Shown: positions 1 to 64,000 of the stretch, one piece after another | How the letters are laid out: each line of letters opens with the position of its first letter | Numbering within the stretch: position 1 is the stretch's first letter | Source of the DNA: Acidovorax facilis | GTDB taxonomy: Bacteria > Pseudomonadota > Gammaproteobacteria > Burkholderiales > Burkholderiaceae_C | Reading direction: 5' to 3' | Assembly (NCBI RefSeq): GCF_023913775.1 | Contig: NZ_JAMXAX010000008.1 | Span: forward strand, 1-64,000 | Length of the DNA: 64,000 nucleotides | Translations under genes and position numbers: made by a program | The notes under the pieces: generated by a model | What the model saw: the letters and a program-made list of their open reading frames with translations, nothing else | Told to the model about the DNA's origin: nothing | The model's database searches: none

Positions 1-34
1 GGTCGGTAAAGGGGTAACGGGTGGGTCAGAAAGC

Positions 35-66
35 AAAAAGCCGCCTGGAGGCCAAGGCGGCTTTTT
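35..66. terminator. Bidirectional rho-independent terminator
   Basis: A perfect inverted repeat AAAAAGCCGCC / GGCGGCTTTTT surrounds a 10-base loop, so either strand gives a GC-rich stem followed by a T-run. It lies about 110 bases downstream of the bcp stop codon on the minus strand. It could also end a plus-strand gene beyond the left edge. Confidence 0.75.
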
Positions 67-177
67 GGAGGAGGGCAAACGTTGCGATAACCAGGGGCAT
101 AAAACCATTATGCCTACTCCGGATGTCTTGCCTGGGCAAAACAAGCGGGGTGTCGCGCCGATGCCCCAATGTGCAGA

Positions 178-663
178 TCAGGCGGCCTTTTTCAGGGCCT
201 TGATGGATTTGACGGCTTTCAGGACCTCGTCCACGTGGCCGGGAACCTTGAGGCCGCGCCACTCTTGCACCAGCAGGCCATCGGGGCCGATCAGGAAGGT
301 GCTGCGCTCAATGCCCTTGACCTTCTTGCCGTACATGATCTTGTTCTTGACCACGCCGAACATGTGGCACATCTTTTCTTCGGTGTCGGCGATGAGTTCG
401 AAGGGCAGTTCCAGCTTTTCCTTGAATTCGTCGTGCGACTTCATGTTGTCGCGGGACACGCCGAAAACGGCAGCGCCTGCCTTCACGAAGTCCTTGTACT
501 TGTCGCGAAACTGCATGGCCTCCGTGGTGCAGCCAGGCGTGTTGTCCTTGGGATAGAAGTAGAGAACCAGAATTTGGCCAAGGTGGGAGGTGTTGGAGAC
601 CTTGAGTCCACCGGTAGCGTTGGCTTCAAATTCAGGGAGGGGTTTGTTGACAACGATCGCCAT
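178..663 (-). CDS. bcp: Thiol peroxidase of the Bcp/PrxQ family
   Basis: This 161-residue cytoplasmic peroxiredoxin reduces hydrogen peroxide and organic hydroperoxides with thiols, usually from thioredoxin. The AhpC/TSA fold is clear: the strand LVLYFYPKD leads into the active-site loop NTPGCTTEAM, whose peroxidatic cysteine is Cys45. The second cysteine that many Bcp proteins carry five residues later is a methionine here (Met50). The only other cysteine is Cys99 in EEKMCHMFG, so the resolving step must use Cys99 or an external thiol. The length is normal for the family. The gene appears monocistronic, with the terminator at 35-66 downstream and a 225-base gap upstream. The family call is secure; the resolving mechanism is inference. 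Confidence 0.93.
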   Translation of the reverse strand: MAIVVNKPLPEFEANATGGLKVSNTSHLGQILVLYFYPKDNTPGCTTEAMQFRDKYKDFVKAGAAVFGVSRDNMKSHDEFKEKLELPFELIADTEEKMCHMFGVVKNKIMYGKKVKGIERSTFLIGPDGLLVQEWRGLKVPGHVDEVLKAVKSIKALKKAA

Positions 664-888
664 ATCACTTCAATCTCTCAGGATGTAGTCGTTGGTAAGC
701 CGGGGGAGCTAGTGTGTTATTGCTCTTGGTGGTGCCCCCGACCGCAACCGGCGATTTTACCCCGAATTCACTCTTCGGCCAAATGTAAGACAGTGTGTCC
801 GGCCCGCAGTGGCGGGCATTTAGGCAAGGCCTTGCATAGGTGCAAGCGCCGGATTTGCAGCTTGCCGCGGCGGTTGCGGGCCTGCAGC
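664..888. other. Intergenic region upstream of bcp
   Basis: This 225-base gap lies between two minus-strand genes and must hold the bcp promoter. I see two short inverted repeats, GCCCGC-N4-GCGGGC at 802-817 and CTTGCA-N4-TGCAAG at 831-846. Neither has a T-run, so I do not call them terminators. No coding sequence is convincing. Confidence 0.4.
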
Positions 889-1260
889 TCAGGCTTCCAG
901 AATCAGTGCTGCCACCACGTTGCGCCCTTCACTGGCCAGGATGTTGTACGTGCGGCAGGCGGCAGGGGTGTCCATGGTTTCCAGCCCCAACCGGCGGGCG
1001 ATGAGCGGCGCCAGCCACGCCGGTGGCGGGAACCGGTTGCGTGTGCCGCTGCCAAAAATGACGAGCTCTGTCTCCAGGGCTGCCAATTGCGCGAAATGTT
1101 CGGGGGTCAGGTCTTCAAAGCGCGTGCAGGGCCAGGCCTGGCGCAGCCCCGACGAGCCGATGATGACGCTGTGCGTGATCTTCTCGGCATCCACGCCGAT
1201 CCAGCCGGGGCCGTAGCCGCTGATGGTTTGTGCGTTCGAGCGGTCGGGCTGGAATTTCAT
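889..1260 (-). CDS. Mth938-like (DUF498/NDUFAF3-type) domain protein
   Basis: This 123-residue protein consists almost entirely of the small Mth938-like alpha/beta domain. The family signatures are a glycine-rich LVIFGSGTRNRFPP segment in the middle and a C-terminal TPAACRTYNILASEGR stretch. Bacterial members have no established biochemical role; the mitochondrial relative NDUFAF3 assists complex I assembly. I chose the ATG at 1260 because the longer in-frame reading adds a low-complexity extension and runs into the divergent promoter region of the next gene. Family membership is confident. Any link to the complex I operon 44 kb away would be speculation. Confidence 0.82.
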   Translation of the reverse strand: MKFQPDRSNAQTISGYGPGWIGVDAEKITHSVIIGSSGLRQAWPCTRFEDLTPEHFAQLAALETELVIFGSGTRNRFPPPAWLAPLIARRLGLETMDTPAACRTYNILASEGRNVVAALILEA

Positions 1261-1409
1261 GGGTGTTGGCGTCGGTTGCAGGCGGTGGCGCTGCGGGTAG
1301 GCCCGGCGCAGGGCCTGGGCGCGCTTGTGATCTGTGGTCAAATTATAGGTTTCGCCAAGGTGCCAGCCGCTCTGGCCGCCACCTGACCCCACTGCACCAC
1401 CGTCAGCGC

Positions 1410-2648
1410 ATGAAAACCGTCCAAAAATCCGCCAAGCTCGCCAACGTCTGCTATGACATCCGGGGGCCCATCATGGACGCGGCCAAGCAGATGGAGGAAG
1501 ACGGCCACAAGATCATCAAGCTCAACATCGGCAACCTGGCGGTGTTCGGTTTTGATGCGCCGGAAGAGATTCAGCTGGACATGATCCGCAACCTGCCCAA
1601 TTCGGCGGGTTACTCGGACAGCAAGGGTATCTTTGCGGCGCGCAAGGCCGTCATGCACGAGACCCAAAAACAGGGCATCAAGGGTGTGATGCTGGACGAC
1701 ATCTACTTGGGCAATGGCGCCAGCGAGCTGATCGTGATGGCCACCAATGCGCTGCTGGACAACGGCGACGAGCTGCTGCTGCCCTCGCCCGACTACCCCC
1801 TGTGGACCGCCGCCGCCAGCCTGTCGGGTGGCACCCCCGTGCACTACGTGTGCGACGAAGCCAATGGCTGGATGCCCAACCTTCAGGATATCCGCGCCAA
1901 GATCACGCCCCGTACCAAGGGCATCGTGGTCATCAACCCCAACAACCCGACCGGCGCGCTGTATTCGGACGAATTGCTCAAGGGCATCGTCGCCATTGCA
2001 CGCGAGCATAGCCTGGTCATCTTTGCCGACGAGGTGTATGACAAGGTGCTTTACGACGGCGCCAAACACACGGCTATTGGCTCGCTGAGCGAGGATGTGC
2101 TCACACTCACCTTCAATTCGCTGTCCAAGAGCTACCGCTCATGTGGCTACCGCGCGGGCTGGATGGTGGTGTCGGGCGACAAGAAGCCCGCCAAGGACTA
2201 CATCGAGGGCCTGAACATGCTCTCGAACATGCGCCTGTGCGCCAACGTGCCCGGCCAGTGGGCGGTGCAGACGGCGCTGGGTGGCTACCAGAGCATCAAT
2301 GAGCTGGTAGGCGAGGGCGGCCGCCTGCGCAAGCAGCGTGATCTGGCGTACGAGCTGATCACGGCCATCCCGGGCGTGACCTGCGTGAAGCCCCAGGCGG
2401 CGCTCTACATGTTTCCGCGCCTCGACCCTGCCGTGTATCCCATCGAGGACGACCAGCAGTTCTTCCTGGAGCTGCTGCAGGAGACCAAGGTCATGCTGGT
2501 GCAGGGCACAGGCTTCAACTGGGCGGCGCCGGACCATTTCCGCATCGTGTTCCTGCCACACGAAGACGATCTGCGCGACGCCATCGGCCGCGTGGCGCGC
2601 TTCCTGGAGCAATACCGCAAGCGCGTGCAAATGGCGGCGGCTGCGTAA
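1410..2648 (+). CDS. alaA: PLP-dependent aminotransferase, AlaA-type
   Basis: This 412-residue class I/II aminotransferase probably makes alanine from pyruvate and glutamate. The sequence resembles Escherichia coli AlaA (YfbQ) along its whole length: the start KLANVCYDIRGP, NPNNPTGALYS, the PLP-binding lysine Lys240 in NSLSKSYRS, and RLCANVPGQWAVQTALGG. The N-terminal NIGN motif continues LAVFGFDAP, where AlaA has PAPFGFDAP. The ATG at 1410 gives the normal family length, and upstream sequence in this frame is unlike the family. The gene heads a row with hom and thrC on the same strand, a position where many betaproteobacteria carry a different alanine transaminase. Co-transcription with hom is uncertain because a repeat fills the 93-base gap. 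Confidence 0.88.
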   Translation: MKTVQKSAKLANVCYDIRGPIMDAAKQMEEDGHKIIKLNIGNLAVFGFDAPEEIQLDMIRNLPNSAGYSDSKGIFAARKAVMHETQKQGIKGVMLDDIYLGNGASELIVMATNALLDNGDELLLPSPDYPLWTAAASLSGGTPVHYVCDEANGWMPNLQDIRAKITPRTKGIVVINPNNPTGALYSDELLKGIVAIAREHSLVIFADEVYDKVLYDGAKHTAIGSLSEDVLTLTFNSLSKSYRSCGYRAGWMVVSGDKKPAKDYIEGLNMLSNMRLCANVPGQWAVQTALGGYQSINELVGEGGRLRKQRDLAYELITAIPGVTCVKPQAALYMFPRLDPAVYPIEDDQQFFLELLQETKVMLVQGTGFNWAAPDHFRIVFLPHEDDLRDAIGRVARFLEQYRKRVQMAAAA

Positions 2649-2682
2649 CTTGCACGTTGAGTGGTGCAGAAACTCATTTTTT

Positions 2683-2727
2683 CATAGCTGCTAGCGCTTG
2701 ATGGATAAGCGCCAGAGCCCATTTTGA
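2683..2727 (+). repeat. Short imperfect palindromic repeat, copy 1
   Basis: The core ATAGCTGCTAGCGCTTGATG is followed by GATAAGCGCCAGAG, so the AGCGCTT and AAGCGC parts can pair. The same pattern recurs at 5581, 14930, 26628, 42391 and, decayed, 60221. This copy fills the gap between alaA and hom. Confidence 0.8.
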
Positions 2728-2741
2728 CTGATAAAAATCCC

Positions 2742-4076
2742 ATGAAACCCATCCAAGTAGGCCTTCTGGGCATCGGCACCGTCGGCAGCGGCGTGTTCAA
2801 CGTGCTCGCGCGCAACCAGGACGAGATCAGCCGCCGCGCTGGCCGTGGCATTGAGATCACCATGGTGGCCGATCTTGACGTGGAGCGCGCCAAAGCGGTA
2901 GTGGGTGCTGACATCCAGGTCGTCAATGACGCCCGCGCCATCATTGCCAACCCTGACATCGACATCGTCATCGAGCTGATTGGTGGCTATGGCATCGCCC
3001 GCGCGCTCGTGCTCGAAGCCATCGCCGCTGGCAAGCACGTGGTCACCGCCAACAAGGCGCTGCTGGCCGTGCACGGCACCGAGATCTTCGCGGCTGCATC
3101 GGCCAAGGGCGTGATGGTGGCCTTTGAGGCGGCCGTGGCGGGGGGCATCCCCATCATCAAGGCGCTGCGCGAAGGCCTCACCGCCAACCGCATCCAGTGG
3201 ATCGCCGGCATCATCAACGGCACCACCAATTTCATCCTGTCCGAGATGCGCAGCAAGGGGCTAGACTTTGATGTGGTGCTCAGGGAAGCACAGCGCCTGG
3301 GCTACGCCGAGGCCGACCCCACCTTCGACATCGAAGGCGTGGACGCCGCACACAAGGTCACGCTGATGAGTGCCATTGCGTTTGGCATCCCCGTGCAGTT
3401 TGACAAGGCCTATGTCGAAGGCATCACCAAGCTCGGCGCGGCCGACATCAAGTACGCCGAGCAACTGGGCTACCGCATCAAGCTGCTGGGCATCACGAAG
3501 CGCGCGGACAAGGGCATCGAGCTTCGCGTGCACCCGAGCCTCGTGCCCTCCAAGCGCCTGATCGCCAACGTCGAAGGCGCCATGAACGCCGTGGTGGTGC
3601 AGGGCGACGCCGTGGGCACCACGCTGTACTACGGCAAGGGTGCGGGCAGTGAGCCCACCGCCAGCGCCGTGATTGCCGACCTGGTGGACATTGCGCGCCT
3701 GCACACGGCCGACCCTGAGCACCGCGTGCCGCACCTGGCCTTCCAGGCCAACACGCTGGCCGACGCCATGGACACGCTGCCCGTGCTGCCCATGAGCGAA
3801 GTGGTCACCAGCTACTACCTGCGCCTGCGCGTGGCCGACCAGGCCGGTGTGCTGGCCAAGGTCACCGGCCTGTTGGCCGAGGCCGGTGTGAGCATCGACG
3901 CAGTATTGCAGCGTGAGGCTGACGAAGTCGGTGGTGAAGGATCTACGCAAACGGACCTGATCATCCTGACCCACGACACCCGCGAAGGCACCATGGACGC
4001 CGTGATCGCCCAGATGCAGGCCCTGCCCACGGTGCTGGCGCCCATCACGCGCATCCGCAAGGAGGAACTGAACTGA
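2742..4076 (+). CDS. hom: Homoserine dehydrogenase
   Basis: The 444-residue enzyme reduces aspartate semialdehyde to homoserine with NAD(P)H, the branch point to threonine and methionine. The N-terminus carries the dinucleotide-binding loop GLLGIGTVGSG (residues 7-17). The catalytic Asp201 and Lys205 are visible in EGVDAAHK. A C-terminal ACT domain begins near YYLRLRVADQAGVLAKVTGLL, as in monofunctional enzymes inhibited by threonine. The ATG at 2742 gives the usual MKPIQVGLLG start; an in-frame TTG 18 bases earlier is less likely. The stop codon overlaps the thrC start by one base (TGATG), implying translational coupling. No aspartokinase domain is fused. Confidence 0.97.
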   Translation: MKPIQVGLLGIGTVGSGVFNVLARNQDEISRRAGRGIEITMVADLDVERAKAVVGADIQVVNDARAIIANPDIDIVIELIGGYGIARALVLEAIAAGKHVVTANKALLAVHGTEIFAAASAKGVMVAFEAAVAGGIPIIKALREGLTANRIQWIAGIINGTTNFILSEMRSKGLDFDVVLREAQRLGYAEADPTFDIEGVDAAHKVTLMSAIAFGIPVQFDKAYVEGITKLGAADIKYAEQLGYRIKLLGITKRADKGIELRVHPSLVPSKRLIANVEGAMNAVVVQGDAVGTTLYYGKGAGSEPTASAVIADLVDIARLHTADPEHRVPHLAFQANTLADAMDTLPVLPMSEVVTSYYLRLRVADQAGVLAKVTGLLAEAGVSIDAVLQREADEVGGEGSTQTDLIILTHDTREGTMDAVIAQMQALPTVLAPITRIRKEELN

Positions 4077-5515
4077 TGCTGTACATCTCCACACGCGGCC
4101 ACGCCGACCGCAAGCATTTCTGCGACATCCTGCTCGAAGGCCTGGCGCCCGATGGCGGCCTGTACCTGCCCGAGCACTACCCGCAGGTCAGCGACGCGAT
4201 GCTGACAAAGCTGCGCAAGGCTTACCACGAGCAAGGCTACGCCGAGCTGGCGTTTCAGATCCTGTCGCTCTACATCGATGACATCCCCGCCGCTGACCTG
4301 AAGGCCCTGTGCGCCAAGACGTACACCGCCGAGGTGTTTGGCACGGGCGAGATCGTGCCCCTGCGCCACCTCGAAGACGGCCTGTGGCTCGAAGCCCTGT
4401 CCAACGGCCCCACGCTGGCCTTCAAGGACATGGCGATGCAATTGCTGGGCAACCTGTTCGAATACGAACTGAACCGCCGGGGTGAAGAGCTCAACATCCT
4501 GGGCGCCACCAGCGGCGACACTGGCAGCGCGGCCGAGTACGCCATGCGCGGCAAAAAGGGCGTGCGCGTCTTCATGACCAGCCCGCACGGCCGAATGAGC
4601 GCGTTCCAGCAGGCGCAAATGTTCAGCCTGCAGGACGAGAACATCCACAACATCGCCATCGAAGGCGTGTTCGACGACTGCCAGGACATCGTCAAGGCCG
4701 TCAGCAACGACCTGGCCTTCAAGCGCAAGTACAAGATTGGTACCGTCAACTCCATCAACTGGGCGCGCCTGCTGGCGCAGGTGGTGTACTACTTCGCAGG
4801 CTACATCCAGGCCACCGAGACCAACGACCAGAAGGTCAGCTTCACGGTGCCCAGCGGCAACTTTGGCAACGTGTGTGCGGGCCATGTGGCGCGCATGATG
4901 GGCCTGCCCATTGACAAGCTGGTGGTGGCCACGAACGAGAACGACGTGCTCGACGAGTTCTTCCGCACCGGCGCCTACCGCGTGCGCGCCGCAGCCGACA
5001 CGCACGAGACATCGAGCCCCTCGATGGACATCAGCAAGGCCAGCAATTTCGAGCGGTTCATCTTTGACCTGCTGGGCCGCAACGGCCAGCGCACGAACGC
5101 GTTGTTTGCCAAAGCGCTGCCCGCCTATGGCCGGTTTGACTTGAGCGCCGAACCGCTGTTTGCCGAAGCCGCCACCAAATACGGTTTTGAAAGCGGCAAG
5201 AGCACGCACGCCGACCGCCTGGCCACCATCAAGGACAACTTCGAGCGCCACGGCGTCACCATCGACACCCACACGGCCGACGGCGTGAAGGTGGCGCGCG
5301 AACACCATCAGGACCCCAAGGTGCCCATGATCGTGCTGGAGACCGCGCTGCCCATCAAGTTTGCCGAGACCATCGTCGAAGCCCTGGGCCATGCGCCCGA
5401 GCGGCCCGCCAAGTTCGCGGGCATCGAAGACCTGCCCAAGCGCGTGCAGGTGATGCCGGCCAACGTGCAGTTGGTCAAGCAATACATCGAGCGCCATTGC
5501 ACGCCCGCCCTCTAG
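4076..5515 (+). CDS. thrC: Threonine synthase
   Basis: The 479-residue PLP enzyme converts O-phosphohomoserine to threonine, the last step of the pathway. It starts with the typical N-terminal segment YISTRGHADRKHFCDILLEGLAPDGGLYLPE (quoted in parts: YISTRG, LAPDGGLYLPE). The PLP lysine is Lys117 in GPTLAFKDMAMQ, and the phosphate-binding SGDTGSAAEYA and PSGNFGNVCAG loops follow. The length matches the longer bacterial and fungal type. It overlaps hom by one base, so the two form a tight operon. The next gene, mobB, follows after 138 bases containing a repeat, so it is probably a separate unit. Confidence 0.97.
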   Translation: MLYISTRGHADRKHFCDILLEGLAPDGGLYLPEHYPQVSDAMLTKLRKAYHEQGYAELAFQILSLYIDDIPAADLKALCAKTYTAEVFGTGEIVPLRHLEDGLWLEALSNGPTLAFKDMAMQLLGNLFEYELNRRGEELNILGATSGDTGSAAEYAMRGKKGVRVFMTSPHGRMSAFQQAQMFSLQDENIHNIAIEGVFDDCQDIVKAVSNDLAFKRKYKIGTVNSINWARLLAQVVYYFAGYIQATETNDQKVSFTVPSGNFGNVCAGHVARMMGLPIDKLVVATNENDVLDEFFRTGAYRVRAAADTHETSSPSMDISKASNFERFIFDLLGRNGQRTNALFAKALPAYGRFDLSAEPLFAEAATKYGFESGKSTHADRLATIKDNFERHGVTIDTHTADGVKVAREHHQDPKVPMIVLETALPIKFAETIVEALGHAPERPAKFAGIEDLPKRVQVMPANVQLVKQYIERHCTPAL

Positions 5516-5580
5516 GGTGGGCAATCCGCAGCCGCTCTGTCGCTGCGGATGCGGGAGCGGCTCAGGATGCTGGGTTTGAA

Positions 5581-5637
5581 CTAAAAATGCCCCTGGCGCT
5601 TGTCTGGTAAGCGTTAGCAGCTATAAATACAATAGCT
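5581..5637 (-). repeat. Short imperfect palindromic repeat, copy 2
   Basis: Read on the minus strand this is ATAGCTGCTAACGCTTACC followed by an AAGCGCCAGGGGC half, the same element as copy 1 in opposite orientation. It ends 16 bases before the mobB start and is flanked by A/T-rich bases. Confidence 0.8.
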
Positions 5638-5653
5638 AACCAAGGAGCAGTGG

Positions 5654-6223
5654 ATGAAGGTTGTCGGTTTTGCCGGTTTTTCCGGCAGTGGCAAGACCAC
5701 GCTGGTCGAGCAGTTGATCCCCGAACTGCGGCTGCGGGGGTTGCGCGTGTCGGTGGTCAAACATGCCCACCATAGTTTCGACATCGACCACCCGGGCAAG
5801 GACACCTACCGCCACCGCGAGGCAGGGGCCTTCGAGGTGGTCGCGGCATCGGACAAGCGCCTCATGCTGGTGCGCGAGTTCGAGCAGCCCGCCACGCTCA
5901 GCGTGCACCACCTGCTGGCCGAGCTGTACCAGGGCGTGGACTGGGTGCTGGTGGAGGGCTTCAAGGACAGCGACCTGCTCAAGATCGAGGTCTGGCGTGC
6001 CCCCGAACCCGGCCAGGTGGCCAAGCCTGTGCGCTACCCCGAAGACGATTTTGTGGTCGCCGTGGCCACCGATGCACCGCAGGGCCTGCCTGTGCCCACC
6101 CAGTTGCCCCTGCTGGACCTCAACAGCCCGGCGCAGGTGGTGGACTGGCTGCTCCAATACGAACACCGCTTTGATTACAACTGGGATCTGCACGGAGGCC
6201 TGGTGCCATGCGCCCCCCAATGA
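5654..6223 (+). CDS. mobB: Molybdopterin-guanine dinucleotide adapter protein MobB
   Basis: This 189-residue P-loop GTPase assists MobA in attaching GMP to molybdopterin, making the bis-MGD form of the cofactor. The Walker A motif GFSGSGKT lies at residues 8-15, followed by VVKHAHHSFDIDHPGKDTYRH split over the switch region, and the conserved DWVLVEGFKDSDLLKIEVWR block (DWVLVEGFKDS shown). The length is normal. AAGGAG seven bases upstream supports the start. The last 16 bases overlap moeA, so mobB-moeA-moaD form one operon for late cofactor steps. Confidence 0.94.
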   Translation: MKVVGFAGFSGSGKTTLVEQLIPELRLRGLRVSVVKHAHHSFDIDHPGKDTYRHREAGAFEVVAASDKRLMLVREFEQPATLSVHHLLAELYQGVDWVLVEGFKDSDLLKIEVWRAPEPGQVAKPVRYPEDDFVVAVATDAPQGLPVPTQLPLLDLNSPAQVVDWLLQYEHRFDYNWDLHGGLVPCAPQ

Positions 6224-7461
6224 AGCCCCTGAAGCCGCTCGACGAGGCGCTGGCCGACCTGTTGGCCAAGGCCACACCGTTGCCAGGGACCGAGACGGTT
6301 ACCACGTTTGACGCGGACGGCCGCGTGCTGGCGCAAAACTGTGTTTCGGCCCTGCAGGTGCCGCCGCAGGACAACAGCTCCATGGACGGCTACGCCGTGC
6401 GCTGCGCCGACGTGGCACAAGCGGGTGTGGTGCTACCGGTGTCACAGCGCATTGCCGCGGGCAGTGCTGGTGATCTGCTCGCGCCAGGCAGTGCCGCCCG
6501 CATCTTCACCGGCGCGCCAGTGCCCGAGGGGGCGGATGCCATCCTGATGCAGGAAGACTGCGAAGCCCTCGCCACGGGCGACGGCCTGGGCCTGGTGCGC
6601 ATCAACGCCGTGCCCCCACAGGGCCAGTGGATCCGCCGCGCGGGCGAGGACATCACCCGGGGTGCCGTGGTGCTGTCGGCCGGCACACGCCTGACCCCGG
6701 CCGAACTGGGCCTGGCCGCCAGCATCGGCTTGCACGAACTGCAGGTGGCCCGTCGCCCCCGAGTGGCGCTGTTCTCCACGGGCGATGAACTGGTCATGCC
6801 CGGCGAGGTGCCGCCGGAGCAAATGCGCCCTGGTGCCATTTACAACAGCAACCGCTTCTTCCTGCGCGCCATGCTGCTGCGCCTGGGCTGCGAGGTGACG
6901 GACTTTGGCATCGTGCCCGACCGGCGCGACGCCACCATCGACGCCCTGCGCCAAGCCAGCAGCGCACACGACCTGATCCTGACCAGCGGCGGCGTGAGTG
7001 TGGGCGAGGAAGACCACATCAAGCCCGCCGTCGAGTCGCTGGGCACGCTCGACCTGTGGCAGATCGCCATGAAGCCCGGCAAGCCGTTTGCCTATGGCCA
7101 GATCCCGCGTGACGGTGGTGCTGCCCACTTCATGGGCCTGCCCGGCAACCCGGTGTCGAGCTTTCTGACCTTTGCGCTGCTGGTGCGCCCGTTTGTGCTG
7201 CGGCTGCAGGGTGTGGTGGACGTTGCTCCTCAACCCATAGCTGCTCGCGCTGATTTCACCTGGCCCAAGGCCGATAAACGCCGCGAGTTTCTGCGCGTGC
7301 GCCACAACGCGGCAGGTGGGTTGGATCTGTTTCACAACCAGAGTTCGGGCGTGCTCACTTCGGCCGCCTGGGGTGATGGTGTGGTGGACAACCCGGCGGG
7401 CCAGACGATTGCATCCGGCGACACGGTGCGGTTCATTGCCTTTTCGGAGCTTTTGTCATGA
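6208..7461 (+). CDS. moeA: Molybdopterin molybdotransferase MoeA
   Basis: The 417-residue enzyme inserts molybdate into adenylylated molybdopterin. Family signatures are present in order: NSSMDGYAVR near residue 52, the RRAGEDI segment, the MoaB/Mog-like domain with FSTGDEL and GGVSVGEEDH, and GLPGNPVSS, followed by a C-terminal beta domain. GGAGG nine bases before the ATG at 6208 supports this start inside the mobB end. The stop overlaps the moaD start by four bases (ATGA). A stretch at 7237-7265 resembles the beginning of the local intergenic repeat but encodes a normal family segment (see rejected items). Confidence 0.95.
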   Translation: MRPPMKPLKPLDEALADLLAKATPLPGTETVTTFDADGRVLAQNCVSALQVPPQDNSSMDGYAVRCADVAQAGVVLPVSQRIAAGSAGDLLAPGSAARIFTGAPVPEGADAILMQEDCEALATGDGLGLVRINAVPPQGQWIRRAGEDITRGAVVLSAGTRLTPAELGLAASIGLHELQVARRPRVALFSTGDELVMPGEVPPEQMRPGAIYNSNRFFLRAMLLRLGCEVTDFGIVPDRRDATIDALRQASSAHDLILTSGGVSVGEEDHIKPAVESLGTLDLWQIAMKPGKPFAYGQIPRDGGAAHFMGLPGNPVSSFLTFALLVRPFVLRLQGVVDVAPQPIAARADFTWPKADKRREFLRVRHNAAGGLDLFHNQSSGVLTSAAWGDGVVDNPAGQTIASGDTVRFIAFSELLS

Positions 7462-7709
7462 CGGTCACCGTGCGCTACTTTGCCTCCATCCGCGAGGCCA
7501 TTGGGCAAGGCAGCGAGGCGGTCGATACCGCTGCCACCACGCTGGGTGCGCTGCGCGATGAGCTCATTGCACGCGGCGGCGCCCATGCCAGCAGCCTCGC
7601 GCGTGGCCGGGCCGTGCGCATGGCGCTCAACCAGACCTTGAGCGATGAATCCGCCACCCTGGCCGATGGGGCCGAGGTGGCGTTTTTCCCGCCGGTGACG
7701 GGCGGTTAG
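7458..7709 (+). CDS. moaD: Molybdopterin synthase small subunit MoaD
   Basis: The 83-residue ubiquitin-like sulfur carrier donates thiocarboxylate sulfur to precursor Z in the MoaD-MoaE complex. It begins MTVTVRYFASIREAIG and ends in the essential diglycine (PPVTGG), which is adenylated and thiolated by MoeB. It overlaps moeA by four bases. Its partner moaE lies 3.3 kb downstream on the same strand, separated by five uncharacterised or unrelated genes, four of them on the opposite strand. The usual moaD-moaE adjacency is therefore broken here. Confidence 0.95.
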   Translation: MTVTVRYFASIREAIGQGSEAVDTAATTLGALRDELIARGGAHASSLARGRAVRMALNQTLSDESATLADGAEVAFFPPVTGG

Positions 7710-7742
7710 CCGGGGCGCTCTCGCACGCTCTGGCACGTCACC

Positions 7743-8621
7743 TCAAAGCGCCTTCAAACGATCCTGCAGCGCCTCCGAGGCCGGCATCATCGGCGCGCGC
7801 AGTTCGCTGCGCATCCACCCTGCATGCGCCAGCATGGCCTTGAGCGGGGCAGGGTTGGGTTCAGCAAAACATGCGTCCACCCAGGGCTGCAAGGCTTGCC
7901 ACACCGGGCGGGCTGCGGACAGGTCGCCTGAGCGCAGCAACGCGATCAACTCCACAAAACGCGGCGTCTGCCAGTGTGCACAGGCAGAGATGGCGCCTGC
8001 GCCGCCGAGGGCCAGTGCATGGAAGATCTGCGCGTCTTCACCCGTCAGCACCTGCAGTCGACCATCGGCGATCAGGGCCTGCGTCTTGGCCGTGTTGCCG
8101 CCACAGTCCTTGATGGCCTCTATGCGCGGATGCGCCGCCAGCGCCAGCAGCGTCTCGGTGGTGAGCGTGGCGCCCGTGCGGTACGGAATGTCGTAAATCA
8201 GCAGGGGCACCGCACTGGCGTCGGCCAGGGTGCGGAACCAGTGCAGCAGGCCCTCCTGCGAGGGGCGGATGTAGTGCGGGGCGGACACCAGCAGGCCTGC
8301 AACCGGGTAGTGCGCAAGGGCCCGCACCTGTTCCAGCACCTGGCCCTGGTGGTAGCCCGACACGCCCATCACCACGGGCAAACCCTGGGCGGCGCTGAGC
8401 ACCGTCTCCAGCACCTGCAGCTGCTCGGCTTTGTCGAGGGCCGCGGCCTCACCGGTCGAGCCGCAGGCAACGAAGCCCGCAACGCCGTCGGCACGCAGCC
8501 GGGTGGTGAGGGCGGCAAGGGCCGGGTGGTCCACGGCGCCGTCCTTGAACGGTGTGACCAAGGCGATCCAGAGCCCGCTGAACAGCGGCTGGTGGGAGGT
8601 AGCGGTATCGGTGGCAGACAT
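7743..8621 (-). CDS. Dihydrodipicolinate synthase family protein
   Basis: This 292-residue class I aldolase is of the DapA/N-acetylneuraminate lyase family. The Schiff-base lysine is Lys171 in IEAIKDCGG. Tyr143 and Arg148 in IYDIPYRTG match the DapA catalytic tyrosine and the arginine that binds the aspartate semialdehyde carboxylate. The glycine-rich loop reads GSTGEA (residues 54-59), with Ser55 where DapA usually has threonine. These residues fit 4-hydroxy-tetrahydrodipicolinate synthase of lysine synthesis, but the isolated location inside the moaD-moaE interval and the serine suggest it may be a paralogue. The stop lies 33 bases from that of the convergent moaD. Confidence 0.82.
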   Translation of the reverse strand: MSATDTATSHQPLFSGLWIALVTPFKDGAVDHPALAALTTRLRADGVAGFVACGSTGEAAALDKAEQLQVLETVLSAAQGLPVVMGVSGYHQGQVLEQVRALAHYPVAGLLVSAPHYIRPSQEGLLHWFRTLADASAVPLLIYDIPYRTGATLTTETLLALAAHPRIEAIKDCGGNTAKTQALIADGRLQVLTGEDAQIFHALALGGAGAISACAHWQTPRFVELIALLRSGDLSAARPVWQALQPWVDACFAEPNPAPLKAMLAHAGWMRSELRAPMMPASEALQDRLKAL

Positions 8622-8722
8622 GCGAAGCGTCCTTTCAGGGTTCGACCAGGGGAAGAACCGTCCGGAGGGAGCGCGCGCGGAATGCCGGGGAGTGAAACGA
8701 GAAAAGGAAATTTCTCTACCAG

Positions 8723-8782
8723 GTGGTTCCGTCGCTCATCCGGACGGAACCACAGCTCCGGTCAGATGAGCTCTGGTTTTTT
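8723..8782 (+). ncRNA. Structured region with overlapping hairpins and a T-run; possible small RNA
   Basis: GTGGTTCCGTC (8723-8733) and GACGGAACCAC (8743-8753) form an 11-bp perfect stem with a 9-base loop. CCACAGCTC (8750-8758) and GAGCTCTGG (8768-8776) form a second stem with one mismatch, followed by TTTTTT on the plus strand. The two stems share CCAC and cannot form fully together. The first loop also contains GCTCATC, complementary to GATGAGC at 8765-8771. On the plus strand this resembles a terminator with a competing hairpin, but no plus-strand gene lies just upstream. On the minus strand it would be the leader of the DapA-family gene. Function unknown; structure seen in sequence. Confidence 0.4.
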
Positions 8783-8892
8783 GGTTTTGCCCACGCACTG
8801 CAACGCCACCGCAAGTGCGGCGGTCATGGCAAAGGGGGTGTGCGTGGACATGGGCCGCAGTATAGCCAAGCGCCCCCGTGTTCCAAGGTTGG

Positions 8893-9252
8893 TCAGCCTG
8901 CCTGCGGTGGCTGGGCCGCGTCGGCTGCAGATTCAGGCTGCGGCGGAACCAGCACGGGGCATTGCCACACCAGCAGCTCGGCCAGCCGGGTGACGATCCA
9001 TGTCGCTTCGGCAACCGCCACGCCAGATTCGGCCGTGCACAGCCCCGCGTGGATGCGCTGCAGGATCTCGGTCTCGGAAGGCGCCTGCACGTGGTACAGC
9101 GTCTGCGCGTGCTCCACCAGGTGGCCTGCCAAGTCTTCGCACAGTTCGTAGCGGGCGCGCACGCCGTCCGCCTTTTCCGTCAGGCGCCCTCGGGTGTCGG
9201 TGTACACCGCCATGAAGGAGGGCGGCACGTGGATCTGGTTGTCGTCGTACAT
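8893..9252 (-). CDS. Small conserved hypothetical protein
   Basis: This is a 119-residue protein starting MYDDNQIHVPPSFMAVYTD. The centre, ARYELCEDLAGHLVEHAQTL, looks helical, and the C-terminal part WIVTRLAELLVWQCP is followed by a proline/alanine tail. I recall similar short proteins in Comamonadaceae annotated as ATPases with chaperone activity, but I see no nucleotide-binding motif to justify that name. There is no signal peptide or membrane segment. A terminator-like hairpin separates it from the next upstream minus-strand gene. Real gene likely; function unknown. Confidence 0.65.
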   Translation of the reverse strand: MYDDNQIHVPPSFMAVYTDTRGRLTEKADGVRARYELCEDLAGHLVEHAQTLYHVQAPSETEILQRIHAGLCTAESGVAVAEATWIVTRLAELLVWQCPVLVPPQPESAADAAQPPQAG

Positions 9253-9287
9253 GGCTTGTTGGGTGGTGGGCGCGGTTCGGGGGCAGT

Positions 9288-9311
9288 AAAAAAAGCCCGC
9301 CAGAGCGGTGC
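9288..9311 (-). terminator. Rho-independent terminator
   Basis: On the minus strand GCACCGC-TCTG-GCGGGC forms a stem with a single bulged A and is followed by seven T residues. It lies just after the stop codon of the 303-residue regulator-like gene and before the 119-residue gene, suggesting they are separate transcripts. Confidence 0.65.
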
Positions 9312-9313
9312 AG

Positions 9314-10225
9314 TCAGGGGTTGTGCACACCAGCGGCCTTATTGTGCGTGGGTGCTTGTGAGCGGGCTTGCAGGTGGTGCTGCGCCATGGCCGCTGTCTC
9401 TGCAAACCAGCCCAGCAGGTGCTGCAGCCAGATTTGCAGCTCCGCCTGAAAGCGGGGTGTGAGCGCGACGAGGCCCCGGGGCGCGTCCTGTGTGAGGTGG
9501 CCCTGCGCTGTGGCTTCATTGACCAGGTTGCGCACATGCGAGTGCGAAAAACCCAGGCGCTGCGCAAGCTCGCTGGCCCGCAGGGGAAACGGCGTGGACC
9601 CTTCTTCTCCAGGGCGGTGCACTCGGCAGTGTTCGCGCAACAGCAGCATGGCAATGCGGCCACCGCCGTCGCGCTGGTCAAACCAGTCCCAGCCGCCAAA
9701 CCGGCCCCGGGTTTCGGCCAGGCGATCCAGGATGTGGTCGGCCCCGGCCAGAAAGGCGGTAAAGTAGTCCGTATCGCTGTCCAGCCGCTGTGCATGGCCT
9801 GGGGGCAGGGCGCCCAGGGCCTCAGCGCAGTGCAGGTGGTGCCGCACCCAGGTGCGCAGGCCGTCCAGCAGCCGGGGGGTGGGCACCAGGTAGCGCACCC
9901 GGCGGTCGCCGGGGTCAATGTCCACCGCCACCATGCCCGCAAGGCGCAGCACCGCAAAGAACGTGGCCAGCGTGCGCCCACCCCCGGGCATGCGCCGCTG
10001 CAGCAGTGCCAGCGTGGGCCGGGGTGCCCCCCGCAATTGCCATTGGTAGTGCTGCACCACCAGCCGCCCCGCCGCATGCGACTGCAGCGCCCGGCCAAAG
10101 ATCTTGTTGATGAGGCGCTCGTTCCAGTGCAGCCGCAAAATGCCGTCGCAATAGGCCTCTACGGCCTGGGCATAGGTGTCCGGGGCTCGGGAGTCGAGCG
10201 CCTCGAAGGATTCTTGCAGGTCCAT
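9314..10225 (-). CDS. Winged-helix protein, probable transcriptional regulator
   Basis: This 303-residue protein has no close family I can name. Near residues 215-250 the segment LRASELAQRLGFSHSHVRNL reads as a helix-turn-helix, followed by VNEATAQGHLTQDAPRGLVA, which fits the wing of a MarR-like domain. The N-terminal two thirds are arginine- and leucine-rich with another possible winged-helix unit (RPTLALLQRRMPGGGRTLATF broken here at RPTLALLQRRMPG). No signal peptide or membrane segments are seen. It lies between two small minus-strand genes. Regulation is inferred from the helix-turn-helix pattern only; targets are unknown. Confidence 0.6.
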   Translation of the reverse strand: MDLQESFEALDSRAPDTYAQAVEAYCDGILRLHWNERLINKIFGRALQSHAAGRLVVQHYQWQLRGAPRPTLALLQRRMPGGGRTLATFFAVLRLAGMVAVDIDPGDRRVRYLVPTPRLLDGLRTWVRHHLHCAEALGALPPGHAQRLDSDTDYFTAFLAGADHILDRLAETRGRFGGWDWFDQRDGGGRIAMLLLREHCRVHRPGEEGSTPFPLRASELAQRLGFSHSHVRNLVNEATAQGHLTQDAPRGLVALTPRFQAELQIWLQHLLGWFAETAAMAQHHLQARSQAPTHNKAAGVHNP

Positions 10226-10254
10226 GGGGCGTGTTGCGGTGCAGAGTTGCTGAT

Positions 10255-10509
10255 TCAGTCCGGCGTGAACAGGCGCTCGAACTTGGCCTGGTCGGACGCC
10301 AGCTCAAAGGTCACCACCTGGCCCATTTTCATGTCCGACAGGCGGCAGGCGCCAAACAGGGTGGTTTTGCCCGCCAGCTCCATCACATCCAGGTCGATGA
10401 GGGCGTAGGGATGGGGCACGAACACCTGGTGCTCGAACACGTTGCGGACCGTGTTGCGTGGGGACGGGTAGAGCTTGTAGTGAGCGGTCTGAATCGTTTG
10501 TGTGGCCAT
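10255..10509 (-). CDS. Small conserved hypothetical protein
   Basis: The 84-residue protein starts at the ATG at 10509 (MATQTIQTAHYKLYPSPRN). It has a compact, mixed alpha/beta-looking sequence with HPYALIDLDVMELAGKTTLF in the middle and no membrane segment or known motif. It precedes the winged-helix gene by 29 bases on the same strand, so the two may be co-transcribed. I do not recognise it. Codon use is like its neighbours, which supports its being real. Confidence 0.5.
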   Translation of the reverse strand: MATQTIQTAHYKLYPSPRNTVRNVFEHQVFVPHPYALIDLDVMELAGKTTLFGACRLSDMKMGQVVTFELASDQAKFERLFTPD

Positions 10510-10589
10510 GGGCTTAAGGTGCAGGGGTGGCTGTGGTGCGAGCAAGTGCGGGTACAGTGCGGGCGAATCGTACAGACAAACCTTTTCAT

Positions 10590-10666
10590 GACTTGCGCAA
10601 AAATGGATTTCGGCAAGCAGTTCACTCCATGGCGAGGCGGCTGTTGCATCCCCATGTGCGCAAGTC
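10590..10666 (+). repeat. 77-bp inverted-terminus repeat, copy A
   Basis: The element starts GACTTGCGCA and ends TGCGCAAGTC, a perfect 10-bp inverted repeat at both ends. Its interior holds GGCAAGCAGTTCAC and GGCGGCTGTTGCATCCC, which recur in copies at 22890-22966 and 25845-25921. It ends 18 bases before the start of the small gene at 10685. No coding capacity is evident, so it resembles a miniature inverted-repeat element. Confidence 0.75.
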
Positions 10667-10684
10667 CTACTTTTTTACCAATCT

Positions 10685-10915
10685 ATGGCACGCAACAAAA
10701 GTGAATGGCCCGCCAAGGTGCTGGCGCTGGTCCGGGGCGGCAACCTGCCCGCCGCCATCGCACAGATCAAGGTCGCGCCCACCGTCGGTGACGTCACGCG
10801 CCTGCAGACCCTGCTGGCCCAGTTGCCTCCGTCGCCCGCACTGGCGCAGTTGAACAAGGTGGTGGAAGAAGAGCGTGCCCTGCTGGCCGCGCCCCGGTTG
10901 CACCGCTCGCCCTGA
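10685..10915 (+). CDS. Small hypothetical protein upstream of moaE
   Basis: This is a 76-residue basic, alanine/leucine-rich protein (MARNKSEWPAKVLALVRGGN...) with no signal peptide, membrane segment or known motif. It lies 48 bases before moaE on the same strand and just after repeat copy A. No clear ribosome-binding site precedes the ATG, which weakens the call. It looks helical throughout. It may be a short helical protein expressed with moaE, or a chance open frame. Confidence 0.45.
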   Translation: MARNKSEWPAKVLALVRGGNLPAAIAQIKVAPTVGDVTRLQTLLAQLPPSPALAQLNKVVEEERALLAAPRLHRSP

Positions 10916-10963
10916 AGACTCTTTTTGTCTGACTTCCACACGCCCCGTAGAGAGTTTTTTTCC

Positions 10964-11443
10964 ATGACCCTGCCCCGCGTTTCCATCCAGACCGAGGACT
11001 TCGACCTGTCCACCGAAGTCGCTGCGCTGCGCCGCGAAAACAAAGGCATCGGCGCAGTGTGCAGCTTTGTGGGCACCGTGCGGGATCGCAACGAGGGCGA
11101 CCAGGTGTCGTCCATGGAGCTGGAGCACTACCCCGGCATGACCGAAAAATCCATCGAAGCCATGGTGGACGAGGCCTTTCGGCGCTTCGATATTTTTGGC
11201 GCCCGCGTGATCCACCGCGTGGGCCTGCTGCAGCCGCTCGACCAGATCGTGCTGGTGGTGGTGACCAGCGCCCACCGGGGCCAGAGTTTTCAGGCCTGCG
11301 AGTTCTTGATGGACTACCTCAAGACCCAGGCACCGTTCTGGAAGAAGGAAGAAACCGCCCAGGGCGCGCGCTGGGTGGATGCCCGCGTGTCTGACGACGC
11401 GGCGCTGGCGCGCTGGGGCATTGTGGCGAACAACGCCGCCTGA
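10964..11443 (+). CDS. moaE: Molybdopterin synthase catalytic subunit MoaE
   Basis: The 159-residue large subunit of molybdopterin synthase transfers two sulfurs from MoaD thiocarboxylate to precursor Z. The conserved core SFVGTVRDRNEGD and the catalytic region FLMDYLKTQAPFWKKE are present; Lys120 and Lys127 correspond to the active-site lysines of Escherichia coli MoaE. The ATG at 10964 gives the normal length; an earlier in-frame TTG would add 13 atypical residues. It is separated from moaD by 3.3 kb. Function is secure. Confidence 0.95.
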   Translation: MTLPRVSIQTEDFDLSTEVAALRRENKGIGAVCSFVGTVRDRNEGDQVSSMELEHYPGMTEKSIEAMVDEAFRRFDIFGARVIHRVGLLQPLDQIVLVVVTSAHRGQSFQACEFLMDYLKTQAPFWKKEETAQGARWVDARVSDDAALARWGIVANNAA

Positions 11444-11578
11444 GCGGCCACTGCGCATTCCCGCCCCGGGTGGCCTGCGCAGATCCATGCAAACTTTGGA
11501 CTTGGCGGGTGTGCGCCTGAGTGTCCATACTGCGCCCTTTGTTTTATTGGCCTGCCCGGCAAGAAGCAGGTTACAGGT

Positions 11579-14500
11579 ATGCAGTTTTCAGCACCACTGC
11601 GGCTCGTCGAGGCTTCGCGACGTTCGCTTTCCGCCTTCTTCTCCTGCCGCTGGGCCAGCCAGCGTGCCCTGGCATGGTGGCTGTTGGCGGGCGCTGTGCC
11701 GTGCGCTGCTTGGGCACAGACGGGAACCTGGCGCGAAGCTGCCAGTTTGTCGCTCCCCCTTTTGGAGCACGCAGTCGTCGCGCTGGACTATGGGCCGGTA
11801 CTGGTGACCGGTGGGAGCTCCGGCTCTGGAGCCGTAGCCACCGTGGATCGCTATCAACCCTATATGGACTACTGGTGGGGGACGCTGGGCGACATGCGGG
11901 AGCCCCGAAGGCTGCACACCGCCACCCAGTTGCCCTACGGCAACCGGGTGCTTCTGGCAGGTGGTTTCTCGGGTGCTGCGCTGGCATCTGCCGAGGTTTA
12001 CGACGCCGTCGCGGGAACGAGCGTGGCAGCACCGGCGATGAGTGTGCCCCGGGCGCGCCATACAGCCACCAGGCTGCTGTCCGGAGATGTGTTGATCGTG
12101 GGCGGCAACCAGCAGGTGGGCGAGAGCGAAGTTTTTGTCCAGGGTGGCGGCTCTTCTGGTCACTGGAGTCCGACGGGCCCCGTCCAGGTCCGCAGGGAGG
12201 ATCACACCGCCGTCCTGCTGCCCTCCGGCAAGGTGCTGGTGGCTGGCGGAAGGTCTTATCTGGATGGTGCGTTGACTTCGGTGGAGGTGTATGACCCCGC
12301 CACCAACAACTGGTCGCCTGCAGGCTCCATGGCAATAGCCCGCTCCGGGCACACCGCGACACTGCTGGCATCAGGACAGGTGCTGGTGGCGGGCGGGCGG
12401 GACATTGCAATGCTGCCCCTGAACTCTGCGGAGCTATACGACCCTGCCACCAACACCTGGGCCTCGGTGGGCCCCATGGCGTTTGCGCGCGAACGCCACA
12501 CGGCCAGCTTGCTGCCGTCGGGTGAGGTGCTGGTGGCCGGAGGCTATACGCCCAACGGCAGTCCGGTGGCAGACAGTGCAGAACGCTTCAATCCCCTCAC
12601 CAAGGTCTGGCAAACGGACGCTCCCCTTCCGGAAGCCCGAGCCAATCACACCGCCACATTGGTTCCCACGGGCGAGGTGCTGCTGTTGGGGGGCGAGGGG
12701 ACCACATCGGCGCTGGAAAGCGCCGTCCGTTACCGCTACCCGCAGGGGCTGTGGGCAGACGCACAGGATCAGGCTACCGCGCGGGGCTTTCAGAAAGTGG
12801 TGCTGCTTCCCTCTGGAAAAGTGCTGGCGGTCGGGGGCTTGGGTGCGGCGGGGGCCGTGGACACCGTCGAACTGTACGACCCTGCACTGAACGGCTGGGC
12901 CCCTGCTGCCGCTATGAGCGAGCGGCGCCATCGGCACACCGTGACGCTGCTGGCCTCGGGCAAGGTGCTGGTGGCAGGCGGGGTTTCCTCCAAGTCTGCC
13001 GAGGTGTATGACCCCGTCACTGACACCTGGGCACCCACCCCCGACATGACCGTCGTCCGCGAGCGGCACACCGCTACCCGCCTGGCTGATGGCCGTGTGC
13101 TGATGCTGGGTGGTGAAGGGGCTGCAGCAGGTTCCGCAGAGATCTACGACCCGGACCTCAACACCTGGAGTGCCGCTGCGGCGCCCGGGCGCCTTCGCTC
13201 TCAGCATTCTGCTGTGCTGCTGGGCACCGGCAAAGTGCTGGTGTTGGGCGGCGACTCGGGCAATGTTGCACTGGCTGCAGAGGTCTACGATCCTGCCACC
13301 AACAGCTGGAGCGAGCACGGCCTGCTCAGCATGCGACAGGCCACACTGACACGGATGCCCTCAGGCCGGGTGCTAGCGGTGGGCGGCTATCACGGCAACC
13401 AGGCCTTGAGCATTGCCTATGTCTACGACCCGCAGACAGGGTGGAGCTGGGCCGGCGAATTGCCTGGGCGGCGTGCGCGGCATGCCTCCGTGCTGCTGAG
13501 CAATGGCCGTGTGCTCATCACCGGCGGCGACGATTCAGCGCCCGACTCGCCCGTCTCCAGCCCCTACGAAAGCTCGCTGCTGTACGACGAATCCACCGGT
13601 ACCTGGACCGAAGTGGCGCGCCTGCGCACCGCGCGGGCGGACCTCGCGCTCACCTTGTTGCCCTCGGGCCGCGTGCTGGGTGTGGGGGGCACAGTGGGGG
13701 CCAACCAGTACACCGCAGAGGTGGATCAATACGTGCCGGAGTTCACTGTCACGCCGGTTTTGCGCACGGGGGGCTACTTCATGCCCGTGGCCCCGGTGCA
13801 GGCGCTGCTGGGCGACAGCGTATCGTTTGCGCTGCATACGACGCCGGGCTATAGGGTGACTGCAGCCCAAGGCTGTGGTGGTTCCCTGGTGGGCACGGTG
13901 TACACCACTGGACCGATCACCGCCAATTGCAATGTGAGCGCCACCTTTGCGGTGGAACGCACCGTCACCGCCGTGGCGGGGGCTGGGGGCAGCATCACCC
14001 CGAGTGGTGCGCAGGTGGTTCCTCAGGGCGGCAAAGCCAGTTTCACCGTCACCCCCCAGCCGGGGTACCAGATTGCCTCGGTGACGGGTTGTGGCGGCAC
14101 GCTGGTGCAAGGCAGCTACACCACAGCGCTGATCCTGCAGGACTGCACTGTCACTGCGTCTTTCACGGCCACCCAGCACGCCATCACTGCCGTGGCGGCT
14201 GCGGGCGGCAGTATCAATCCGGCTGGGGCCATCAACGTGGCCGAAGGCCAAACGGGCGCCTTCACCGTCACGCCCGCTGCGGGCTACCGCATTGCGGCCG
14301 TCACGGGCTGCGGCGGCACGCTGGCGGGCAGCACCTACACCACGGCAGCGGTGACGGCCGCTTGCACTGTGCAGGCGCGTTTTGAAACCCTACCTACACC
14401 CACGAACACCGGGTCGGGGCCGGTCAACGTGGGCGTGGTGGATGGCAGCGCGGGTTGCCAGCTGGACCTGGCGGGCACCGGCCCGGTGGCGGCACCGGCG

Positions 14501-14932
14501 CCGTACCCCGGCGCCACTTTGCCGCACGGGGCGTTCCGCCTGCGGCTCATCAACTGCCAGCCGGGTGAGACGGTGCGTGTGGCGGTGACCTTTCCAGACC
14601 TCACGGGCTTCACGGTGAAGAAGTACGGCCCCACACCCGACAGCCCCTTGTCCAGCCGCTACTACGACCCCGTGAACCTGCAGATCAGCGGCAATACCGT
14701 GACCTACGATGTGACGGACGGCGGCTGGGGCGACAACAGCTTTGGCGCGCAGGACGGCACCATCAACGACCCGGTAGTCCCCGTGCTGCTGGCGCCCAGC
14801 CCGGCGGCCATCCCCACCCTGTCGACCTGGGGCCTGGGTGGGCTGGCGGCACTGCTGGGGCTGCTGGTGTTGCGGGGCGGCCGACGCACGTCTGCGCGGT
14901 TTGTTGGAGCGGTGGCTCAAACAAGATTTTGA
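11579..14932 (+). CDS. Secreted kelch-repeat protein with IPTL-CTERM sorting signal
   Basis: This 1117-residue exported protein starts with a basic region and a hydrophobic signal ending AWA/QTG near residue 46. About fourteen kelch-type blades follow, each with a G-[KRE]-VLxxGG core (for example GKVLVAGG, GEVLLLGG, GRVLITGG) and YDPATNxW, to roughly residue 720. Three repeats with PGYxxxxxxGCGG (PGYRVTAAQGCGG, PGYQIASVTGCGG, AGYRIAAVTGCGG) follow. Next comes a choice-of-anchor U-like domain with VTYDVTDGGWGDNSFG. The C-terminus reads IPTLSTWGLGGLAALLGLLV from residue 1078, then an arginine-rich tail: the IPTL-CTERM signal thought to be handled by an exosortase-type enzyme. Kelch blades usually form ligand-binding propellers. 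Substrate and partners are unknown. Confidence 0.85.
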   Translation: MQFSAPLRLVEASRRSLSAFFSCRWASQRALAWWLLAGAVPCAAWAQTGTWREAASLSLPLLEHAVVALDYGPVLVTGGSSGSGAVATVDRYQPYMDYWWGTLGDMREPRRLHTATQLPYGNRVLLAGGFSGAALASAEVYDAVAGTSVAAPAMSVPRARHTATRLLSGDVLIVGGNQQVGESEVFVQGGGSSGHWSPTGPVQVRREDHTAVLLPSGKVLVAGGRSYLDGALTSVEVYDPATNNWSPAGSMAIARSGHTATLLASGQVLVAGGRDIAMLPLNSAELYDPATNTWASVGPMAFARERHTASLLPSGEVLVAGGYTPNGSPVADSAERFNPLTKVWQTDAPLPEARANHTATLVPTGEVLLLGGEGTTSALESAVRYRYPQGLWADAQDQATARGFQKVVLLPSGKVLAVGGLGAAGAVDTVELYDPALNGWAPAAAMSERRHRHTVTLLASGKVLVAGGVSSKSAEVYDPVTDTWAPTPDMTVVRERHTATRLADGRVLMLGGEGAAAGSAEIYDPDLNTWSAAAAPGRLRSQHSAVLLGTGKVLVLGGDSGNVALAAEVYDPATNSWSEHGLLSMRQATLTRMPSGRVLAVGGYHGNQALSIAYVYDPQTGWSWAGELPGRRARHASVLLSNGRVLITGGDDSAPDSPVSSPYESSLLYDESTGTWTEVARLRTARADLALTLLPSGRVLGVGGTVGANQYTAEVDQYVPEFTVTPVLRTGGYFMPVAPVQALLGDSVSFALHTTPGYRVTAAQGCGGSLVGTVYTTGPITANCNVSATFAVERTVTAVAGAGGSITPSGAQVVPQGGKASFTVTPQPGYQIASVTGCGGTLVQGSYTTALILQDCTVTASFTATQHAITAVAAAGGSINPAGAINVAEGQTGAFTVTPAAGYRIAAVTGCGGTLAGSTYTTAAVTAACTVQARFETLPTPTNTGSGPVNVGVVDGSAGCQLDLAGTGPVAAPAPYPGATLPHGAFRLRLINCQPGETVRVAVTFPDLTGFTVKKYGPTPDSPLSSRYYDPVNLQISGNTVTYDVTDGGWGDNSFGAQDGTINDPVVPVLLAPSPAAIPTLSTWGLGGLAALLGLLVLRGGRRTSARFVGAVAQTRF

Positions 14933-14987
14933 GCAAAATTGGCCGCTAGCGCTTATTGGTAAAGCGCTGGCAGCTATAAATTTTGTA
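14930..14987 (-). repeat. Short imperfect palindromic repeat, copy 3
   Basis: On the minus strand this reads ATAGCTGCCAGCGCTTTACC then AATAAGCGCTAGCGGCC, the same element as at 2683. It touches the end of the kelch gene and may act as a 3'-end hairpin. Confidence 0.8.
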
Positions 14988-15232
14988 GTGATTGTGAATG
15001 GGGCGGATGGAAGGTTTCGGCTGCACCAGGACTTCGTCGGCTCACTGGGTTGCGGTGAGGCATCGCCAGAAACCACAAGCAGTCGTCGGGCCGTCCTACA
15101 AGGCGGCAGGGGGGGCATCGATAAATTAGCGCTACCGCTGGCAGTGACTGTTGAACGCCACAGTAGCAGCCAGAAAGAAACTCTCCGCACAGTTTCATCA
15201 TCGCGTGCGCTTCATCTCCTACAAGGCTTCCC
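14988..15232. other. Intergenic region between kelch gene and lipoprotein
   Basis: Together with the repeat this makes a 300-base gap. It must contain the promoter and ribosome-binding site of the lipoprotein gene. I see no coding sequence and no strong promoter match. CTACCGCTGGCAGTGACTG and the A-rich AGAAAGAAACTC segment are unremarkable. Confidence 0.4.
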
Positions 15233-15565
15233 ATGAAAAAATCCCTGCTGCTCGCTGCACTTATCGTTACTTTTGGTCTTGCCGCTTGCGAGAAAACGGT
15301 TGTGACCCCTCCCGCTACTGCCCCCGTGGTCGTGGTCCCGGGCCCGGCAGGCCCTGCTGGCGCCACGGGCGCAACCGGCTCGACCGGTGCCACGGTGGCC
15401 GTTCCCGGCCCTGCGGGCGAAACGGGTGCCACTGGCGCCACCGGTTCCTCGGGTGCTCCCGGTTATGACGGTGCCAAGGGTTCCACCGGCGCTACCGGTG
15501 CCGCGGGCGATACGGGAGCCGATGGCAAAAAGGGCGATACCGTGATCGTCGTTCCGGCCAAGTAA
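15233..15565 (+). CDS. Collagen-like repeat lipoprotein
   Basis: The 110-residue protein begins with a lipoprotein signal, [19 protein letters not shown], with lipobox LAAC and Cys19 as the lipidated residue. After a short proline/valine linker it consists of Gly-X-Y triplets from about residue 37 to 103 ([18 protein letters not shown] type), rich in Ala-Thr rather than proline, interrupted near VAVPGP. It should be membrane-anchored and could trimerise like other bacterial collagen-like proteins. It follows the kelch surface protein, but a 300-base gap argues against one transcript. A strong terminator follows. Function unknown; adhesion or an envelope spacer role would be inference. Confidence 0.8.
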
Positions 15566-15588
15566 TTTCTCGCGGACCCTTAAAAAAG

Positions 15589-15616
15589 CGCAGGCGGAAT
15601 ACCGCCTGCGTTTTTT
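15589..15616 (+). terminator. Rho-independent terminator after the collagen-like gene
   Basis: CGCAGGCGG-AATA-CCGCCTGCG is a perfect 9-bp stem with a four-base loop, followed by six T residues and preceded by six A residues. It should work in both directions and isolates the lipoprotein gene from clpB. Confidence 0.9.
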
Positions 15617-15758
15617 GCTTTGCGGGCCCACGGATGTGCAGCCCTTGCCGGGCTCAGCGCAGGCGGTCTGAGCCGGCGGTGATCAAATGAATCGGTTCAA
15701 GGCATCAGGGCGCCTGGGCGATGATTGATCTGGCGCAAGGCCCGCGCTGGGGCGTCGT

Positions 15759-15787
15759 CTTGAAATTCCAGAAGATTTGCCCCAAGT
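15759..15787 (+). promoter_or_regulatory. Sigma-32 heat-shock promoter of clpB
   Basis: CTTGAAA (15759-15765), a 14-base spacer, then CCCCAAGT (15780-15787) match the heat-shock consensus CTTGAAA and CCCCATNT closely, with spacing in the accepted range. It lies 26 bases upstream of the clpB start. This predicts heat induction of clpB through RpoH. Confidence 0.85.
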
Positions 15788-15812
15788 GCAGCGCAATTCG
15801 GAGGACATCCAC

Positions 15813-18419
<2,607 letters not shown>

Positions 18420-18428
18420 TCGGGACCA

Positions 18429-18456
18429 GGGGAGAAGGGGGTAACCCCTTTTCCCC
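18429..18456 (+). terminator. Hairpin downstream of clpB
   Basis: GGGGAGAAGGGG-GTAA-CCCCTTTTCCCC makes a 12-bp stem with one G-U pair and a GTAA (GNRA-type) tetraloop, ten bases after the clpB stop. TCTT follows rather than a pure T-run, so it may terminate or protect the 3' end. Confidence 0.65.
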
Positions 18457-18485
18457 TCTTCCCAGATGTGAAGGAGAGGTGACGT

Positions 18486-18842
18486 TTGAATGATTTTGTT
18501 GCGGGCGTTGTGCGCCTTTTGCTGCGGGTAGTGGTCGTCGCCATGGGCTTGGTGCTGTTTGCCAGCCTGCTGGTGGCGGTGATGGTGCTCGCGCTGGTCT
18601 GGGCATTGCGCGCGGGCTGGGCTCGCCTGACAGGCCGCCCCGTGACCCCGTGGGTCATGCGCATGGACCCGCGCACGGGCTTCAGCACGGTGTTTCGCTC
18701 TACCGAGCGCTGGTCCTCGGGCCGCCGTGGCGCCGCGCCAGCGGCGCCTGACGCCAGCGAAGAGACCGCAGCATCGCGCCGGGGTGGCATCCTGCCTGGC
18801 GCCGCTGAGGTCACGGACGTCGAGGCGCGCGAAGTGCGCTGA
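18486..18842 (+). CDS. Small single-span membrane protein
   Basis: This 118-residue protein seems to start at TTG (18486): GGAG lies nine bases upstream and the frame reads MNDFVAGVVRLLLRVVVVAM. A long hydrophobic segment, about residues 8-40, forms one or two membrane passes. The rest is basic and alanine-rich (TGRPVTPWVMRMDPRTGFST), presumably cytoplasmic. No family is recognised. It follows clpB after a hairpin and may be independently transcribed. The nearby ATG at 18490 is in another frame and closes quickly. Confidence 0.6.
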   Translation: MNDFVAGVVRLLLRVVVVAMGLVLFASLLVAVMVLALVWALRAGWARLTGRPVTPWVMRMDPRTGFSTVFRSTERWSSGRRGAAPAAPDASEETAASRRGGILPGAAEVTDVEAREVR

Positions 18843-18971
18843 AGGGGCGCTTCTGACCGGGCACTGCCCCGCACCATGCCCCATCCAGCGCGGAGCCGCA
18901 GGGAGCCTGCACCGGTGTCGCCTCTGCTTTTTTCGTGACGCGCCCGTCGGGGTGTCTTCTATGATCCAACC

Positions 18972-20411
18972 ATGACACCCGCCGATATCCACGCCCATTT
19001 CGATCTTCAACGCCAGGCCAGCCGCGCGCATGTGGATGTGCCGCTGCTGGTGCGCCGCGAGCGGCTGCTGCGCATCTCCAAGATGCTCAATGAGCATGGC
19101 CCGGTGCTGGCAGCGGCCGTGCAGACCGACTTTGGCATGCGTTCTCCGCGCCTGACCGAGGTGGCCGACTTCTTTGTGCTGCGCACCCTGCTGTCGCACA
19201 CGCTGAGCCACCTGGCGAAGTGGATGAAGCCCCGCAAGGTTCGCACGCCCATCTTCCTGCAGCCCGCCAGTGCGCACATCCAGCGCCAGCCGCTGGGCGT
19301 TGTGGGCGTGATTGCCCCGTGGAACTACCCAGTGCAGCTGGCCCTGGCGCCCGCCATCACGGCGCTGGCGGCGGGCAACCGCGTGATGCTCAAGCCCAGC
19401 GAGCTGACACCCCACACCTCGGCCCAGCTGGCGTTGCTGGTGGCCCAGTTTTTTTCACCCGACGAGTTCTGTGTGGTGCAGGGCGATGCCAACCTGTCGG
19501 CCCTGTTTGCCTCCCTGCCGTTCGATCATCTGGTGTTTACCGGCTCGACCGCCGTGGGCCGCAAGGTGGCCCAAGCGGCGGCGCAGAACCTGACACCCAC
19601 CACGCTGGAGCTGGGTGGCAAGTCGCCCTGCATCATCGACGGCCACTGCGACATGGCGGATGCGGCGCTCAAGATTGCGCACGGCAAGCTGCTCAATGCG
19701 GGGCAAACCTGCATTGCTCCCGACTATGTGCTGCTGCCGCGCGGCCGCGAGGGCGAGTTTGCGCAGGCCTACCGGGCCGCGGTAGCGCGGCTGTTCCCCA
19801 CCATCGAGGGCAACGCTGACTACGCGTCCATCATCACGCCGCGCCACCACGCCCGCCTGCGCACCATGCTGCAGCAGGCACAGACGCAGGGGGCCGAAGT
19901 GCAGACCATTGACCCCGCTGCTGGCAAGCCCGTTGTGAACACGGTGGGTACCCTGGGCGACGGCGCCAGCCGCCAGATGCTGCCCACGCTGGTGTTTGGC
20001 GCTACGTCGCAGATGCAGCTCATGCAGGAAGAGATTTTTGGCCCCATCCTGCCCGTGATCTCTTACGAACGGCTGGACGATGCCATCGCCCACATCAATG
20101 CCGGGCCGCGCCCGCTGGCGTTGTACTGGTTTGGCCAGAGCGAGGCCGTGCGCGACGATGTGCTGCGCCGCACCGTGAGCGGCGGCGTGACGGTGAACGA
20201 CACGCTGATGCACATTGCGCACGACAACCTGCCCTTTGGTGGTGTGGGCGACAGCGGCTGGGGCGCCTACCACGGCGAGCAAGGCTTCCTGCGTTTTTGC
20301 CACCAGAAGTCGGTGCTGGTGCAGTCGCGCTGGTCCATGGGCTCGCTGTTCTACCCTCCCTATGGCGCCCGGTTTGACCAGGTCATGGGGATGCTGCGGC
20401 GCTGGTTGTAG
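18972..20411 (+). CDS. Aldehyde dehydrogenase, coniferyl-aldehyde type
   Basis: The 479-residue NAD(P)-dependent enzyme oxidises an aldehyde to the acid. Catalytic Cys247 is in GQTCIAPDY and general-base Glu213 in LELGGKSP, spaced as in the superfamily. GVIAPWNYPVQL, FTGSTAVGRKVA and EEIFGPILPV are also present. The short length and GQTCIAPDYVLLP pattern place it with coniferyl aldehyde / fatty aldehyde dehydrogenases rather than betaine or succinate-semialdehyde types. The last 29 bases overlap the convergent histidine kinase gene. The natural substrate cannot be decided from sequence alone. Confidence 0.9.
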   Translation: MTPADIHAHFDLQRQASRAHVDVPLLVRRERLLRISKMLNEHGPVLAAAVQTDFGMRSPRLTEVADFFVLRTLLSHTLSHLAKWMKPRKVRTPIFLQPASAHIQRQPLGVVGVIAPWNYPVQLALAPAITALAAGNRVMLKPSELTPHTSAQLALLVAQFFSPDEFCVVQGDANLSALFASLPFDHLVFTGSTAVGRKVAQAAAQNLTPTTLELGGKSPCIIDGHCDMADAALKIAHGKLLNAGQTCIAPDYVLLPRGREGEFAQAYRAAVARLFPTIEGNADYASIITPRHHARLRTMLQQAQTQGAEVQTIDPAAGKPVVNTVGTLGDGASRQMLPTLVFGATSQMQLMQEEIFGPILPVISYERLDDAIAHINAGPRPLALYWFGQSEAVRDDVLRRTVSGGVTVNDTLMHIAHDNLPFGGVGDSGWGAYHGEQGFLRFCHQKSVLVQSRWSMGSLFYPPYGARFDQVMGMLRRWL

Positions 20412-22257
20412 CCGTCCCCTCGTCGTCGTCCTGCGGCATGCTGTCCGGTGGCACGGGCTGCGGCTGGGTGATCAGCTGCACCATGGCATCGCGCAGCTGG
20501 CCGGTGGACACCGGCTTGTGCGGGAGCAGGGCCGAGGTGGACTGCGCATCGCGCAGGCGCTGGGGGGATGTGTCGCCCGTCATGATGATGGCGGGCACGC
20601 TGGTGCCCAGGTAGGCGCGCAGGGCTTGCAGCACCTGCTTGCCGGTCTCTTCGTGGCGCAGGCGGAAGTCCGTGATGATGATGTCGGGTGTGATGTCTTC
20701 CAGGCATTCGAGCGCATCGGCGCTCGACTCTGCGGTGATGCACTGGCAGCCCCAGCTGTGCAGCAACGATTGCATGCCGAGGCGCACGGCCTCATCGTCG
20801 TCAATGGCCAGCACCTTCAGGCCCACGAGGCTGACGGTATCGGGCGCAGGCGCGGTGTCGTCCTCCAGCGCACCCTGCCAGCGGTCAAGCCACAGCCGGA
20901 ACACCGAACCCCGCCCCGGCTGCGACAGCACCTCGACCGAGGTGTTCATCTCGCGCGCAAGTCGCTGCACGATGGCCAGCCCCAGCCCCAGACCTTTGCG
21001 GCGGTCGCGCTCGGGGTTTCCGAGCTGGTGGAATTCCTTGAAGATGTTGTCCCACTGGCTCCGGGGGATGCCCGGCCCCGTGTCCCAGACCTCCAGCGCC
21101 AGGCGCTTGCCGCGCGTGCGGCAAGCAATCAGCACACCGCCTTTGGCGGTGTAGCGCAGCGCGTTGGAGATGAAGTTGTGCATGACCAGCCCGACCAGCG
21201 AGCGGTCGGCAAAGGCCGCTGCCGAAGTCTCCCGCGTGCGGTACACCAGCCCCGCCGTGTCGGCCTGTACGCCGAACTCCTGCTCCAGCGCCGTCAGCAG
21301 CGGCTGCACGGCAAAGGCATCGGGCCGCACCTTCACCACACCGGCTTCCAGCCGCGAATAGTCGAGCAGGGTGGTCAGCATCTCGGCCGCCGCGCCCGAG
21401 GCGGCATGGGCATGCCCCAGCACGGTGAGTTGGTGGTCGTTGAGCGGGCTGCGCTGCAGCGATTCGAGGAACAGGCCCATCGCGTGCAAGGGCTGGCGCA
21501 GGTCGTGGCTGGCAGCGGCCAGGAAACGGGATTTGTCGCGGTCGGCCTTCTCGGCGGCCTCCTGGGCCGCGAGGGCGCGTTGCGATTCGGCGCGCAACTG
21601 GTTCACCAGCCGGTCGTTTTCCAGCTTGAGCGCAATGCTGCGCCGTGTGGCCCGGTCGGCGGTGCGCGCCTGCATGCCCGTGAGCGCATAGTAGACACCG
21701 GTGAGAAACAGCGCGGGCCACATCACAGGCCCGCCAGCCAGCGCCACCGCCATCATCACGCCGCCGATGGCACAGGTGAGGTAAGTGACATAGGCGCGGT
21801 ACAGCGGGGCCCCCAGCCCCAGTGCGCCCGACGACACCGTGCTGATGATGCCGATGGCGTAGATGACACTTTCGGGGGTGCCCCAGTAGAGCACCACATA
21901 CCCCAGGCTGCCCCAGCTCAGTCCCATGGCGGACATGCAGGCGATCAGCTTGCGCGCCGCCTGCTGTGCCGGGTCGGTGAAAGGCGCAATGCTGCGCAGC
22001 GTGAGGTACACCCCGGCCACCACGAGTGCGTGCGACACCAGCCACACCGTGATGGCCTGTGGCTCGGCCACCCGCGCCATGACCCATAGCGTGCCCAGCG
22101 CGGTGGCCAGCGACGCGAGCAGCGTCATCGGAAAGTTGTGCCGCAGCAGGGCCACTTGCTCGCGCAGCACCTCATCGCGCTCCCACGCCGGCCATCCCCA
22201 GCGGGTGGGGGGCTGGGCGGCATCCGGCTGCACCGGCAGGGCCTCAGAGGGAGTCAT
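20383..22257 (-). CDS. Hybrid sensor histidine kinase/response regulator
   Basis: This 624-residue membrane kinase has about six hydrophobic segments between residues 40 and 200, a short coiled coil, then a HisKA domain with the phosphorylated His251 in LAAASHDLRQPLHAMG. The ATPase domain follows (NFISNALRYTAKGG, DTGPGIP, GLGLGLAI), then a C-terminal receiver whose phospho-acceptor is Asp530 in IIITDFRL. There is no obvious periplasmic ligand domain, so sensing is probably within the membrane. The start overlaps the end of the LuxR-type regulator by 14 bases, making the two a coupled operon with the regulator first. Its 3' end overlaps the convergent aldehyde dehydrogenase. The signal is unknown. 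Confidence 0.92.
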   Translation of the reverse strand: MTPSEALPVQPDAAQPPTRWGWPAWERDEVLREQVALLRHNFPMTLLASLATALGTLWVMARVAEPQAITVWLVSHALVVAGVYLTLRSIAPFTDPAQQAARKLIACMSAMGLSWGSLGYVVLYWGTPESVIYAIGIISTVSSGALGLGAPLYRAYVTYLTCAIGGVMMAVALAGGPVMWPALFLTGVYYALTGMQARTADRATRRSIALKLENDRLVNQLRAESQRALAAQEAAEKADRDKSRFLAAASHDLRQPLHAMGLFLESLQRSPLNDHQLTVLGHAHAASGAAAEMLTTLLDYSRLEAGVVKVRPDAFAVQPLLTALEQEFGVQADTAGLVYRTRETSAAAFADRSLVGLVMHNFISNALRYTAKGGVLIACRTRGKRLALEVWDTGPGIPRSQWDNIFKEFHQLGNPERDRRKGLGLGLAIVQRLAREMNTSVEVLSQPGRGSVFRLWLDRWQGALEDDTAPAPDTVSLVGLKVLAIDDDEAVRLGMQSLLHSWGCQCITAESSADALECLEDITPDIIITDFRLRHEETGKQVLQALRAYLGTSVPAIIMTGDTSPQRLRDAQSTSALLPHKPVSTGQLRDAMVQLITQPQPVPPDSMPQDDDEGTATTSAAASP

Positions 22258-22879
22258 GGAGCTGGGGGGTGGACAGGCCTAGGCGCTGGGCCGCCAGCAA
22301 GGCGGCGCTGCGACTGTTGACGCCCAGCTGCGCAAAGATGGCCGCCACGTGCACACGCACGGTGTTTTCGCTCAGGCCCAGGTCGCGTGCGATGACCTTG
22401 TTGGGCTTGCCAGTGCACAGCAGCGACAGCACGTCGAGCTGGCGAGCGGTCAGCGACGGCGTGTCCGGCCCGCGCGTGGTGGCGCTGTTGCCGCTGTTGA
22501 TCGGAAAACACGGCTGCCCCGACAAGGCGCACGAAATGGCCTCCAGGATGTCTTCGGCGCTGGCGGATTTGGGCAGGAAACCATCGGCGCCACGGGCGCG
22601 CGCTTCATGGATCGCATCGGGCGCCACGCTGGCCGAAACGAGCACGATGCGCGCCCGGGGGCAGGCCTGGCGCAACAGGCGCAGCCCATCCAGGCCGCTC
22701 ATGCCGGGCAGCTGGATGTCCAGCAGCACCAGGTCGGCATCGGCCAGTTGCAGTGCGCAGGCTTCGGCAATCGAGCCCGCCTCGGCAATCGTGCCCACGC
22801 GGGGGTGGTCCTGCACGATCAGGCGCAGCCCGGTGCGGAACAGGTTGTGGTCGTCCACCAGCAAAAGGCGGGCAGTCAT
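22244..22879 (-). CDS. NarL/FixJ-family response regulator (LuxR-type)
   Basis: The 211-residue two-domain regulator has a receiver with Asp54 in DLVLLDIQLPG as phosphate acceptor and the conserved LVSASV and PKSAS segments. Its C-terminal LuxR helix-turn-helix contains LTARQLDVLSLLCTGKPNKV and LGLSENTVRVHVAAI (ENTVRVH is the recognition helix). The ATG at 22879 gives the family-typical MTARLLLVDDHNLFR start. It overlaps the cognate kinase by 14 bases. A 77-bp repeat copy begins 11 bases upstream of the start, and a perfect palindrome GGACTAGTCC lies in the divergent intergenic region, a candidate operator. Confidence 0.93.
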   Translation of the reverse strand: MTARLLLVDDHNLFRTGLRLIVQDHPRVGTIAEAGSIAEACALQLADADLVLLDIQLPGMSGLDGLRLLRQACPRARIVLVSASVAPDAIHEARARGADGFLPKSASAEDILEAISCALSGQPCFPINSGNSATTRGPDTPSLTARQLDVLSLLCTGKPNKVIARDLGLSENTVRVHVAAIFAQLGVNSRSAALLAAQRLGLSTPQLHDSL

Positions 22880-22889
22880 ACAGCAACAG

Positions 22890-22966
22890 CCCCGGCGCAA
22901 ACCGGGATGCAACACCCGCCTTGCCTTGGGATGAACCGTTTGCCTGAGCTCTGTTTTGCGTAAGTC
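22890..22966 (-). repeat. 77-bp inverted-terminus repeat, copy B
   Basis: On the minus strand it reads GACTTACGCAAAACAGAGC at the start, then GGCAAACGGTTCATCCC and GGCGGGTGTTGCATCCC, matching copies A and C. Its outer inverted end has decayed (GCGCCGGGG). It occupies what must be the 5' leader of the response regulator gene. Confidence 0.7.
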
Positions 22967-22998
22967 ATGAGCAAGTATTGCGCACAACACACTGTTGC

Positions 22999-23008
22999 GG
23001 ACTAGTCC
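22999..23008. promoter_or_regulatory. Palindrome GGACTAGTCC, possible operator
   Basis: A perfect 10-bp palindrome lies in the 252-base gap between the divergent response-regulator gene and the gene at 23132. The position is what one would expect for the binding site of the adjacent LuxR-type regulator. That is inference; a single 10-bp palindrome is weak evidence. Confidence 0.3.
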
Positions 23009-23131
23009 ATTTGTGCGATGGACGCTCCGTTGTGCACTTTCTAGACTTTCCGTCAAGCATTGAAAAGCACCTGAGGGGGTGCGTACCAACCATCCATCAA
23101 TGCGCAACCTTCGTTTTTCAAAGGGTTTCCC

Positions 23132-23734
23132 ATGACTGCCAATGCACTTCACCCAGGTTCAGCCGCTTCCGATGTGTCCCGCCATCACGGCGAACGACGA
23201 CCGGCGGCCATCGCTTCGCCGCAGGGCAGCACGGGGCTGGGGGGCAACACGCTGGCCCAGATCGTGGAAGAAAACTGCCCTGGCACGCAGGCGTCGGCTG
23301 GCGTGGTGATCGAGCACCTGGACGCCCAGGCAGGCACCTGGCAGTTTTCAATGGACGAGGGGCAGACATGGCGTGCCATCCGCACCGATCTCATCAACCG
23401 CGATGGCAATCTGGGGCTGGCGCTGGACTGCGATGCGCGGCTGCGCGTGCTGCCTTTTGGGGGCCACCGCGTCAGCGGCGTGCGTGTGGCTTTCCACACG
23501 GTGCAGCGCCGCCACGGGCAAGGCAACGGCAGCTACCGCGCCTACGCGAGCGACGAGCGCGAGGAAGGGTGTTCGCGCACCGTCACGTTGGTGCTGGGGC
23601 TCTCGGCCATCAACGGTGCTCCCCCGGCCGTGCATGTACCGCGCCCCCGCAACAAGCGCGCGCTGGTGCAGCGTGCAGCGGCGGCAGCCGGTGCGGCGGG
23701 GACTTCGCTCTCGGGCTCCATGGCGCTGGCCTGA
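23132..23734 (+). CDS. Uncharacterised protein divergent from the two-component system
   Basis: This 200-residue protein has no signal peptide or membrane segment. Residues about 50-115 contain VIEHLDAQAGTWQFSMDEG, QTWRAI and CDARLRVLPFGGHRVSG. That pattern (Gly-Thr-Trp-x-[FY]-Ser-x-Asp-x-Gly then xARLRxxP) recalls a repeat unit seen in very large secreted adhesin or RTX-type proteins, here as a single copy in a small protein. The N-terminus is polar and the C-terminus alanine-rich. It is divergent from the two-component genes and could be their target. No function is assigned. Confidence 0.6.
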   Translation: MTANALHPGSAASDVSRHHGERRPAAIASPQGSTGLGGNTLAQIVEENCPGTQASAGVVIEHLDAQAGTWQFSMDEGQTWRAIRTDLINRDGNLGLALDCDARLRVLPFGGHRVSGVRVAFHTVQRRHGQGNGSYRAYASDEREEGCSRTVTLVLGLSAINGAPPAVHVPRPRNKRALVQRAAAAAGAAGTSLSGSMALA

Positions 23735-23941
23735 GATCCTGCTTGGCGCCCGCTGCTGGGTGTTGCTTGCGGCGCAGCCCGCAGCGGCAGCCGCTTTACC
23801 GGCGCCGCAATGCTACGTACACAGGCATTTGAGAGGGCCCCACAGAGGGTTTGCGAGGGGCCCGGACAGGGGGAAAAACCGTTTGCGGCGACAATGCCGG
23901 TCCTTTCGTTTTTTCTTTCCCTGTTTTCGTTCGGTTTTTTC

Positions 23942-24463
23942 ATGTCCAGTATCCAGGTTCGTCCCGCCACGCTTCGCGATGCCAAAGCCATTGCCCAGAT
24001 CCATACCGTCTCAGCCCAAGAGGTCTACAAAGGGCTGGTGCCAGACGAGCAGTTGAAATCCATGTCGGTCGAAAAGCGCCAGGCTTACTGGCGCGAGGCC
24101 ATTGAATATTGCGAGCCCCAGGTCCAGGTGGCCGTGGACGGCGAGAAGATCGTCGGTTTTGTCGGCTACGACCGCTCGCGCGATGAAAAATCCCGCCCCA
24201 CCACTGGTGAAATCTGGGCCATCTACGCCGCACCTACCCACTGGAACCAAGGCGTGGGTCTGGCTCTGTGGGATGCTGCCCGCGACGGCCTGCAGGAAGA
24301 AGGTTGCACCAACGTTACGGCGTGGGTGCCGCTGCGCAACGAGCGCGCCATCCGGTTTCACGAACTGGCGGGCTTCAAGCGCGAACTCTCCACCGCCAAG
24401 ACGGCTGTGGTGGGGGGCGTCAAGATCGAAGAAGTGCGCCTGAAGCGCCCCATCAACGCGTAG
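23942..24463 (+). CDS. GNAT-family N-acetyltransferase
   Basis: The 173-residue protein has the GCN5-related acetyltransferase fold. It starts IQVRPATLRDAKAIAQIH; strand beta-4 and the acetyl-CoA loop read IWAIYAAPTHWNQGVGLALW, with the loop a Q-x-G-x-G/A variant. It ends with TAWVPLRNERAIRFHELAGF, the usual motif B region. The substrate is unknown; the EVYKGLVPDEQL segment occurs in many uncharacterised members. I chose the ATG at 23942 because the upstream in-frame stretch is low-complexity phenylalanine-rich sequence. The preceding 207-base gap contains no other gene. Confidence 0.85.
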   Translation: MSSIQVRPATLRDAKAIAQIHTVSAQEVYKGLVPDEQLKSMSVEKRQAYWREAIEYCEPQVQVAVDGEKIVGFVGYDRSRDEKSRPTTGEIWAIYAAPTHWNQGVGLALWDAARDGLQEEGCTNVTAWVPLRNERAIRFHELAGFKRELSTAKTAVVGGVKIEEVRLKRPINA

Positions 24464-24474
24464 GATGAACAACA

Positions 24475-24587
24475 ACCCCCTGAGCGACTTCGTCGCTTCC
24501 CCCTTCTCTCGCGCTTTGCGCGGGGAGGGGGACGCCGCCAGCGCGGCGGGGCGGCCCTTGCGCGGCGGCCTAGGCAGGGGCCGCGCC
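24475..24587 (+). repeat. GC-rich intergenic repeat of the Comamonadaceae type
   Basis: The stretch contains CCCCCTGAGCGACTTCGTCG, GCGCTTTGCGCGGGGAGGGG, GCCGCCAGCGCGGCGGGGCG and a final GCGCGGCGGCCTAGGCAGGG, full of self-complementary GC blocks. I recall near-identical sequence between genes in Acidovorax and related genomes. Only one copy is seen here. It separates the GNAT and methyltransferase genes. Confidence 0.6.
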
Positions 24588-24630
24588 AGTTTCACGGGCT
24601 GCTGTTAACGCCCGAAGCAATAGCAATCTG

Positions 24631-25824
24631 ATGCCCACACTTCTTCCTATGATCGAATGGAGCCGCCAGGGCCAGATTCAACAAGCCCAGTGGCGCTCCG
24701 AGAGTGGTGCCCCGGCCCCTCGCCGGGTTGTCACCGCCGACGATACCTTGGCCGCCGACACGGCCTACCGCATGGCCTGTGAAGGCACGGGTCTGCTGTG
24801 GCAGGGCGACTTCCAGAACGCCCGCATGCTGCTGCAGGCGCTGATGCGCCGGGCCGATGCCAAGTCCGGCAAGGCGGGCAAATCGGCCAAACCCCGCAAG
24901 TCCGCCGCCAAGGCCGCCGAAAAAGCTGCTGCCGCCACCCCCGCCGAAGCCTTTCATCTGCACCGCCAGGCGCAGGCGCAGCGCGCGCGGGTGCTGGCGT
25001 CGGTGCTCATCCCGCTCGAAGGCGACTACAGCATTGACCTGCGCCGTGCGCCCGATTGGCGCCAGGCCTGCACCGAGGCCTGGGGCCCGGCCACGGGCGA
25101 GCGCTCGGTGGCCACGCTGCGTGAGTTGCTGGGCCTGGTGGGCGCGCACGAATGGCGCAAAAAGGGTGTAGAAGTGCCAGCGCTTGGCGCTCCACCGCTC
25201 AACCGCATCCACCCGCACTACGGCGTGTTCTCGCCCGTGCGCGGCGAATACGTGGGCCTGGTGGCCGACATGGCTCTGCCTAGCAAGACATTGGCCTTTG
25301 ACATTGGTGTGGGCACGGGGGTGCTGTCTGCCGTGCTGGCACGCCGTGGGGTGCAGCGCGTGGTGGCCACCGACCAGGACCCGCGCGCCCTGGCCTGCGC
25401 GCGGGAGAACCTGCAGCGCCTCGGTGTCATGCTACAGGTTGAGCTGCTGCAGGCCGACCTGTTTCCGCCCGGCCGCGCGCCCCTGGTGGTGTGCAACCCC
25501 CCGTGGGTGCCCGCACGGGCCAGTTCGCCCATTGAGCACGCGGTGTACGACGAAGGCAGCCGCATGCTCAAAGGCTTTCTGGCGGGTTTGTCCGACCATC
25601 TGGAGCCTGGCGGCGAGGGCTGGCTGATCCTGTCGGACTTGGCCGAACACCTGGGCCTGCGCCCACGCGCGCAACTGCTCGAATGGATTGCCGATGCGGG
25701 GCTGGTGGTGCGTGGCCGGCACGATGTGAAGCCGCACCATGCCAAGGCGGCCGATGCGGGTGACGCCCTGCACGCTGCCCGCGCGGCGGAGGTCACTTCG
25801 TTGTGGCGGCTGGCTGCGGCCTGA
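24631..25824 (+). CDS. Class I SAM-dependent methyltransferase, HemK/PrmC-like
   Basis: This 397-residue protein has a Rossmann methyltransferase domain in its C-terminal half. Motif I is FDIGVGTGVLS around Asp224, TDQDPRAL follows as the ribose-binding acidic motif, and NPPW at 289-292 matches the NPPY-type motif IV of enzymes that methylate a planar nitrogen, such as PrmC and RlmG. The N-terminal half is alanine/lysine-rich (AGKSAKPRKSAAKAAEKAAA) and unlike PrmC. The substrate could be a protein glutamine, rRNA or DNA base. An alternative start at 24649 (MIEWSRQ) is possible. Enzyme class is secure; substrate unknown. Confidence 0.8.
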   Translation: MPTLLPMIEWSRQGQIQQAQWRSESGAPAPRRVVTADDTLAADTAYRMACEGTGLLWQGDFQNARMLLQALMRRADAKSGKAGKSAKPRKSAAKAAEKAAAATPAEAFHLHRQAQAQRARVLASVLIPLEGDYSIDLRRAPDWRQACTEAWGPATGERSVATLRELLGLVGAHEWRKKGVEVPALGAPPLNRIHPHYGVFSPVRGEYVGLVADMALPSKTLAFDIGVGTGVLSAVLARRGVQRVVATDQDPRALACARENLQRLGVMLQVELLQADLFPPGRAPLVVCNPPWVPARASSPIEHAVYDEGSRMLKGFLAGLSDHLEPGGEGWLILSDLAEHLGLRPRAQLLEWIADAGLVVRGRHDVKPHHAKAADAGDALHAARAAEVTSLWRLAAA

Positions 25825-25844
25825 TCACGGCATCATTTTCACAG

Positions 25845-25921
25845 GACCTACGCAAGTCGGGATGCAACAGCCGCCTCGGCATGGGGTGAACCGCTTGCCT
25901 GAACCCTGTTTTGCGCAAGAC
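25845..25921 (-). repeat. 77-bp inverted-terminus repeat, copy C
   Basis: On the minus strand it begins GTCTTGCGCAAAACAGG, continues GGCAAGCGGTTCACCCCATG and GGCGGCTGTTGCATCCC, and ends CTTGCGTAGGTC. It has the same length as copy A. It lies between two convergent genes, so a promoter role is unlikely for this copy. Confidence 0.75.
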
Positions 25922-25942
25922 ACGTTTCAAAAAACCTACCCC

Positions 25943-26542
25943 TCAAGCCAGTGCTGAGGGTTGGGTCGAATCAAACGGCTCGGAGGCCGAAGGCGCAGAA
26001 GGCAGCAACTGCTCGAACCTTTCGCGCAGGCTGGCAGCACGTTCGGCCCCCGCGGTCATCGCTACTTCTTCAAACATGGCTTCGCCCACGTCCAGCATGC
26101 TCGCGCGGTCCTTGGCGGCGCGCAGCGCCTCGCGAAACTGCTGCGCCAGCACGGGGTCGCGGCGCACAAACAGACGCTCGCAGGTGTCGAACAGGTACAT
26201 GCGTGCACCGGCCAGGGAGCGCAGGGCATCGCCGGGCTCCGGGCGCTGGATGGATGGCTTGTTGTGTGCAGCGGTTTGCGCGGCGGAGGGCGGCGGTAGA
26301 TCGGCCGGGCCGGCCAGGTAGCCCTGGCGCATGAGGTTGTCGACAATCTGCGCGCCGATGCCGTTGTACATGGCCTGCAGGTCGGACAGCGGCTTGCCAT
26401 CCACCAGGAGCAGCAGAGAACGCTCCCGCAGGCTCAGGGTGCGTACGCCGGGCAAGAGTTCCAGGCGGGCTTTTCGGTTTTTTGTAGCAGCATGGGGGTC
26501 TCCATTCACGGGTGAATGGCGGTGATTGCAGCAAGCCGCCAT
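25943..26542 (-). CDS. Uncharacterised protein with N-terminal helix-turn-helix-like module
   Basis: The 199-residue protein starts MAACCNHRHSPVNGDPHAAT. Residues about 25-75 (LSLRERSLLLLVDGKPLSDL, then GAQIVDNLMRQGYL) look like the short winged-helix unit found at the N-terminus of several Comamonadaceae regulators. The rest is a helical segment rich in arginine and alanine (ARMYLFDTCERLFVRRDPVL) with no membrane segment. The gene is divergent from dusC. A longer start at 26569 is possible. Function unknown; a regulatory role is inference from the N-terminal pattern. Confidence 0.6.
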   Translation of the reverse strand: MAACCNHRHSPVNGDPHAATKNRKARLELLPGVRTLSLRERSLLLLVDGKPLSDLQAMYNGIGAQIVDNLMRQGYLAGPADLPPPSAAQTAAHNKPSIQRPEPGDALRSLAGARMYLFDTCERLFVRRDPVLAQQFREALRAAKDRASMLDVGEAMFEEVAMTAGAERAASLRERFEQLLPSAPSASEPFDSTQPSALA

Positions 26543-26627
26543 GACGCTGTGATGACCTCGCTGCCGCACAATGGCGGGCTGCCCCTGGTCGTAGCATGGC
26601 TGCGAAAGCGGTATTTGCTATTTATTT

Positions 26628-26683
26628 AATAGCTGCTTGCGCTTATCCGTAAAGCGCTAGGGCCCTGTTTGATTCATTTTTTG
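26628..26683 (+). repeat. Short imperfect palindromic repeat, copy 4
   Basis: AATAGCTGCTTGCGCTTATC and CGTAAAGCGCTAGGGCCC form the same imperfect palindrome as the copy at 2683. It lies in the divergent gap upstream of dusC. Confidence 0.8.
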
Positions 26684-26739
26684 GCTGTGTGCGGGCCGCG
26701 CCCTGTGCTGGGGTGCTGGGCCCGGCGACCTTTCTCGCG

Positions 26740-27711
26740 ATGACCTTGCTGCTTGCCCCCATGGAGGGGCTCCTGGATTTTGTGCTGCGTGATGTGCTGA
26801 CCCGCGTGGGCGGGGTGGACCGCTGCGTCTCGGAGTTCATCCGCATCACTGGCACGCTGCTGCCGGACAAGGTGTTTCTGCGCTACGTGCCGGAGTTGCA
26901 CAACGGCAGCCGCACGCTGGCCGGTGTACCGGTGCGTGCGCAGCTGCTGGGCTCTGATCCCGTCTGCATGGCTGAGAACGCCGCACGCCTGGCAGCCCTG
27001 GGGCCTGAGGGGATCGACCTGAACTTTGGTTGCCCGGCCAAGGTTGTCAACCGCCACGGCGGGGGCGCGGCGCTGCTGCAGGAGCCCGAACGCATCGCCA
27101 CCGTGGTGGCCGCTGTGCGCCGCGCCGTGCCTCTGCACCTGCCCGTGTCCGCCAAGATGCGCCTGGGTTTCAACGACACCGGGCTGATGCGCGAATGTGC
27201 GCAGGCCATGCAGGCGGGCGGCGCTGCTGAGCTGGTGGTGCATGCCCGCACCAAGGCCGACGGCTACCGGCCCCCAGCGTATTGGGAGCACATCCCCACC
27301 ATCCGCGCGGCGGTCGGCATCCCCGTGGTGGCCAATGGCGAGATCTGGACCGTGGCTGACGCGCAGCGCTGCCGCGAAGTGTCGGGCTGCGATGCGCTGA
27401 TGCTCGGGCGCGGCATGGTGGCAGACCCCGGCCTGGCCCGGGCCATCCGCGCGTCGGATGCGGGGCAGCCCGGCGCGGACACGGTGGCCTGGGCCGACCT
27501 GCTGCCGCACCTGGCGGCCTTCTGGCAATTGGTGTGTGACGACTTGGAGCCACGCCAGCGGGCGGGGCGGCTCAAACAATGGCTCAACCTCCTGCGCAGA
27601 CGCTTCCCGGAGGCCGAGGTGGCCTACCAGCACGTGCGCACGATGACGGACCAGCGGGCGATCACCGCATGGGTGGCGGCGCTGCCCGGCGGTGCTTTCA
27701 ACGCAGACTAA
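26740..27711 (+). CDS. dusC: tRNA-dihydrouridine(16) synthase DusC
   Basis: The 323-residue FMN enzyme reduces uridine 16 in the tRNA D-loop. The N-terminus LLLAPMEGLLDFVLRDVLT and the catalytic Cys98 in LNFGCPAKVVNRHGGG are typical; FMN-phosphate contacts VVANGEIW and LMLGRGMVADPGLAR follow. MEG rather than MAG in the first motif, and the overall length, fit DusC rather than DusA or DusB. The ATG at 26740 gives the family start. The last four bases overlap the convergent phospholipase gene. Confidence 0.93.
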   Translation: MTLLLAPMEGLLDFVLRDVLTRVGGVDRCVSEFIRITGTLLPDKVFLRYVPELHNGSRTLAGVPVRAQLLGSDPVCMAENAARLAALGPEGIDLNFGCPAKVVNRHGGGAALLQEPERIATVVAAVRRAVPLHLPVSAKMRLGFNDTGLMRECAQAMQAGGAAELVVHARTKADGYRPPAYWEHIPTIRAAVGIPVVANGEIWTVADAQRCREVSGCDALMLGRGMVADPGLARAIRASDAGQPGADTVAWADLLPHLAAFWQLVCDDLEPRQRAGRLKQWLNLLRRRFPEAEVAYQHVRTMTDQRAITAWVAALPGGAFNAD

Positions 27712-29627
27712 AGCAGGTGATCCGGCGCTAGCGGGCCCAGCAGTTGCAGCATCAGCCGCAGTGGTGCGCTGGCATCGGGTTCGGTGGTGGCATCTGGCAG
27801 GCCGCTGCCCTCGGGGGCGTGCCACACCAGCTTGCCACCGTCGCGCAACTGCACATGCCAGGCGGCTTCGCGCAACGCGGTTTCGATCTGCGTGGTGGCG
27901 CGGCGTGACAGGTCGCTGCTGCGGATCAGCAGCGCGATCTCCGTGTTCTGGCGCTGCGAGCGGATGTCCAGGTTCATCGAACCCACCACCAGCAGGCGGC
28001 CGTCCATGATCAGAATCTTGGAGTGCAGCATAGCGCGTGAGCTGCCGACAGAGCTGGCCGCACCGCTGGTCCCATCACGCCCCCCCGTGCTGCCCGTGGA
28101 GCCCAGTGCTCCGCGCAGCACGCCCGTGAGCTCGCTGCGCATTTCGTACAGCTCGACGCCCATGGCCAGCAGATCGGGCCGGTGGCGCGCATAGCCTGCG
28201 TGGGCAATGGGTGCATCGTTGGAGGCCAGCGAGTTGGTGAGCACCCGCACCCGAACGCCCCGCGCGCGTGCGGCTGCAAAGGCCTGCTTCATGTCGGGCC
28301 CTGGCACGAAGTAGGGCGAAATGATGAGCAGATCGCGCCGCGCCTGTCCCATGAGGTGCAGCAGTCCATCCACCACGGTATCGGTCTGGGCATCAAGAGT
28401 TGCAGGGTCGGGGGTAGACACTGCTGCAGTGGCCGATGGGATGCCGTTGGCGGGATTGGACGCTGACGATTCGGGGGTGGCAGCGGCACCGGCCGCCACG
28501 GTCAGGGCTTCGGTGGGGGCCTTGGCTGGCGCACGCGCAGCGCCCCGCGACACGACGGCGAGGGGGGTGGCCCGGGCCGGGGGCTTTTCAGGCAGCGCGG
28601 CCAGGGAGGTGCCATCGGGCGGAATCTTGGCAGGCTTGTCCACCAGCACCGCCGCAGGGGCCCAGGTGAACTGCGCTTGCGCCAGGTCCATGGGCTGGTA
28701 GTCCCAGATGCGCGCACGCTGGGCGGCGGTGGTGCGCCGGCCGTCTTGCACGGGCTGACTGTCCGGTGCCAGGGCGCCACCCTGGCCTGCGATACGCTCG
28801 CGCTGCACGGCATCCGAGTTGCGCATGCGCTCGCGCAGAATGTCCAGTTCCTCCCGCGTGACCAGCGATTGCACGGGGTAGGCGCGCTCGTTGTTCCAAT
28901 AGCTGTCGAAACTGCGGGAGAGATCCTGCACCACAGGCCCTGCTGCCAGCACGTCCAGGTCCACAAAATTGCCGGAGTCGGCATTGCCGAAATAGGCGTC
29001 CCCCAGGTTGCGGCCCCCGGTGACGCCCATGGCGTTGTCGGCGATGAAGAGCTTGTTGTGCATGCGCTGCTGCACCCGCGAAAAGTCGCTCAACGCGCTG
29101 AACATGCGCCCCAGCGGCGAGCCCCGTGCCCCGGTGAGCGGGTTGAACATGCGCATCTCGATGTTGGGTACAAAGGCCAGGCGCATCACCTGCGCATCGC
29201 GGCCCACGCTGTGAAAATCGTCCAGCAGCACCCGCACACGCACGCCGCGCCGGGCTGCGGCCACCACGCTGAGCAGCAGGCGCTCGGTGCTGGCGTCGGC
29301 ATGGATGGCGTAGTACTGCAGGTCCAGCGTTTTCTGCGCGGCATCTACCAGCGCCAGGCGGCTGCTGTAGGCTGCCTGTGGCCCACTGAGCAGCAGGAAC
29401 CCCGAGGGGTGGCGGCCGCCTGCCGATGCCCGGCGATCCTCGACGAGTTGGCCCAGGGGCGTCCCTGCGGGGGAGGTCAGGGCGCTCGACACTGGCCGCT
29501 CCACGTCCTTGGGCAGGCCGGCGCAGCCGCTGGTTGCGCCTGCGACGATGACGGCCAAAAGCGCCAGCCAGCCGTAGCGGGCCGTGTTGCCCAGAAACGC
29601 TGGAATGGCAGGTGTCGATAAAAGCAT
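27708..29627 (-). CDS. Phospholipase D-family lipoprotein, cardiolipin synthase C-like
   Basis: This 639-residue protein has a lipoprotein-type signal with Cys35 in ATSGCAG. It carries two HKD motifs of the phospholipase D superfamily: HNKLFIAD from His190 and HSKILIMD from His535, each followed by the conserved GGRNLGDAYF or GSMNLDIRS segment. The arrangement matches ClsC/YmdC, which makes cardiolipin from phosphatidylglycerol and phosphatidylethanolamine. An alanine/proline-rich insertion of about 100 residues between the motifs (AARAPAKAPTEALTVAAGAA) is longer than I expect and probably disordered. It follows amtB on the same strand after 107 bases. Confidence 0.88.
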   Translation of the reverse strand: MLLSTPAIPAFLGNTARYGWLALLAVIVAGATSGCAGLPKDVERPVSSALTSPAGTPLGQLVEDRRASAGGRHPSGFLLLSGPQAAYSSRLALVDAAQKTLDLQYYAIHADASTERLLLSVVAAARRGVRVRVLLDDFHSVGRDAQVMRLAFVPNIEMRMFNPLTGARGSPLGRMFSALSDFSRVQQRMHNKLFIADNAMGVTGGRNLGDAYFGNADSGNFVDLDVLAAGPVVQDLSRSFDSYWNNERAYPVQSLVTREELDILRERMRNSDAVQRERIAGQGGALAPDSQPVQDGRRTTAAQRARIWDYQPMDLAQAQFTWAPAAVLVDKPAKIPPDGTSLAALPEKPPARATPLAVVSRGAARAPAKAPTEALTVAAGAAATPESSASNPANGIPSATAAVSTPDPATLDAQTDTVVDGLLHLMGQARRDLLIISPYFVPGPDMKQAFAAARARGVRVRVLTNSLASNDAPIAHAGYARHRPDLLAMGVELYEMRSELTGVLRGALGSTGSTGGRDGTSGAASSVGSSRAMLHSKILIMDGRLLVVGSMNLDIRSQRQNTEIALLIRSSDLSRRATTQIETALREAAWHVQLRDGGKLVWHAPEGSGLPDATTEPDASAPLRLMLQLLGPLAPDHLL

Positions 29628-29734
29628 GGCGCGATTGTGACCGTGTGGCGGTGGCCGCGCTTGTCAGACGCGGCGCCAACTCCGCCACAGTGGCTGCCCA
29701 GGCTGGCAGCTGCCTCCTCAGCGTCTTACCGGGT

Positions 29735-30937
29735 TTACCAGCTCACTTCGCGGTCTGGCGTGGCGCTGATCTTGTGGATCGACAGGTCAGCCCCGTCAAA
29801 TTCCTCTTCCTGCGTGAGCCGCAGGCCCACCGTGCTCTTGAGAATGCCATACACCACCAGGCCACCCACCAGCGCCCAGGCCACGCCCAGGGTGCTGCCG
29901 ATCAACTGGGCCGAGAAGCTCACACCACCGAGCCCACCCAGCGCCTTGCTGCCGAAAATGCCTGCTGCCAGCCCGCCCCATGTGCCGCACAGGCCATGCA
30001 ACGGCCACACGCCGAGCACGTCATCGATCTTCCAGCGGTTCTGGGTGAGCGTGAACATCACCACAAAGATTGCTCCTGCCACGGCACCCACCACCAGCGC
30101 TCCCAGCGGGTGCATCAGGTCCGACCCCGCGCACACAGCCACCAGCCCGGCCAGCGGGCCGTTGTGCACGAAGCCCGGGTCGTTCTTGCCCAGCACCAAC
30201 GCCGCCAACGTGCCGCCCACCATGGCCATCAGCGAGTTCACCGCTACCAGGCCGGAGAGCTTGTCCACGGTCTGTGCGCTCATCACATTGAAGCCGAACC
30301 ATCCCACCACCAGCACCCAGGCGCCCAGCGCCAAAAACGGGATGTTGGAAGGCGGATGTGCAGAGATGGCCCCGTCCTTGCGGTAGCGGTTGGCGCGCGA
30401 GCCCAGCAGGATCACGGCCGGCAGGGCGATCCACCCGCCCATGGCATGCACGACGATGGAGCCCGCAAAGTCGTGGAACTCTTCGCCCGTTAGTCCCTTG
30501 ATCCAGGCCTGCACCCCAAAGTGCTGGTTCCAGGCAATGCCTTCAAAGAACGGATACACAAACCCCACAATGACCGCCGTGGCCATCAGCTGGGGCCAGA
30601 ACTTGGCCCGCTCCGCGATCCCGCCCGACACAATCGCCGGAATGGCAGCCGCAAAAGTGAGCAGGAAGAAGAACTTGACCAGTGCGTAGCCGTTTTGCTG
30701 CGCCAGCGATTCCGCGCTCACAAAGAAATGCGTGCCATAGGCCACGCTGTAGCCCACCACAAAATACACCACGGTGGACACCGAAAAGTCCACCAGGATC
30801 TTGACCAGCGCATTCACCTGGTTCTTTTTGCGAACCGTGCCCAGTTCCAGAAAGGCAAACCCTGCATGCATGGCCAGCACCATGATGGCCCCCAGAAGAA
30901 TGAACAGGGCATCAGTGCCCTGTTTGAGTGCTTCCAT
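29735..30937 (-). CDS. amtB: Ammonium transporter
   Basis: The 400-residue inner-membrane channel of the Amt/Mep/Rh family has eleven hydrophobic segments. Signatures include AFLELGTVRKKNQVNALVKI, DFAGSIVVHAMGGW (first pore histidine) and DVLGVWPLHGLCGTWGGLA (second pore histidine). It lacks a signal sequence at the ATG at 30937, which follows a GAGG ribosome-binding site. No glnK is adjacent, unlike many glnK-amtB operons. A sigma-54 promoter upstream suggests nitrogen-limited expression through NtrC. Confidence 0.95.
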   Translation of the reverse strand: MEALKQGTDALFILLGAIMVLAMHAGFAFLELGTVRKKNQVNALVKILVDFSVSTVVYFVVGYSVAYGTHFFVSAESLAQQNGYALVKFFFLLTFAAAIPAIVSGGIAERAKFWPQLMATAVIVGFVYPFFEGIAWNQHFGVQAWIKGLTGEEFHDFAGSIVVHAMGGWIALPAVILLGSRANRYRKDGAISAHPPSNIPFLALGAWVLVVGWFGFNVMSAQTVDKLSGLVAVNSLMAMVGGTLAALVLGKNDPGFVHNGPLAGLVAVCAGSDLMHPLGALVVGAVAGAIFVVMFTLTQNRWKIDDVLGVWPLHGLCGTWGGLAAGIFGSKALGGLGGVSFSAQLIGSTLGVAWALVGGLVVYGILKSTVGLRLTQEEEFDGADLSIHKISATPDREVSW

Positions 30938-31010
30938 AACGTCCTCGCGCGATTGGTTGATCTGTTCTGGTGCGTTTTGAGCCTGGCTACCAGATTTGCA
31001 CCAAGTTGAA

Positions 31011-31027
31011 GCAAAAATCGCGCCAAA
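31011..31027 (-). promoter_or_regulatory. Sigma-54 (RpoN) promoter of amtB
   Basis: On the minus strand TTTGGCGCGATTTTTGC matches YTGGCACG-N4-TTGC with a GG at -24, a GC at -12 and exactly ten bases between them; only the A of GGCAC differs. It lies 74 bases upstream of the amtB start, as expected for a nitrogen-regulated gene. Confidence 0.75.
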
Positions 31028-31043
31028 GGATGGTGCGTTGTTT

Positions 31044-31060
31044 TGCACTGTTTTGGTGTG
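31044..31060. promoter_or_regulatory. Candidate NtrC-binding site
   Basis: TGCACTGTTTTGGTGTG fits the NtrC pattern TGCAC-N6-GGTGC except for one base. It lies upstream of the sigma-54 promoter, but closer than usual. The assignment rests on the motif and the nitrogen role of amtB. Confidence 0.4.
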
Positions 31061-31312
31061 ATGTGGAGGGGTAGGGGGCAATGGGATTTGCCGGGACAGG
31101 TGGGTGAGCTGGGTGACGGTAGCTATCTGGCATATCTTCGTGCTGCGCAGATGAGGGCCTATCGCGCGATGGTGCAGAGCATTGTCTTGCAGGCATTCCC
31201 ACTGGGCTACGCCGTGAGAGTCCACCTGCTGCTGCTGTTCAGCCGTTGCCTCACCCGTTTGTCTTTCACCATCCGCACTGCGAAGCCTGTGCGTGCGGGC
31301 AGGGTGGAGGTG

Positions 31313-32422
31313 TTAGAAACTGTCGCGCCCCTGCACGCGTGCCACAACACGCAAGTCCGCGCCCAAGGTCTCTACGGACTTGAATTCCAGCGCCAGCCCA
31401 TCGGCCAAGGCCGTCAGCGGGCCAAAGTCTGCAATCCCCCGTCCTGCACCCAAAAGCCGTGGTGCCAGGTACAACAACAGCTCATCGACCAGGCCTTCTC
31501 GGACCAGAGAGCCATTGAGCTTGTGCCCGGCCTCTACATGCAGCTCGTTGATGCCCCGTTGGCCCAGGTCCTGAAGCATTGCCGAAAGATCGACCTTGCC
31601 GTTCGCATTGGGCAGGTGGATCACCGTGGCCCCACAGGCTTGCAAGGCTGCCTTCTTGGTTTCGTTTTCGGAGGCCGTGTAGACATAACAATCGCGCCCG
31701 TTCATCAGCAGATTGGTGTCGGTCGGCAACTGCAACTGGCTGTCCACCACCACCACATGGGGCTGGCGTGGCGTAGGCACTTCGCGGACGTCAAGCCGGG
31801 GGTTGTCATCCAGCACAGTGCCAATGCCCGTCAATACAGCACACGCCCTGGCCCTCCACGCATGCCCATCCGCCCGGGCAGCGCGGGACGTGATCCACTG
31901 GCTGGCGCCATTGTTCAGGGCGGTGGTGCCATCCAGCGAGCTTGCAACTTTCAGCCGCACCCAGGGTGTACCCCGGATCATGCGGCTGAAAAAACCGATG
32001 TTGAGTTCTCGGGATTCTTCAGCCCCCGGGCCGACCACGACCTCAACCCCTGCCGCACGCAGCCGGTCAAACCCGCGCCCCCCCACCAAAGGGTTTGGGT
32101 CCGCCAACGAGGCCACCACTTTGGCAACACCCGCTTGGATGAGTGCATCGCAGCAGGGGCCGGTTCGCCCGTGGTGGGAACAGGGCTCCAGCGTGACATA
32201 GGCTGTGGCGCCCGACGTATCGAACCCCTTGCCGCTGGCGTCGCGCAAGGCCACCACTTCAGCGTGCGGCCCACCCGCACGCTGCGTGAACCCTTGGCCT
32301 ATCACTTCGCCGCTTGGAGAGACAAGCACGCAGCCAACACGCGGGTTGGGGTTGGAAACAAAAAGCGCCTGGGTGGCGAGCCCAAGCGCTTGGTGGATGT
32401 GAGGGGGCGCTTTGTGAATCAT
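31313..32422 (-). CDS. ribD: Riboflavin biosynthesis deaminase/reductase RibD
   Basis: This 369-residue bifunctional enzyme deaminates and then reduces the pyrimidine intermediate of riboflavin synthesis. The N-terminal cytidine-deaminase-type domain binds zinc through His53, Cys81 and Cys90 with catalytic Glu55 (GGPHAEVVAL and LEPCSHHGRTGPC). The C-terminal reductase contains LKVASSLDGTTAL, ITSRAARADGHAWRARA and ELHVEAGHKLNGSL, with Gly instead of the usual Gly-Pro after EAG. The ATG at 32422 is preferred to a TTG nine bases earlier. It lies 25 bases after pilE, so it may be read through from the pilin cluster. Confidence 0.94.
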   Translation of the reverse strand: MIHKAPPHIHQALGLATQALFVSNPNPRVGCVLVSPSGEVIGQGFTQRAGGPHAEVVALRDASGKGFDTSGATAYVTLEPCSHHGRTGPCCDALIQAGVAKVVASLADPNPLVGGRGFDRLRAAGVEVVVGPGAEESRELNIGFFSRMIRGTPWVRLKVASSLDGTTALNNGASQWITSRAARADGHAWRARACAVLTGIGTVLDDNPRLDVREVPTPRQPHVVVVDSQLQLPTDTNLLMNGRDCYVYTASENETKKAALQACGATVIHLPNANGKVDLSAMLQDLGQRGINELHVEAGHKLNGSLVREGLVDELLLYLAPRLLGAGRGIADFGPLTALADGLALEFKSVETLGADLRVVARVQGRDSF

Positions 32423-32447
32423 GGCGCCCAAGATGGTAGCTTAGTGG

Positions 32448-32876
32448 CTATTTGTTCCAGCAGGTGGCATCAAAGCCAGCATCACTTTGGATTTTCCCGT
32501 TGGCACCTCGTATCCCTGTGTGGGTCAATGTGTAGTTGCCGCATTTGTCACCTACCTGGGGCGTGCCTGCCCGAGGCGTCGCCGTTAACGTGAACGATGA
32601 GGTCGTAGCAGGGCCCCCAATGGCTATGGTGTATCGCTTGGTGGCATCCCCAGCCCAAGTCAGCGTGCTTGGCAGCGCGGTTGGGTAACTACCGGTGGCA
32701 GTGGAGGCTCTCTCCAACCATTGCTGCGCCTGTAGCAATCCAGCGCGCGCGTCAGCACGGTGCCCGCGTCGGATGTACTCGCTGTACGAAGGTATGGCGA
32801 TTGCGGTGAGTATGCCAATGATGGCCACCACAATCATCACCTCGATCAGCGTGAAGCCCTGGTGCTTTTTGTGCAT
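32448..32876 (-). CDS. pilE: Type IV prepilin, PilE-like minor pilin
   Basis: The 142-residue prepilin is cut by PilD between Gly7 and Phe8 of [20 protein letters not shown] (leader MHKKHQG), leaving Glu5 of the mature protein in place. The long hydrophobic helix follows, then [20 protein letters not shown], a conserved PilE feature. Two C-terminal cysteines (DKCGNY and DATCWNK) can form the D-loop disulfide. Its position at the end of a minor-pilin operon after pilY1 matches PilE of Pseudomonas rather than the major pilin. Confidence 0.9.
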
Positions 32877-32905
32877 ATGATTTTGCTCTCTGGTTGACGC
32901 ACCGA

Positions 32906-35900
32906 TTATTGCAGCTGGCGCCAGCTGGGGCGTGCAGGTTGCTCAGGCATGCGTGCAAGCTTGTCGGGCTTGTTGTCTCCTCCAGAGAGCGTAATGGTTT
33001 TTTTGCCGGCTACATTGCTGACAGCTCCGGGTGGCAGTGTCATCCGTGACACGCCATCGTCTGTGGTGTTGTAGAAGCCATCGCCATTGCGGTCCATAAC
33101 TTGTACGCCTGGTTTCTTGCCATCCATGATATTGAGCAAGGTAAGGTAGGCTTTCTCTGGCGTGCCTGCCGGTTCACAGGTTTCGTCAGTGGAACCGTTG
33201 CCACCGTACGCGGGAGTAACTGAAAACACCATCAAATTGTTGCTTGCATCGAAGAAACTTATCGGACGCAGCACACGCTCGCTGGTTACTTGGAAATTGA
33301 AGTACCAGCCTTTCTTCACGGGGCCTTTGGTAGCATCGTAGTTGACATTATTCTGGGTCATTTGCCAGAAGCGCCGAGCAGAACTCACTCCTTGACCTGC
33401 AATACCTGTGGTATCCACCATGTCTTGCTTGACCAGATCGCTGGTTCCACTGACAGCAGTAGGAATCACACCATCGTCGGATATATCTGTATTGATGACA
33501 AGCTTGCCAGAATTGATTTTGTAGTGTGTGTTGTCAAGAATGGAATAGACAGACTGCACATCCGTACTGCTCCGATCATTGTCAGTGAGATTAGCTCCGG
33601 TACCAAAGGCCACCATCATGCCGCCCGCACCACGGTCATTCGCCTTGACGGTGGGAGGTGCAGTGATGGGCTGCCGCTTTCCAGAGTACTCTGCAGTAAA
33701 CAAAGGTTTACAAATAGAGGTTTTCCAGGCACAAGGTGTGGCATCGGTGCTTCCCCATGCTGCGACCGACCAGACGCTGGCATTGGGGCTGGTCAGGTCA
33801 AACTTCCAGAGATTGCCTTTCAGATCACCAGCGTAAACGATATCCACTTTACCATCGCTGTTGATATCCACTGGTTTGGGTGCCGAAAGGCCGTTGGCAA
33901 TGACATTGGTGTCGAGAGTAGCATTAATTGGGGAGCTGATTTTTTGGTTCCCTGTAGCAACAATTTTCACCAATTCTTTGAGGCCATCCAAATATTGAAT
34001 CAGTAGAACGGGCCGCTCATTTTTACTGTTATAACCATTGCCCATAATTACAGCCCACCGATTGTCGTTCATCATTGCGACTTGGCTGGCTTTGAATGGA
34101 TTGTTGTCATCCATGACGGGAGGATGGAAAATATGACCAATGTCCTCATCGTCGCTGCCTGCCGTCAATGGCGCGCTGGGGTGCAAGGTTTTGTCCATTA
34201 CAACCAAGTCTTTGGCATTGACAGTGGCGAAGGTCGTTGCGGGAGTACCTGACTTCCCACCAGGCTGGGTAACATCAAGCACGAAATACCCCTTGCCTCC
34301 TGCTCCCAAGGTGCCAACCAGAAGGGTTCGCCAATCTGGTGGCGATGCACTATCTGCCAGGTTTGCATCACCTGTGAACGGAGAGCCATCTACGTAGTAG
34401 CGATGAACGTAACCGGGTTCGCTTAACTTAGCGAGTTCAGGAACGACTGCTTTGGGAATGTATGCAATCTGCTCTTCCCCATCGACTCCAGAAAAACCGT
34501 GCAGCATGCCGTCATTGCCGCCTACATAGACCATCGGCAGTCGGTTTTTGTGCGTAGAAACGAAGGATTTATAACCTTTGAACGAGTAATTGCTAGCAGG
34601 CTTATCGACGTACCAGATACTGGAGTTTCCAATATCTCCCTGCCGTGAGTCGCGTACGCGAAATGGTTTACTGGCAGTACCTTCTTCATAGGTCCTTTCA
34701 CCCCTTATGAAATTGGTACGCTTTTCCCCAAGACTACCACCGTCAAGAAGTGTCTTCTGAGTTGCACTCAATTTTGTCGTCCCAGTTTCCCATTCAAAAG
34801 ATACGCCTTGGTTGGTATCGTCATTTGTGGTCAAAATCACCCGGGTTGAAATGTCCCGAAGATCCAGCTTGTTGGCGGTAGTTTTATGGGTGCTGCCGCT
34901 CACAACTCCCCATCCTGGATCAGGCGATGTATTGCCTGACGTGTCAATTTTATCGGCTCTTACATACCCTGACCACTTCTTTGGGTCATAGCCTGCAGTA
35001 AATCGCTGAAGATCAGTTCGGATGTTGGTGCTGGAACTACCTGCCATACTGGCTACATCGGCCGTATTTTCAAGATTAATATTTTCAAGAATCTTTTTGA
35101 ATGCTTCTTTTAAGTCATATTTACGGCCAGGGCCGGTAGGGTAGAATTTTCCGCGACTATTAATTGCAATATGCCAAAGTTCGGCAGGATTGTTGGAATT
35201 AAGATTTTGGAGTACTGTGGGTACCCAGGTCGTTGTGCCTGCGACGAGCTTTGAGTAATCTCCGCCCGCACCGTAGTTGTCATCATCTGCCATCGACCAT
35301 TTGGGTGCGCTTGGCCACGAATAAGCATCGGTGCCGTACCCTATGGTGTAGTTTACGAGGTGCTGCCATTTGGCTGGATTGTGCTTCGGATTCCAGTACC
35401 GTTGTAATGTGGTTGAACCAAAGGTTTCTGTAGAGGGAACTCCATCAGTTGTACTGGGCTTGATCAAGTCGTCAATGCCTGTCTGCAAATCTTCACGCCA
35501 CATTCTCATGGCCCAATCTGCTAATAAATTACCTTGCGCACCCCGATAGACGTTGGTTTGATCAGATGCTGTATCGTAAATTTGCCCGTCTGGGAGTGTG
35601 TAATTCACATTGTCTGCCTCTCCAGGCAGTTCGCTGGCGGCATAGCCGTTCCAGCCGCCATCGGTCATGAAAATGTGGTATGAGCGGCGGCAACCCAAGT
35701 AAGGTTCTTCCTTTGTCCCAGGTGTATAGGCCCAAGGACTATTCAAGCTCTTACCCACTTTCATATAGGTGTAGGCTTGTTTCATCATCCGGTGAGATGG
35801 TGTTCCGCTATTTGCTGAAAGGCTACCCGCGAAACTCAAAAAATTGGTCCGATGGGTGTCGTCAAGAACTTTCATGGAGTTGACAGCACCTGCAGTCAGA

Positions 35901-36232
35901 TTGCCTGCCCCAGTGGATCCACCATTGTTGTGCATCACCTGCCATGCCAAGCGAATCTTCCCATCGGGCAACAGCAGTTTGTCATTGAATACGACTGCGA
36001 GAGCCTCTTTCAAGCGGAACATCTTGGTCTTGGTATCCCCGCCTCCTACTTGTTCGCTCATACTCCCGGAATCATCTACAGACAGAATGACATTCGGTGT
36101 CGGGGGTATGGATACCAAACCCGGGGGAAGTGTTGAAAAATCCAGGGGGTCAGCTAGCGTTACTTGAGGGGTGCAGACTGCAGCAATCAGAGCGCCGATG
36201 GCCGTTTTTTTGAATAATGGCGATTTTTTCAT
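32906..36232 (-). CDS. pilY1: Type IV pilus tip adhesin/assembly factor PilY1
   Basis: This 1108-residue exported protein starts with a Sec signal ending near TLA/DPL at residue 27. A von Willebrand A-like segment carries the MIDAS pattern DDSGS at residues 53-57. The C-terminal part is a PilY1 beta-propeller: [17 protein letters not shown], and a calcium-binding loop [16 protein letters not shown] beginning at Asp789, as in the loop that controls pilus extension and retraction in Pseudomonas. A second EF-like loop, [13 protein letters not shown], lies near the C-terminus. It needs the upstream minor pilins for export to the pilus tip. GC is visibly lower than in flanking genes. Ligand specificity is unknown. 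Confidence 0.93.
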
Positions 36233-36244
36233 AAAATTCTCCTG

Positions 36245-37000
36245 TCAGTTTTTCATTTTCTGACGAACAAAAGTTGACTGCAGCACAACCTGCGTACTCG
36301 GTTTAAGCCCACGAGCTACGGCAGTGATGCGATATGCGACGCTTGGAAGGAGGTTTAGTGCAAGGCTGTTGGAGCCATTGGTGATAAGGCCTGTATTCCC
36401 TGCATTGTTATCGTAGGGAAGAATTTCAATCCAGTACCAGCCGCCTTTGGTGGCATCATCTCCTGGCTGATTTAATTTCAGGATTGGGTTGCTTTTGCTG
36501 CCTGCCTCGGCGCCAGTAAATTGGCCATAGCGCGCCCCAACACCATCCACCATTAGTGCAGTCAATGTGGTCTTGTCATTCCAGAAATCCTGATTGCCTG
36601 TACGTTTCAGGCATATTCCCTTGATGCATTTTGTAGTTGCACCATCCAGTTCGCTCAAAATGTTCCCAATTTCCTTGTCTTCAGTGGGTATCCATACTTT
36701 ATTTACTACCGCGTCAGGAACTCTGCATACCTCGGGTTTACCTGCGGCCGGGACGCAGGCGGTCCCATCTGGTCGCTCACCACGGATGTCGAATTCTGCA
36801 TCCTGGACGAGCGCTTGCGCTGCTTCAAAAGCTCTCTGGTAGTCGGCGTCGTTGCCAACAATCATTTCATTGAACAGAGAGGTTCTGGAACCCCACATTG
36901 CCAATAAAGCTGAGAGCATGACAATAACTATTACTACGAATAGAGAAATGCCACGTTGTAATTGAGGGGTTTTTTTTGACATGCTTTGCATGATGGTCAT
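36245..37000 (-). CDS. pilX: Type IV pilus minor pilin PilX
   Basis: The 251-residue protein has a class III leader, RGISLFVVIVIVMLSALLAM, with cleavage predicted after the glycine. The usual Glu5 is absent in this helix, as in many PilX proteins. The body contains SLFNEMIVGNDADYQRAFEA and AQALVQDAEFDIRG, typical of the PilX/PilX_N family. It is 12 bases upstream of pilY1 and 9 bases downstream of pilW in the same operon. Minor pilins of this type prime pilus assembly at the membrane. Confidence 0.86.
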   Translation of the reverse strand: MTIMQSMSKKTPQLQRGISLFVVIVIVMLSALLAMWGSRTSLFNEMIVGNDADYQRAFEAAQALVQDAEFDIRGERPDGTACVPAAGKPEVCRVPDAVVNKVWIPTEDKEIGNILSELDGATTKCIKGICLKRTGNQDFWNDKTTLTALMVDGVGARYGQFTGAEAGSKSNPILKLNQPGDDATKGGWYWIEILPYDNNAGNTGLITNGSNSLALNLLPSVAYRITAVARGLKPSTQVVLQSTFVRQKMKN

Positions 37001-37009
37001 TGTCCGTAA

Positions 37010-37900
37010 TCAGCCCGTCAGCCCTTGGCTTCGCAACTGGTATGTGGTGCGAAAGGTAATGTGAAGGCGATTTTTTCGATTGGCCGGAAGTGTGCCGGTA
37101 CTGCTCATATTGACGGCAGTGCCATCACAGCCAGTGTAGGAGCTGCCGGCGGGCATATCGATGGGTTCATCGCCATAAAGTACGATGCATACATCTGCTC
37201 CATAAACAGTATTCCAGGCAGTTCCAATCGTGGTTGCATTGACAGTTTGAATTTTCGGAGCGCCTGTAGTGCTATCCGTTTGCCGAAGGTAGTTGACTTG
37301 GAAGTCTGCGATATTGCGGGCCAGCGCTTGTGATCCAATGCCTGTTCCGGCACAGCGAAATTCCTCACCTTGTAGAATGAACTGGCTCTGGAGGATGTTC
37401 TGTTCAAGAGGGGCTACCGGCAAATTCGGTGCGTTGGAGAGGCAGTCGCGGAAAAAAGAAACGTTGGATGCGGAGGTGAAGCTCGGTTCGGCATAATTCT
37501 GATATGCGACAGAGAGTTTGTATTCAGACGCTGTTGGTGAGTCTTTTCCAGAGATTGGCGGTGTAGATGCTGTCAGCGAGTGAAGTGATATATCTGGAGT
37601 GAAAGCAACAACATCTGCAGGGTCAATGGGATCGGTAGGTCCCTTATTGGCAGCCAGATCCAGGCGCATCGAACCTGCTTGCCGCAGTTGCTGTCCAATA
37701 ATGCGAAAGATATAAGAGGCTTGTTGTTGAATTTGGCTGGCATCACTCACAGTGCCAGATACCCCGCGCGAAATCATCAGTGCACTGGCAGCAACGGCAA
37801 TCGTCATAAGGCCAATGGTAATTCCAACCAATAACTCCACCAGTGTGGCGCCATGTTGAGTGGATAGATTTTCAGATCTTGGGAGATAGTTTTTTTTCAT
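37010..37900 (-). CDS. pilW: Type IV pilus minor pilin PilW
   Basis: The 296-residue prepilin has the cleavage region QHGATLVELLVGITIGLM (Gly17/Ala18, Glu22 being the mature fifth residue). IFRIIGQQLRQAGSMRLDL is a PilW signature, and the long globular domain has four cysteines in its second half. It sits between pilV and pilX with gaps of 3 and 9 bases, so translation is probably coupled. Function is in the tip-initiation complex with PilV, PilX and PilY1. Confidence 0.88.
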   Translation of the reverse strand: MKKNYLPRSENLSTQHGATLVELLVGITIGLMTIAVAASALMISRGVSGTVSDASQIQQQASYIFRIIGQQLRQAGSMRLDLAANKGPTDPIDPADVVAFTPDISLHSLTASTPPISGKDSPTASEYKLSVAYQNYAEPSFTSASNVSFFRDCLSNAPNLPVAPLEQNILQSQFILQGEEFRCAGTGIGSQALARNIADFQVNYLRQTDSTTGAPKIQTVNATTIGTAWNTVYGADVCIVLYGDEPIDMPAGSSYTGCDGTAVNMSSTGTLPANRKNRLHITFRTTYQLRSQGLTG

Positions 37901-37903
37901 TGT

Positions 37904-38512
37904 TCAGACTCCAGGGCAAAAAGTCTGCGGCAAGGTCGGGCCTCCCATTGTGTAGGGCGCGCAACGGGCTGTCAGTTGAATGTACTGAAGATGGCAGATG
38001 CTGTTTGCGGGGCAGGAAACACTGCCTGTTTCTGTGTTTGTAATTTTGAAAACAGCGCCTGTTCCCGTATCTTTCTCATTTTCTCGCCAGCTAACCATAA
38101 CCCCCAATTGTCGATTGTTGTTTGCGACGGTCTCATCTGGAACAATAAAGACATTGACGTCCGAATTGGGAAGTGCGTTGGTAACGGCCTGACGCCAGCG
38201 TGAGACGTCATAGAGGGCCAGCTGTTGAGAGTTGCAGGGTGTAGTTTTGCAATCAACAGGTGCTGTAGGTGTTGCGCCCCAGTTCATTAAATAGCTGTTG
38301 ATATTTCCTGGGGCATTGGGGTTCACCTTGGTGTGCTCGCTCAGGTCTTCAATCAGTCGAATGGCTTGCGCACGCCGTACCCCTGTCTGTGTGTCCGCGA
38401 GTGTGCGAAGTTGTACCCCCAAAATTCCCAAAATGCCTAGCGCTGTAACGACAATAGCAACAAGCGATTCAATCAGGCTAACACCGCGTTGTCGATTATT
38501 TTTCACGGACAT
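37904..38512 (-). CDS. pilV: Type IV pilus minor pilin PilV
   Basis: The 202-residue prepilin has RQRGVSLIESLVAIVVTALG (cleavage after Gly10, Glu15). The conserved GVQLRTLADTQTGVRRAQAI region and paired cysteines (DCKTTPCNS; SCPANSICHLQ) follow. It overlaps the upstream FimU-like gene by 10 bases and precedes pilW by 3 bases. It is part of the minor-pilin priming complex. Confidence 0.88.
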   Translation of the reverse strand: MSVKNNRQRGVSLIESLVAIVVTALGILGILGVQLRTLADTQTGVRRAQAIRLIEDLSEHTKVNPNAPGNINSYLMNWGATPTAPVDCKTTPCNSQQLALYDVSRWRQAVTNALPNSDVNVFIVPDETVANNNRQLGVMVSWRENEKDTGTGAVFKITNTETGSVSCPANSICHLQYIQLTARCAPYTMGGPTLPQTFCPGV

Positions 38513-39066
38513 GTGGTTGCTCCTTTCGTTGCTTTAATGCGGCCACCTGAAGAAATGCACAGAGCTGTTGCATGCCTCGACGCTACGCCCAGCGGCTGGG
38601 GTGTGACGCTGAAACTGGCAGCCCCAAGTCCGTTGATCTGTCCCCAGCGATCCACTTTGTAAAATGCACCATTGAAAAGGTGGTTAACGTTGACATTGGG
38701 CAAGTTTGGAAACGTCTGCAGGACTGCATCTGTTCCGTTCAGAATCCCATCATTATTTGCATCCGTAAAAACAATCCATCCACATTCCCATTGTTGGACG
38801 GTCCCGGTGGCGCAATTCTTTCTCACGGAGACAAGTCCTCCCCGCTTGATTGCTTCTGAGCGGGCTAAATAAATACTGTTTGTTATCTCCTCGGTCGCAG
38901 CCCTGACCCTGAAGCCGTCCATCAAGTCTCTAAAGCTTGGTCCAGCCAAAGCTGCCAGCACGGCCACAATGGCTACAACAATCATCAACTCGATCACGGT
39001 GAATCCACGACTTGGCCGAGAGCGTGTCTGCATTTGCGGTGGAAGAGAGGGGGGCAGTACTTGCAT
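38503..39066 (-). CDS. GspH/FimT-family pseudopilin, FimU-like
   Basis: This 187-residue (or 176, from the ATG at 39033) prepilin has SRGFTVIELMIVVAIVAVLA with cleavage after the glycine. The GspH/FimT domain includes IYLARSEAIKRGG and WECGWIVFTDANNDGILNG. It is the first gene of the minor-pilin operon, as fimU is in Pseudomonas. The leader before the cleavage site is long if the first ATG is used, which favours 39033. A promoter for the operon should lie in 39067-39154, but I see no convincing -35/-10 pair. Confidence 0.85.
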   Translation of the reverse strand: MQVLPPSLPPQMQTRSRPSRGFTVIELMIVVAIVAVLAALAGPSFRDLMDGFRVRAATEEITNSIYLARSEAIKRGGLVSVRKNCATGTVQQWECGWIVFTDANNDGILNGTDAVLQTFPNLPNVNVNHLFNGAFYKVDRWGQINGLGAASFSVTPQPLGVASRHATALCISSGGRIKATKGATTCP

Positions 39067-39154
39067 ATCGTCATCCTACGAAGATAAGGTGCGTGGTAGT
39101 CAGGTTAGGTGACGGGTGGCACCTACACGCCGACGAGAGGTTGGCTTCAGCCTG

Positions 39155-39460
39155 TCACTTGCGTGTGTATCCCCTGCAGGCCCCGGCGTTGTGCAGGCCT
39201 CGGCACTCCCGGAACATACGACGGTCGCGTTCGGCCGCTGTCTCTTCAGAGGTGCTGCGTTGGTAGGTGACCTTGCTCACGCTTTTTTTCCCGGGAGAGG
39301 TTTTGGCTACATGGGTTTTATCGTCTGTGGAGCCTTTGGCCTGCGCGACGCCGACGCCTGTGAGTAGTGTTAGCGCGATACCTGCAGCCAGCAAGGCAAG
39401 CAGGCTCTGATGCAGGGTGTGAGGAGTGGTGTGGTGGGGAGTGCGCTGAGATTGCATCAT
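39155..39460 (-). CDS. Small secreted hypothetical protein
   Basis: The 101-residue protein has a clear signal peptide (LLALLAAGIALTLLTGVGVAQA) and a mature part of about 60 residues, basic and polar, ending RRMFRECRGLHNAGACRGYTRK without other motifs; two cysteines could pair. An ATG-ATG at 39458-39460 starts it; a longer reading would run into rpsO. It lies between the pilin cluster and the divergent rpsO. Function unknown. Confidence 0.6.
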   Translation of the reverse strand: MMQSQRTPHHTTPHTLHQSLLALLAAGIALTLLTGVGVAQAKGSTDDKTHVAKTSPGKKSVSKVTYQRSTSEETAAERDRRMFRECRGLHNAGACRGYTRK

Positions 39461-39512
39461 GCGGTTTTCGGTCGAAAATGAATGTGTGTAGTGTTTCCGG
39501 ATCGGGTTGTGC

Positions 39513-39544
39513 TTGGCAAGGTGAAAATGCGGCTGGGTTATACT
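39513..39544 (+). promoter_or_regulatory. Candidate promoter of rpsO
   Basis: TTGGCA (39513) and TATACT (39539-39544) look like -35 and -10 boxes, but the 20-base spacer is too long; GGCAAG two bases later would give 18. The -10 box is convincing, the -35 less so. It lies about 110 bases before the rpsO start. Confidence 0.35.
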
Positions 39545-39651
39545 CAGCTGGTTTTGCATGGTGCAAGACGCACGCCTGCAGCCGTTCCAGCCGCTGGCGC
39601 AAGTAAAAACCACGGCCCAGCTTCCTTTGCGGGCCTTATCAAGGAAAAATA

Positions 39652-39918
39652 ATGATCGCATCCTCCATCAAGGCCGAAGTCGTCAAGGCGAACGCCCGTG
39701 CTGCCAATGACACTGGTAGCCCAGAAGTGCAGGTGGCCCTGCTGACCGCCCGCATCAACGAACTGACCCCTCACTTCAAGACGCATGCCAAGGACCACCA
39801 TGGTCGCCGTGGCCTGCTGCGCATGGTGAGCCGTCGTCGCAAGCTGCTGGACTACCTGAAGGCCAAGGACGCTGACCGTTACACCGCGCTGATCGCCAAG
39901 CTGGGTCTGCGCAAGTAA
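39652..39918 (+). CDS. rpsO: 30S ribosomal protein S15
   Basis: The 88-residue primary 16S rRNA-binding protein is recognised from [40 protein letters not shown] and [11 protein letters not shown]. Length and sequence are standard. AAGGAAAAATA precedes the ATG. A terminator follows at 39936, and pnp begins 207 bases after the stop, the same order as in Escherichia coli. Confidence 0.98.
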
Positions 39919-39935
39919 TTGCAATCGCATGCGAA

Positions 39936-39971
39936 AACGCCTGGGTTAGTCCGCTAGCTCAGGCGTTTTTT
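39936..39971 (+). terminator. Rho-independent terminator after rpsO
   Basis: AACGCCTG and CAGGCGTT form an 8-bp stem around a 16-base loop that can add GTTAG/CTAGC-type pairs, and a T-run follows. It should end or attenuate rpsO transcription before pnp. Confidence 0.8.
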
Positions 39972-40086
39972 ACTTCGGAGTCGCAAAACAGAGCGAAGCT
40001 GTGTCATTCCAATGAAGTTGCCGCCATGGGTTGGTGTGCAGGTTCCCTGGAATGGCATCGTGTTCTGAATTGCTCTCCAAGCCAAT

Positions 40087-40104
40087 CTGGTAGCGCGCTA
40101 CCAG
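40087..40104. promoter_or_regulatory. 18-bp perfect palindrome in the pnp leader
   Basis: CTGGTAGCGCGCTACCAG is a perfect palindrome. As RNA it would form a 7-bp stem with a CGCG loop, ending 21 bases before the pnp start. In Escherichia coli pnp is autoregulated through RNase III cleavage of a leader hairpin; whether this short stem serves that role is unknown. It also resembles a trimmed copy of the local repeat (AATAGCTGGTAGCGC on the minus strand). Confidence 0.5.
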
Positions 40105-40125
40105 CTATTAAAACAGGAGCTGAAC

Positions 40126-42372
40126 ATGAGCATTTTCAACAAAGTCACCAAGACCTTCCAATGGGGTGACAAGACCGTCATCATGGAAACGGGTGAGATC
40201 GCCCGCCAAGCGTCCGGCGCTGTGCTGGTGAACATTGATGACACCGTGGTGCTGGCCACCGTGGTGGCATCCAAGGGTGCCAAGCCAGGACAGGACTTCT
40301 TCCCCCTGACGGTGGACTACATCGAGAAGACCTACGCTGCAGGCAAGATCCCTGGCAGCTTCTTCAAGCGCGAAGCCAAGCCCAGCGAGCACGAAACCCT
40401 GACCAGCCGTCTGATCGACCGTCCGATCCGCCCGCTGTTCCCCGAAGGTTTCTTCAACGAAGTGCATGTGGTCATCCACACGGTGTCGTTGAACCCCGAA
40501 GTGGATGCTGACATCGCAGCCCTCATCGCCACCAGTGCAGCCCTGGCCATCTCTGGCATCCCGTTCAACGGTCCTATCGGCGCCGCACGCGTGGGCTACA
40601 TCAACGGCGAATACGTGCTCAACCCTGGTCAGACTGCGCGCAAAAACTCGCAGATGGATCTGGTGGTGGCAGGTACCGAGGCCGCCGTGCTGATGGTGGA
40701 ATCCGAAGCGCAACAACTGTCCGAAGAAATCATGCTCGGCGCTGTGGTGTTTGGCCACGAGCAAGGCAATGTGGCCATCAACGCCATCCACGAACTGGTG
40801 CGCGATGCTGGCAAGCCCGTATGGCAGTGGGAAGCCCCTGCCAAGGACGAAACCCTGATCGCCAAAGTGGTGGCCCTGGCCGACGACAAGCTGCGCGCTG
40901 CCTATCAGATCCGCAACAAGCAAGCCCGCACGCAGGCTTGCCGCGAAGCTTATGCGGCCGTGATGGCAGCCTTGAAGGCTGAGGGTGTCGAGTTCGACGC
41001 TGTCAAGGTTGAAGGCATGCTGTTCGATATCGAAGCTGGCATCGTGCGCAGCCAGATCCTAGCCGGCGAGCCCCGGATCGATGGCCGCGACACGCGCACC
41101 GTGCGCCCTATCGAAATCCGTGGCAGCGTACTGCCCCGTGCCCATGGCTCGTCGCTCTTCACGCGTGGCGAAACCCAGGCGCTGGTGGTGACCACGCTGG
41201 GCACCGAGCGCGACGCCCAGCGCATTGATGCGCTGGCTGGCGAGTATGAAGACCGCTTCATGATGCACTACAACATGCCTCCCTTTGCCACCGGTGAAGT
41301 GGGTCGCATGGGTTCGACCAAGCGCCGCGAAATCGGCCACGGCCGTCTGGCCAAGCGCGCTCTGATTGCCGTGTTGCCGACGAAGGAAGAATTCCCCTAC
41401 ACCATGCGCGTGGTGTCCGAAATCACCGAATCCAACGGCTCGTCGTCGATGGCATCGGTCTGCGGTGGCTGCCTGTCGCTGATGGACGCGGGCGTTCCGA
41501 TGAAGGCGCATGTGGCGGGTATCGCCATGGGCCTGATCAAGGATGCCAACCGTTTTGCCGTGTTGACCGACATTCTGGGTGATGAAGATCATCTGGGTGA
41601 CATGGACTTCAAGGTGGCGGGTACCACGGCTGGTATTACCGCGCTGCAGATGGACATCAAGATCCAGGGCATCACCAAGGAGATCATGCAGGTCGCCCTG
41701 GCCCAGGCTAAGGAAGCGCGCATGCACATCCTGGGCAAGATGCAAGAGGCCATGGGTGAAGCCAAGACCGAGGTGTCGAACTTTGCGCCCAAGCTTTACA
41801 CGATGAAGATCAACCCCGAGAAGATCCGTGACGTGATCGGCAAGGGCGGCGCGGTGATCCGTGCGCTGACCGAAGAAACCGGCTGCCAGATCAACATCGA
41901 GGAAGACGGCACCATCACCATCGCCGCCACTGACGCAGCCAAGGCCGATGAGGCCAAGAAGCGGATTGAGCAGATCACGGCCGAAGTCGAAATTGGCAAG
42001 ATCTACGAAGGCCCTGTGACCAAGATCCTGGACTTCGGCGCACTGATTAATTTGCTGCCAGGCAAGGACGGCCTGCTGCACATCAGCCAGATTGCCCACG
42101 AGCGCGTTGAGCGCGTGGGTGACTATCTGACCGAAGGCCAGATCGTGAAGGTCAAGGTCATGGAAACCGACGAGAAGGGCCGCGTCAAGCTGTCGATGAA
42201 GGTGCTGGCCGATCGTCCTGCCGGCGGCAGCGACCGTCCTGCTCCTGCAGAGCGCGGCGACCGCGAACCACGCCGTGACCATGGTCGTGACGGGGGCCGT
42301 CAGCCAGCGGATCAGCAGCAACAGCAACAGTCCTTGCCTTCGGACGGCGGTTCCGGGCAGATCGTCGGCTGA
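40126..42372 (+). CDS. pnp: Polynucleotide phosphorylase
   Basis: This 748-residue 3'-to-5' exoribonuclease degrades RNA with phosphate and is part of the degradosome in many bacteria. Two RNase PH domains are present (ending [19 protein letters not shown] and [19 protein letters not shown]), then a KH domain with [11 protein letters not shown] and an S1 domain [20 protein letters not shown]. The C-terminal tail is rich in arginine, aspartate and glutamine ([15 protein letters not shown]), typical of betaproteobacterial enzymes. AGGAG precedes the ATG. Confidence 0.98.
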
Positions 42373-42390
42373 TCGGATTTTTGCTATTGA

Positions 42391-42448
42391 TTTTGTAGCT
42401 GCTTGTGCTTTTAAATAAAGCGCTAGTAGCCAAAATCACTCAAAAATT
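42391..42448 (+). repeat. Short imperfect palindromic repeat, copy 5
   Basis: TTTTGTAGCTGCTTGTGCTT and AAATAAAGCGCTAGTAGCC repeat the element seen at 2683, with AT-rich flanks. It fills most of the 85-base gap between pnp and the quinone oxidoreductase gene. Confidence 0.8.
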
Positions 42449-42457
42449 GACCGTCCC

Positions 42458-43456
42458 ATGAATCGCAATATGCGTGCTGTCGAGATCACTTCCTTTGGTG
42501 GACCCGAGGTCTTGCGCCTGGGTGAGCGCCCCGTGCCGCAGGCGGGTGCCGGTGAGCTGCTGATCCGTGTGGCTGCCAGCGGTATCAACCGCCCCGATGT
42601 GCTCCAGCGGATGGGGCACTATGCCCCTCCGTCTGGCACGTCGGACCTGCCGGGGCTGGAAGTCGCGGGAGTGGTGGAGTCGGGGGATGCTGCAGCCATG
42701 GCCGAGGCGGGTATACGGGTGGGTGACCGCGTCTGTGCGCTGGTGGCGGGTGGTGGTTATGCCCAATGGTGCGTGGCGCCTGTGGTGCAGTGCCTGCCGG
42801 TGCCTGATGGCTTTAGCGATGTTGAGGCTGCATCACTGCCCGAGACGTTCTTCACCGTGTGGAGCAATGTGTTCGATCGGGGGCATCTGCAGGCGGGTGA
42901 AAGCCTGCTGGTGCAAGGCGGTACCAGTGGTATTGGTGTGACGGCTGTTCAATTGGCGCGGGCCTTTGGCGCAACGGTCATTGCAACTGCAGGTAGCGAC
43001 GAGAAGTGTGCGGCATGCCTGCAGCTGGGGGCCCACGAGGCCATCAACTACAAGACGCAGGATTTTGTGGCAGAAGCCAATCGCATCACGCAGGGCAAAG
43101 GCGTGGATGTGGTACTGGACATGGTGGCAGGTGACTACGTGGCGCGCGAGGTGCAGTGCCTGGCTGAGGACGGCCGCATTGTCATCATTGCGGTGCAGGG
43201 TGGCATCAAGAGCGACTTCAATGCGGGTTTGGTGCTGCGCCGCCGGCTGACCATTACTGGCTCCACCTTGCGTCCGCGTTCTGTGGCATTCAAGGGGGCG
43301 ATTGCGCGTGCATTGCGCGAGCATGTGTGGCCTCTGCTGGTGGCGGGGCGTGTGCGGCCCGTCATTCACGGCACATTTGCGGCGGCGGAGGCTGCTAAGG
43401 CCCACGCGCTGATGGAGTCAAATCAGCACATTGGCAAGATTGTTTTGACGTGGTAA
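42458..43456 (+). CDS. NAD(P)H quinone oxidoreductase, PIG3 type
   Basis: The 332-residue zinc-independent medium-chain dehydrogenase begins [23 protein letters not shown](P)H binding is shown by [20 protein letters not shown], and the family features [17 protein letters not shown] and [12 protein letters not shown] are present. The alcohol-dehydrogenase zinc ligands are absent. The PIG3-like length and motifs predict reduction of quinones with NADPH. The stop codon is two bases from the tpiA start, so the two are co-transcribed. Confidence 0.88.
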
Positions 43457-43458
43457 TC

Positions 43459-44208
43459 ATGAAAAACAAGAGAAAACTCATCGCAGGTAACTGGAAGATG
43501 AACGGCAGTCTGGCTGCCAACGATGCTTTGCTGAAAGGCATCTTGGCGGGGCTGGCTGACGCGGTTTGTGACGTGGCCGTTGCGGTGCCGGCACCCTATC
43601 TGGCGCAGGTGCAGGCTGCTGCGTTGGGGTCTTTGGTGGCTGTGGCTGCCCAGGATGTATCGCAGCACGAAGCAGGTGCCTACACCGGAGAGGTGTCGGC
43701 CGCCATGTTGAAAGACTTTGGTGTGCGGTACGCGCTGGTGGGGCATTCAGAGCGCCGCCAATACCATGGTGAAACCGATGTGGTGGTTGCCGAGAAAGCG
43801 CAACGCGCACTGGCGGCAGGTATCACGCCTATCGTCTGCGTGGGCGAGACCCTTCAGGAGCGCGAAGCTGGGCAGACCGAGGTTGTGGTCAAGCGTCAAT
43901 TGGCGGCTGTGATCCACCTCAATGGTCACTGCATCAGCGAAGTGGTGGTGGCTTACGAACCGGTCTGGGCCATTGGCACGGGCCGCACGGCGTCGCCTGA
44001 GCAGGCGCAGGCAGTGCATGCAGTGCTGCGGGCACAGCTGTCTGCGGCCAGCGAGCATGCGGATCGAATCCGCCTGCTGTACGGCGGCAGCATGAATGCG
44101 GCCAATGCCGCCCAGTTGCTTTCCCAGCCGGATATCGATGGCGGCCTTGTGGGCGGTGCCTCGCTGAAAGCGCCCGATTTCCTTCAAATCATTGCGGCCG
44201 CCCGTTGA
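43459..44208 (+). CDS. tpiA: Triosephosphate isomerase
   Basis: The 249-residue glycolytic enzyme interconverts dihydroxyacetone phosphate and glyceraldehyde 3-phosphate. Catalytic residues Asn11 and Lys13 (AGNWKMNG), His96 (VGHSERR) and Glu167 ([11 protein letters not shown]) are all present, and [14 protein letters not shown] binds phosphate. The ATG at 43459 is preferred over an in-frame GTG overlapping the previous stop. Confidence 0.97.
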
Positions 44209-44247
44209 GGCTGCCCTTCAAACTATTCAATCAGGAGTGAACAGAGA

Positions 44248-44622
44248 ATGAACGTGATCGTGAATGTGGTGTTGGCTGTGCAGATGCTGACGGCCTTGGG
44301 GATGATTGGCCTGATCCTGATCCAGCATGGCAAGGGTGCCGATATGGGCGCAGCGTTTGGCAGTGGCAGTTCCGGAAGCCTGTTTGGTGCCAGCGGTAGC
44401 GCCAACTTCTTGTCGCGTACTACGGCGGTGCTGGCTGCGGTGTTTTTTGTGGCAACGCTGGCACTGGCCTATTTCGGCAATGCGCGTCCTGCCAGTTCGG
44501 GTAGCGTGCTGGAAAATCCCGCTGCTGCAGTGCCTGCAGGTGCGCCTTCGTTGTCGGCTTCGGATGCTGCTGTGGCTCCTGCCGTGCCCGCCTCGGGTGC
44601 AGCGCAGATCCCCACCAAATAA
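44248..44622 (+). CDS. secG: Protein translocase subunit SecG
   Basis: This 124-residue small membrane subunit assists SecYEG. It has two hydrophobic segments, VNVVLAVQMLTALGMIGLIL and TTAVLAAVFFVATLALAYFG, with the conserved QHGKGADMGAAFGSGSSGSL loop between them. A C-terminal alanine/proline-rich tail is typical of proteobacterial SecG. The order tpiA-secG-tRNA-Leu-nuo is common in proteobacteria. AGGAG precedes the ATG. Confidence 0.95.
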   Translation: MNVIVNVVLAVQMLTALGMIGLILIQHGKGADMGAAFGSGSSGSLFGASGSANFLSRTTAVLAAVFFVATLALAYFGNARPASSGSVLENPAAAVPAGAPSLSASDAAVAPAVPASGAAQIPTK

Positions 44623-44736
44623 TCTGCACTAAATTGGGCTCCGTAAGCCGAAGCAGGGTTTTTCCGGAGTAGAATTCTGCATTGTCTGGAAAGCCAAAAC
44701 CGCAAGGTTCCTCATGCCATCCAGATGCAAAAATCA

Positions 44737-44821
44737 GCCGTCGTGGTGAAATTGGTAGACACGCTATCTTGAGGGGGTAGTGGTGAAAGCTGTGCGAGTT
44801 CGAGTCTCGCCGACGGCACCA
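44737..44821 (+). tRNA. tRNA-Leu (anticodon GAG)
   Basis: An 85-base tRNA has GCCGTCG/CGACGGC acceptor arms, discriminator A and an encoded CCA end. The anticodon stem CTATC/GGTAG surrounds TTGAGGG, giving GAG at 44771-44773, which reads CUU and CUC. The long variable arm fits leucine class II. TTCGAGT marks the T-loop. It lies between secG and nuoA, 73 bases before nuoA, and may be processed from the operon transcript. Confidence 0.96.
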
Positions 44822-44894
44822 AAACAAAGGCCTGCCTGCATGACCCGGCTCGGGTCCTGACGGGCAAGGCCACAGCGGTGAGCACATCCTCAAG

Positions 44895-45254
44895 ATGAAC
44901 CTCGATCAGTACCTCCCCGTCCTTTTGTTCATCTTGGTCGGCATCGCCGTAGGCGTTGTCCCCCTTGTACTCGGCTACATACTGGGCCCCAACCGCCCGG
45001 ATGCCGCGAAGAACTCTCCCTACGAATGTGGCTTTGAAGCCTTCGAGGATGCGCGCATGAAGTTTGATGTGCGCTACTACCTTGTGGCCATTCTCTTCAT
45101 TCTGTTCGATCTCGAAATTGCATTCCTCTTCCCGTGGGCGGTGACGCTGCATGAGGTGGGGATCGCTGGTTTCGTGGCGGTCGTTATTTTCCTGGCCATT
45201 CTGGTTGTGGGTTTTGCCTGCGAGTGGAAAAAGGGTGCCCTGGATTGGGAATGA
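44895..45254 (+). CDS. nuoA: NADH-quinone oxidoreductase subunit A
   Basis: The 119-residue membrane-arm subunit has three predicted membrane helices. The conserved loop [20 protein letters not shown] lies between the first and second helices at the quinone-channel interface. It opens the fourteen-gene complex I operon, with the tRNA-Leu gene 73 bases upstream and nuoB 24 bases downstream. Confidence 0.97.
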
Positions 45255-45278
45255 GCGAGCCTCAACAAGGATGATGCA

Positions 45279-45758
45279 ATGATTGAAGGCGTGATGAAGG
45301 AAGGCTTCATCACCACGAGTTACGACTCGGTGGTGAATTGGGCCAAGACCGGCTCTCTGTGGCCGATGACATTTGGCTTGGCTTGCTGTGCCGTCGAAAT
45401 GATGCATGCTGCGGCGGCGCGTTACGACATTGGTCGTTTTGGGGCGGAAGTGTTCCGCGCGAGCCCGCGCCAGTCTGACCTCATGATTGTGGCCGGCACG
45501 CTGTGCAACAAGATGGCGCCTGCGTTGCGCAAGGTGTACGACCAGATGTCCGAGCCGCGTTGGGTGTTGTCGATGGGCTCGTGTGCCAACGGCGGCGGTT
45601 ACTACCACTACAGCTACTCCGTGGTGCGTGGTTGCGATCGCATTGTTCCGGTGGATGTCTACGTGCCAGGTTGCCCGCCCACGGCGGAGGCGTTGATCTA
45701 CGGGATCATCCAGCTGCAGCAGAAGATTCGCCGTACCAACACCATTGCTCGTGTCTGA
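45279..45758 (+). CDS. nuoB: NADH-quinone oxidoreductase subunit B
   Basis: This 159-residue peripheral-arm subunit holds the N2 [4Fe-4S] cluster, the final electron donor to quinone. The ligands are Cys36 and Cys37 (GLACCAVEM), Cys102 ([10 protein letters not shown]) and Cys132 ([10 protein letters not shown]), with standard spacing. nuoC follows after 7 bases. Confidence 0.97.
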
Positions 45759-45765
45759 AGGGTTG

Positions 45766-46377
45766 ATGATGACCGCTGTTGCCATTCGGCCTGAAAAACT
45801 CAAAGACAATATTGCCGCCGCCCTGGGGGCGATGGTGCGTCAGATCACAGTGGCGTTGGATGAGGTCACCTTGGTCGTTGATGCGGCTGATTACCTCGAA
45901 TCCATGCGCGTGTTGCGTGACGCTGAAGGTTGCCGCTTTGAGCAACTGATCGATTTGTGTGGCGTGGACTATTCGGCATATGCCGATGCCGTGCGTGAAG
46001 GAGCCCGCTACTGCGTGGTCTCGCACCTGTTGTCCGTCAGTCTGAATCAGCGTGTGCGGGTCAAGGTGTTCTGCGCCGATGATGATTTTCCGGTGGTGGC
46101 CTCGGTCTCCGACCTGTGGAACTCCGCCAACTGGTACGAGCGCGAAGCGTTTGATCTGTTCGGCATTGTGTTCGACGGCCACAACGACCTGCGCCGTATC
46201 CTGACCGACTACGGCTTCATTGGCCATCCCTTCCGCAAAGACTTTCCGCTGTCTGGTCATGTTGAGATGCGCTACGACGCAGAGCTGCGCCGGGTGGTTT
46301 ACGAACCCGTGTCGATCGAGCCGCGGGAGATCACGCCGCGCATCATCCGCGAAGACAAGTACGGAGGCCTGCACTAA
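45766..46377 (+). CDS. nuoC: NADH-quinone oxidoreductase subunit C
   Basis: The 203-residue 30-kDa-type subunit stands as a separate gene rather than being fused to nuoD. Signatures include [20 protein letters not shown] and [20 protein letters not shown]. Two adjacent ATG codons (45766 and 45769) could start it. It forms part of the quinone-side module with NuoB, NuoD and NuoI. Confidence 0.95.
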
Positions 46378-46403
46378 GGCGCCCGCGCCCCATGTGAACC
46401 ACC

Positions 46404-47657
46404 ATGGCTGAAATCAAGAACTATTCCCTGAACTTTGGTCCGCAGCATCCGGCGGCGCACGGCGTGCTGCGCTTGGTGCTGGAGCTCGATGGCGAAGTCG
46501 TACAGCGAGCCGACCCGCACATCGGTCTCCTGCACCGCGCCACCGAAAAGCTGGCCGAACACAAGACCTACATCCAGTCGCTGCCCTACATGGACCGATT
46601 GGACTACGTTTCGATGATGTGCAATGAGCACGCCTACTGCCTGGCCATCGAAAAGCTGCTGGGCCTGGAAGTGCCCCTGCGTGCGCAGTACATCCGCGTG
46701 ATGTTTTCGGAAATCACGCGCCTGCTGAATCACCTGATGTGGTTGGGTTCGCATGGCAACGACTGCGGCAGCTCCACCATCCTGATCTACACCTTCCGCG
46801 AGCGCGAAGACCTGTTCGACATGTACGAAGCCGTCTCTGGCGCGCGCATGCATGCGGCGTATTTCCGTCCAGGCGGTGTGTACCGTGACCTGCCGGACTC
46901 CATGCCGCAGTACAAGGTCAGCAAGATCAAGAACGCCAAGGCCCTGGAGGCCATGAACCAGAACCGCCAAGGTTCTTTGCTTGATTTCATCGACGACTTC
47001 ACCAAGCGCTTCCCCGGTTGCGTAGACGAGTACGAGACCCTGCTGACCGACAACCGCATCTGGAAGCAGCGCACCGTGGGCATCGGCGTGGTGCCACCCG
47101 AGCGCGCGCTGAACCTGGGCATGACCGGTCCCATGATCCGTGGGTCTGGCATCGCATGGGATCTGCGCAAGACCCAGCCCTACGACGTCTACGACCGCAT
47201 GGACTTCGACGTGCCCGTGGGCAAGACGGGCGACTGCTACGACCGCTACCTGGTACGCGTGCACGAAATGCGCGAATCCAACCGCATCATCAAGCAGTGC
47301 GTGGATTGGCTGCGCGCCAACCCCGGCCCGGTCATCACCGACAACCACAAGGTGGCCGCACCCGACCGCGAATCCATGAAGTCCAACATGGAAGAGCTGA
47401 TCCACCATTTCAAGCTGTTCACCGAAGGTTTCCATGTGCCCGAAGGCGAGGCCTATGCCGCCGTGGAGCACCCCAAGGGCGAATTCGGCATCTACCTGGT
47501 GAGCGACGGCGCCAACAAGCCCTACCGCCTCAAGATCCGTGCGCCAGGCTTCGCGCACCTGGCCACGCTCGATGAAATGGCCCGCGGCCACATGATTGCG
47601 GACGCCGTCGCCATCATCGGCACCATGGATATCGTGTTCGGAGAGATTGACCGATGA
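46404..47657 (+). CDS. nuoD: NADH-quinone oxidoreductase subunit D
   Basis: The 417-residue 49-kDa-type subunit contributes to the quinone site. [20 protein letters not shown] at the N-terminus contains the quinone-site histidines, followed by [18 protein letters not shown] and a C-terminal [20 protein letters not shown] ending GEIDR. It overlaps nuoE by four bases. Confidence 0.97.
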
Positions 47658-48145
47658 TTACCGAATCGACCCGCGCGCGTTTTGCGCGTGAAGTGGCCAA
47701 GTACCCCGCCGAGCAGAAGCAGTCTGCAGTGATGGCCTGCCTGTCTATCGTGCAACAGGAGCAGGGGTTTGTCAGTGCTGAAAGTGAAGCGGTGATTGCC
47801 GAGTATCTGGGCATGGCCCAGATCGCCGTGCATGAAGTCACGACCTTCTACAACATGTACAACCAGCAGCCGGTGGGCAAGTACAAGCTCAACGTGTGCA
47901 CCAACTTGCCTTGTCAGCTGCGCGACGGACAGAAGGCGCTGCACCACCTTGAAAAGAAGCTTGGTGTGACCATGGGCGAGACCACGGCCGATGGCCTGTT
48001 CACCCTGCAGCAGTGTGAGTGCCTGGGCGCCTGCGCCGATGCGCCCGTGATGCTGGTCAACGACCGCACGATGTGCAGCTTCATGGACAACGACAAGCTC
48101 GACCAGTTGGTCGACGGCCTGCGCGCGGCGGAGGGACAAGCATGA
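47654..48145 (+). CDS. nuoE: NADH-quinone oxidoreductase subunit E
   Basis: This 163-residue 24-kDa-type subunit carries the N1a [2Fe-2S] cluster on Cys82 and Cys87 (NVCTNLPCQ) and Cys123 and Cys127 ([10 protein letters not shown]). A helical N-terminal region precedes the thioredoxin-like fold. It overlaps nuoD and nuoF by four bases each (ATGA), so the three are translationally coupled. Confidence 0.97.
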
Positions 48146-49497
48146 CCGCCGCTGCACAGATCCTCTCGCAGTTCCAGGCCACGGGCGTCCAGACCTGCTT
48201 CCACGACCGCCATATCAACCCGCAGATCTATGCGGGCCTGGATGGCACGAACTGGAGCATCAAAGAGTACGAAGCGCGCGGCGGCTATGCTGCGCTGCGC
48301 AAGATCCTGGGCACCGATGGCGGTGAACCGCTCACGCAGGACCAGGTCATCGCCACTGTCAAGGAATCAGGCCTGCGCGGCCGTGGCGGTGCGGGTTTCC
48401 CCACCGGCCTCAAGTGGAGCTTCATGCCCCGCTCGTTCCCAGGCCAGAAGTACCTCGTGTGCAACTCCGATGAAGGCGAGCCTGGCACGTGCAAGGATCG
48501 CGACATCCTTCAGTTCAACCCGCACATCGTTATCGAAGGCATGATCATCGCGGCCTACGCGATGGGCATCTCCGTGGGCTACAACTACATCCACGGCGAA
48601 ATCTTCCAGACCTACGACCGCTTTGAAGAAGCGTTGGAAGAAGCGCGCGCAGCCGGTTACCTGGGTGACAAGATCCTTGGCAGCAACTTCAGCTTCCAGC
48701 TGCATGCGGCGCATGGCTTCGGTGCCTATATCTGTGGCGAAGAAACTGCGCTGCTCGAATCGCTCGAAGGCAAGAAGGGCCAGCCGCGCTTCAAGCCGCC
48801 GTTCCCTGCCAGCTTCGGTCTGTACGGCAAGCCCACCACCATCAACAACACGGAGACCTTCGCGGCCGTGCCGTGGATCATCCGCAATGGCGGCCAAGCC
48901 TACTTGGAGTGTGGCAAGCCCAACAACGGTGGCACCAAGATCTTCTCGGTTTCGGGCGATGTGGAAAAGCCCGGCAACTACGAAGTGCCCATGGGGACGC
49001 CGTTTGCCAAGCTGCTCGAACTGGCCGGTGGCGTGCGCAAGGGGCGCCAGCTCAAGGCAGTGATTCCCGGTGGCTCCTCGTCCCCGGTGCTGCCTGCTTC
49101 CATCATCATGGAATGCACGATGGATTACGACTCCATTGCAAAGGCTGGCTCCATGCTGGGTTCGGGCGCTGTGATCGTGATGGACGACTCCCGCAGCATG
49201 GTCGAGAGTCTGCTGCGCCTGTCGTACTTCTATTCCCACGAATCCTGTGGCCAGTGCACGCCATGCCGTGAAGGCACGGGCTGGATGTGGCGCGTGATCG
49301 ACCGTATTCAGCACGGTCAGGGGCGCGAAGGCGATCTGGACCTGCTCAATTCTGTGGCAGACAACATCCAGGGGCGCACGATCTGTGCGCTGGGCGATGC
49401 CGCTGCCATGCCTGTGCGCGCCATGATCAAACATTTCCGTCCCGAGTTTGAGGCACTGATCCGGAACAAGGCCCCGCAGGCCGCGACCTCCGTCTGA
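48142..49497 (+). CDS. nuoF: NADH-quinone oxidoreductase subunit F
   Basis: The 451-residue NADH-binding subunit takes two electrons from NADH to FMN. NADH binding is shown by [10 protein letters not shown] (80-89), FMN binding by [19 protein letters not shown], and the N3 [4Fe-4S] cluster by Cys369, Cys372 and Cys375 ([11 protein letters not shown]) plus Cys415. The ATG at 48142 overlaps the nuoE stop. Length is normal. Confidence 0.97.
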
Positions 49498-49511
49498 TCG
49501 CGAGAAAACAT

Positions 49512-51647
49512 ATGGTTGAAATTGAACTGGACGGTCAGAAAGTGGAAGTCGCCGAAGGCTGCATGGTGATGCATGCGGCCGAGAAGGCGGGCACCTACAT
49601 TCCGCATTTCTGCTACCACAAGAAGCTTTCGATCGCCGCCAACTGCCGTATGTGCCTGGTGGATGTGGAAAAGGCTCCCAAGCCCATGCCTGCGTGCGCT
49701 ACGCCGGTGACGCAGGGCATGATCGTGCGCACCAAGAGCGACAAGGCCATCAAAGCCCAGCAGTCGGTCATGGAGTTCCTGCTGATCAACCACCCGCTGG
49801 ATTGCCCCATCTGCGACCAGGGCGGTGAATGCCAGTTGCAGGACCTGGCCGTGGGCTACGGCGGCTCTTCTTCGCGCTACGAAGAAGAAAAGCGCGTGGT
49901 GCCTGTCAAGGATGTTGGCCCGCTGATTTCCATGCAGGAAATGAGCCGTTGCATCCACTGCACCCGCTGCGTGCGCTTCGGCCAGGAAGTGGCCGGTGTG
50001 ATGGAGCTGGGCATGATCCATCGCGGCGAGCACTCGGAGATCACAACGGTCACCGGTGATACGGTGGACTCCGAGCTGTCGGGCAACATGATCGACATCT
50101 GCCCTGTCGGTGCGCTCACGAGCAAGCCTTTCCGATACAGCGCCCGTACTTGGGAGTTGTCGCGCCGCCGTTCGGTGAGCCCCCACGATTCGACCGGTTC
50201 CAACCTGATTGTTCAGGTCAAGAACCACAAGGTCATGCGCGTGGTGCCGTTCGAGAATGAGGCTGTCAACGAATGCTGGATTGCCGACCGTGACCGTTTC
50301 TCGTACGAATCGCTCAACAGCGACGAACGCCTGACCCAGCCGATGCTCAAGCAGGGCGGGGTGTGGAGGCAGGTCGATTGGCAGACCGCACTGGAATACG
50401 TCGCCAACGGTTTGAAGAACATCAAGAACGACCACGGCGCAAACAGCATTGGCGCTCTGGTGAGCCCGCACAGCACGGTCGAAGAGTTGTACCTGGCTTC
50501 TGCGCTGGTGCGTGGTCTGGGCAGTGACAACATCGACTACCGCCTGCGCAATGCTGAATTTGCAGCGCCCGAAGGTATCCGCTGGCTTGGCACGTCCATT
50601 GCCTCGTTGTCCACGTTGCAGAGTGTGCTTGTGGTGGGCTCCAACCTGCGCAAGGACCATCCGTTGTTCGCCCAGCGCATTCGCCAGGCAGCACGCCACG
50701 GCTGTCAGGTCAGTGTGGTCGATTCGGCCCTGGCTGACTGGGCAATGCCGGTGAAACACTCCCTGCTGCAGCCTGCTGCCCAATGGGTGGCGGCGCTTGG
50801 CGGCATCGCTGCTGCGGTGGCGCAGGAAAAAGGTGCTTCTGCGCCTGCGGGGGCAGATGCCGTGACCGAGGGTGCCTTGGCGATCGCCCGTACCCTGCTG
50901 GGTGGCGAACGCAAGGCGCTCTTGTTGGGCAACGCAGCTGCGCACCATGCACAGGCTACGCAAATGCTGGCGCTGGCCAACTGGATTGGTGAGAACACGG
51001 GGGCATCCGTCGGCTACCTGACGGAAGCCGCCAATACGGTGGGTGCTCAGTTCGTGGGGGCTCATCCTGTCAATGGTGGCTTGAATGCGGGCCAGATGCT
51101 TTCCGGTGGTCTGAAGGCAGCCTTGTTGCTCAATACTGAGCCGGTGTACGACTCCGCTGCGGGCGCCAGTGCTGCTGCCACGCTGTCTGGTTCAGACATG
51201 GTGATCACGTTGAGCCCCTTCAAGGCCAATATGGAGTTCAGTGACGTTTTGTTGCCAATTGCGCCGTTCACCGAAACGTCTGGCAGCTTCGTCAATGCGG
51301 AAGGCCGTCTGCAGAGCTTCCACGCCGTGGTGCGCCCTCTGGGTGACACCCGTCCTGCATGGAAGGTTCTGCGCGTTCTGGCCAATCTGCTGGGTGTGCC
51401 GGGCTTCGACTTTGAAACCTCGCAGGACGTGCTGGCCCGTGCCACGAATGCGCCAGCGGGCACGGTCACGCAATTGGCGGCTGCTCAGATGTCGAACGCT
51501 GTGAAGACGGTGCCAGTTGCTGCGACAGCCGCAGCAGGTGAACCCGTGGTCGCATCCATCTATCAACTGGACGGCCTGGTGCGCCGTTCCACGTCGCTGC
51601 AGCTCACTGCCGACGCGCGCATGGCACGTGAAGGAGTGGCCGCATGA
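49512..51647 (+). CDS. nuoG: NADH-quinone oxidoreductase subunit G
   Basis: The 711-residue 75-kDa-type subunit links NuoF to NuoI. The N-terminal [2Fe-2S] ligands are Cys34, Cys45, Cys48 and Cys62; further [4Fe-4S] ligands occur in [16 protein letters not shown] and [14 protein letters not shown], then [15 protein letters not shown]. The C-terminal molybdopterin-like domain ([20 protein letters not shown]) is shortened compared with the long enterobacterial form. It overlaps nuoH by four bases. Confidence 0.97.
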
Positions 51648-52726
51648 TCGACGCGATCTACAACGCGGGCCTGAACCTGCTTTCTTTTGGGTGGTGGACT
51701 GGCATCGTCTGGCCGGTGCTCTGGATCCTGATCAAGATCGTTTGTATCCTGGCGCCTTTGATGGGTGCGGTGGCCTACCTCACGCTGTGGGAGCGTAAGC
51801 TCCTGGGCTTCATGCAGGTGCGCCATGGACCCAACCGCGTGGGTCCCATGGGGTTGCTGCAGCCTATCGCTGACGCGCTGAAGCTGTTGACCAAGGAAAT
51901 CATCCAGCCCACGGCGGCCAGCAAGGGCTTGTTTGTCCTGGGACCTGTCATGGCCATCATGCCGGCACTGGCTGCCTGGGTGGCTATTCCCTTTGGCCCC
52001 GATGTGGCCTTGGCCAATGTGAATGCAGGTCTGCTGCTGGTCATGGCCATCACCTCGATCGAGGTCTATGGTGTGATCATCGCTGGCTGGGCCTCGAACT
52101 CCAAGTATGCTTTTCTCGGTGCGCTGCGTGCTTCCGCACAGATGGTGAGCTACGAAATTGCCATGGGCTTCTGCTTCCTGGTCGTGATCATGGTCTCCGG
52201 TAGCATGAACCTGACCGAAATCGTGATGGGGCAGGGGCGTGGCATGGCTGCGGATAAGGGCCTGACCTTCCTGTCCTGGAACTGGCTCCCGCTGCTGCCC
52301 ATTTTTCTGGTCTACCTGATCTCTGGGGTTGCTGAAACGAACCGCCACCCGTTTGACGTGGTGGAAGGCGAGGCGGAAATCGTGGCCGGCCACATGGTGG
52401 AGTATTCCGGCATGGGCTTTGCGATCTTCTTCCTGGCTGAGTACGCCAGCATGTGGCTCGTTTCCATCCTGGCTGCACTGATGTTCCTTGGCGGCTGGCT
52501 GCCCCCCATCGACAGTGCGTTGTTCAACTGGATTCCCGGCTGGATCTGGCTGGGTATCAAGACCTTCCTTGTGGTGTCCATGTTCATCTGGATCCGGGCG
52601 ACCTTCCCCCGTTTCCGTTATGACCAGATCATGCGTCTGGGCTGGAAGATCTTTATTCCAGTCACGCTGGTGTATTTGTTGTTTGTCGGCGGGTGGTTGC
52701 TCTCGCCTTGGAATATCTGGAAATAA
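51644..52726 (+). CDS. nuoH: NADH-quinone oxidoreductase subunit H
   Basis: This 360-residue membrane subunit has eight or nine helices and connects the quinone site to the proton-pumping arm. Key segments are [40 protein letters not shown] and the acidic loop [14 protein letters not shown]. It overlaps nuoG by four bases and precedes nuoI by 12. Confidence 0.97.
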
Positions 52727-52738
52727 GCGGGGACACAA

Positions 52739-53251
52739 ATGACTGCTGTTGCTGCTGCTGCACCTTTTTCGTTCAAGGATTTCTTCAAGAGCTTCATGCT
52801 CGTGGAGTTGCTCAAGGGCATGGCCCTCACGGGCCGCTATGCCTTTCGCCGCAAGGTGACTGTGCAGTTCCCGGAAGAGAAGACGCCTCTTTCACCCCGT
52901 TTTCGCGGTCTGCATGCGCTGCGACGCTATGACAACGGGGAAGAGCGTTGTATCGCCTGCAAGTTGTGCGAGGCCGTTTGCCCCGCCATGGCGATCACGA
53001 TTGAGTCAGACGTCCGTGCCGATGGCTCCCGCCGCACCACTCGCTATGACATCGATCTGACCAAGTGCATCTTCTGCGGTTTCTGTGAAGAAAGCTGCCC
53101 GGTGGATTCCATCGTGGAGACGCACATCTTTGAATACCACGGCGAAAAGCGTGGCGATCTGTATTTCACGAAGGACATGCTCCTGGCCGTGGGCGACCGG
53201 TACGAAGGTGAAATTGCGGCAGCCAAGGCTGCGGACGCAAAGTACCGCTGA
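52739..53251 (+). CDS. nuoI: NADH-quinone oxidoreductase subunit I
   Basis: The 170-residue ferredoxin-like subunit carries two [4Fe-4S] clusters. The ligands are Cys71, 74, 77 and Cys81 ([12 protein letters not shown]) with Cys110, 113, 116 and Cys120 ([12 protein letters not shown]). An amphipathic N-terminal helix anchors it at the membrane surface. A 50-base gap to nuoJ is the largest inside the operon. Confidence 0.97.
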
Positions 53252-53301
53252 GCGGTGCAGGCTTCAGCCTCTTTGCCAGACTTTCTATAAAGACCCGATT
53301 C

Positions 53302-53970
53302 ATGGACGCCAAGACTGGTTTCTTCTACCTCTTCTCGGTTGTGCTGCTGTTTGCAGCCTTCCGGGTGATCACTGCGCGCAATCCTGTGCATGCTGTGCTC
53401 TATCTGATCCTCGCGTTTTCGCAGGCGGCAGCGGTGTGGTTGCTGCTCAAAGCCGAATTCCTCGCCATTGCCTTGGTGCTCGTGTACCTGGGCGCGGTGA
53501 TGGTGCTGTTCCTGTTCGTCGTGATGATGCTTGATATTCACATCGACACGGTGCGCAAAGGCTTCTGGAAGCACTTTCCCCTGGCCGCCACGGTAGGGGC
53601 TTTGATTGCGCTGGAAATGGCCGCTGTGCTGATGGGCGGGTTTCGTGGCATGGACGAGCCCAAGGCCGTCGCCACCATGGTGGATGCTGCGGGGCAGGTG
53701 GTCCCGTATTCGAATACCAAGGCGTTGGGCAAGCTGCTTTACACCGAATACCTTTATCCCGTTGAAATCGCAGCTGTGATTCTGCTGGTGGCCATGATTG
53801 CCGCCATTGCGCTCACCCTGCGCCAGCGCAAGGACAGCAAGGCCATCAATCCTTCGGTGCAGATCCGCGTCCGTGCTGCGGACCGCCTGGAAGTGGTGAA
53901 GGTCGCAGCGACCCAGAAGCCGGTGGACGAAGCACAGGCAGAGCCGGCCGTCGAGGAGAAAAAAGCATGA
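53302..53970 (+). CDS. nuoJ: NADH-quinone oxidoreductase subunit J
   Basis: This 222-residue membrane subunit has five helices, including the conserved [20 protein letters not shown] segment that forms the pi-bulge helix and contributes to proton translocation. The charged C-terminal tail ([15 protein letters not shown]) is longer than in Escherichia coli. It overlaps nuoK by four bases. Confidence 0.96.
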
Positions 53971-54275
53971 CGCTGACATTGGGACACTTTCTCTCGCTGG
54001 GTGCGATGTTGTTCGCGCTCGCGGTGATCGGGATTTTCCTGAACCGCAAGAACCTGATCGTGCTGCTGATGGCCATCGAATTGATGCTGCTGGCGGTGAA
54101 CATGAACTTCGTGGCTTTCTCCCACTACCTGGGCGACATGCACGGCCAGGTGTTTGTGTTCTTCATCCTGACCGTGGCGGCAGCCGAATCGGCCATCGGC
54201 CTGGCCATCCTGGTGCTGCTGTTCCGCAACAAGTCCAGCATCAACGCGGAAGACCTCAACACCCTCAAGGGTTGA
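53967..54275 (+). CDS. nuoK: NADH-quinone oxidoreductase subunit K
   Basis: The 102-residue three-helix subunit has the two conserved membrane glutamates in [14 protein letters not shown] and [18 protein letters not shown]. Length and sequence are standard. nuoL begins 31 bases later. Confidence 0.97.
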
Positions 54276-54306
54276 TGGGCTACCCGTATTCCCAAGGTTC
54301 TCAAGA

Positions 54307-56352
54307 ATGAGTCAAACCCTCTCTGCTTCAACGCTCCTGGCCGTGCCACTGGCTCCTCTGGCGGGTGCTTTGCTGGCCGGCATCTTTGGTACGACCTTTG
54401 GTGGTAACTGGATAGGCCGACGCCTGAGCCATACCCTGACGATCCTGGGCGTGCTCGTGGCGTTCGTGTTGTCTGCGATGACGCTCAAGAGCGTTGCGAT
54501 CGATGGCGCGCGTTTTAACGAGACGCTGTACACCTGGATGGTTGTTGGTGGTCTGAAGATGGAAGTGGGCTTCCTGGTGGACAGCCTCACCGCCATGATG
54601 ATGGTCGTGGTGACCTTCGTGTCGCTGATGGTGCACATCTACACCATTGGCTACATGGAAGAGGACGACGGCTATAACCGTTTCTTCGCCTACATCTCGT
54701 TGTTCACGTTCTCCATGCTGATGCTGGTGATGAGCAACAACCTTCTGCAGCTGTTCTTCGGTTGGGAAGCCGTGGGCCTGGTCTCTTACCTGCTGATCGG
54801 CTTCTGGTTCAACAAGCCTTCGGCGATCTTTGCCAACATGAAGGCCTTTCTGGTCAACCGGGTGGGCGACTTCGGGTTCATCCTGGGCATTGGCCTGATC
54901 GCAGCTTACGCTGGCACGTTGAACTACGGCGAAGTGTTCGCGAAGACGGGTGAGCTGGGTGGTCTGCCATTCCCCGGCACCGACTGGATGCTGATCACCG
55001 TGATCTGCATCTGCCTGTTCATTGGTGCGATGGGCAAGTCGGCCCAGTTCCCGCTGCACGTGTGGTTGCCCGACTCGATGGAAGGTCCAACCCCTATCTC
55101 GGCGCTGATCCACGCGGCAACCATGGTGACCGCGGGCATTTTCATGGTGGCGCGCATGTCGCCCCTGTTTGAACTGTCTGATACGGCCCTGAATTTCATC
55201 CTCGTGATTGGTGCCATCACGGCGTTGTTCATGGGATTCCTGGGCATCATCCAGAACGACATCAAGCGTGTGGTGGCTTATTCCACGCTGTCGCAGCTGG
55301 GTTATATGACCGTAGCGCTGGGCGCATCGGCTTACTCGGTGGCCGTGTTCCACCTGATGACCCACGCGTTCTTCAAGGCGCTGCTGTTCCTCGGGGCCGG
55401 CTCGGTCATCATGGGCATGCACCACAACCAGGATATCCGCTGGATGGGCGGCGTGCGCAAGTACATGCCCATCACCTGGATCACCTCACTGCTGGGTTCG
55501 CTGGCGTTGATCGGTACACCGCTGTTCTCGGGCTTCTACTCCAAGGACAGCATCATTGAGGCCGTGCACTTCAGCCAACTGCCCGCAGCCGGTTTTGCGC
55601 ACTTTGCCGTGCTCGCAGGTGTGTTCATCACGGCGTTCTATTCGTTCCGCATGTATTTCCTGGTCTTCCATGGCAAGGAGCGCTACGACCAGAACCCGGA
55701 TGCGCACCATGACGACCATCATGGTCATGATGATCACCACGGGCACGATGCCAAGCCACACGAATCCCCCTGGGTGGTGACGGTGCCGCTGGTGCTGCTG
55801 GCCATTCCTTCGGTGGTGGTGGGCTTCATGTTCATCCAGCCCATGCTGTTTGGTGACTTCTTCAAGGACGTGATCTTTGTCGATGCGGCTAAGCACCCGG
55901 CCATGGCGAAGCTGGCAGAAATCTTCCACGGTCCGGTGGGGATGGCACTGCATGGTCTGCAGACAGCGCCTTTCTGGCTTGCTTTGGCGGGGGTGGCTGC
56001 TTCGTACTACATGTACATGGTCAATCCTGCGCTGCCTGCGGGCATCAAGGCACGTGTCCAGCCGCTGTACACCTTGCTGGAGAACAAGTATTACCTCGAT
56101 TGGATCAACGAGAACATCCTCGCCCGTGGTGCTCGTGCGCTGGGTGTCGGGCTGTGGAAGGTAGGCGATCAGGCCATCATCGACGGCGCTCTCGTGAACG
56201 GTTCTTGGAAGTTGGTGCGTGGAGTTTCCGGCATCGTGCGCTGGATGCAGTCGGGCTTTATCTTCCACTACGCGCTGGTGATGATCCTGGGTGTCTTCGC
56301 GCTGATGACCTGGTTTGTCTGGGGCGATGCTCTGTTGCAGCTCATCAAATAA
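54307..56352 (+). CDS. nuoL: NADH-quinone oxidoreductase subunit L
   Basis: The 681-residue antiporter-like distal subunit has about sixteen helices. Conserved pump residues are seen around LFFGWEAVGLVSYLLIGFW, the lysine in AMGKSAQFPLHVWLPDSMEG and ALIHAATMVTAGIFM. A loop at residues 467-480 holds eight histidines and four aspartates (HHDDHHGHDDHHGH), between the transmembrane core and the region leading to the lateral helix. The C-terminus includes the long lateral-helix part. nuoM follows after 12 bases. Confidence 0.96.
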   Translation: MSQTLSASTLLAVPLAPLAGALLAGIFGTTFGGNWIGRRLSHTLTILGVLVAFVLSAMTLKSVAIDGARFNETLYTWMVVGGLKMEVGFLVDSLTAMMMVVVTFVSLMVHIYTIGYMEEDDGYNRFFAYISLFTFSMLMLVMSNNLLQLFFGWEAVGLVSYLLIGFWFNKPSAIFANMKAFLVNRVGDFGFILGIGLIAAYAGTLNYGEVFAKTGELGGLPFPGTDWMLITVICICLFIGAMGKSAQFPLHVWLPDSMEGPTPISALIHAATMVTAGIFMVARMSPLFELSDTALNFILVIGAITALFMGFLGIIQNDIKRVVAYSTLSQLGYMTVALGASAYSVAVFHLMTHAFFKALLFLGAGSVIMGMHHNQDIRWMGGVRKYMPITWITSLLGSLALIGTPLFSGFYSKDSIIEAVHFSQLPAAGFAHFAVLAGVFITAFYSFRMYFLVFHGKERYDQNPDAHHDDHHGHDDHHGHDAKPHESPWVVTVPLVLLAIPSVVVGFMFIQPMLFGDFFKDVIFVDAAKHPAMAKLAEIFHGPVGMALHGLQTAPFWLALAGVAASYYMYMVNPALPAGIKARVQPLYTLLENKYYLDWINENILARGARALGVGLWKVGDQAIIDGALVNGSWKLVRGVSGIVRWMQSGFIFHYALVMILGVFALMTWFVWGDALLQLIK

Positions 56353-56364
56353 GGAAAACAACAA

Positions 56365-57840
56365 ATGGGTCTGTTGAGTCTTGCAATCTGGGCACCGATT
56401 GCCTTCGGTGTACTGCTGCTGGCCATTGGGCGGGATGAGCATGCCCGCGCGGTGCGGTGGCTGGCGCTGGTGGGGGCCGTGGTTGGCTTCCTGGTGACGT
56501 TACCCCTGTACGATGGGTTCCAGCTGGGCACGGCGGCGATGCAGTTTGTCGAGAAGGCAGCCTGGATCGAACGCTTCAACATCCACTATCACCTGGGTGT
56601 GGATGGCATCTCGTTCTGGTTCGTGCCGCTGACGGCATTCATCACGGTCATCGTCGTAGTGGCTTCCTGGGAGTCCATCACCGAGCGCGTCAACCAGTAC
56701 ATGGGGGCTTTCCTGATCCTGTCGGGCCTCATGATTGGCGTATTCACGGCGTTGGACGGCATGCTGTTCTACGTGTTCTTCGAAGCCACGCTGATTCCGA
56801 TGTACCTGATCATCGGTATCTGGGGTGGCCCCAACAAGATCTACGCGGCGTTCAAGTTCTTCCTGTATACGCTGCTCGGTTCGCTGCTGATGCTGATCGC
56901 ACTGATCTTCCTGTACAACCAGTCAGGCGGCAGCTTCGACATTGCCACGTGGCACCAGTTGCCGTTGAGCCGTACGGCGCAGACGCTGCTGTTCTTTGCC
57001 TTCTTTGCGGCGTTTGCTGTGAAGGTGCCGATGTGGCCGGTGCACACCTGGCTGCCCGACGTGCACGTGGAGGCGCCCACCGGAGGCTCCGCCGTGCTGG
57101 CCGCCATCATGCTGAAGCTGGGCGCATACGGCTTCCTGCGTTTCTCCATGCCCATCGCCCCCGATGCCTCGCGCGAGTGGGCTTGGCTGATGATTGCCCT
57201 GTCGCTGATTGCCGTGATCTATGTGGGTCTGGTGGCCATGGTCCAGAAGGACATGAAGAAACTGGTGGCGTATTCGTCTGTGGCGCACATGGGCTTTGTG
57301 ACTCTGGGCTTCTTTATCTTCAACGATCTGGGCGTGTCTGGCGGTCTGGTGCAGATGATTGCCCACGGCTTTGTCTCGGGCGCGATGTTCCTGTCCATTG
57401 GCGTGCTGTATGACCGCGTGCATTCGCGTGAAATCGCCGCTTACGGCGGTGTGGTCAACACCATGCCCAACTTCACGGCCTTTGCGCTGCTGTTTGCGAT
57501 GGCCAACTGCGGCCTTCCAGGCACTGCCGGCTTTGTGGGCGAGTGGATGGTGATCCTTGGCGCTGTCAAGGCCAACTTCTGGATCGGTCTGGCCGCCGCC
57601 ACTGCGCTGATCTTTGGTGCCGCCTACACGCTGTGGATGTTCAAGCGCGTATACCTGGGGCCAGTGGGCAATGACAACGTCAAGGGCCTGACCGACATCG
57701 ACAGCCGCGAATTCCTGGTGCTTGCCTTGCTAGGCATTGCCGTTCTGGCCATGGGCCTGTATCCCCGTCCGTTCACGGACGTGATGGACACCTCGGTGGC
57801 GGAACTGCTCAAGCATGTTGCGCTGTCGAAGCTGAACTAA
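56365..57840 (+). CDS. nuoM: NADH-quinone oxidoreductase subunit M
   Basis: This 491-residue antiporter-like membrane subunit has fourteen helices. Proton-path features include YVFFEATLIPMYLIIGIWGG, KVPMWPVHTWLPDVHVEAPT and LVAYSSVAHMGFVTLGFF. Length is normal. It sits 13 bases before nuoN. Confidence 0.97.
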   Translation: MGLLSLAIWAPIAFGVLLLAIGRDEHARAVRWLALVGAVVGFLVTLPLYDGFQLGTAAMQFVEKAAWIERFNIHYHLGVDGISFWFVPLTAFITVIVVVASWESITERVNQYMGAFLILSGLMIGVFTALDGMLFYVFFEATLIPMYLIIGIWGGPNKIYAAFKFFLYTLLGSLLMLIALIFLYNQSGGSFDIATWHQLPLSRTAQTLLFFAFFAAFAVKVPMWPVHTWLPDVHVEAPTGGSAVLAAIMLKLGAYGFLRFSMPIAPDASREWAWLMIALSLIAVIYVGLVAMVQKDMKKLVAYSSVAHMGFVTLGFFIFNDLGVSGGLVQMIAHGFVSGAMFLSIGVLYDRVHSREIAAYGGVVNTMPNFTAFALLFAMANCGLPGTAGFVGEWMVILGAVKANFWIGLAAATALIFGAAYTLWMFKRVYLGPVGNDNVKGLTDIDSREFLVLALLGIAVLAMGLYPRPFTDVMDTSVAELLKHVALSKLN

Positions 57841-57853
57841 GAGATTCAAGAAG

Positions 57854-59347
57854 ATGATTGACAACATCAGCTGGCTCGCGATTTACCCCGAAATCGTGCT
57901 GTTGACCATGGCCTGCGTGATCGCGCTGGTCGATCTGGGCGTGCACAGCGCCCGCCGCACCGCCACCTACGTGCTCACCCTGCTCACGCTCGCCGTGGTG
58001 GCTGGATTGCAGGCCATGTACGCCAGCAGCGGCAACACCTTCTATGGGTTTGGCAACATGGTGGTGAGCGATGCCATGGGCAACTGGCTCAAGTGCTTCG
58101 CCACGGTGGCCATGATGATCACGCTGGTCTATGCCCGACCCTACGCGGCAGATCGCGGCATGATGCGTGGCGGCGAGATGTTCACCTTGTCGATGTTTGC
58201 GCTGCTGGGCATGTTCATCATGATCTCGGGCAACAACTTCCTCGTGATCTACCTGGGTCTGGAGCTGCTGACCCTGTCGAGCTACGCGCTTGTGGCCCTG
58301 CGCCGTGACAATGCCACGGCCACAGAAGCGGCCATGAAGTATTTCGTGCTCGGCGCCATGGCCAGCGGCTTCCTGCTGTACGGCCTGTCCATGATCTACG
58401 GCGCCACGGGTTCGCTCGATATCGGTCAGGTGTTCAAGGCCGTCAATTCAGGCCAGATTCGCCACCAGGTGCTGGTTTTCGGCCTCGTGTTCGTGGTGGC
58501 CGGCCTGGCCTTCAAACTGGGTGTCGTGCCTTTCCACATGTGGATTCCCGACGTCTACCAGGGCGCTCCCACGGCGGTCACGCTCATGATCGGTGGTGCG
58601 CCCAAGCTGGCAGCGTTTGCCATCACCATCCGCCTGCTGGTGGACGGGTTGTTGCCCTTGGCCATCGACTGGCAGCAGATGCTGGCAGTGCTGGCGATTG
58701 GCTCGCTGCTCGTGGGTAACCTGGCCGCCATCGCGCAGACCAACCTCAAGCGCATGCTGGCGTACTCCACCATCTCGCAAATGGGCTTTGTGCTGCTGGG
58801 TCTGATGTCGGGTGTGGTGAACGGCAATGTGGATGCTACGGCCGTTGAGAACGCCTACAGCGCCTCGATGTTCTACGTGGTGACCTATGTGCTCACCACG
58901 CTGGCAGCCTTTGGCGTGATCTTGCTGCTGGCCCGCGAAGGCTTCGAAAGCGAGGAAATTTCGGACTTTGCTGGCCTCAACCAGCGTAGCCCCCTGTACG
59001 CCGGTGTGATGGCCGTCTGCCTGTTCTCGATGGCCGGTATTCCGCCGCTCGTGGGTTTCTACGCCAAGCTGGCCGTGCTGCAGGCGTTGGTGGCCTCAGG
59101 CCAGACCCTGTACATCGCGATGGCGGTGTTCGCGGTGATCATGTCGCTGATCGGCGCCTTCTACTACCTGCGGGTGGTGAAGGTCATGTACTTCGATGCA
59201 CCGCTGACGGCCTCGAACGTGTCCGCCCCGGCGGATGTGCGTGTGGTGCTGACCCTTAACGGCGCGCTCCTGCTGGTGCTGGGCCTTCTGCCCGGCGGCT
59301 TGATGGCCCTTTGCGCTGACGCTGTCGTGCGCGCGCTGGCCACCTAA
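57854..59347 (+). CDS. nuoN: NADH-quinone oxidoreductase subunit N
   Basis: The 497-residue antiporter-like subunit closes the canonical operon. It shows YLGLELLTLSSYALVALRRD, KLGVVPFHMWIPDVYQGAPT and LAYSTISQMGFVLLG. Together with NuoA-M it completes all fourteen subunits, so the complex should be fully functional. A DUF2818 gene follows after 25 bases. Confidence 0.97.
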   Translation: MIDNISWLAIYPEIVLLTMACVIALVDLGVHSARRTATYVLTLLTLAVVAGLQAMYASSGNTFYGFGNMVVSDAMGNWLKCFATVAMMITLVYARPYAADRGMMRGGEMFTLSMFALLGMFIMISGNNFLVIYLGLELLTLSSYALVALRRDNATATEAAMKYFVLGAMASGFLLYGLSMIYGATGSLDIGQVFKAVNSGQIRHQVLVFGLVFVVAGLAFKLGVVPFHMWIPDVYQGAPTAVTLMIGGAPKLAAFAITIRLLVDGLLPLAIDWQQMLAVLAIGSLLVGNLAAIAQTNLKRMLAYSTISQMGFVLLGLMSGVVNGNVDATAVENAYSASMFYVVTYVLTTLAAFGVILLLAREGFESEEISDFAGLNQRSPLYAGVMAVCLFSMAGIPPLVGFYAKLAVLQALVASGQTLYIAMAVFAVIMSLIGAFYYLRVVKVMYFDAPLTASNVSAPADVRVVLTLNGALLLVLGLLPGGLMALCADAVVRALAT

Positions 59348-59372
59348 GCGTTCCCCACTGCCTGCTGTTCCT

Positions 59373-59678
59373 GTGTCGCTTACCGGGTCCGTCTGGCTGG
59401 TCATCGTGGCAGCGTTCATTGCTGCCAACCTGCCTTTTGTCAACCACCGCTGGCTGGCGGTAGGGCCACAGTCCAATCCGAGAAAGCCGCTGGTGGGCCG
59501 CCTGGGCGAGCTGATCCTGCTGTACTTTCTGGTGGGTGGCTTGGCGCTGTTGCTGGAGCGCAGGGCCGGGCAGATTGCTTCGCAAGGCTGGGAGTTCTAT
59601 GCGATCACCGGGACGCTGTTCCTTACACTCGCCTTTCCAGGTTTTGTTTATCGTTACCTGCTGCGCCGCCACGGCTGA
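59373..59678 (+). CDS. DUF2818 family membrane protein
   Basis: This 101-residue protein has three hydrophobic segments (SVWLVIVAAFIAANLPFV, ELILLYFLVGGLALLLE and ITGTLFLTLAFPGFVYRYLL). I recall DUF2818 proteins encoded directly after nuoN in many betaproteobacteria, and that position holds here, suggesting an accessory role with complex I. The start is GTG. The gap to nuoN is 25 bases, so it is almost surely in the operon. No biochemical function is known. Confidence 0.82.
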   Translation: MSLTGSVWLVIVAAFIAANLPFVNHRWLAVGPQSNPRKPLVGRLGELILLYFLVGGLALLLERRAGQIASQGWEFYAITGTLFLTLAFPGFVYRYLLRRHG

Positions 59679-59702
59679 TGGCCAGCGTGCCCAAGGTTTG
59701 CC

Positions 59703-60188
59703 ATGAAGGTGCTTGATCTCCAATGCCGGCAGGGCCATGTCTTTGAAGGCTGGTTCGCTTCGGAAGACGATTTCCAGGGCCAGAAGCAACGTGGATTGGT
59801 GCAATGCCCGCTGTGCGCGGACGATCACATTGAAAAACGCTTGAGTGCTCCCCGGCTGAACCTGGGGGCGCGCGAGCCATCTGCACCGTCAGCCGTGCCT
59901 ACACCGTCTGCCGCACCCGAGGGCGGCAGTCTCCAGGTCGGAAACTCTCCGGCACTTCCCCCCGCATTACAGGCTGCCTGGCTGGACCTTGCCCGCAAGA
60001 TCGTCGCGAATACCGAGGATGTGGGTGCGCGCTTTGCGCAGGAGGCCCGGCGCATGCACCACGGTGAGGTGCAGGAGCGCGCGATTCGCGGGCAGGCCAC
60101 TCCGGATGAGGCGATGGAGTTGCTGGAGGAGGGGATCGCCGTCATGCCCTTGCCTCTGCCCGCCGCCGCCAAGGAAACGCTCCAGTAG
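59703..60188 (+). CDS. DUF1178 family protein
   Basis: The 161-residue soluble protein starts MKVLDLQCRQGHVFEGWFAS. Cys8 and His12 with Cys35 and Cys38 (VQCPLCADDH) make a probable zinc ribbon. A disordered proline/alanine linker follows, then a helical C-terminus (ARRMHHGEVQERAIRGQATP). I recall DUF1178 genes near nuo operons in alpha- and betaproteobacteria. Gap to the previous gene is 24 bases. Function unknown. Confidence 0.85.
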   Translation: MKVLDLQCRQGHVFEGWFASEDDFQGQKQRGLVQCPLCADDHIEKRLSAPRLNLGAREPSAPSAVPTPSAAPEGGSLQVGNSPALPPALQAAWLDLARKIVANTEDVGARFAQEARRMHHGEVQERAIRGQATPDEAMELLEEGIAVMPLPLPAAAKETLQ

Positions 60189-60220
60189 GCCATCGATGCT
60201 TGGGCCCAAAATATTAAATG

Positions 60221-60290
60221 TTTTAGGCTGCTGGCGCTTGATGGGTAAGACAGTATTGCTATCAATTTGATATCAATATGACGGGCGGCC
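60221..60290 (+). repeat. Short imperfect palindromic repeat, decayed copy 6
   Basis: TTTTAGGCTGCTGGCGCTTG followed by ATGGGTAAGACAG keeps the left half of the element seen at 2683, but the right half has drifted. ATCAATTTGATATC after it is AT-rich. It lies in the convergent gap after DUF1178. Confidence 0.6.
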
Positions 60291-60352
60291 TGGGATTAGC
60301 CGGAAACCCTCCGTAAACCCCCACTGTTGGCCGCGATCTGACAGTGCGGGCG

Positions 60353-62167
60353 TTACACCGTGAACTGCAACGCCGCCAGGCGGGCATAGACGCCGCCTTG
60401 CGCCAGCAGGGCCGTGTGGGTGCCTTGCTCAACGATGCGCCCATGTTCCAGCACCACAATGCGGTCCGCGTTCTGCACCGTGGCCAGCCTGTGGGCAATG
60501 ACCAGCGTGGTGCGCCGACCTGTGTGGCGCTGCATGGCGGTATCCAACGCCGCCTGCACCATGCGTTCGCTCTCTGCGTCCAGCGCGCTGGTGGCTTCGT
60601 CTAGCAGGAGCAGGGGCGGGTTTTTGAGCATGGCCCGGGCAATGGCAATGCGCTGTCGCTGGCCGCCGGACAGCCGCACGCCCCGTTCACCCAGGAAAGT
60701 GCCATAGCCCTCGGGCAGCGCCATGATGAAGTCGTGTGCAAAGGCGGCACGTGTGGCCGCCATGACTTCTTCGTCTGTCGCCTGGGGGCGCCCGTAGCGG
60801 ATGTTGTCCATGGCCGATGCCGAGAAAATCACGGCGTCCTGCGGCACGGTGCCCGTGTGCAAGCGCAGGGTTTCCAGGCGCAGTTGGCGGATGTCCACAC
60901 CGTTGAGGCGGATGGCGCCCTGGGGTTGGCCCTGTGCCTCGGTATCCACGTCGTAAAAGCGCTGCAGCAGCTGGAACACCGTGGTTTTGCCTGCGCCGCT
61001 GGCGCCCACCAGCGCCACCGTTTCGCCCGGCGCCAGGTGCAGCTTAAAGTCGTGCAGCGCGGGCTGGTCGGGGCGCGAGGGGTAGTGGAACCACACGTTC
61101 TCAAACTCCACCTCCAGCCCCCGTTCCGATACAGGCAGGTCCTGCGGCGCGATCGGGTCTGCCACGGGCGATCGGGTCGCGAGCAATTCCATCAGCCGTT
61201 CCGTGGCGCCCGCAGCGCGCAGCAGGTCGCCATAGACCTCGCCCAGCACGGCCACGGCACCGGCCAGCAAGATCACATACACCACGGTCTGCCCCAGATG
61301 CCCGGCTGTCATCTTGCCCGCCAGTACCGCCTCCGTGCCCCGGTACAGCCCCCAGAGCAGCAGTGCGGCGTTTGCAATGATGATGAAGGCCACGAGCAGG
61401 GCGCGGGCCCCGGTGCGCTTGATGGCGACCTGGAACGCGTTCTCGGTGGCCTGCATGAAGCGGGTGGTCTCGCGGGGTTCTGCCGTGTAGCTTTGCACGA
61501 CTGGCACGGCATTGAGCACCTCGGCCGCAATGGCGCTGGAATCGGCCACCCGGTCCTGGCTGTCGCGCGACAGGCGCCGCACGCGCCTGCCGATCCACAT
61601 GGTGGGCAGCACCACCAGCACCACGGCCACCATGACCACCGACATGACGTAGGGGTTGGTCCACACCAGCATGGCCAGCGCCCCGACCCCCATCACGGCG
61701 TTGCGCAGTCCCATCGACAGGGAGGAGCCGACGACGGTCTGTACCAGCGTGGTGTCGGTGGTCAGGCGCGACAGCACTTCGCCGGTCTGGGTGGTCTCAA
61801 AGAACTGCGGGCTTTGTTGCAGCACATGGCCGTATACCGCGTTGCGCAGGTCGGCGGTCACCCGCTCGCCCAGCCAGCTCACCATGTAAAACCGCGCGGC
61901 GGAGAACACCCCCAGTGCCACCGCCACGGCAAACAGCGCCTCGAAGTGATTGTGCAGTGCCATGGTTTGGGCTCCCTTGTCGGCGTTCACCAGGCCACCA
62001 TCGACCAGATTGCGCAAGGCCAGGGGGAAGGCGAGGGTGGCAAGCGCTGCCAGTACCAGGAACACCACCGACAGTGTGATGCGTGCGCGGTACGGTCGCA
62101 AAAAGGGGAGGAGGCCAGTCAGGGAGCGTGGGGCGCCGCTGGAGGGTTGAGTGGGGGTGGAAGCCAT
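60353..62167 (-). CDS. ABC exporter, fused permease and ATPase (MsbA-like)
   Basis: The 604-residue half-transporter has an N-terminal six-helix domain beginning GLLPFLRPYRARITLSVVFL and a C-terminal ATPase with Walker A GASGAGKTT (Lys394), signature LSGGQRQRIAIARAML and LLLLDEATSALDAESERMVQ. It should act as a homodimer exporting lipids or drugs. The ATG at 62167 is chosen because upstream codons in this frame are low in family resemblance. It is the only minus-strand gene in this region and lies convergent with the nuo operon. Substrate cannot be inferred from sequence alone. Confidence 0.9.
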   Translation of the reverse strand: MASTPTQPSSGAPRSLTGLLPFLRPYRARITLSVVFLVLAALATLAFPLALRNLVDGGLVNADKGAQTMALHNHFEALFAVAVALGVFSAARFYMVSWLGERVTADLRNAVYGHVLQQSPQFFETTQTGEVLSRLTTDTTLVQTVVGSSLSMGLRNAVMGVGALAMLVWTNPYVMSVVMVAVVLVVLPTMWIGRRVRRLSRDSQDRVADSSAIAAEVLNAVPVVQSYTAEPRETTRFMQATENAFQVAIKRTGARALLVAFIIIANAALLLWGLYRGTEAVLAGKMTAGHLGQTVVYVILLAGAVAVLGEVYGDLLRAAGATERLMELLATRSPVADPIAPQDLPVSERGLEVEFENVWFHYPSRPDQPALHDFKLHLAPGETVALVGASGAGKTTVFQLLQRFYDVDTEAQGQPQGAIRLNGVDIRQLRLETLRLHTGTVPQDAVIFSASAMDNIRYGRPQATDEEVMAATRAAFAHDFIMALPEGYGTFLGERGVRLSGGQRQRIAIARAMLKNPPLLLLDEATSALDAESERMVQAALDTAMQRHTGRRTTLVIAHRLATVQNADRIVVLEHGRIVEQGTHTALLAQGGVYARLAALQFTV

Positions 62168-62543
62168 GGGGGTCAGTGTAGAGGGGCCGCCCGTGCTCCG
62201 CTGGGCGCCTATTCGTGCCGCCGACAAGACAAGATGTAAGAAAAAAGTCAGTGTTCTTCCTGGCGGGCCGACCCGTGAGCGAGGGCAAGCCACAGGCTGC
62301 TTTGCGCGGGGTATCGCCTTCCAAAACCAGCAAGGGCGGGCGATGCCGTGCCTGCGCACCGTTGCCATGGGCGCCGCCGCAGGTCGCGATGCCCGAAAGC
62401 GTAGGCGTTTATACATAGGCATTAGTCCCAGTATCTACTGCGGGGTAGGGGGGCATACGATGCACTGCGATCACAACGCATGCATGAGGACCTTGCTGGC
62501 CAAGGCTTCTTTCCCCAGCACCCAACGGAGCGACCCAGGCGCA
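62168..62543. other. Intergenic region before livG
   Basis: This 376-base divergent gap must contain promoters for the ABC exporter and for the liv genes. I note TTTATACATAGG at 62409 as a possible -10 region and CATTAGTCCCAG nearby. No repeat of the kinds seen elsewhere and no convincing gene are present. Confidence 0.4.
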
Positions 62544-63314
62544 ATGAGCGACGTCATTCTTGAAACCCACAGCCTGACCAAAGAGTTCAAGGGCTTCACC
62601 GCCGTCAGCGATGTGAATCTGGCCGTCCGCCGGGGCTCCATCCATGCGCTGATCGGCCCCAACGGCGCAGGCAAGACCACGTGTTTCAACCTGCTGACCA
62701 AGTTTCTCACGCCCACCTCGGGCACCATCCGGTTCAACGGGCACGACATCACGCGAGAGCAGCCCGCACAGATCGCGCGCCGCGGCGTCATCCGCTCGTT
62801 CCAGATCTCGGCGGTGTTCCCCCACCTCACGCTGATGGAGAACGTGCGCCTGGGCCTGCAGCGCAAGCTGGGCACCTCGTTCCACTTCTGGCGCAGCGAG
62901 CGCACCCTGTCGCAACTGGACGACCGCGCGATGCAGTTGTTGACAGAAGTGGGCCTGGAAGACTTGGCCGACGAGGTGACGGTCAACCTGCCGTACGGCC
63001 GCAAGCGCGCGCTGGAGATCGCCACCACACTGGCCATGGAACCCGAGCTGATGCTGCTGGACGAGCCCACCCAGGGCATGGGCCACGAAGACGTGGACCG
63101 CGTCACCCAGCTGATCAAAAAGGTCTCTGCCGGTCGCACCATCTTGATGGTCGAGCACAACATGAAGGTCGTCTCCACCATTGCGGACCGCATCACCGTG
63201 CTGCAGCGCGGCGCAGTGCTGGCTGAGGGGCCCTACGAAGAAGTTTCGAACAACCCACAGGTCATGGAAGCCTACATGGGCACCACCGACGGTCAACTCC
63301 AAGGAGCGCATTGA
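62544..63314 (+). CDS. livG: Branched-chain amino acid ABC transporter ATPase LivG
   Basis: The 256-residue ATPase has Walker A GPNGAGKT (38-45) and Walker B ELMLLDEPTQGMGHEDVDR. The signature is NLPYGRKRALEIA, the variant form usual for LivG. IARRGVIRSFQISAVFPHLT is also typical. It would energise a LivHM permease whose genes, if present, lie outside this window. It overlaps livF by one base. Confidence 0.92.
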   Translation: MSDVILETHSLTKEFKGFTAVSDVNLAVRRGSIHALIGPNGAGKTTCFNLLTKFLTPTSGTIRFNGHDITREQPAQIARRGVIRSFQISAVFPHLTLMENVRLGLQRKLGTSFHFWRSERTLSQLDDRAMQLLTEVGLEDLADEVTVNLPYGRKRALEIATTLAMEPELMLLDEPTQGMGHEDVDRVTQLIKKVSAGRTILMVEHNMKVVSTIADRITVLQRGAVLAEGPYEEVSNNPQVMEAYMGTTDGQLQGAH

Positions 63315-64000
63315 TGGCTGCCGCTCCCGCCCTCGAAATCAAGAACCTTGAAGCCTGGTACGGCGAGTCGCACGTGCTCCATGGTGTGGACATCGTTGTG
63401 CAGCCCGGCGAAGTGGTCACGCTGCTGGGCCGCAACGGCGCGGGCCGCACCACCACCATGCGCGCCATCATGGGCCTGACCGGTGCGCGCAAGGGCTCGG
63501 TCAAGATCCATGGTGTGGAGACCATCCACATGGCCACGCACCGCATTGCGCACCTGGGCGTGGGCTACTGCCCGGAAGAGCGCGGCATCTTCTCCAGCCT
63601 GTCGTGCGAAGAAAACCTGCTCCTGCCCCCGGCACTGAAGACCGGCACGCCCGGCATGTCGGTGCAGGAGATCTATGCCATGTTCCCCAACCTGGCCGAG
63701 CGCAAGAACAGCCAGGGCACACGCCTGTCGGGCGGCGAACAGCAGATGCTGGCCGTGGCCCGCATTCTGCGTACTGGCGCCAAGTTGCTGCTGCTCGACG
63801 AGATTTCCGAGGGCCTGGCACCGGTCATCGTGCAGGCCTTGGCCCGCATGATCATGATGCTGCGCGAGAAAGGCTACACCGTGGTCATGGTCGAGCAGAA
63901 CTTCCGCTTTGCCGCACCGCTCGCCGATCGCTTTTATGTCATGGAGCACGGCCGCATCGTCGAAAAATTCGGCGCGTCGGAGCTGGAAGAAAAGATGCCC
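63314..64000 (+). CDS. livF: Branched-chain amino acid ABC transporter ATPase LivF (partial)
   Basis: An open frame of 229 codons runs off the right edge without a stop, so only the last few residues are missing. It has IKNLEAWYGESHVLHGVDI, signature RLSGGEQQMLAVARIL, LLLLDEISEGLAP and VVMVEQNFRFA, all LivF-like. The Walker A motif reads GRNGAGRTT (39-47), with arginine at position 45 where lysine is expected; codon CGC at 63446. The TGATG junction with livG implies coupling. Confidence 0.9.
   Translation, partial: MAAAPALEIKNLEAWYGESHVLHGVDIVVQPGEVVTLLGRNGAGRTTTMRAIMGLTGARKGSVKIHGVETIHMATHRIAHLGVGYCPEERGIFSSLSCEENLLLPPALKTGTPGMSVQEIYAMFPNLAERKNSQGTRLSGGEQQMLAVARILRTGAKLLLLDEISEGLAPVIVQALARMIMMLREKGYTVVMVEQNFRFAAPLADRFYVMEHGRIVEKFGASELEEKMP

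Follow-up and report, generated by a model that had tools for sequence, protein, structure and literature searches.

The open reading frame that occupies exactly positions 11579-14932 on the forward strand of the window, i.e., the whole stretch of 64,000 nucleotides analysed here (G000:C404:1-64000), raises the question of how a large kelch protein terminated by an IPTL-CTERM tail would be sorted, what its head would be used for, and why the same location harbors other genes, or none, in related genomes. This single ORF of 1117 amino acids starts with ATG and belongs to a draft genome of 6.42 Mb distributed over 415 contigs, which is designated G000 throughout. According to the explanation that best accounts for the results, the product of the gene is probably a binding protein displayed at the surface after sorting by the exosortase XrtH, in which a constant anchor is associated to an exchangeable head.

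Domain layout and predicted fold of the kelch protein

The protein begins with a signal-peptide-like stretch, recognized by eye in the translation (residues 1-47, 11579-11719, forward strand), which ends with AWAQ. It is followed by a kelch head, a stalk made of three B-repeats (residues 750-940, 13826-14398), a choice-of-anchor U domain (residues 977-1069, 14507-14785), and an IPTL-CTERM tail (residues 1076-1103, 14804-14887) consisting of the IPTL motif, a helix and a basic end, all on the forward strand. A previous sequence-only reading of this DNA had distinguished about fourteen kelch blades, three GCGG repeats, a choice-of-anchor-type domain and an IPTL-CTERM tail, and each of these elements was recovered. 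In a profile search of the protein, both Kelch_4 (E=3.3e-66, 219.5 bits for a cut-off of 21.6, ten stretches) and Kelch_1 (E=1.7e-60, 200.5 bits for a cut-off of 20.1) matched the head, and fourteen kelch GG strands were read at residues 78, 128, 175, 223, 272, 321, 371, 419, 467, 511, 557, 602, 649 and 703, these strands being chosen by eye from the protein split at its GG pairs, with the pairs ending at 189 and 731 omitted. The stalk was recognized by Flg_new_2, the InlB B-repeat family (E=3.7e-12, two stretches over the cut-off), and each of its three GCGG motifs is accompanied by a second cysteine 18 residues further (766/784, 838/856 and 911/929); two additional cysteines, 960 and 993, bracket the beginning of the anchor domain. 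The latter was identified by choice_anch_U (NF041766) with 54.6 bits for a cut-off of 32, and the tail by PF18203 (21.5 bits, cut-off 20.8) and TIGR04174 (25.3 bits, cut-off 20.5). The architecture had also been considered as uncommon, a view that did not hold within the genus, since other kelch-IPTL proteins occur in the genus, e.g., L089 in G000 itself and L101 in G035, and several IPTL loci of G001 match the kelch head. With dN/dS values of 0.18-0.35 along the protein in the comparisons with G035 and G025, the gene is under purifying constraint. Near the gene, a promoter scan revealed no sigma-70-like site and Rfam gave no match.

An AlphaFold2 model built on an alignment of 12 sequences reached a mean pLDDT of 69.7, most of the ten-residue blocks between residues 61 and 700 averaging >70, with a pTM of 0.42 that renders the relative placing of the domains unreliable. 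The anchor part is of low confidence, including a helix predicted at residues 1083-1099. Structural comparisons rely on the VIA-align rows, the top Foldseek rows mixing both propellers with a high rmsd. Propeller A (residues 49-391, 11723-12751, forward strand), which comprises the GG strands 78-371, superimposes on galactose oxidase with a Z-score of 35.7 (324 aligned residues, 2.5 A), and propeller B (residues 395-745, 12761-13813, forward strand), with the GG strands 419-703, superimposes on GlxA with Z-scores of 34.1-34.3 (322 aligned residues, 2.4 A). Galactose oxidase and GlxA both possess seven-bladed propellers, and the fourteen blades therefore fit two propellers of this type. As the sequence-only reading had proposed, with a structure prediction as a means of checking it, the head may thus consist of two seven-bladed kelch propellers; the model does contain propellers.

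Because galactose oxidase and GlxA are the nearest folds, and both the GlxA family model (93.4 bits) and the N-acetylneuraminate epimerase model (39.7 bits) give some score, the propellers might be regarded as a surface-displayed enzyme related to the copper radical oxidases or to the sialic-acid mutarotases. However, these scores lie far under the respective cut-offs of 800 and 416, and the YjhT mutarotase model similarly reaches 32.6 bits for a cut-off of 256.35. In addition, galactose oxidase depends on a Tyr-Cys cofactor, whereas no cysteine occurs between residues 42 and 766 of the kelch protein, so that the propellers offer no partner for such a cofactor. The likeness to these oxidases lies in the seven-bladed fold of the model, and both the galactose oxidase and the mutarotase readings, which we hold to be very improbable, were set aside. 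Owing to the lack of cysteines and to the sub-cut-off scores, binding is likelier than catalysis, and the two propellers more likely serve to bind a glycan or a protein, perhaps from the cell's own matrix.

XrtH and the set of IPTL-CTERM proteins

From the tail read in this single window, an exosortase-like sorting system had been predicted elsewhere in the genome, a prediction that its absence would have contradicted. The genome does contain one copy of XrtH, at G000:C380:21944-22411 (TIGR04177, 211.2 bits, E=2.9e-62, cut-off 86), and TIGR04178 points to the same gene and to no other. No EpsH-type exosortase was detected in G000 by PF09721 at E <= 0.01; used alone, PF09721 would have appeared to speak against the prediction, XrtH being found by both TIGR04177 and TIGR04178. 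The search for further IPTL-CTERM proteins was equally fruitful, with 17 matches over the PF18203 cut-off in G000, the kelch-IPTL protein included, two of which (L094 and L097) are "midcut-by-XrtH" proteins.

The enzyme and the tail are distributed together. Among 47 genomes of the genus, 28 possess both XrtH and IPTL proteins, a single one (G007) has XrtH only, none has IPTL only and 18 have neither. Among 200 genomes of the order, G000 included, XrtH over the cut-off accompanies IPTL proteins in 11 and never occurs alone, IPTL occurs alone in one and 188 genomes have neither. In the exception, G183, IPTL is matched just once and weakly (E=5.3e-4); this genome is one of eleven further genomes of the order in which the XrtH model matched below the cut-off. 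Fisher tests that ignore relatedness give a P value of 4e-12 at the genus level and of 3e-17 at the order level, and this co-occurrence agrees with the pairing implied by the NCBIfam names.

On these grounds, we infer that the kelch protein would be exported by the Sec pathway, would be retained by a stop-transfer at the helix of the IPTL-CTERM tail, and would then be cut by the single XrtH of the genome (Cys73, Arg114, His133), either within the IPTL motif or close to it. The cleaved protein would then be handed over to an acceptor of the envelope, with both kelch propellers directed outward on a stalk putatively braced by disulfides. Several points speak against this explanation, namely the rank of the tail, which is the second-weakest of the 17 IPTL matches of G000, a drift of the IPTL motif among the genes located between moaE and clpB, the occurrence of XrtH without IPTL proteins in G007, the disregard of relatedness in the Fisher tests, and the low confidence of the anchor part of the model. 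The first two would also suit a protein left unprocessed by XrtH, for which the C-terminal helix would act as a membrane anchor alone, the protein remaining in the inner membrane and exposed to the periplasm; the motif reads IPTLSAGG in G001 and IPTLSAWS in G035, and the literature found, most subscription papers lying outside the search, holds no test of XrtH, its processing activity included. Nevertheless, the tail exceeds both curated cut-offs, that of G001 also passes IPTL_CTERM, if barely (21.2 bits for a cut-off of 20.5), and IPTL tails co-occur with XrtH, which makes a mere anchoring role unlikely and leaves sorting by XrtH as the preferred explanation.

The kelch protein thus appears to belong to the already known IPTL-CTERM/XrtH kind, with which it shares a tripartite tail over the cut-off, an XrtH in the genome and many substrates for one enzyme, but it differs by its twin kelch head and its low-scoring tail, and the XrtH of G000 belongs to a second clade with no IPTL gene adjoining in the stretches read. 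As far as the accessible portions of the descriptions go, the PEP-CTERM/EpsH system (PMC1569441, PMC3237569) similarly combines a signal peptide, a tripartite tail and an exosortase-family enzyme serving many substrates, with a PEP motif in place of the IPTL motif. An IPTL-CTERM protein of Methylomirabilis lanthanidiphila, mela_00855, was localized at the cell surface by immunogold as an S-layer protein (PMC8671808). It resembles the kelch protein by its signal peptide and IPTL-CTERM tail, but consists of 316 amino acids instead of 1117, forms an S-layer, and is presented without mention of kelch repeats in the accessible part of that paper. Since a PEP-CTERM protein participates in the flocculation of Aquincola, according to the available part of another report (PMC9850573), a matrix role for the kelch protein is plausible by analogy.

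In the genus, the 30 XrtH proteins from 29 genomes separate into two clades that are 51-56% identical across, with a support of 1.00. Residues C73, R114 and H133, which we take to be the active site, are invariant in all 30. The second clade is found in nine of the 29 XrtH-bearing genomes, G000 included. A strict IPTL motif occurs within ~1.5 kb on either side of XrtH for 12 of the 21 members of the first clade and for none of the nine members of the second. A search for the DUF11-type IPTL gene and for remnants of the first-clade enzyme covered four of the nine second-clade genomes (G000, G001, G023 and G034): all four retain the DUF11-type gene, and in G023 only, this gene adjoins a first-clade XrtH, the sequence of which is broken up among three reading frames; the second-clade XrtH gene of G023 is intact and lies on a separate contig. 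Judging from these sequences, it looks like the sorting enzyme was replaced and the substrates stayed.

The space between moaE and clpB

The kelch gene lies between two ORFs of the forward strand which we take to be moaE (10964-11443) and clpB (15813-18419). Homologues of the former occur in 46 of the 47 genomes of the genus, and a homologue of the latter lies downstream of moaE in 38. These 38 genomes, with both genes on one piece, were scored, leaving out eight for which the extracted piece did not include clpB, as well as one that lacked moaE. The slot is empty in 29 of them, with a gap of 116-255 bp, and filled in nine. The kelch-IPTL gene occupies it in G000 and G035; in G001 and G068, the occupant combines the tail seen in G000 with an FG-GAP head, the assignment of G068 relying on its tail and gap length and the FG-GAP head itself being read in G001. 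In G034, a kinase-like ORF (by eye) is followed by an IPTL protein of 196 amino acids and a collagen gene; G025 and G026 have a collagen gene, G009 a decayed tail and G017 an ORF on the other strand (both by eye). Outside the 38, a frame-broken tail adjoins clpB in G003. In the window, the collagen gene (15233-15565, forward strand; PF01391, E=1.5e-9) encodes a small collagen-like protein, at the start of which a lipobox-like LAAC was recognized by eye; it represents a separate occupant of the slot, the presence or absence of which is independent of the kelch gene. Filled slots are scattered over the branches of a tree built on the single clpB gene and rooted at its midpoint. A kelch-IPTL homologue of G025 (65% identical) is located elsewhere than in the slot.

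The comparison of G000 with G001 by blastn reveals a tail retained under a different head. Matches extend through moaE to position 11437 (88.6%), stop, resume from 14173 to 14988 (86.6%), are interrupted again by the collagen gene and start anew from 15779 (89.3%). A match of 166 bp inside the gap overlaps the resumed match on the G001 side and corresponds to one B-repeat aligned with another. The stretch 14173-14988 (forward strand), which G000 has in common with G001 (86.6%) and G068 (86.4%), where it lies under a different head, comprises the end of the third B-repeat, the anchor domain, the IPTL tail and the start of the 3' flank. Between G000 and G001, dS amounts to 0.295 for the tail, 0.38 for moaE and 0.32 for clpB; the tail is therefore about as diverged as its surroundings, and the head is unshared. 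According to Pfam, the G001 slot protein (L032) has FG-GAP repeats and a cadherin-like domain; it also passes choice_anch_U (56.9 bits), in addition to bearing the IPTL tail. The FG-GAP repeats suggest that this head may also be a propeller, its single-sequence model being unusable (mean pLDDT of 37.7). A simple pattern detected no FG-GAP head among the 16 other IPTL proteins of G000. The possibility that the slot-type kelch head had moved elsewhere in G001 was rejected, the top-scoring listed match being 49% identical over residues 204-577, with short stretches at <=57%; the homologues of the kelch head in G025 and G035 are 65-67% identical over nearly their full length.

The two genomes with a kelch gene in the slot, G000 and G035, do not offer a uniform picture, with amino acid identities of 56% for propeller A, 67.5% for propeller B, 72% for the stalk and 83% for the tail. 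The dS of the propellers is about 1.0, the flanks range from 0.34 to 0.44, and the tail, at 0.61, likewise exceeds what the flanks predict, so that the history of this pair is not one of simple descent. With respect to the preferred explanation, anchor and head would represent separately evolving modules, the tail being kept between moaE and clpB and the head being replaceable, recombination being the putative means.

Possible exchange at other IPTL loci

The IPTL loci of G000 were compared with those of G001, G028, G034 and G035, 53 of the 62 loci giving an ORF; L094, L097, L170, L174, L176, L190, L191, L199 and L200 were dropped, as the pattern found no IPTL ORF. A G000 gene has blastn matches in both of its 3-kb flanks in 12 pairs, of which ten have ORFs that are still homologous along most of the length of the shorter product, and one corresponds to the head swap between moaE and clpB. 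The three pairs involving L085 are weaker, its downstream matches being repetitive. L084 and its G034 counterpart L189 are flanked by matches of 91% and 95%, and their ORFs are related only in the 35 residues of the IPTL tail. As this tail, 71% identical, falls below the identity of the flanks, an exchange of the whole gene fits better than a head swap. Exchange is thus apparent at two slots but is not general.

Differing heads could also have arisen when adjacent IPTL genes underwent an ordinary fusion or deletion, or from one old insertion followed by losses, without any recurrent exchange at fixed places. Tandem IPTL genes do occur (L083 in G000, L169 and L173 in G001), homologous ORFs persist in ten of the 12 syntenic pairs, and losses could equally explain the scatter of filled slots on a single-gene clpB tree, so that such a history is quite possible, if short of probable. 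It has to be reconciled, however, with three kinds of IPTL gene across five genomes at moaE-clpB, with a second slot where the ORFs share just their IPTL tail, and with the absence of the FG-GAP pattern from all 16 other IPTL proteins of G000. A broader proposal, which the sequences suggest and which we advance tentatively, as being on balance somewhat doubtful, is that XrtH-tailed genes reside at fixed "display slots" of Acidovorax genomes where the head is swapped as a cassette, the sorting enzyme being exchangeable as well. The cassettes would be a kelch, FG-GAP or small domain at moaE-clpB, and two unrelated ORFs at L084/L189.

For a protein of an otherwise known kind, the added interest would lie in a slot with a kept tail and a changing head, together with a replaced enzyme, both deduced purely from sequence comparisons. 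The genus provides natural experiments on a sorting system that has seen few bench studies in the literature found, which, most subscription papers being outside the search, contains nothing that joins exosortases with kelch proteins and nothing on modular exchange. A locus where a single tail bears either of two heads, and a set of substrates facing two enzyme clades, can be used to ask which part of an IPTL protein is read by XrtH and whether the clades are interchangeable. Of the unrelated ORFs at the L084/L189 slot, one resembles a leucine-rich-repeat protein by eye.

Neighbourhood of the kelch gene

The gap between moaE and clpB that houses the kelch gene also contains a gene for a collagen-like protein of 110 residues with a lipobox-like start (window positions 15233-15565). 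Within the genus, the collagen-like gene occurs in this gap without the kelch gene in three genomes (G034, G025 and G026), and the gap is devoid of the collagen-like gene in three others, namely G035, which carries a kelch-IPTL gene, and G001 and G068, which carry an FG-GAP-headed gene. Downstream of the kelch gene, a copy of a repeated element resembling TAAAGCGC..GTAGCTAT (14960-14977) begins 28 bases past its stop codon; the element has five matches in the window at up to three mismatches, for 0.24 expected, the other copies being located at 2684, 26629, 38454 and 42416. In many genomes lacking the kelch gene, the space between moaE and clpB contains sequence corresponding to the stretch around the copy at 14960 (14926-14994). 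Further along the window, the minus strand bears a type IV pilus minor-pilin cluster (32906-39661), comprising a PilY1 propeller domain, PilX, a Tt1218-like pilin and a GspH-like member, together with two ORFs without any match in Pfam.

IPTL-CTERM genes and exosortase H in the genus

A second slot is delineated by the loci L084 (contig C366 of the source genome) and L189 (G034:C11), whose flanks match at 91% and 95% and whose ORFs have only a 35-residue IPTL tail in common. Two proteins of the 'midcut-by-XrtH' type, with the IPTL motif located mid-protein, occur in the source genome, L094 (C373; 129.8 bits) and L097 (C23; 176.3 bits), for a cut-off of 45. A further IPTL-CTERM gene of 234 residues, L085, lies on the same contig as the window, about 11.5 kb beyond its end (G000:C404:75477-75554). 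The genus has two clades of exosortase H (XrtH), the loci concerned being L098 (G000:C380) and both L146 and L147 of G023. In G023, the first-clade copy, which adjoins a DUF11-type IPTL gene, is broken across three frames; this genome also has a second-clade gene that is intact. IPTL-CTERM matches amount to 47 in G068 and 35 in G001, and range from 1 to 25 in the remaining 26 IPTL-bearing genomes of the genus.
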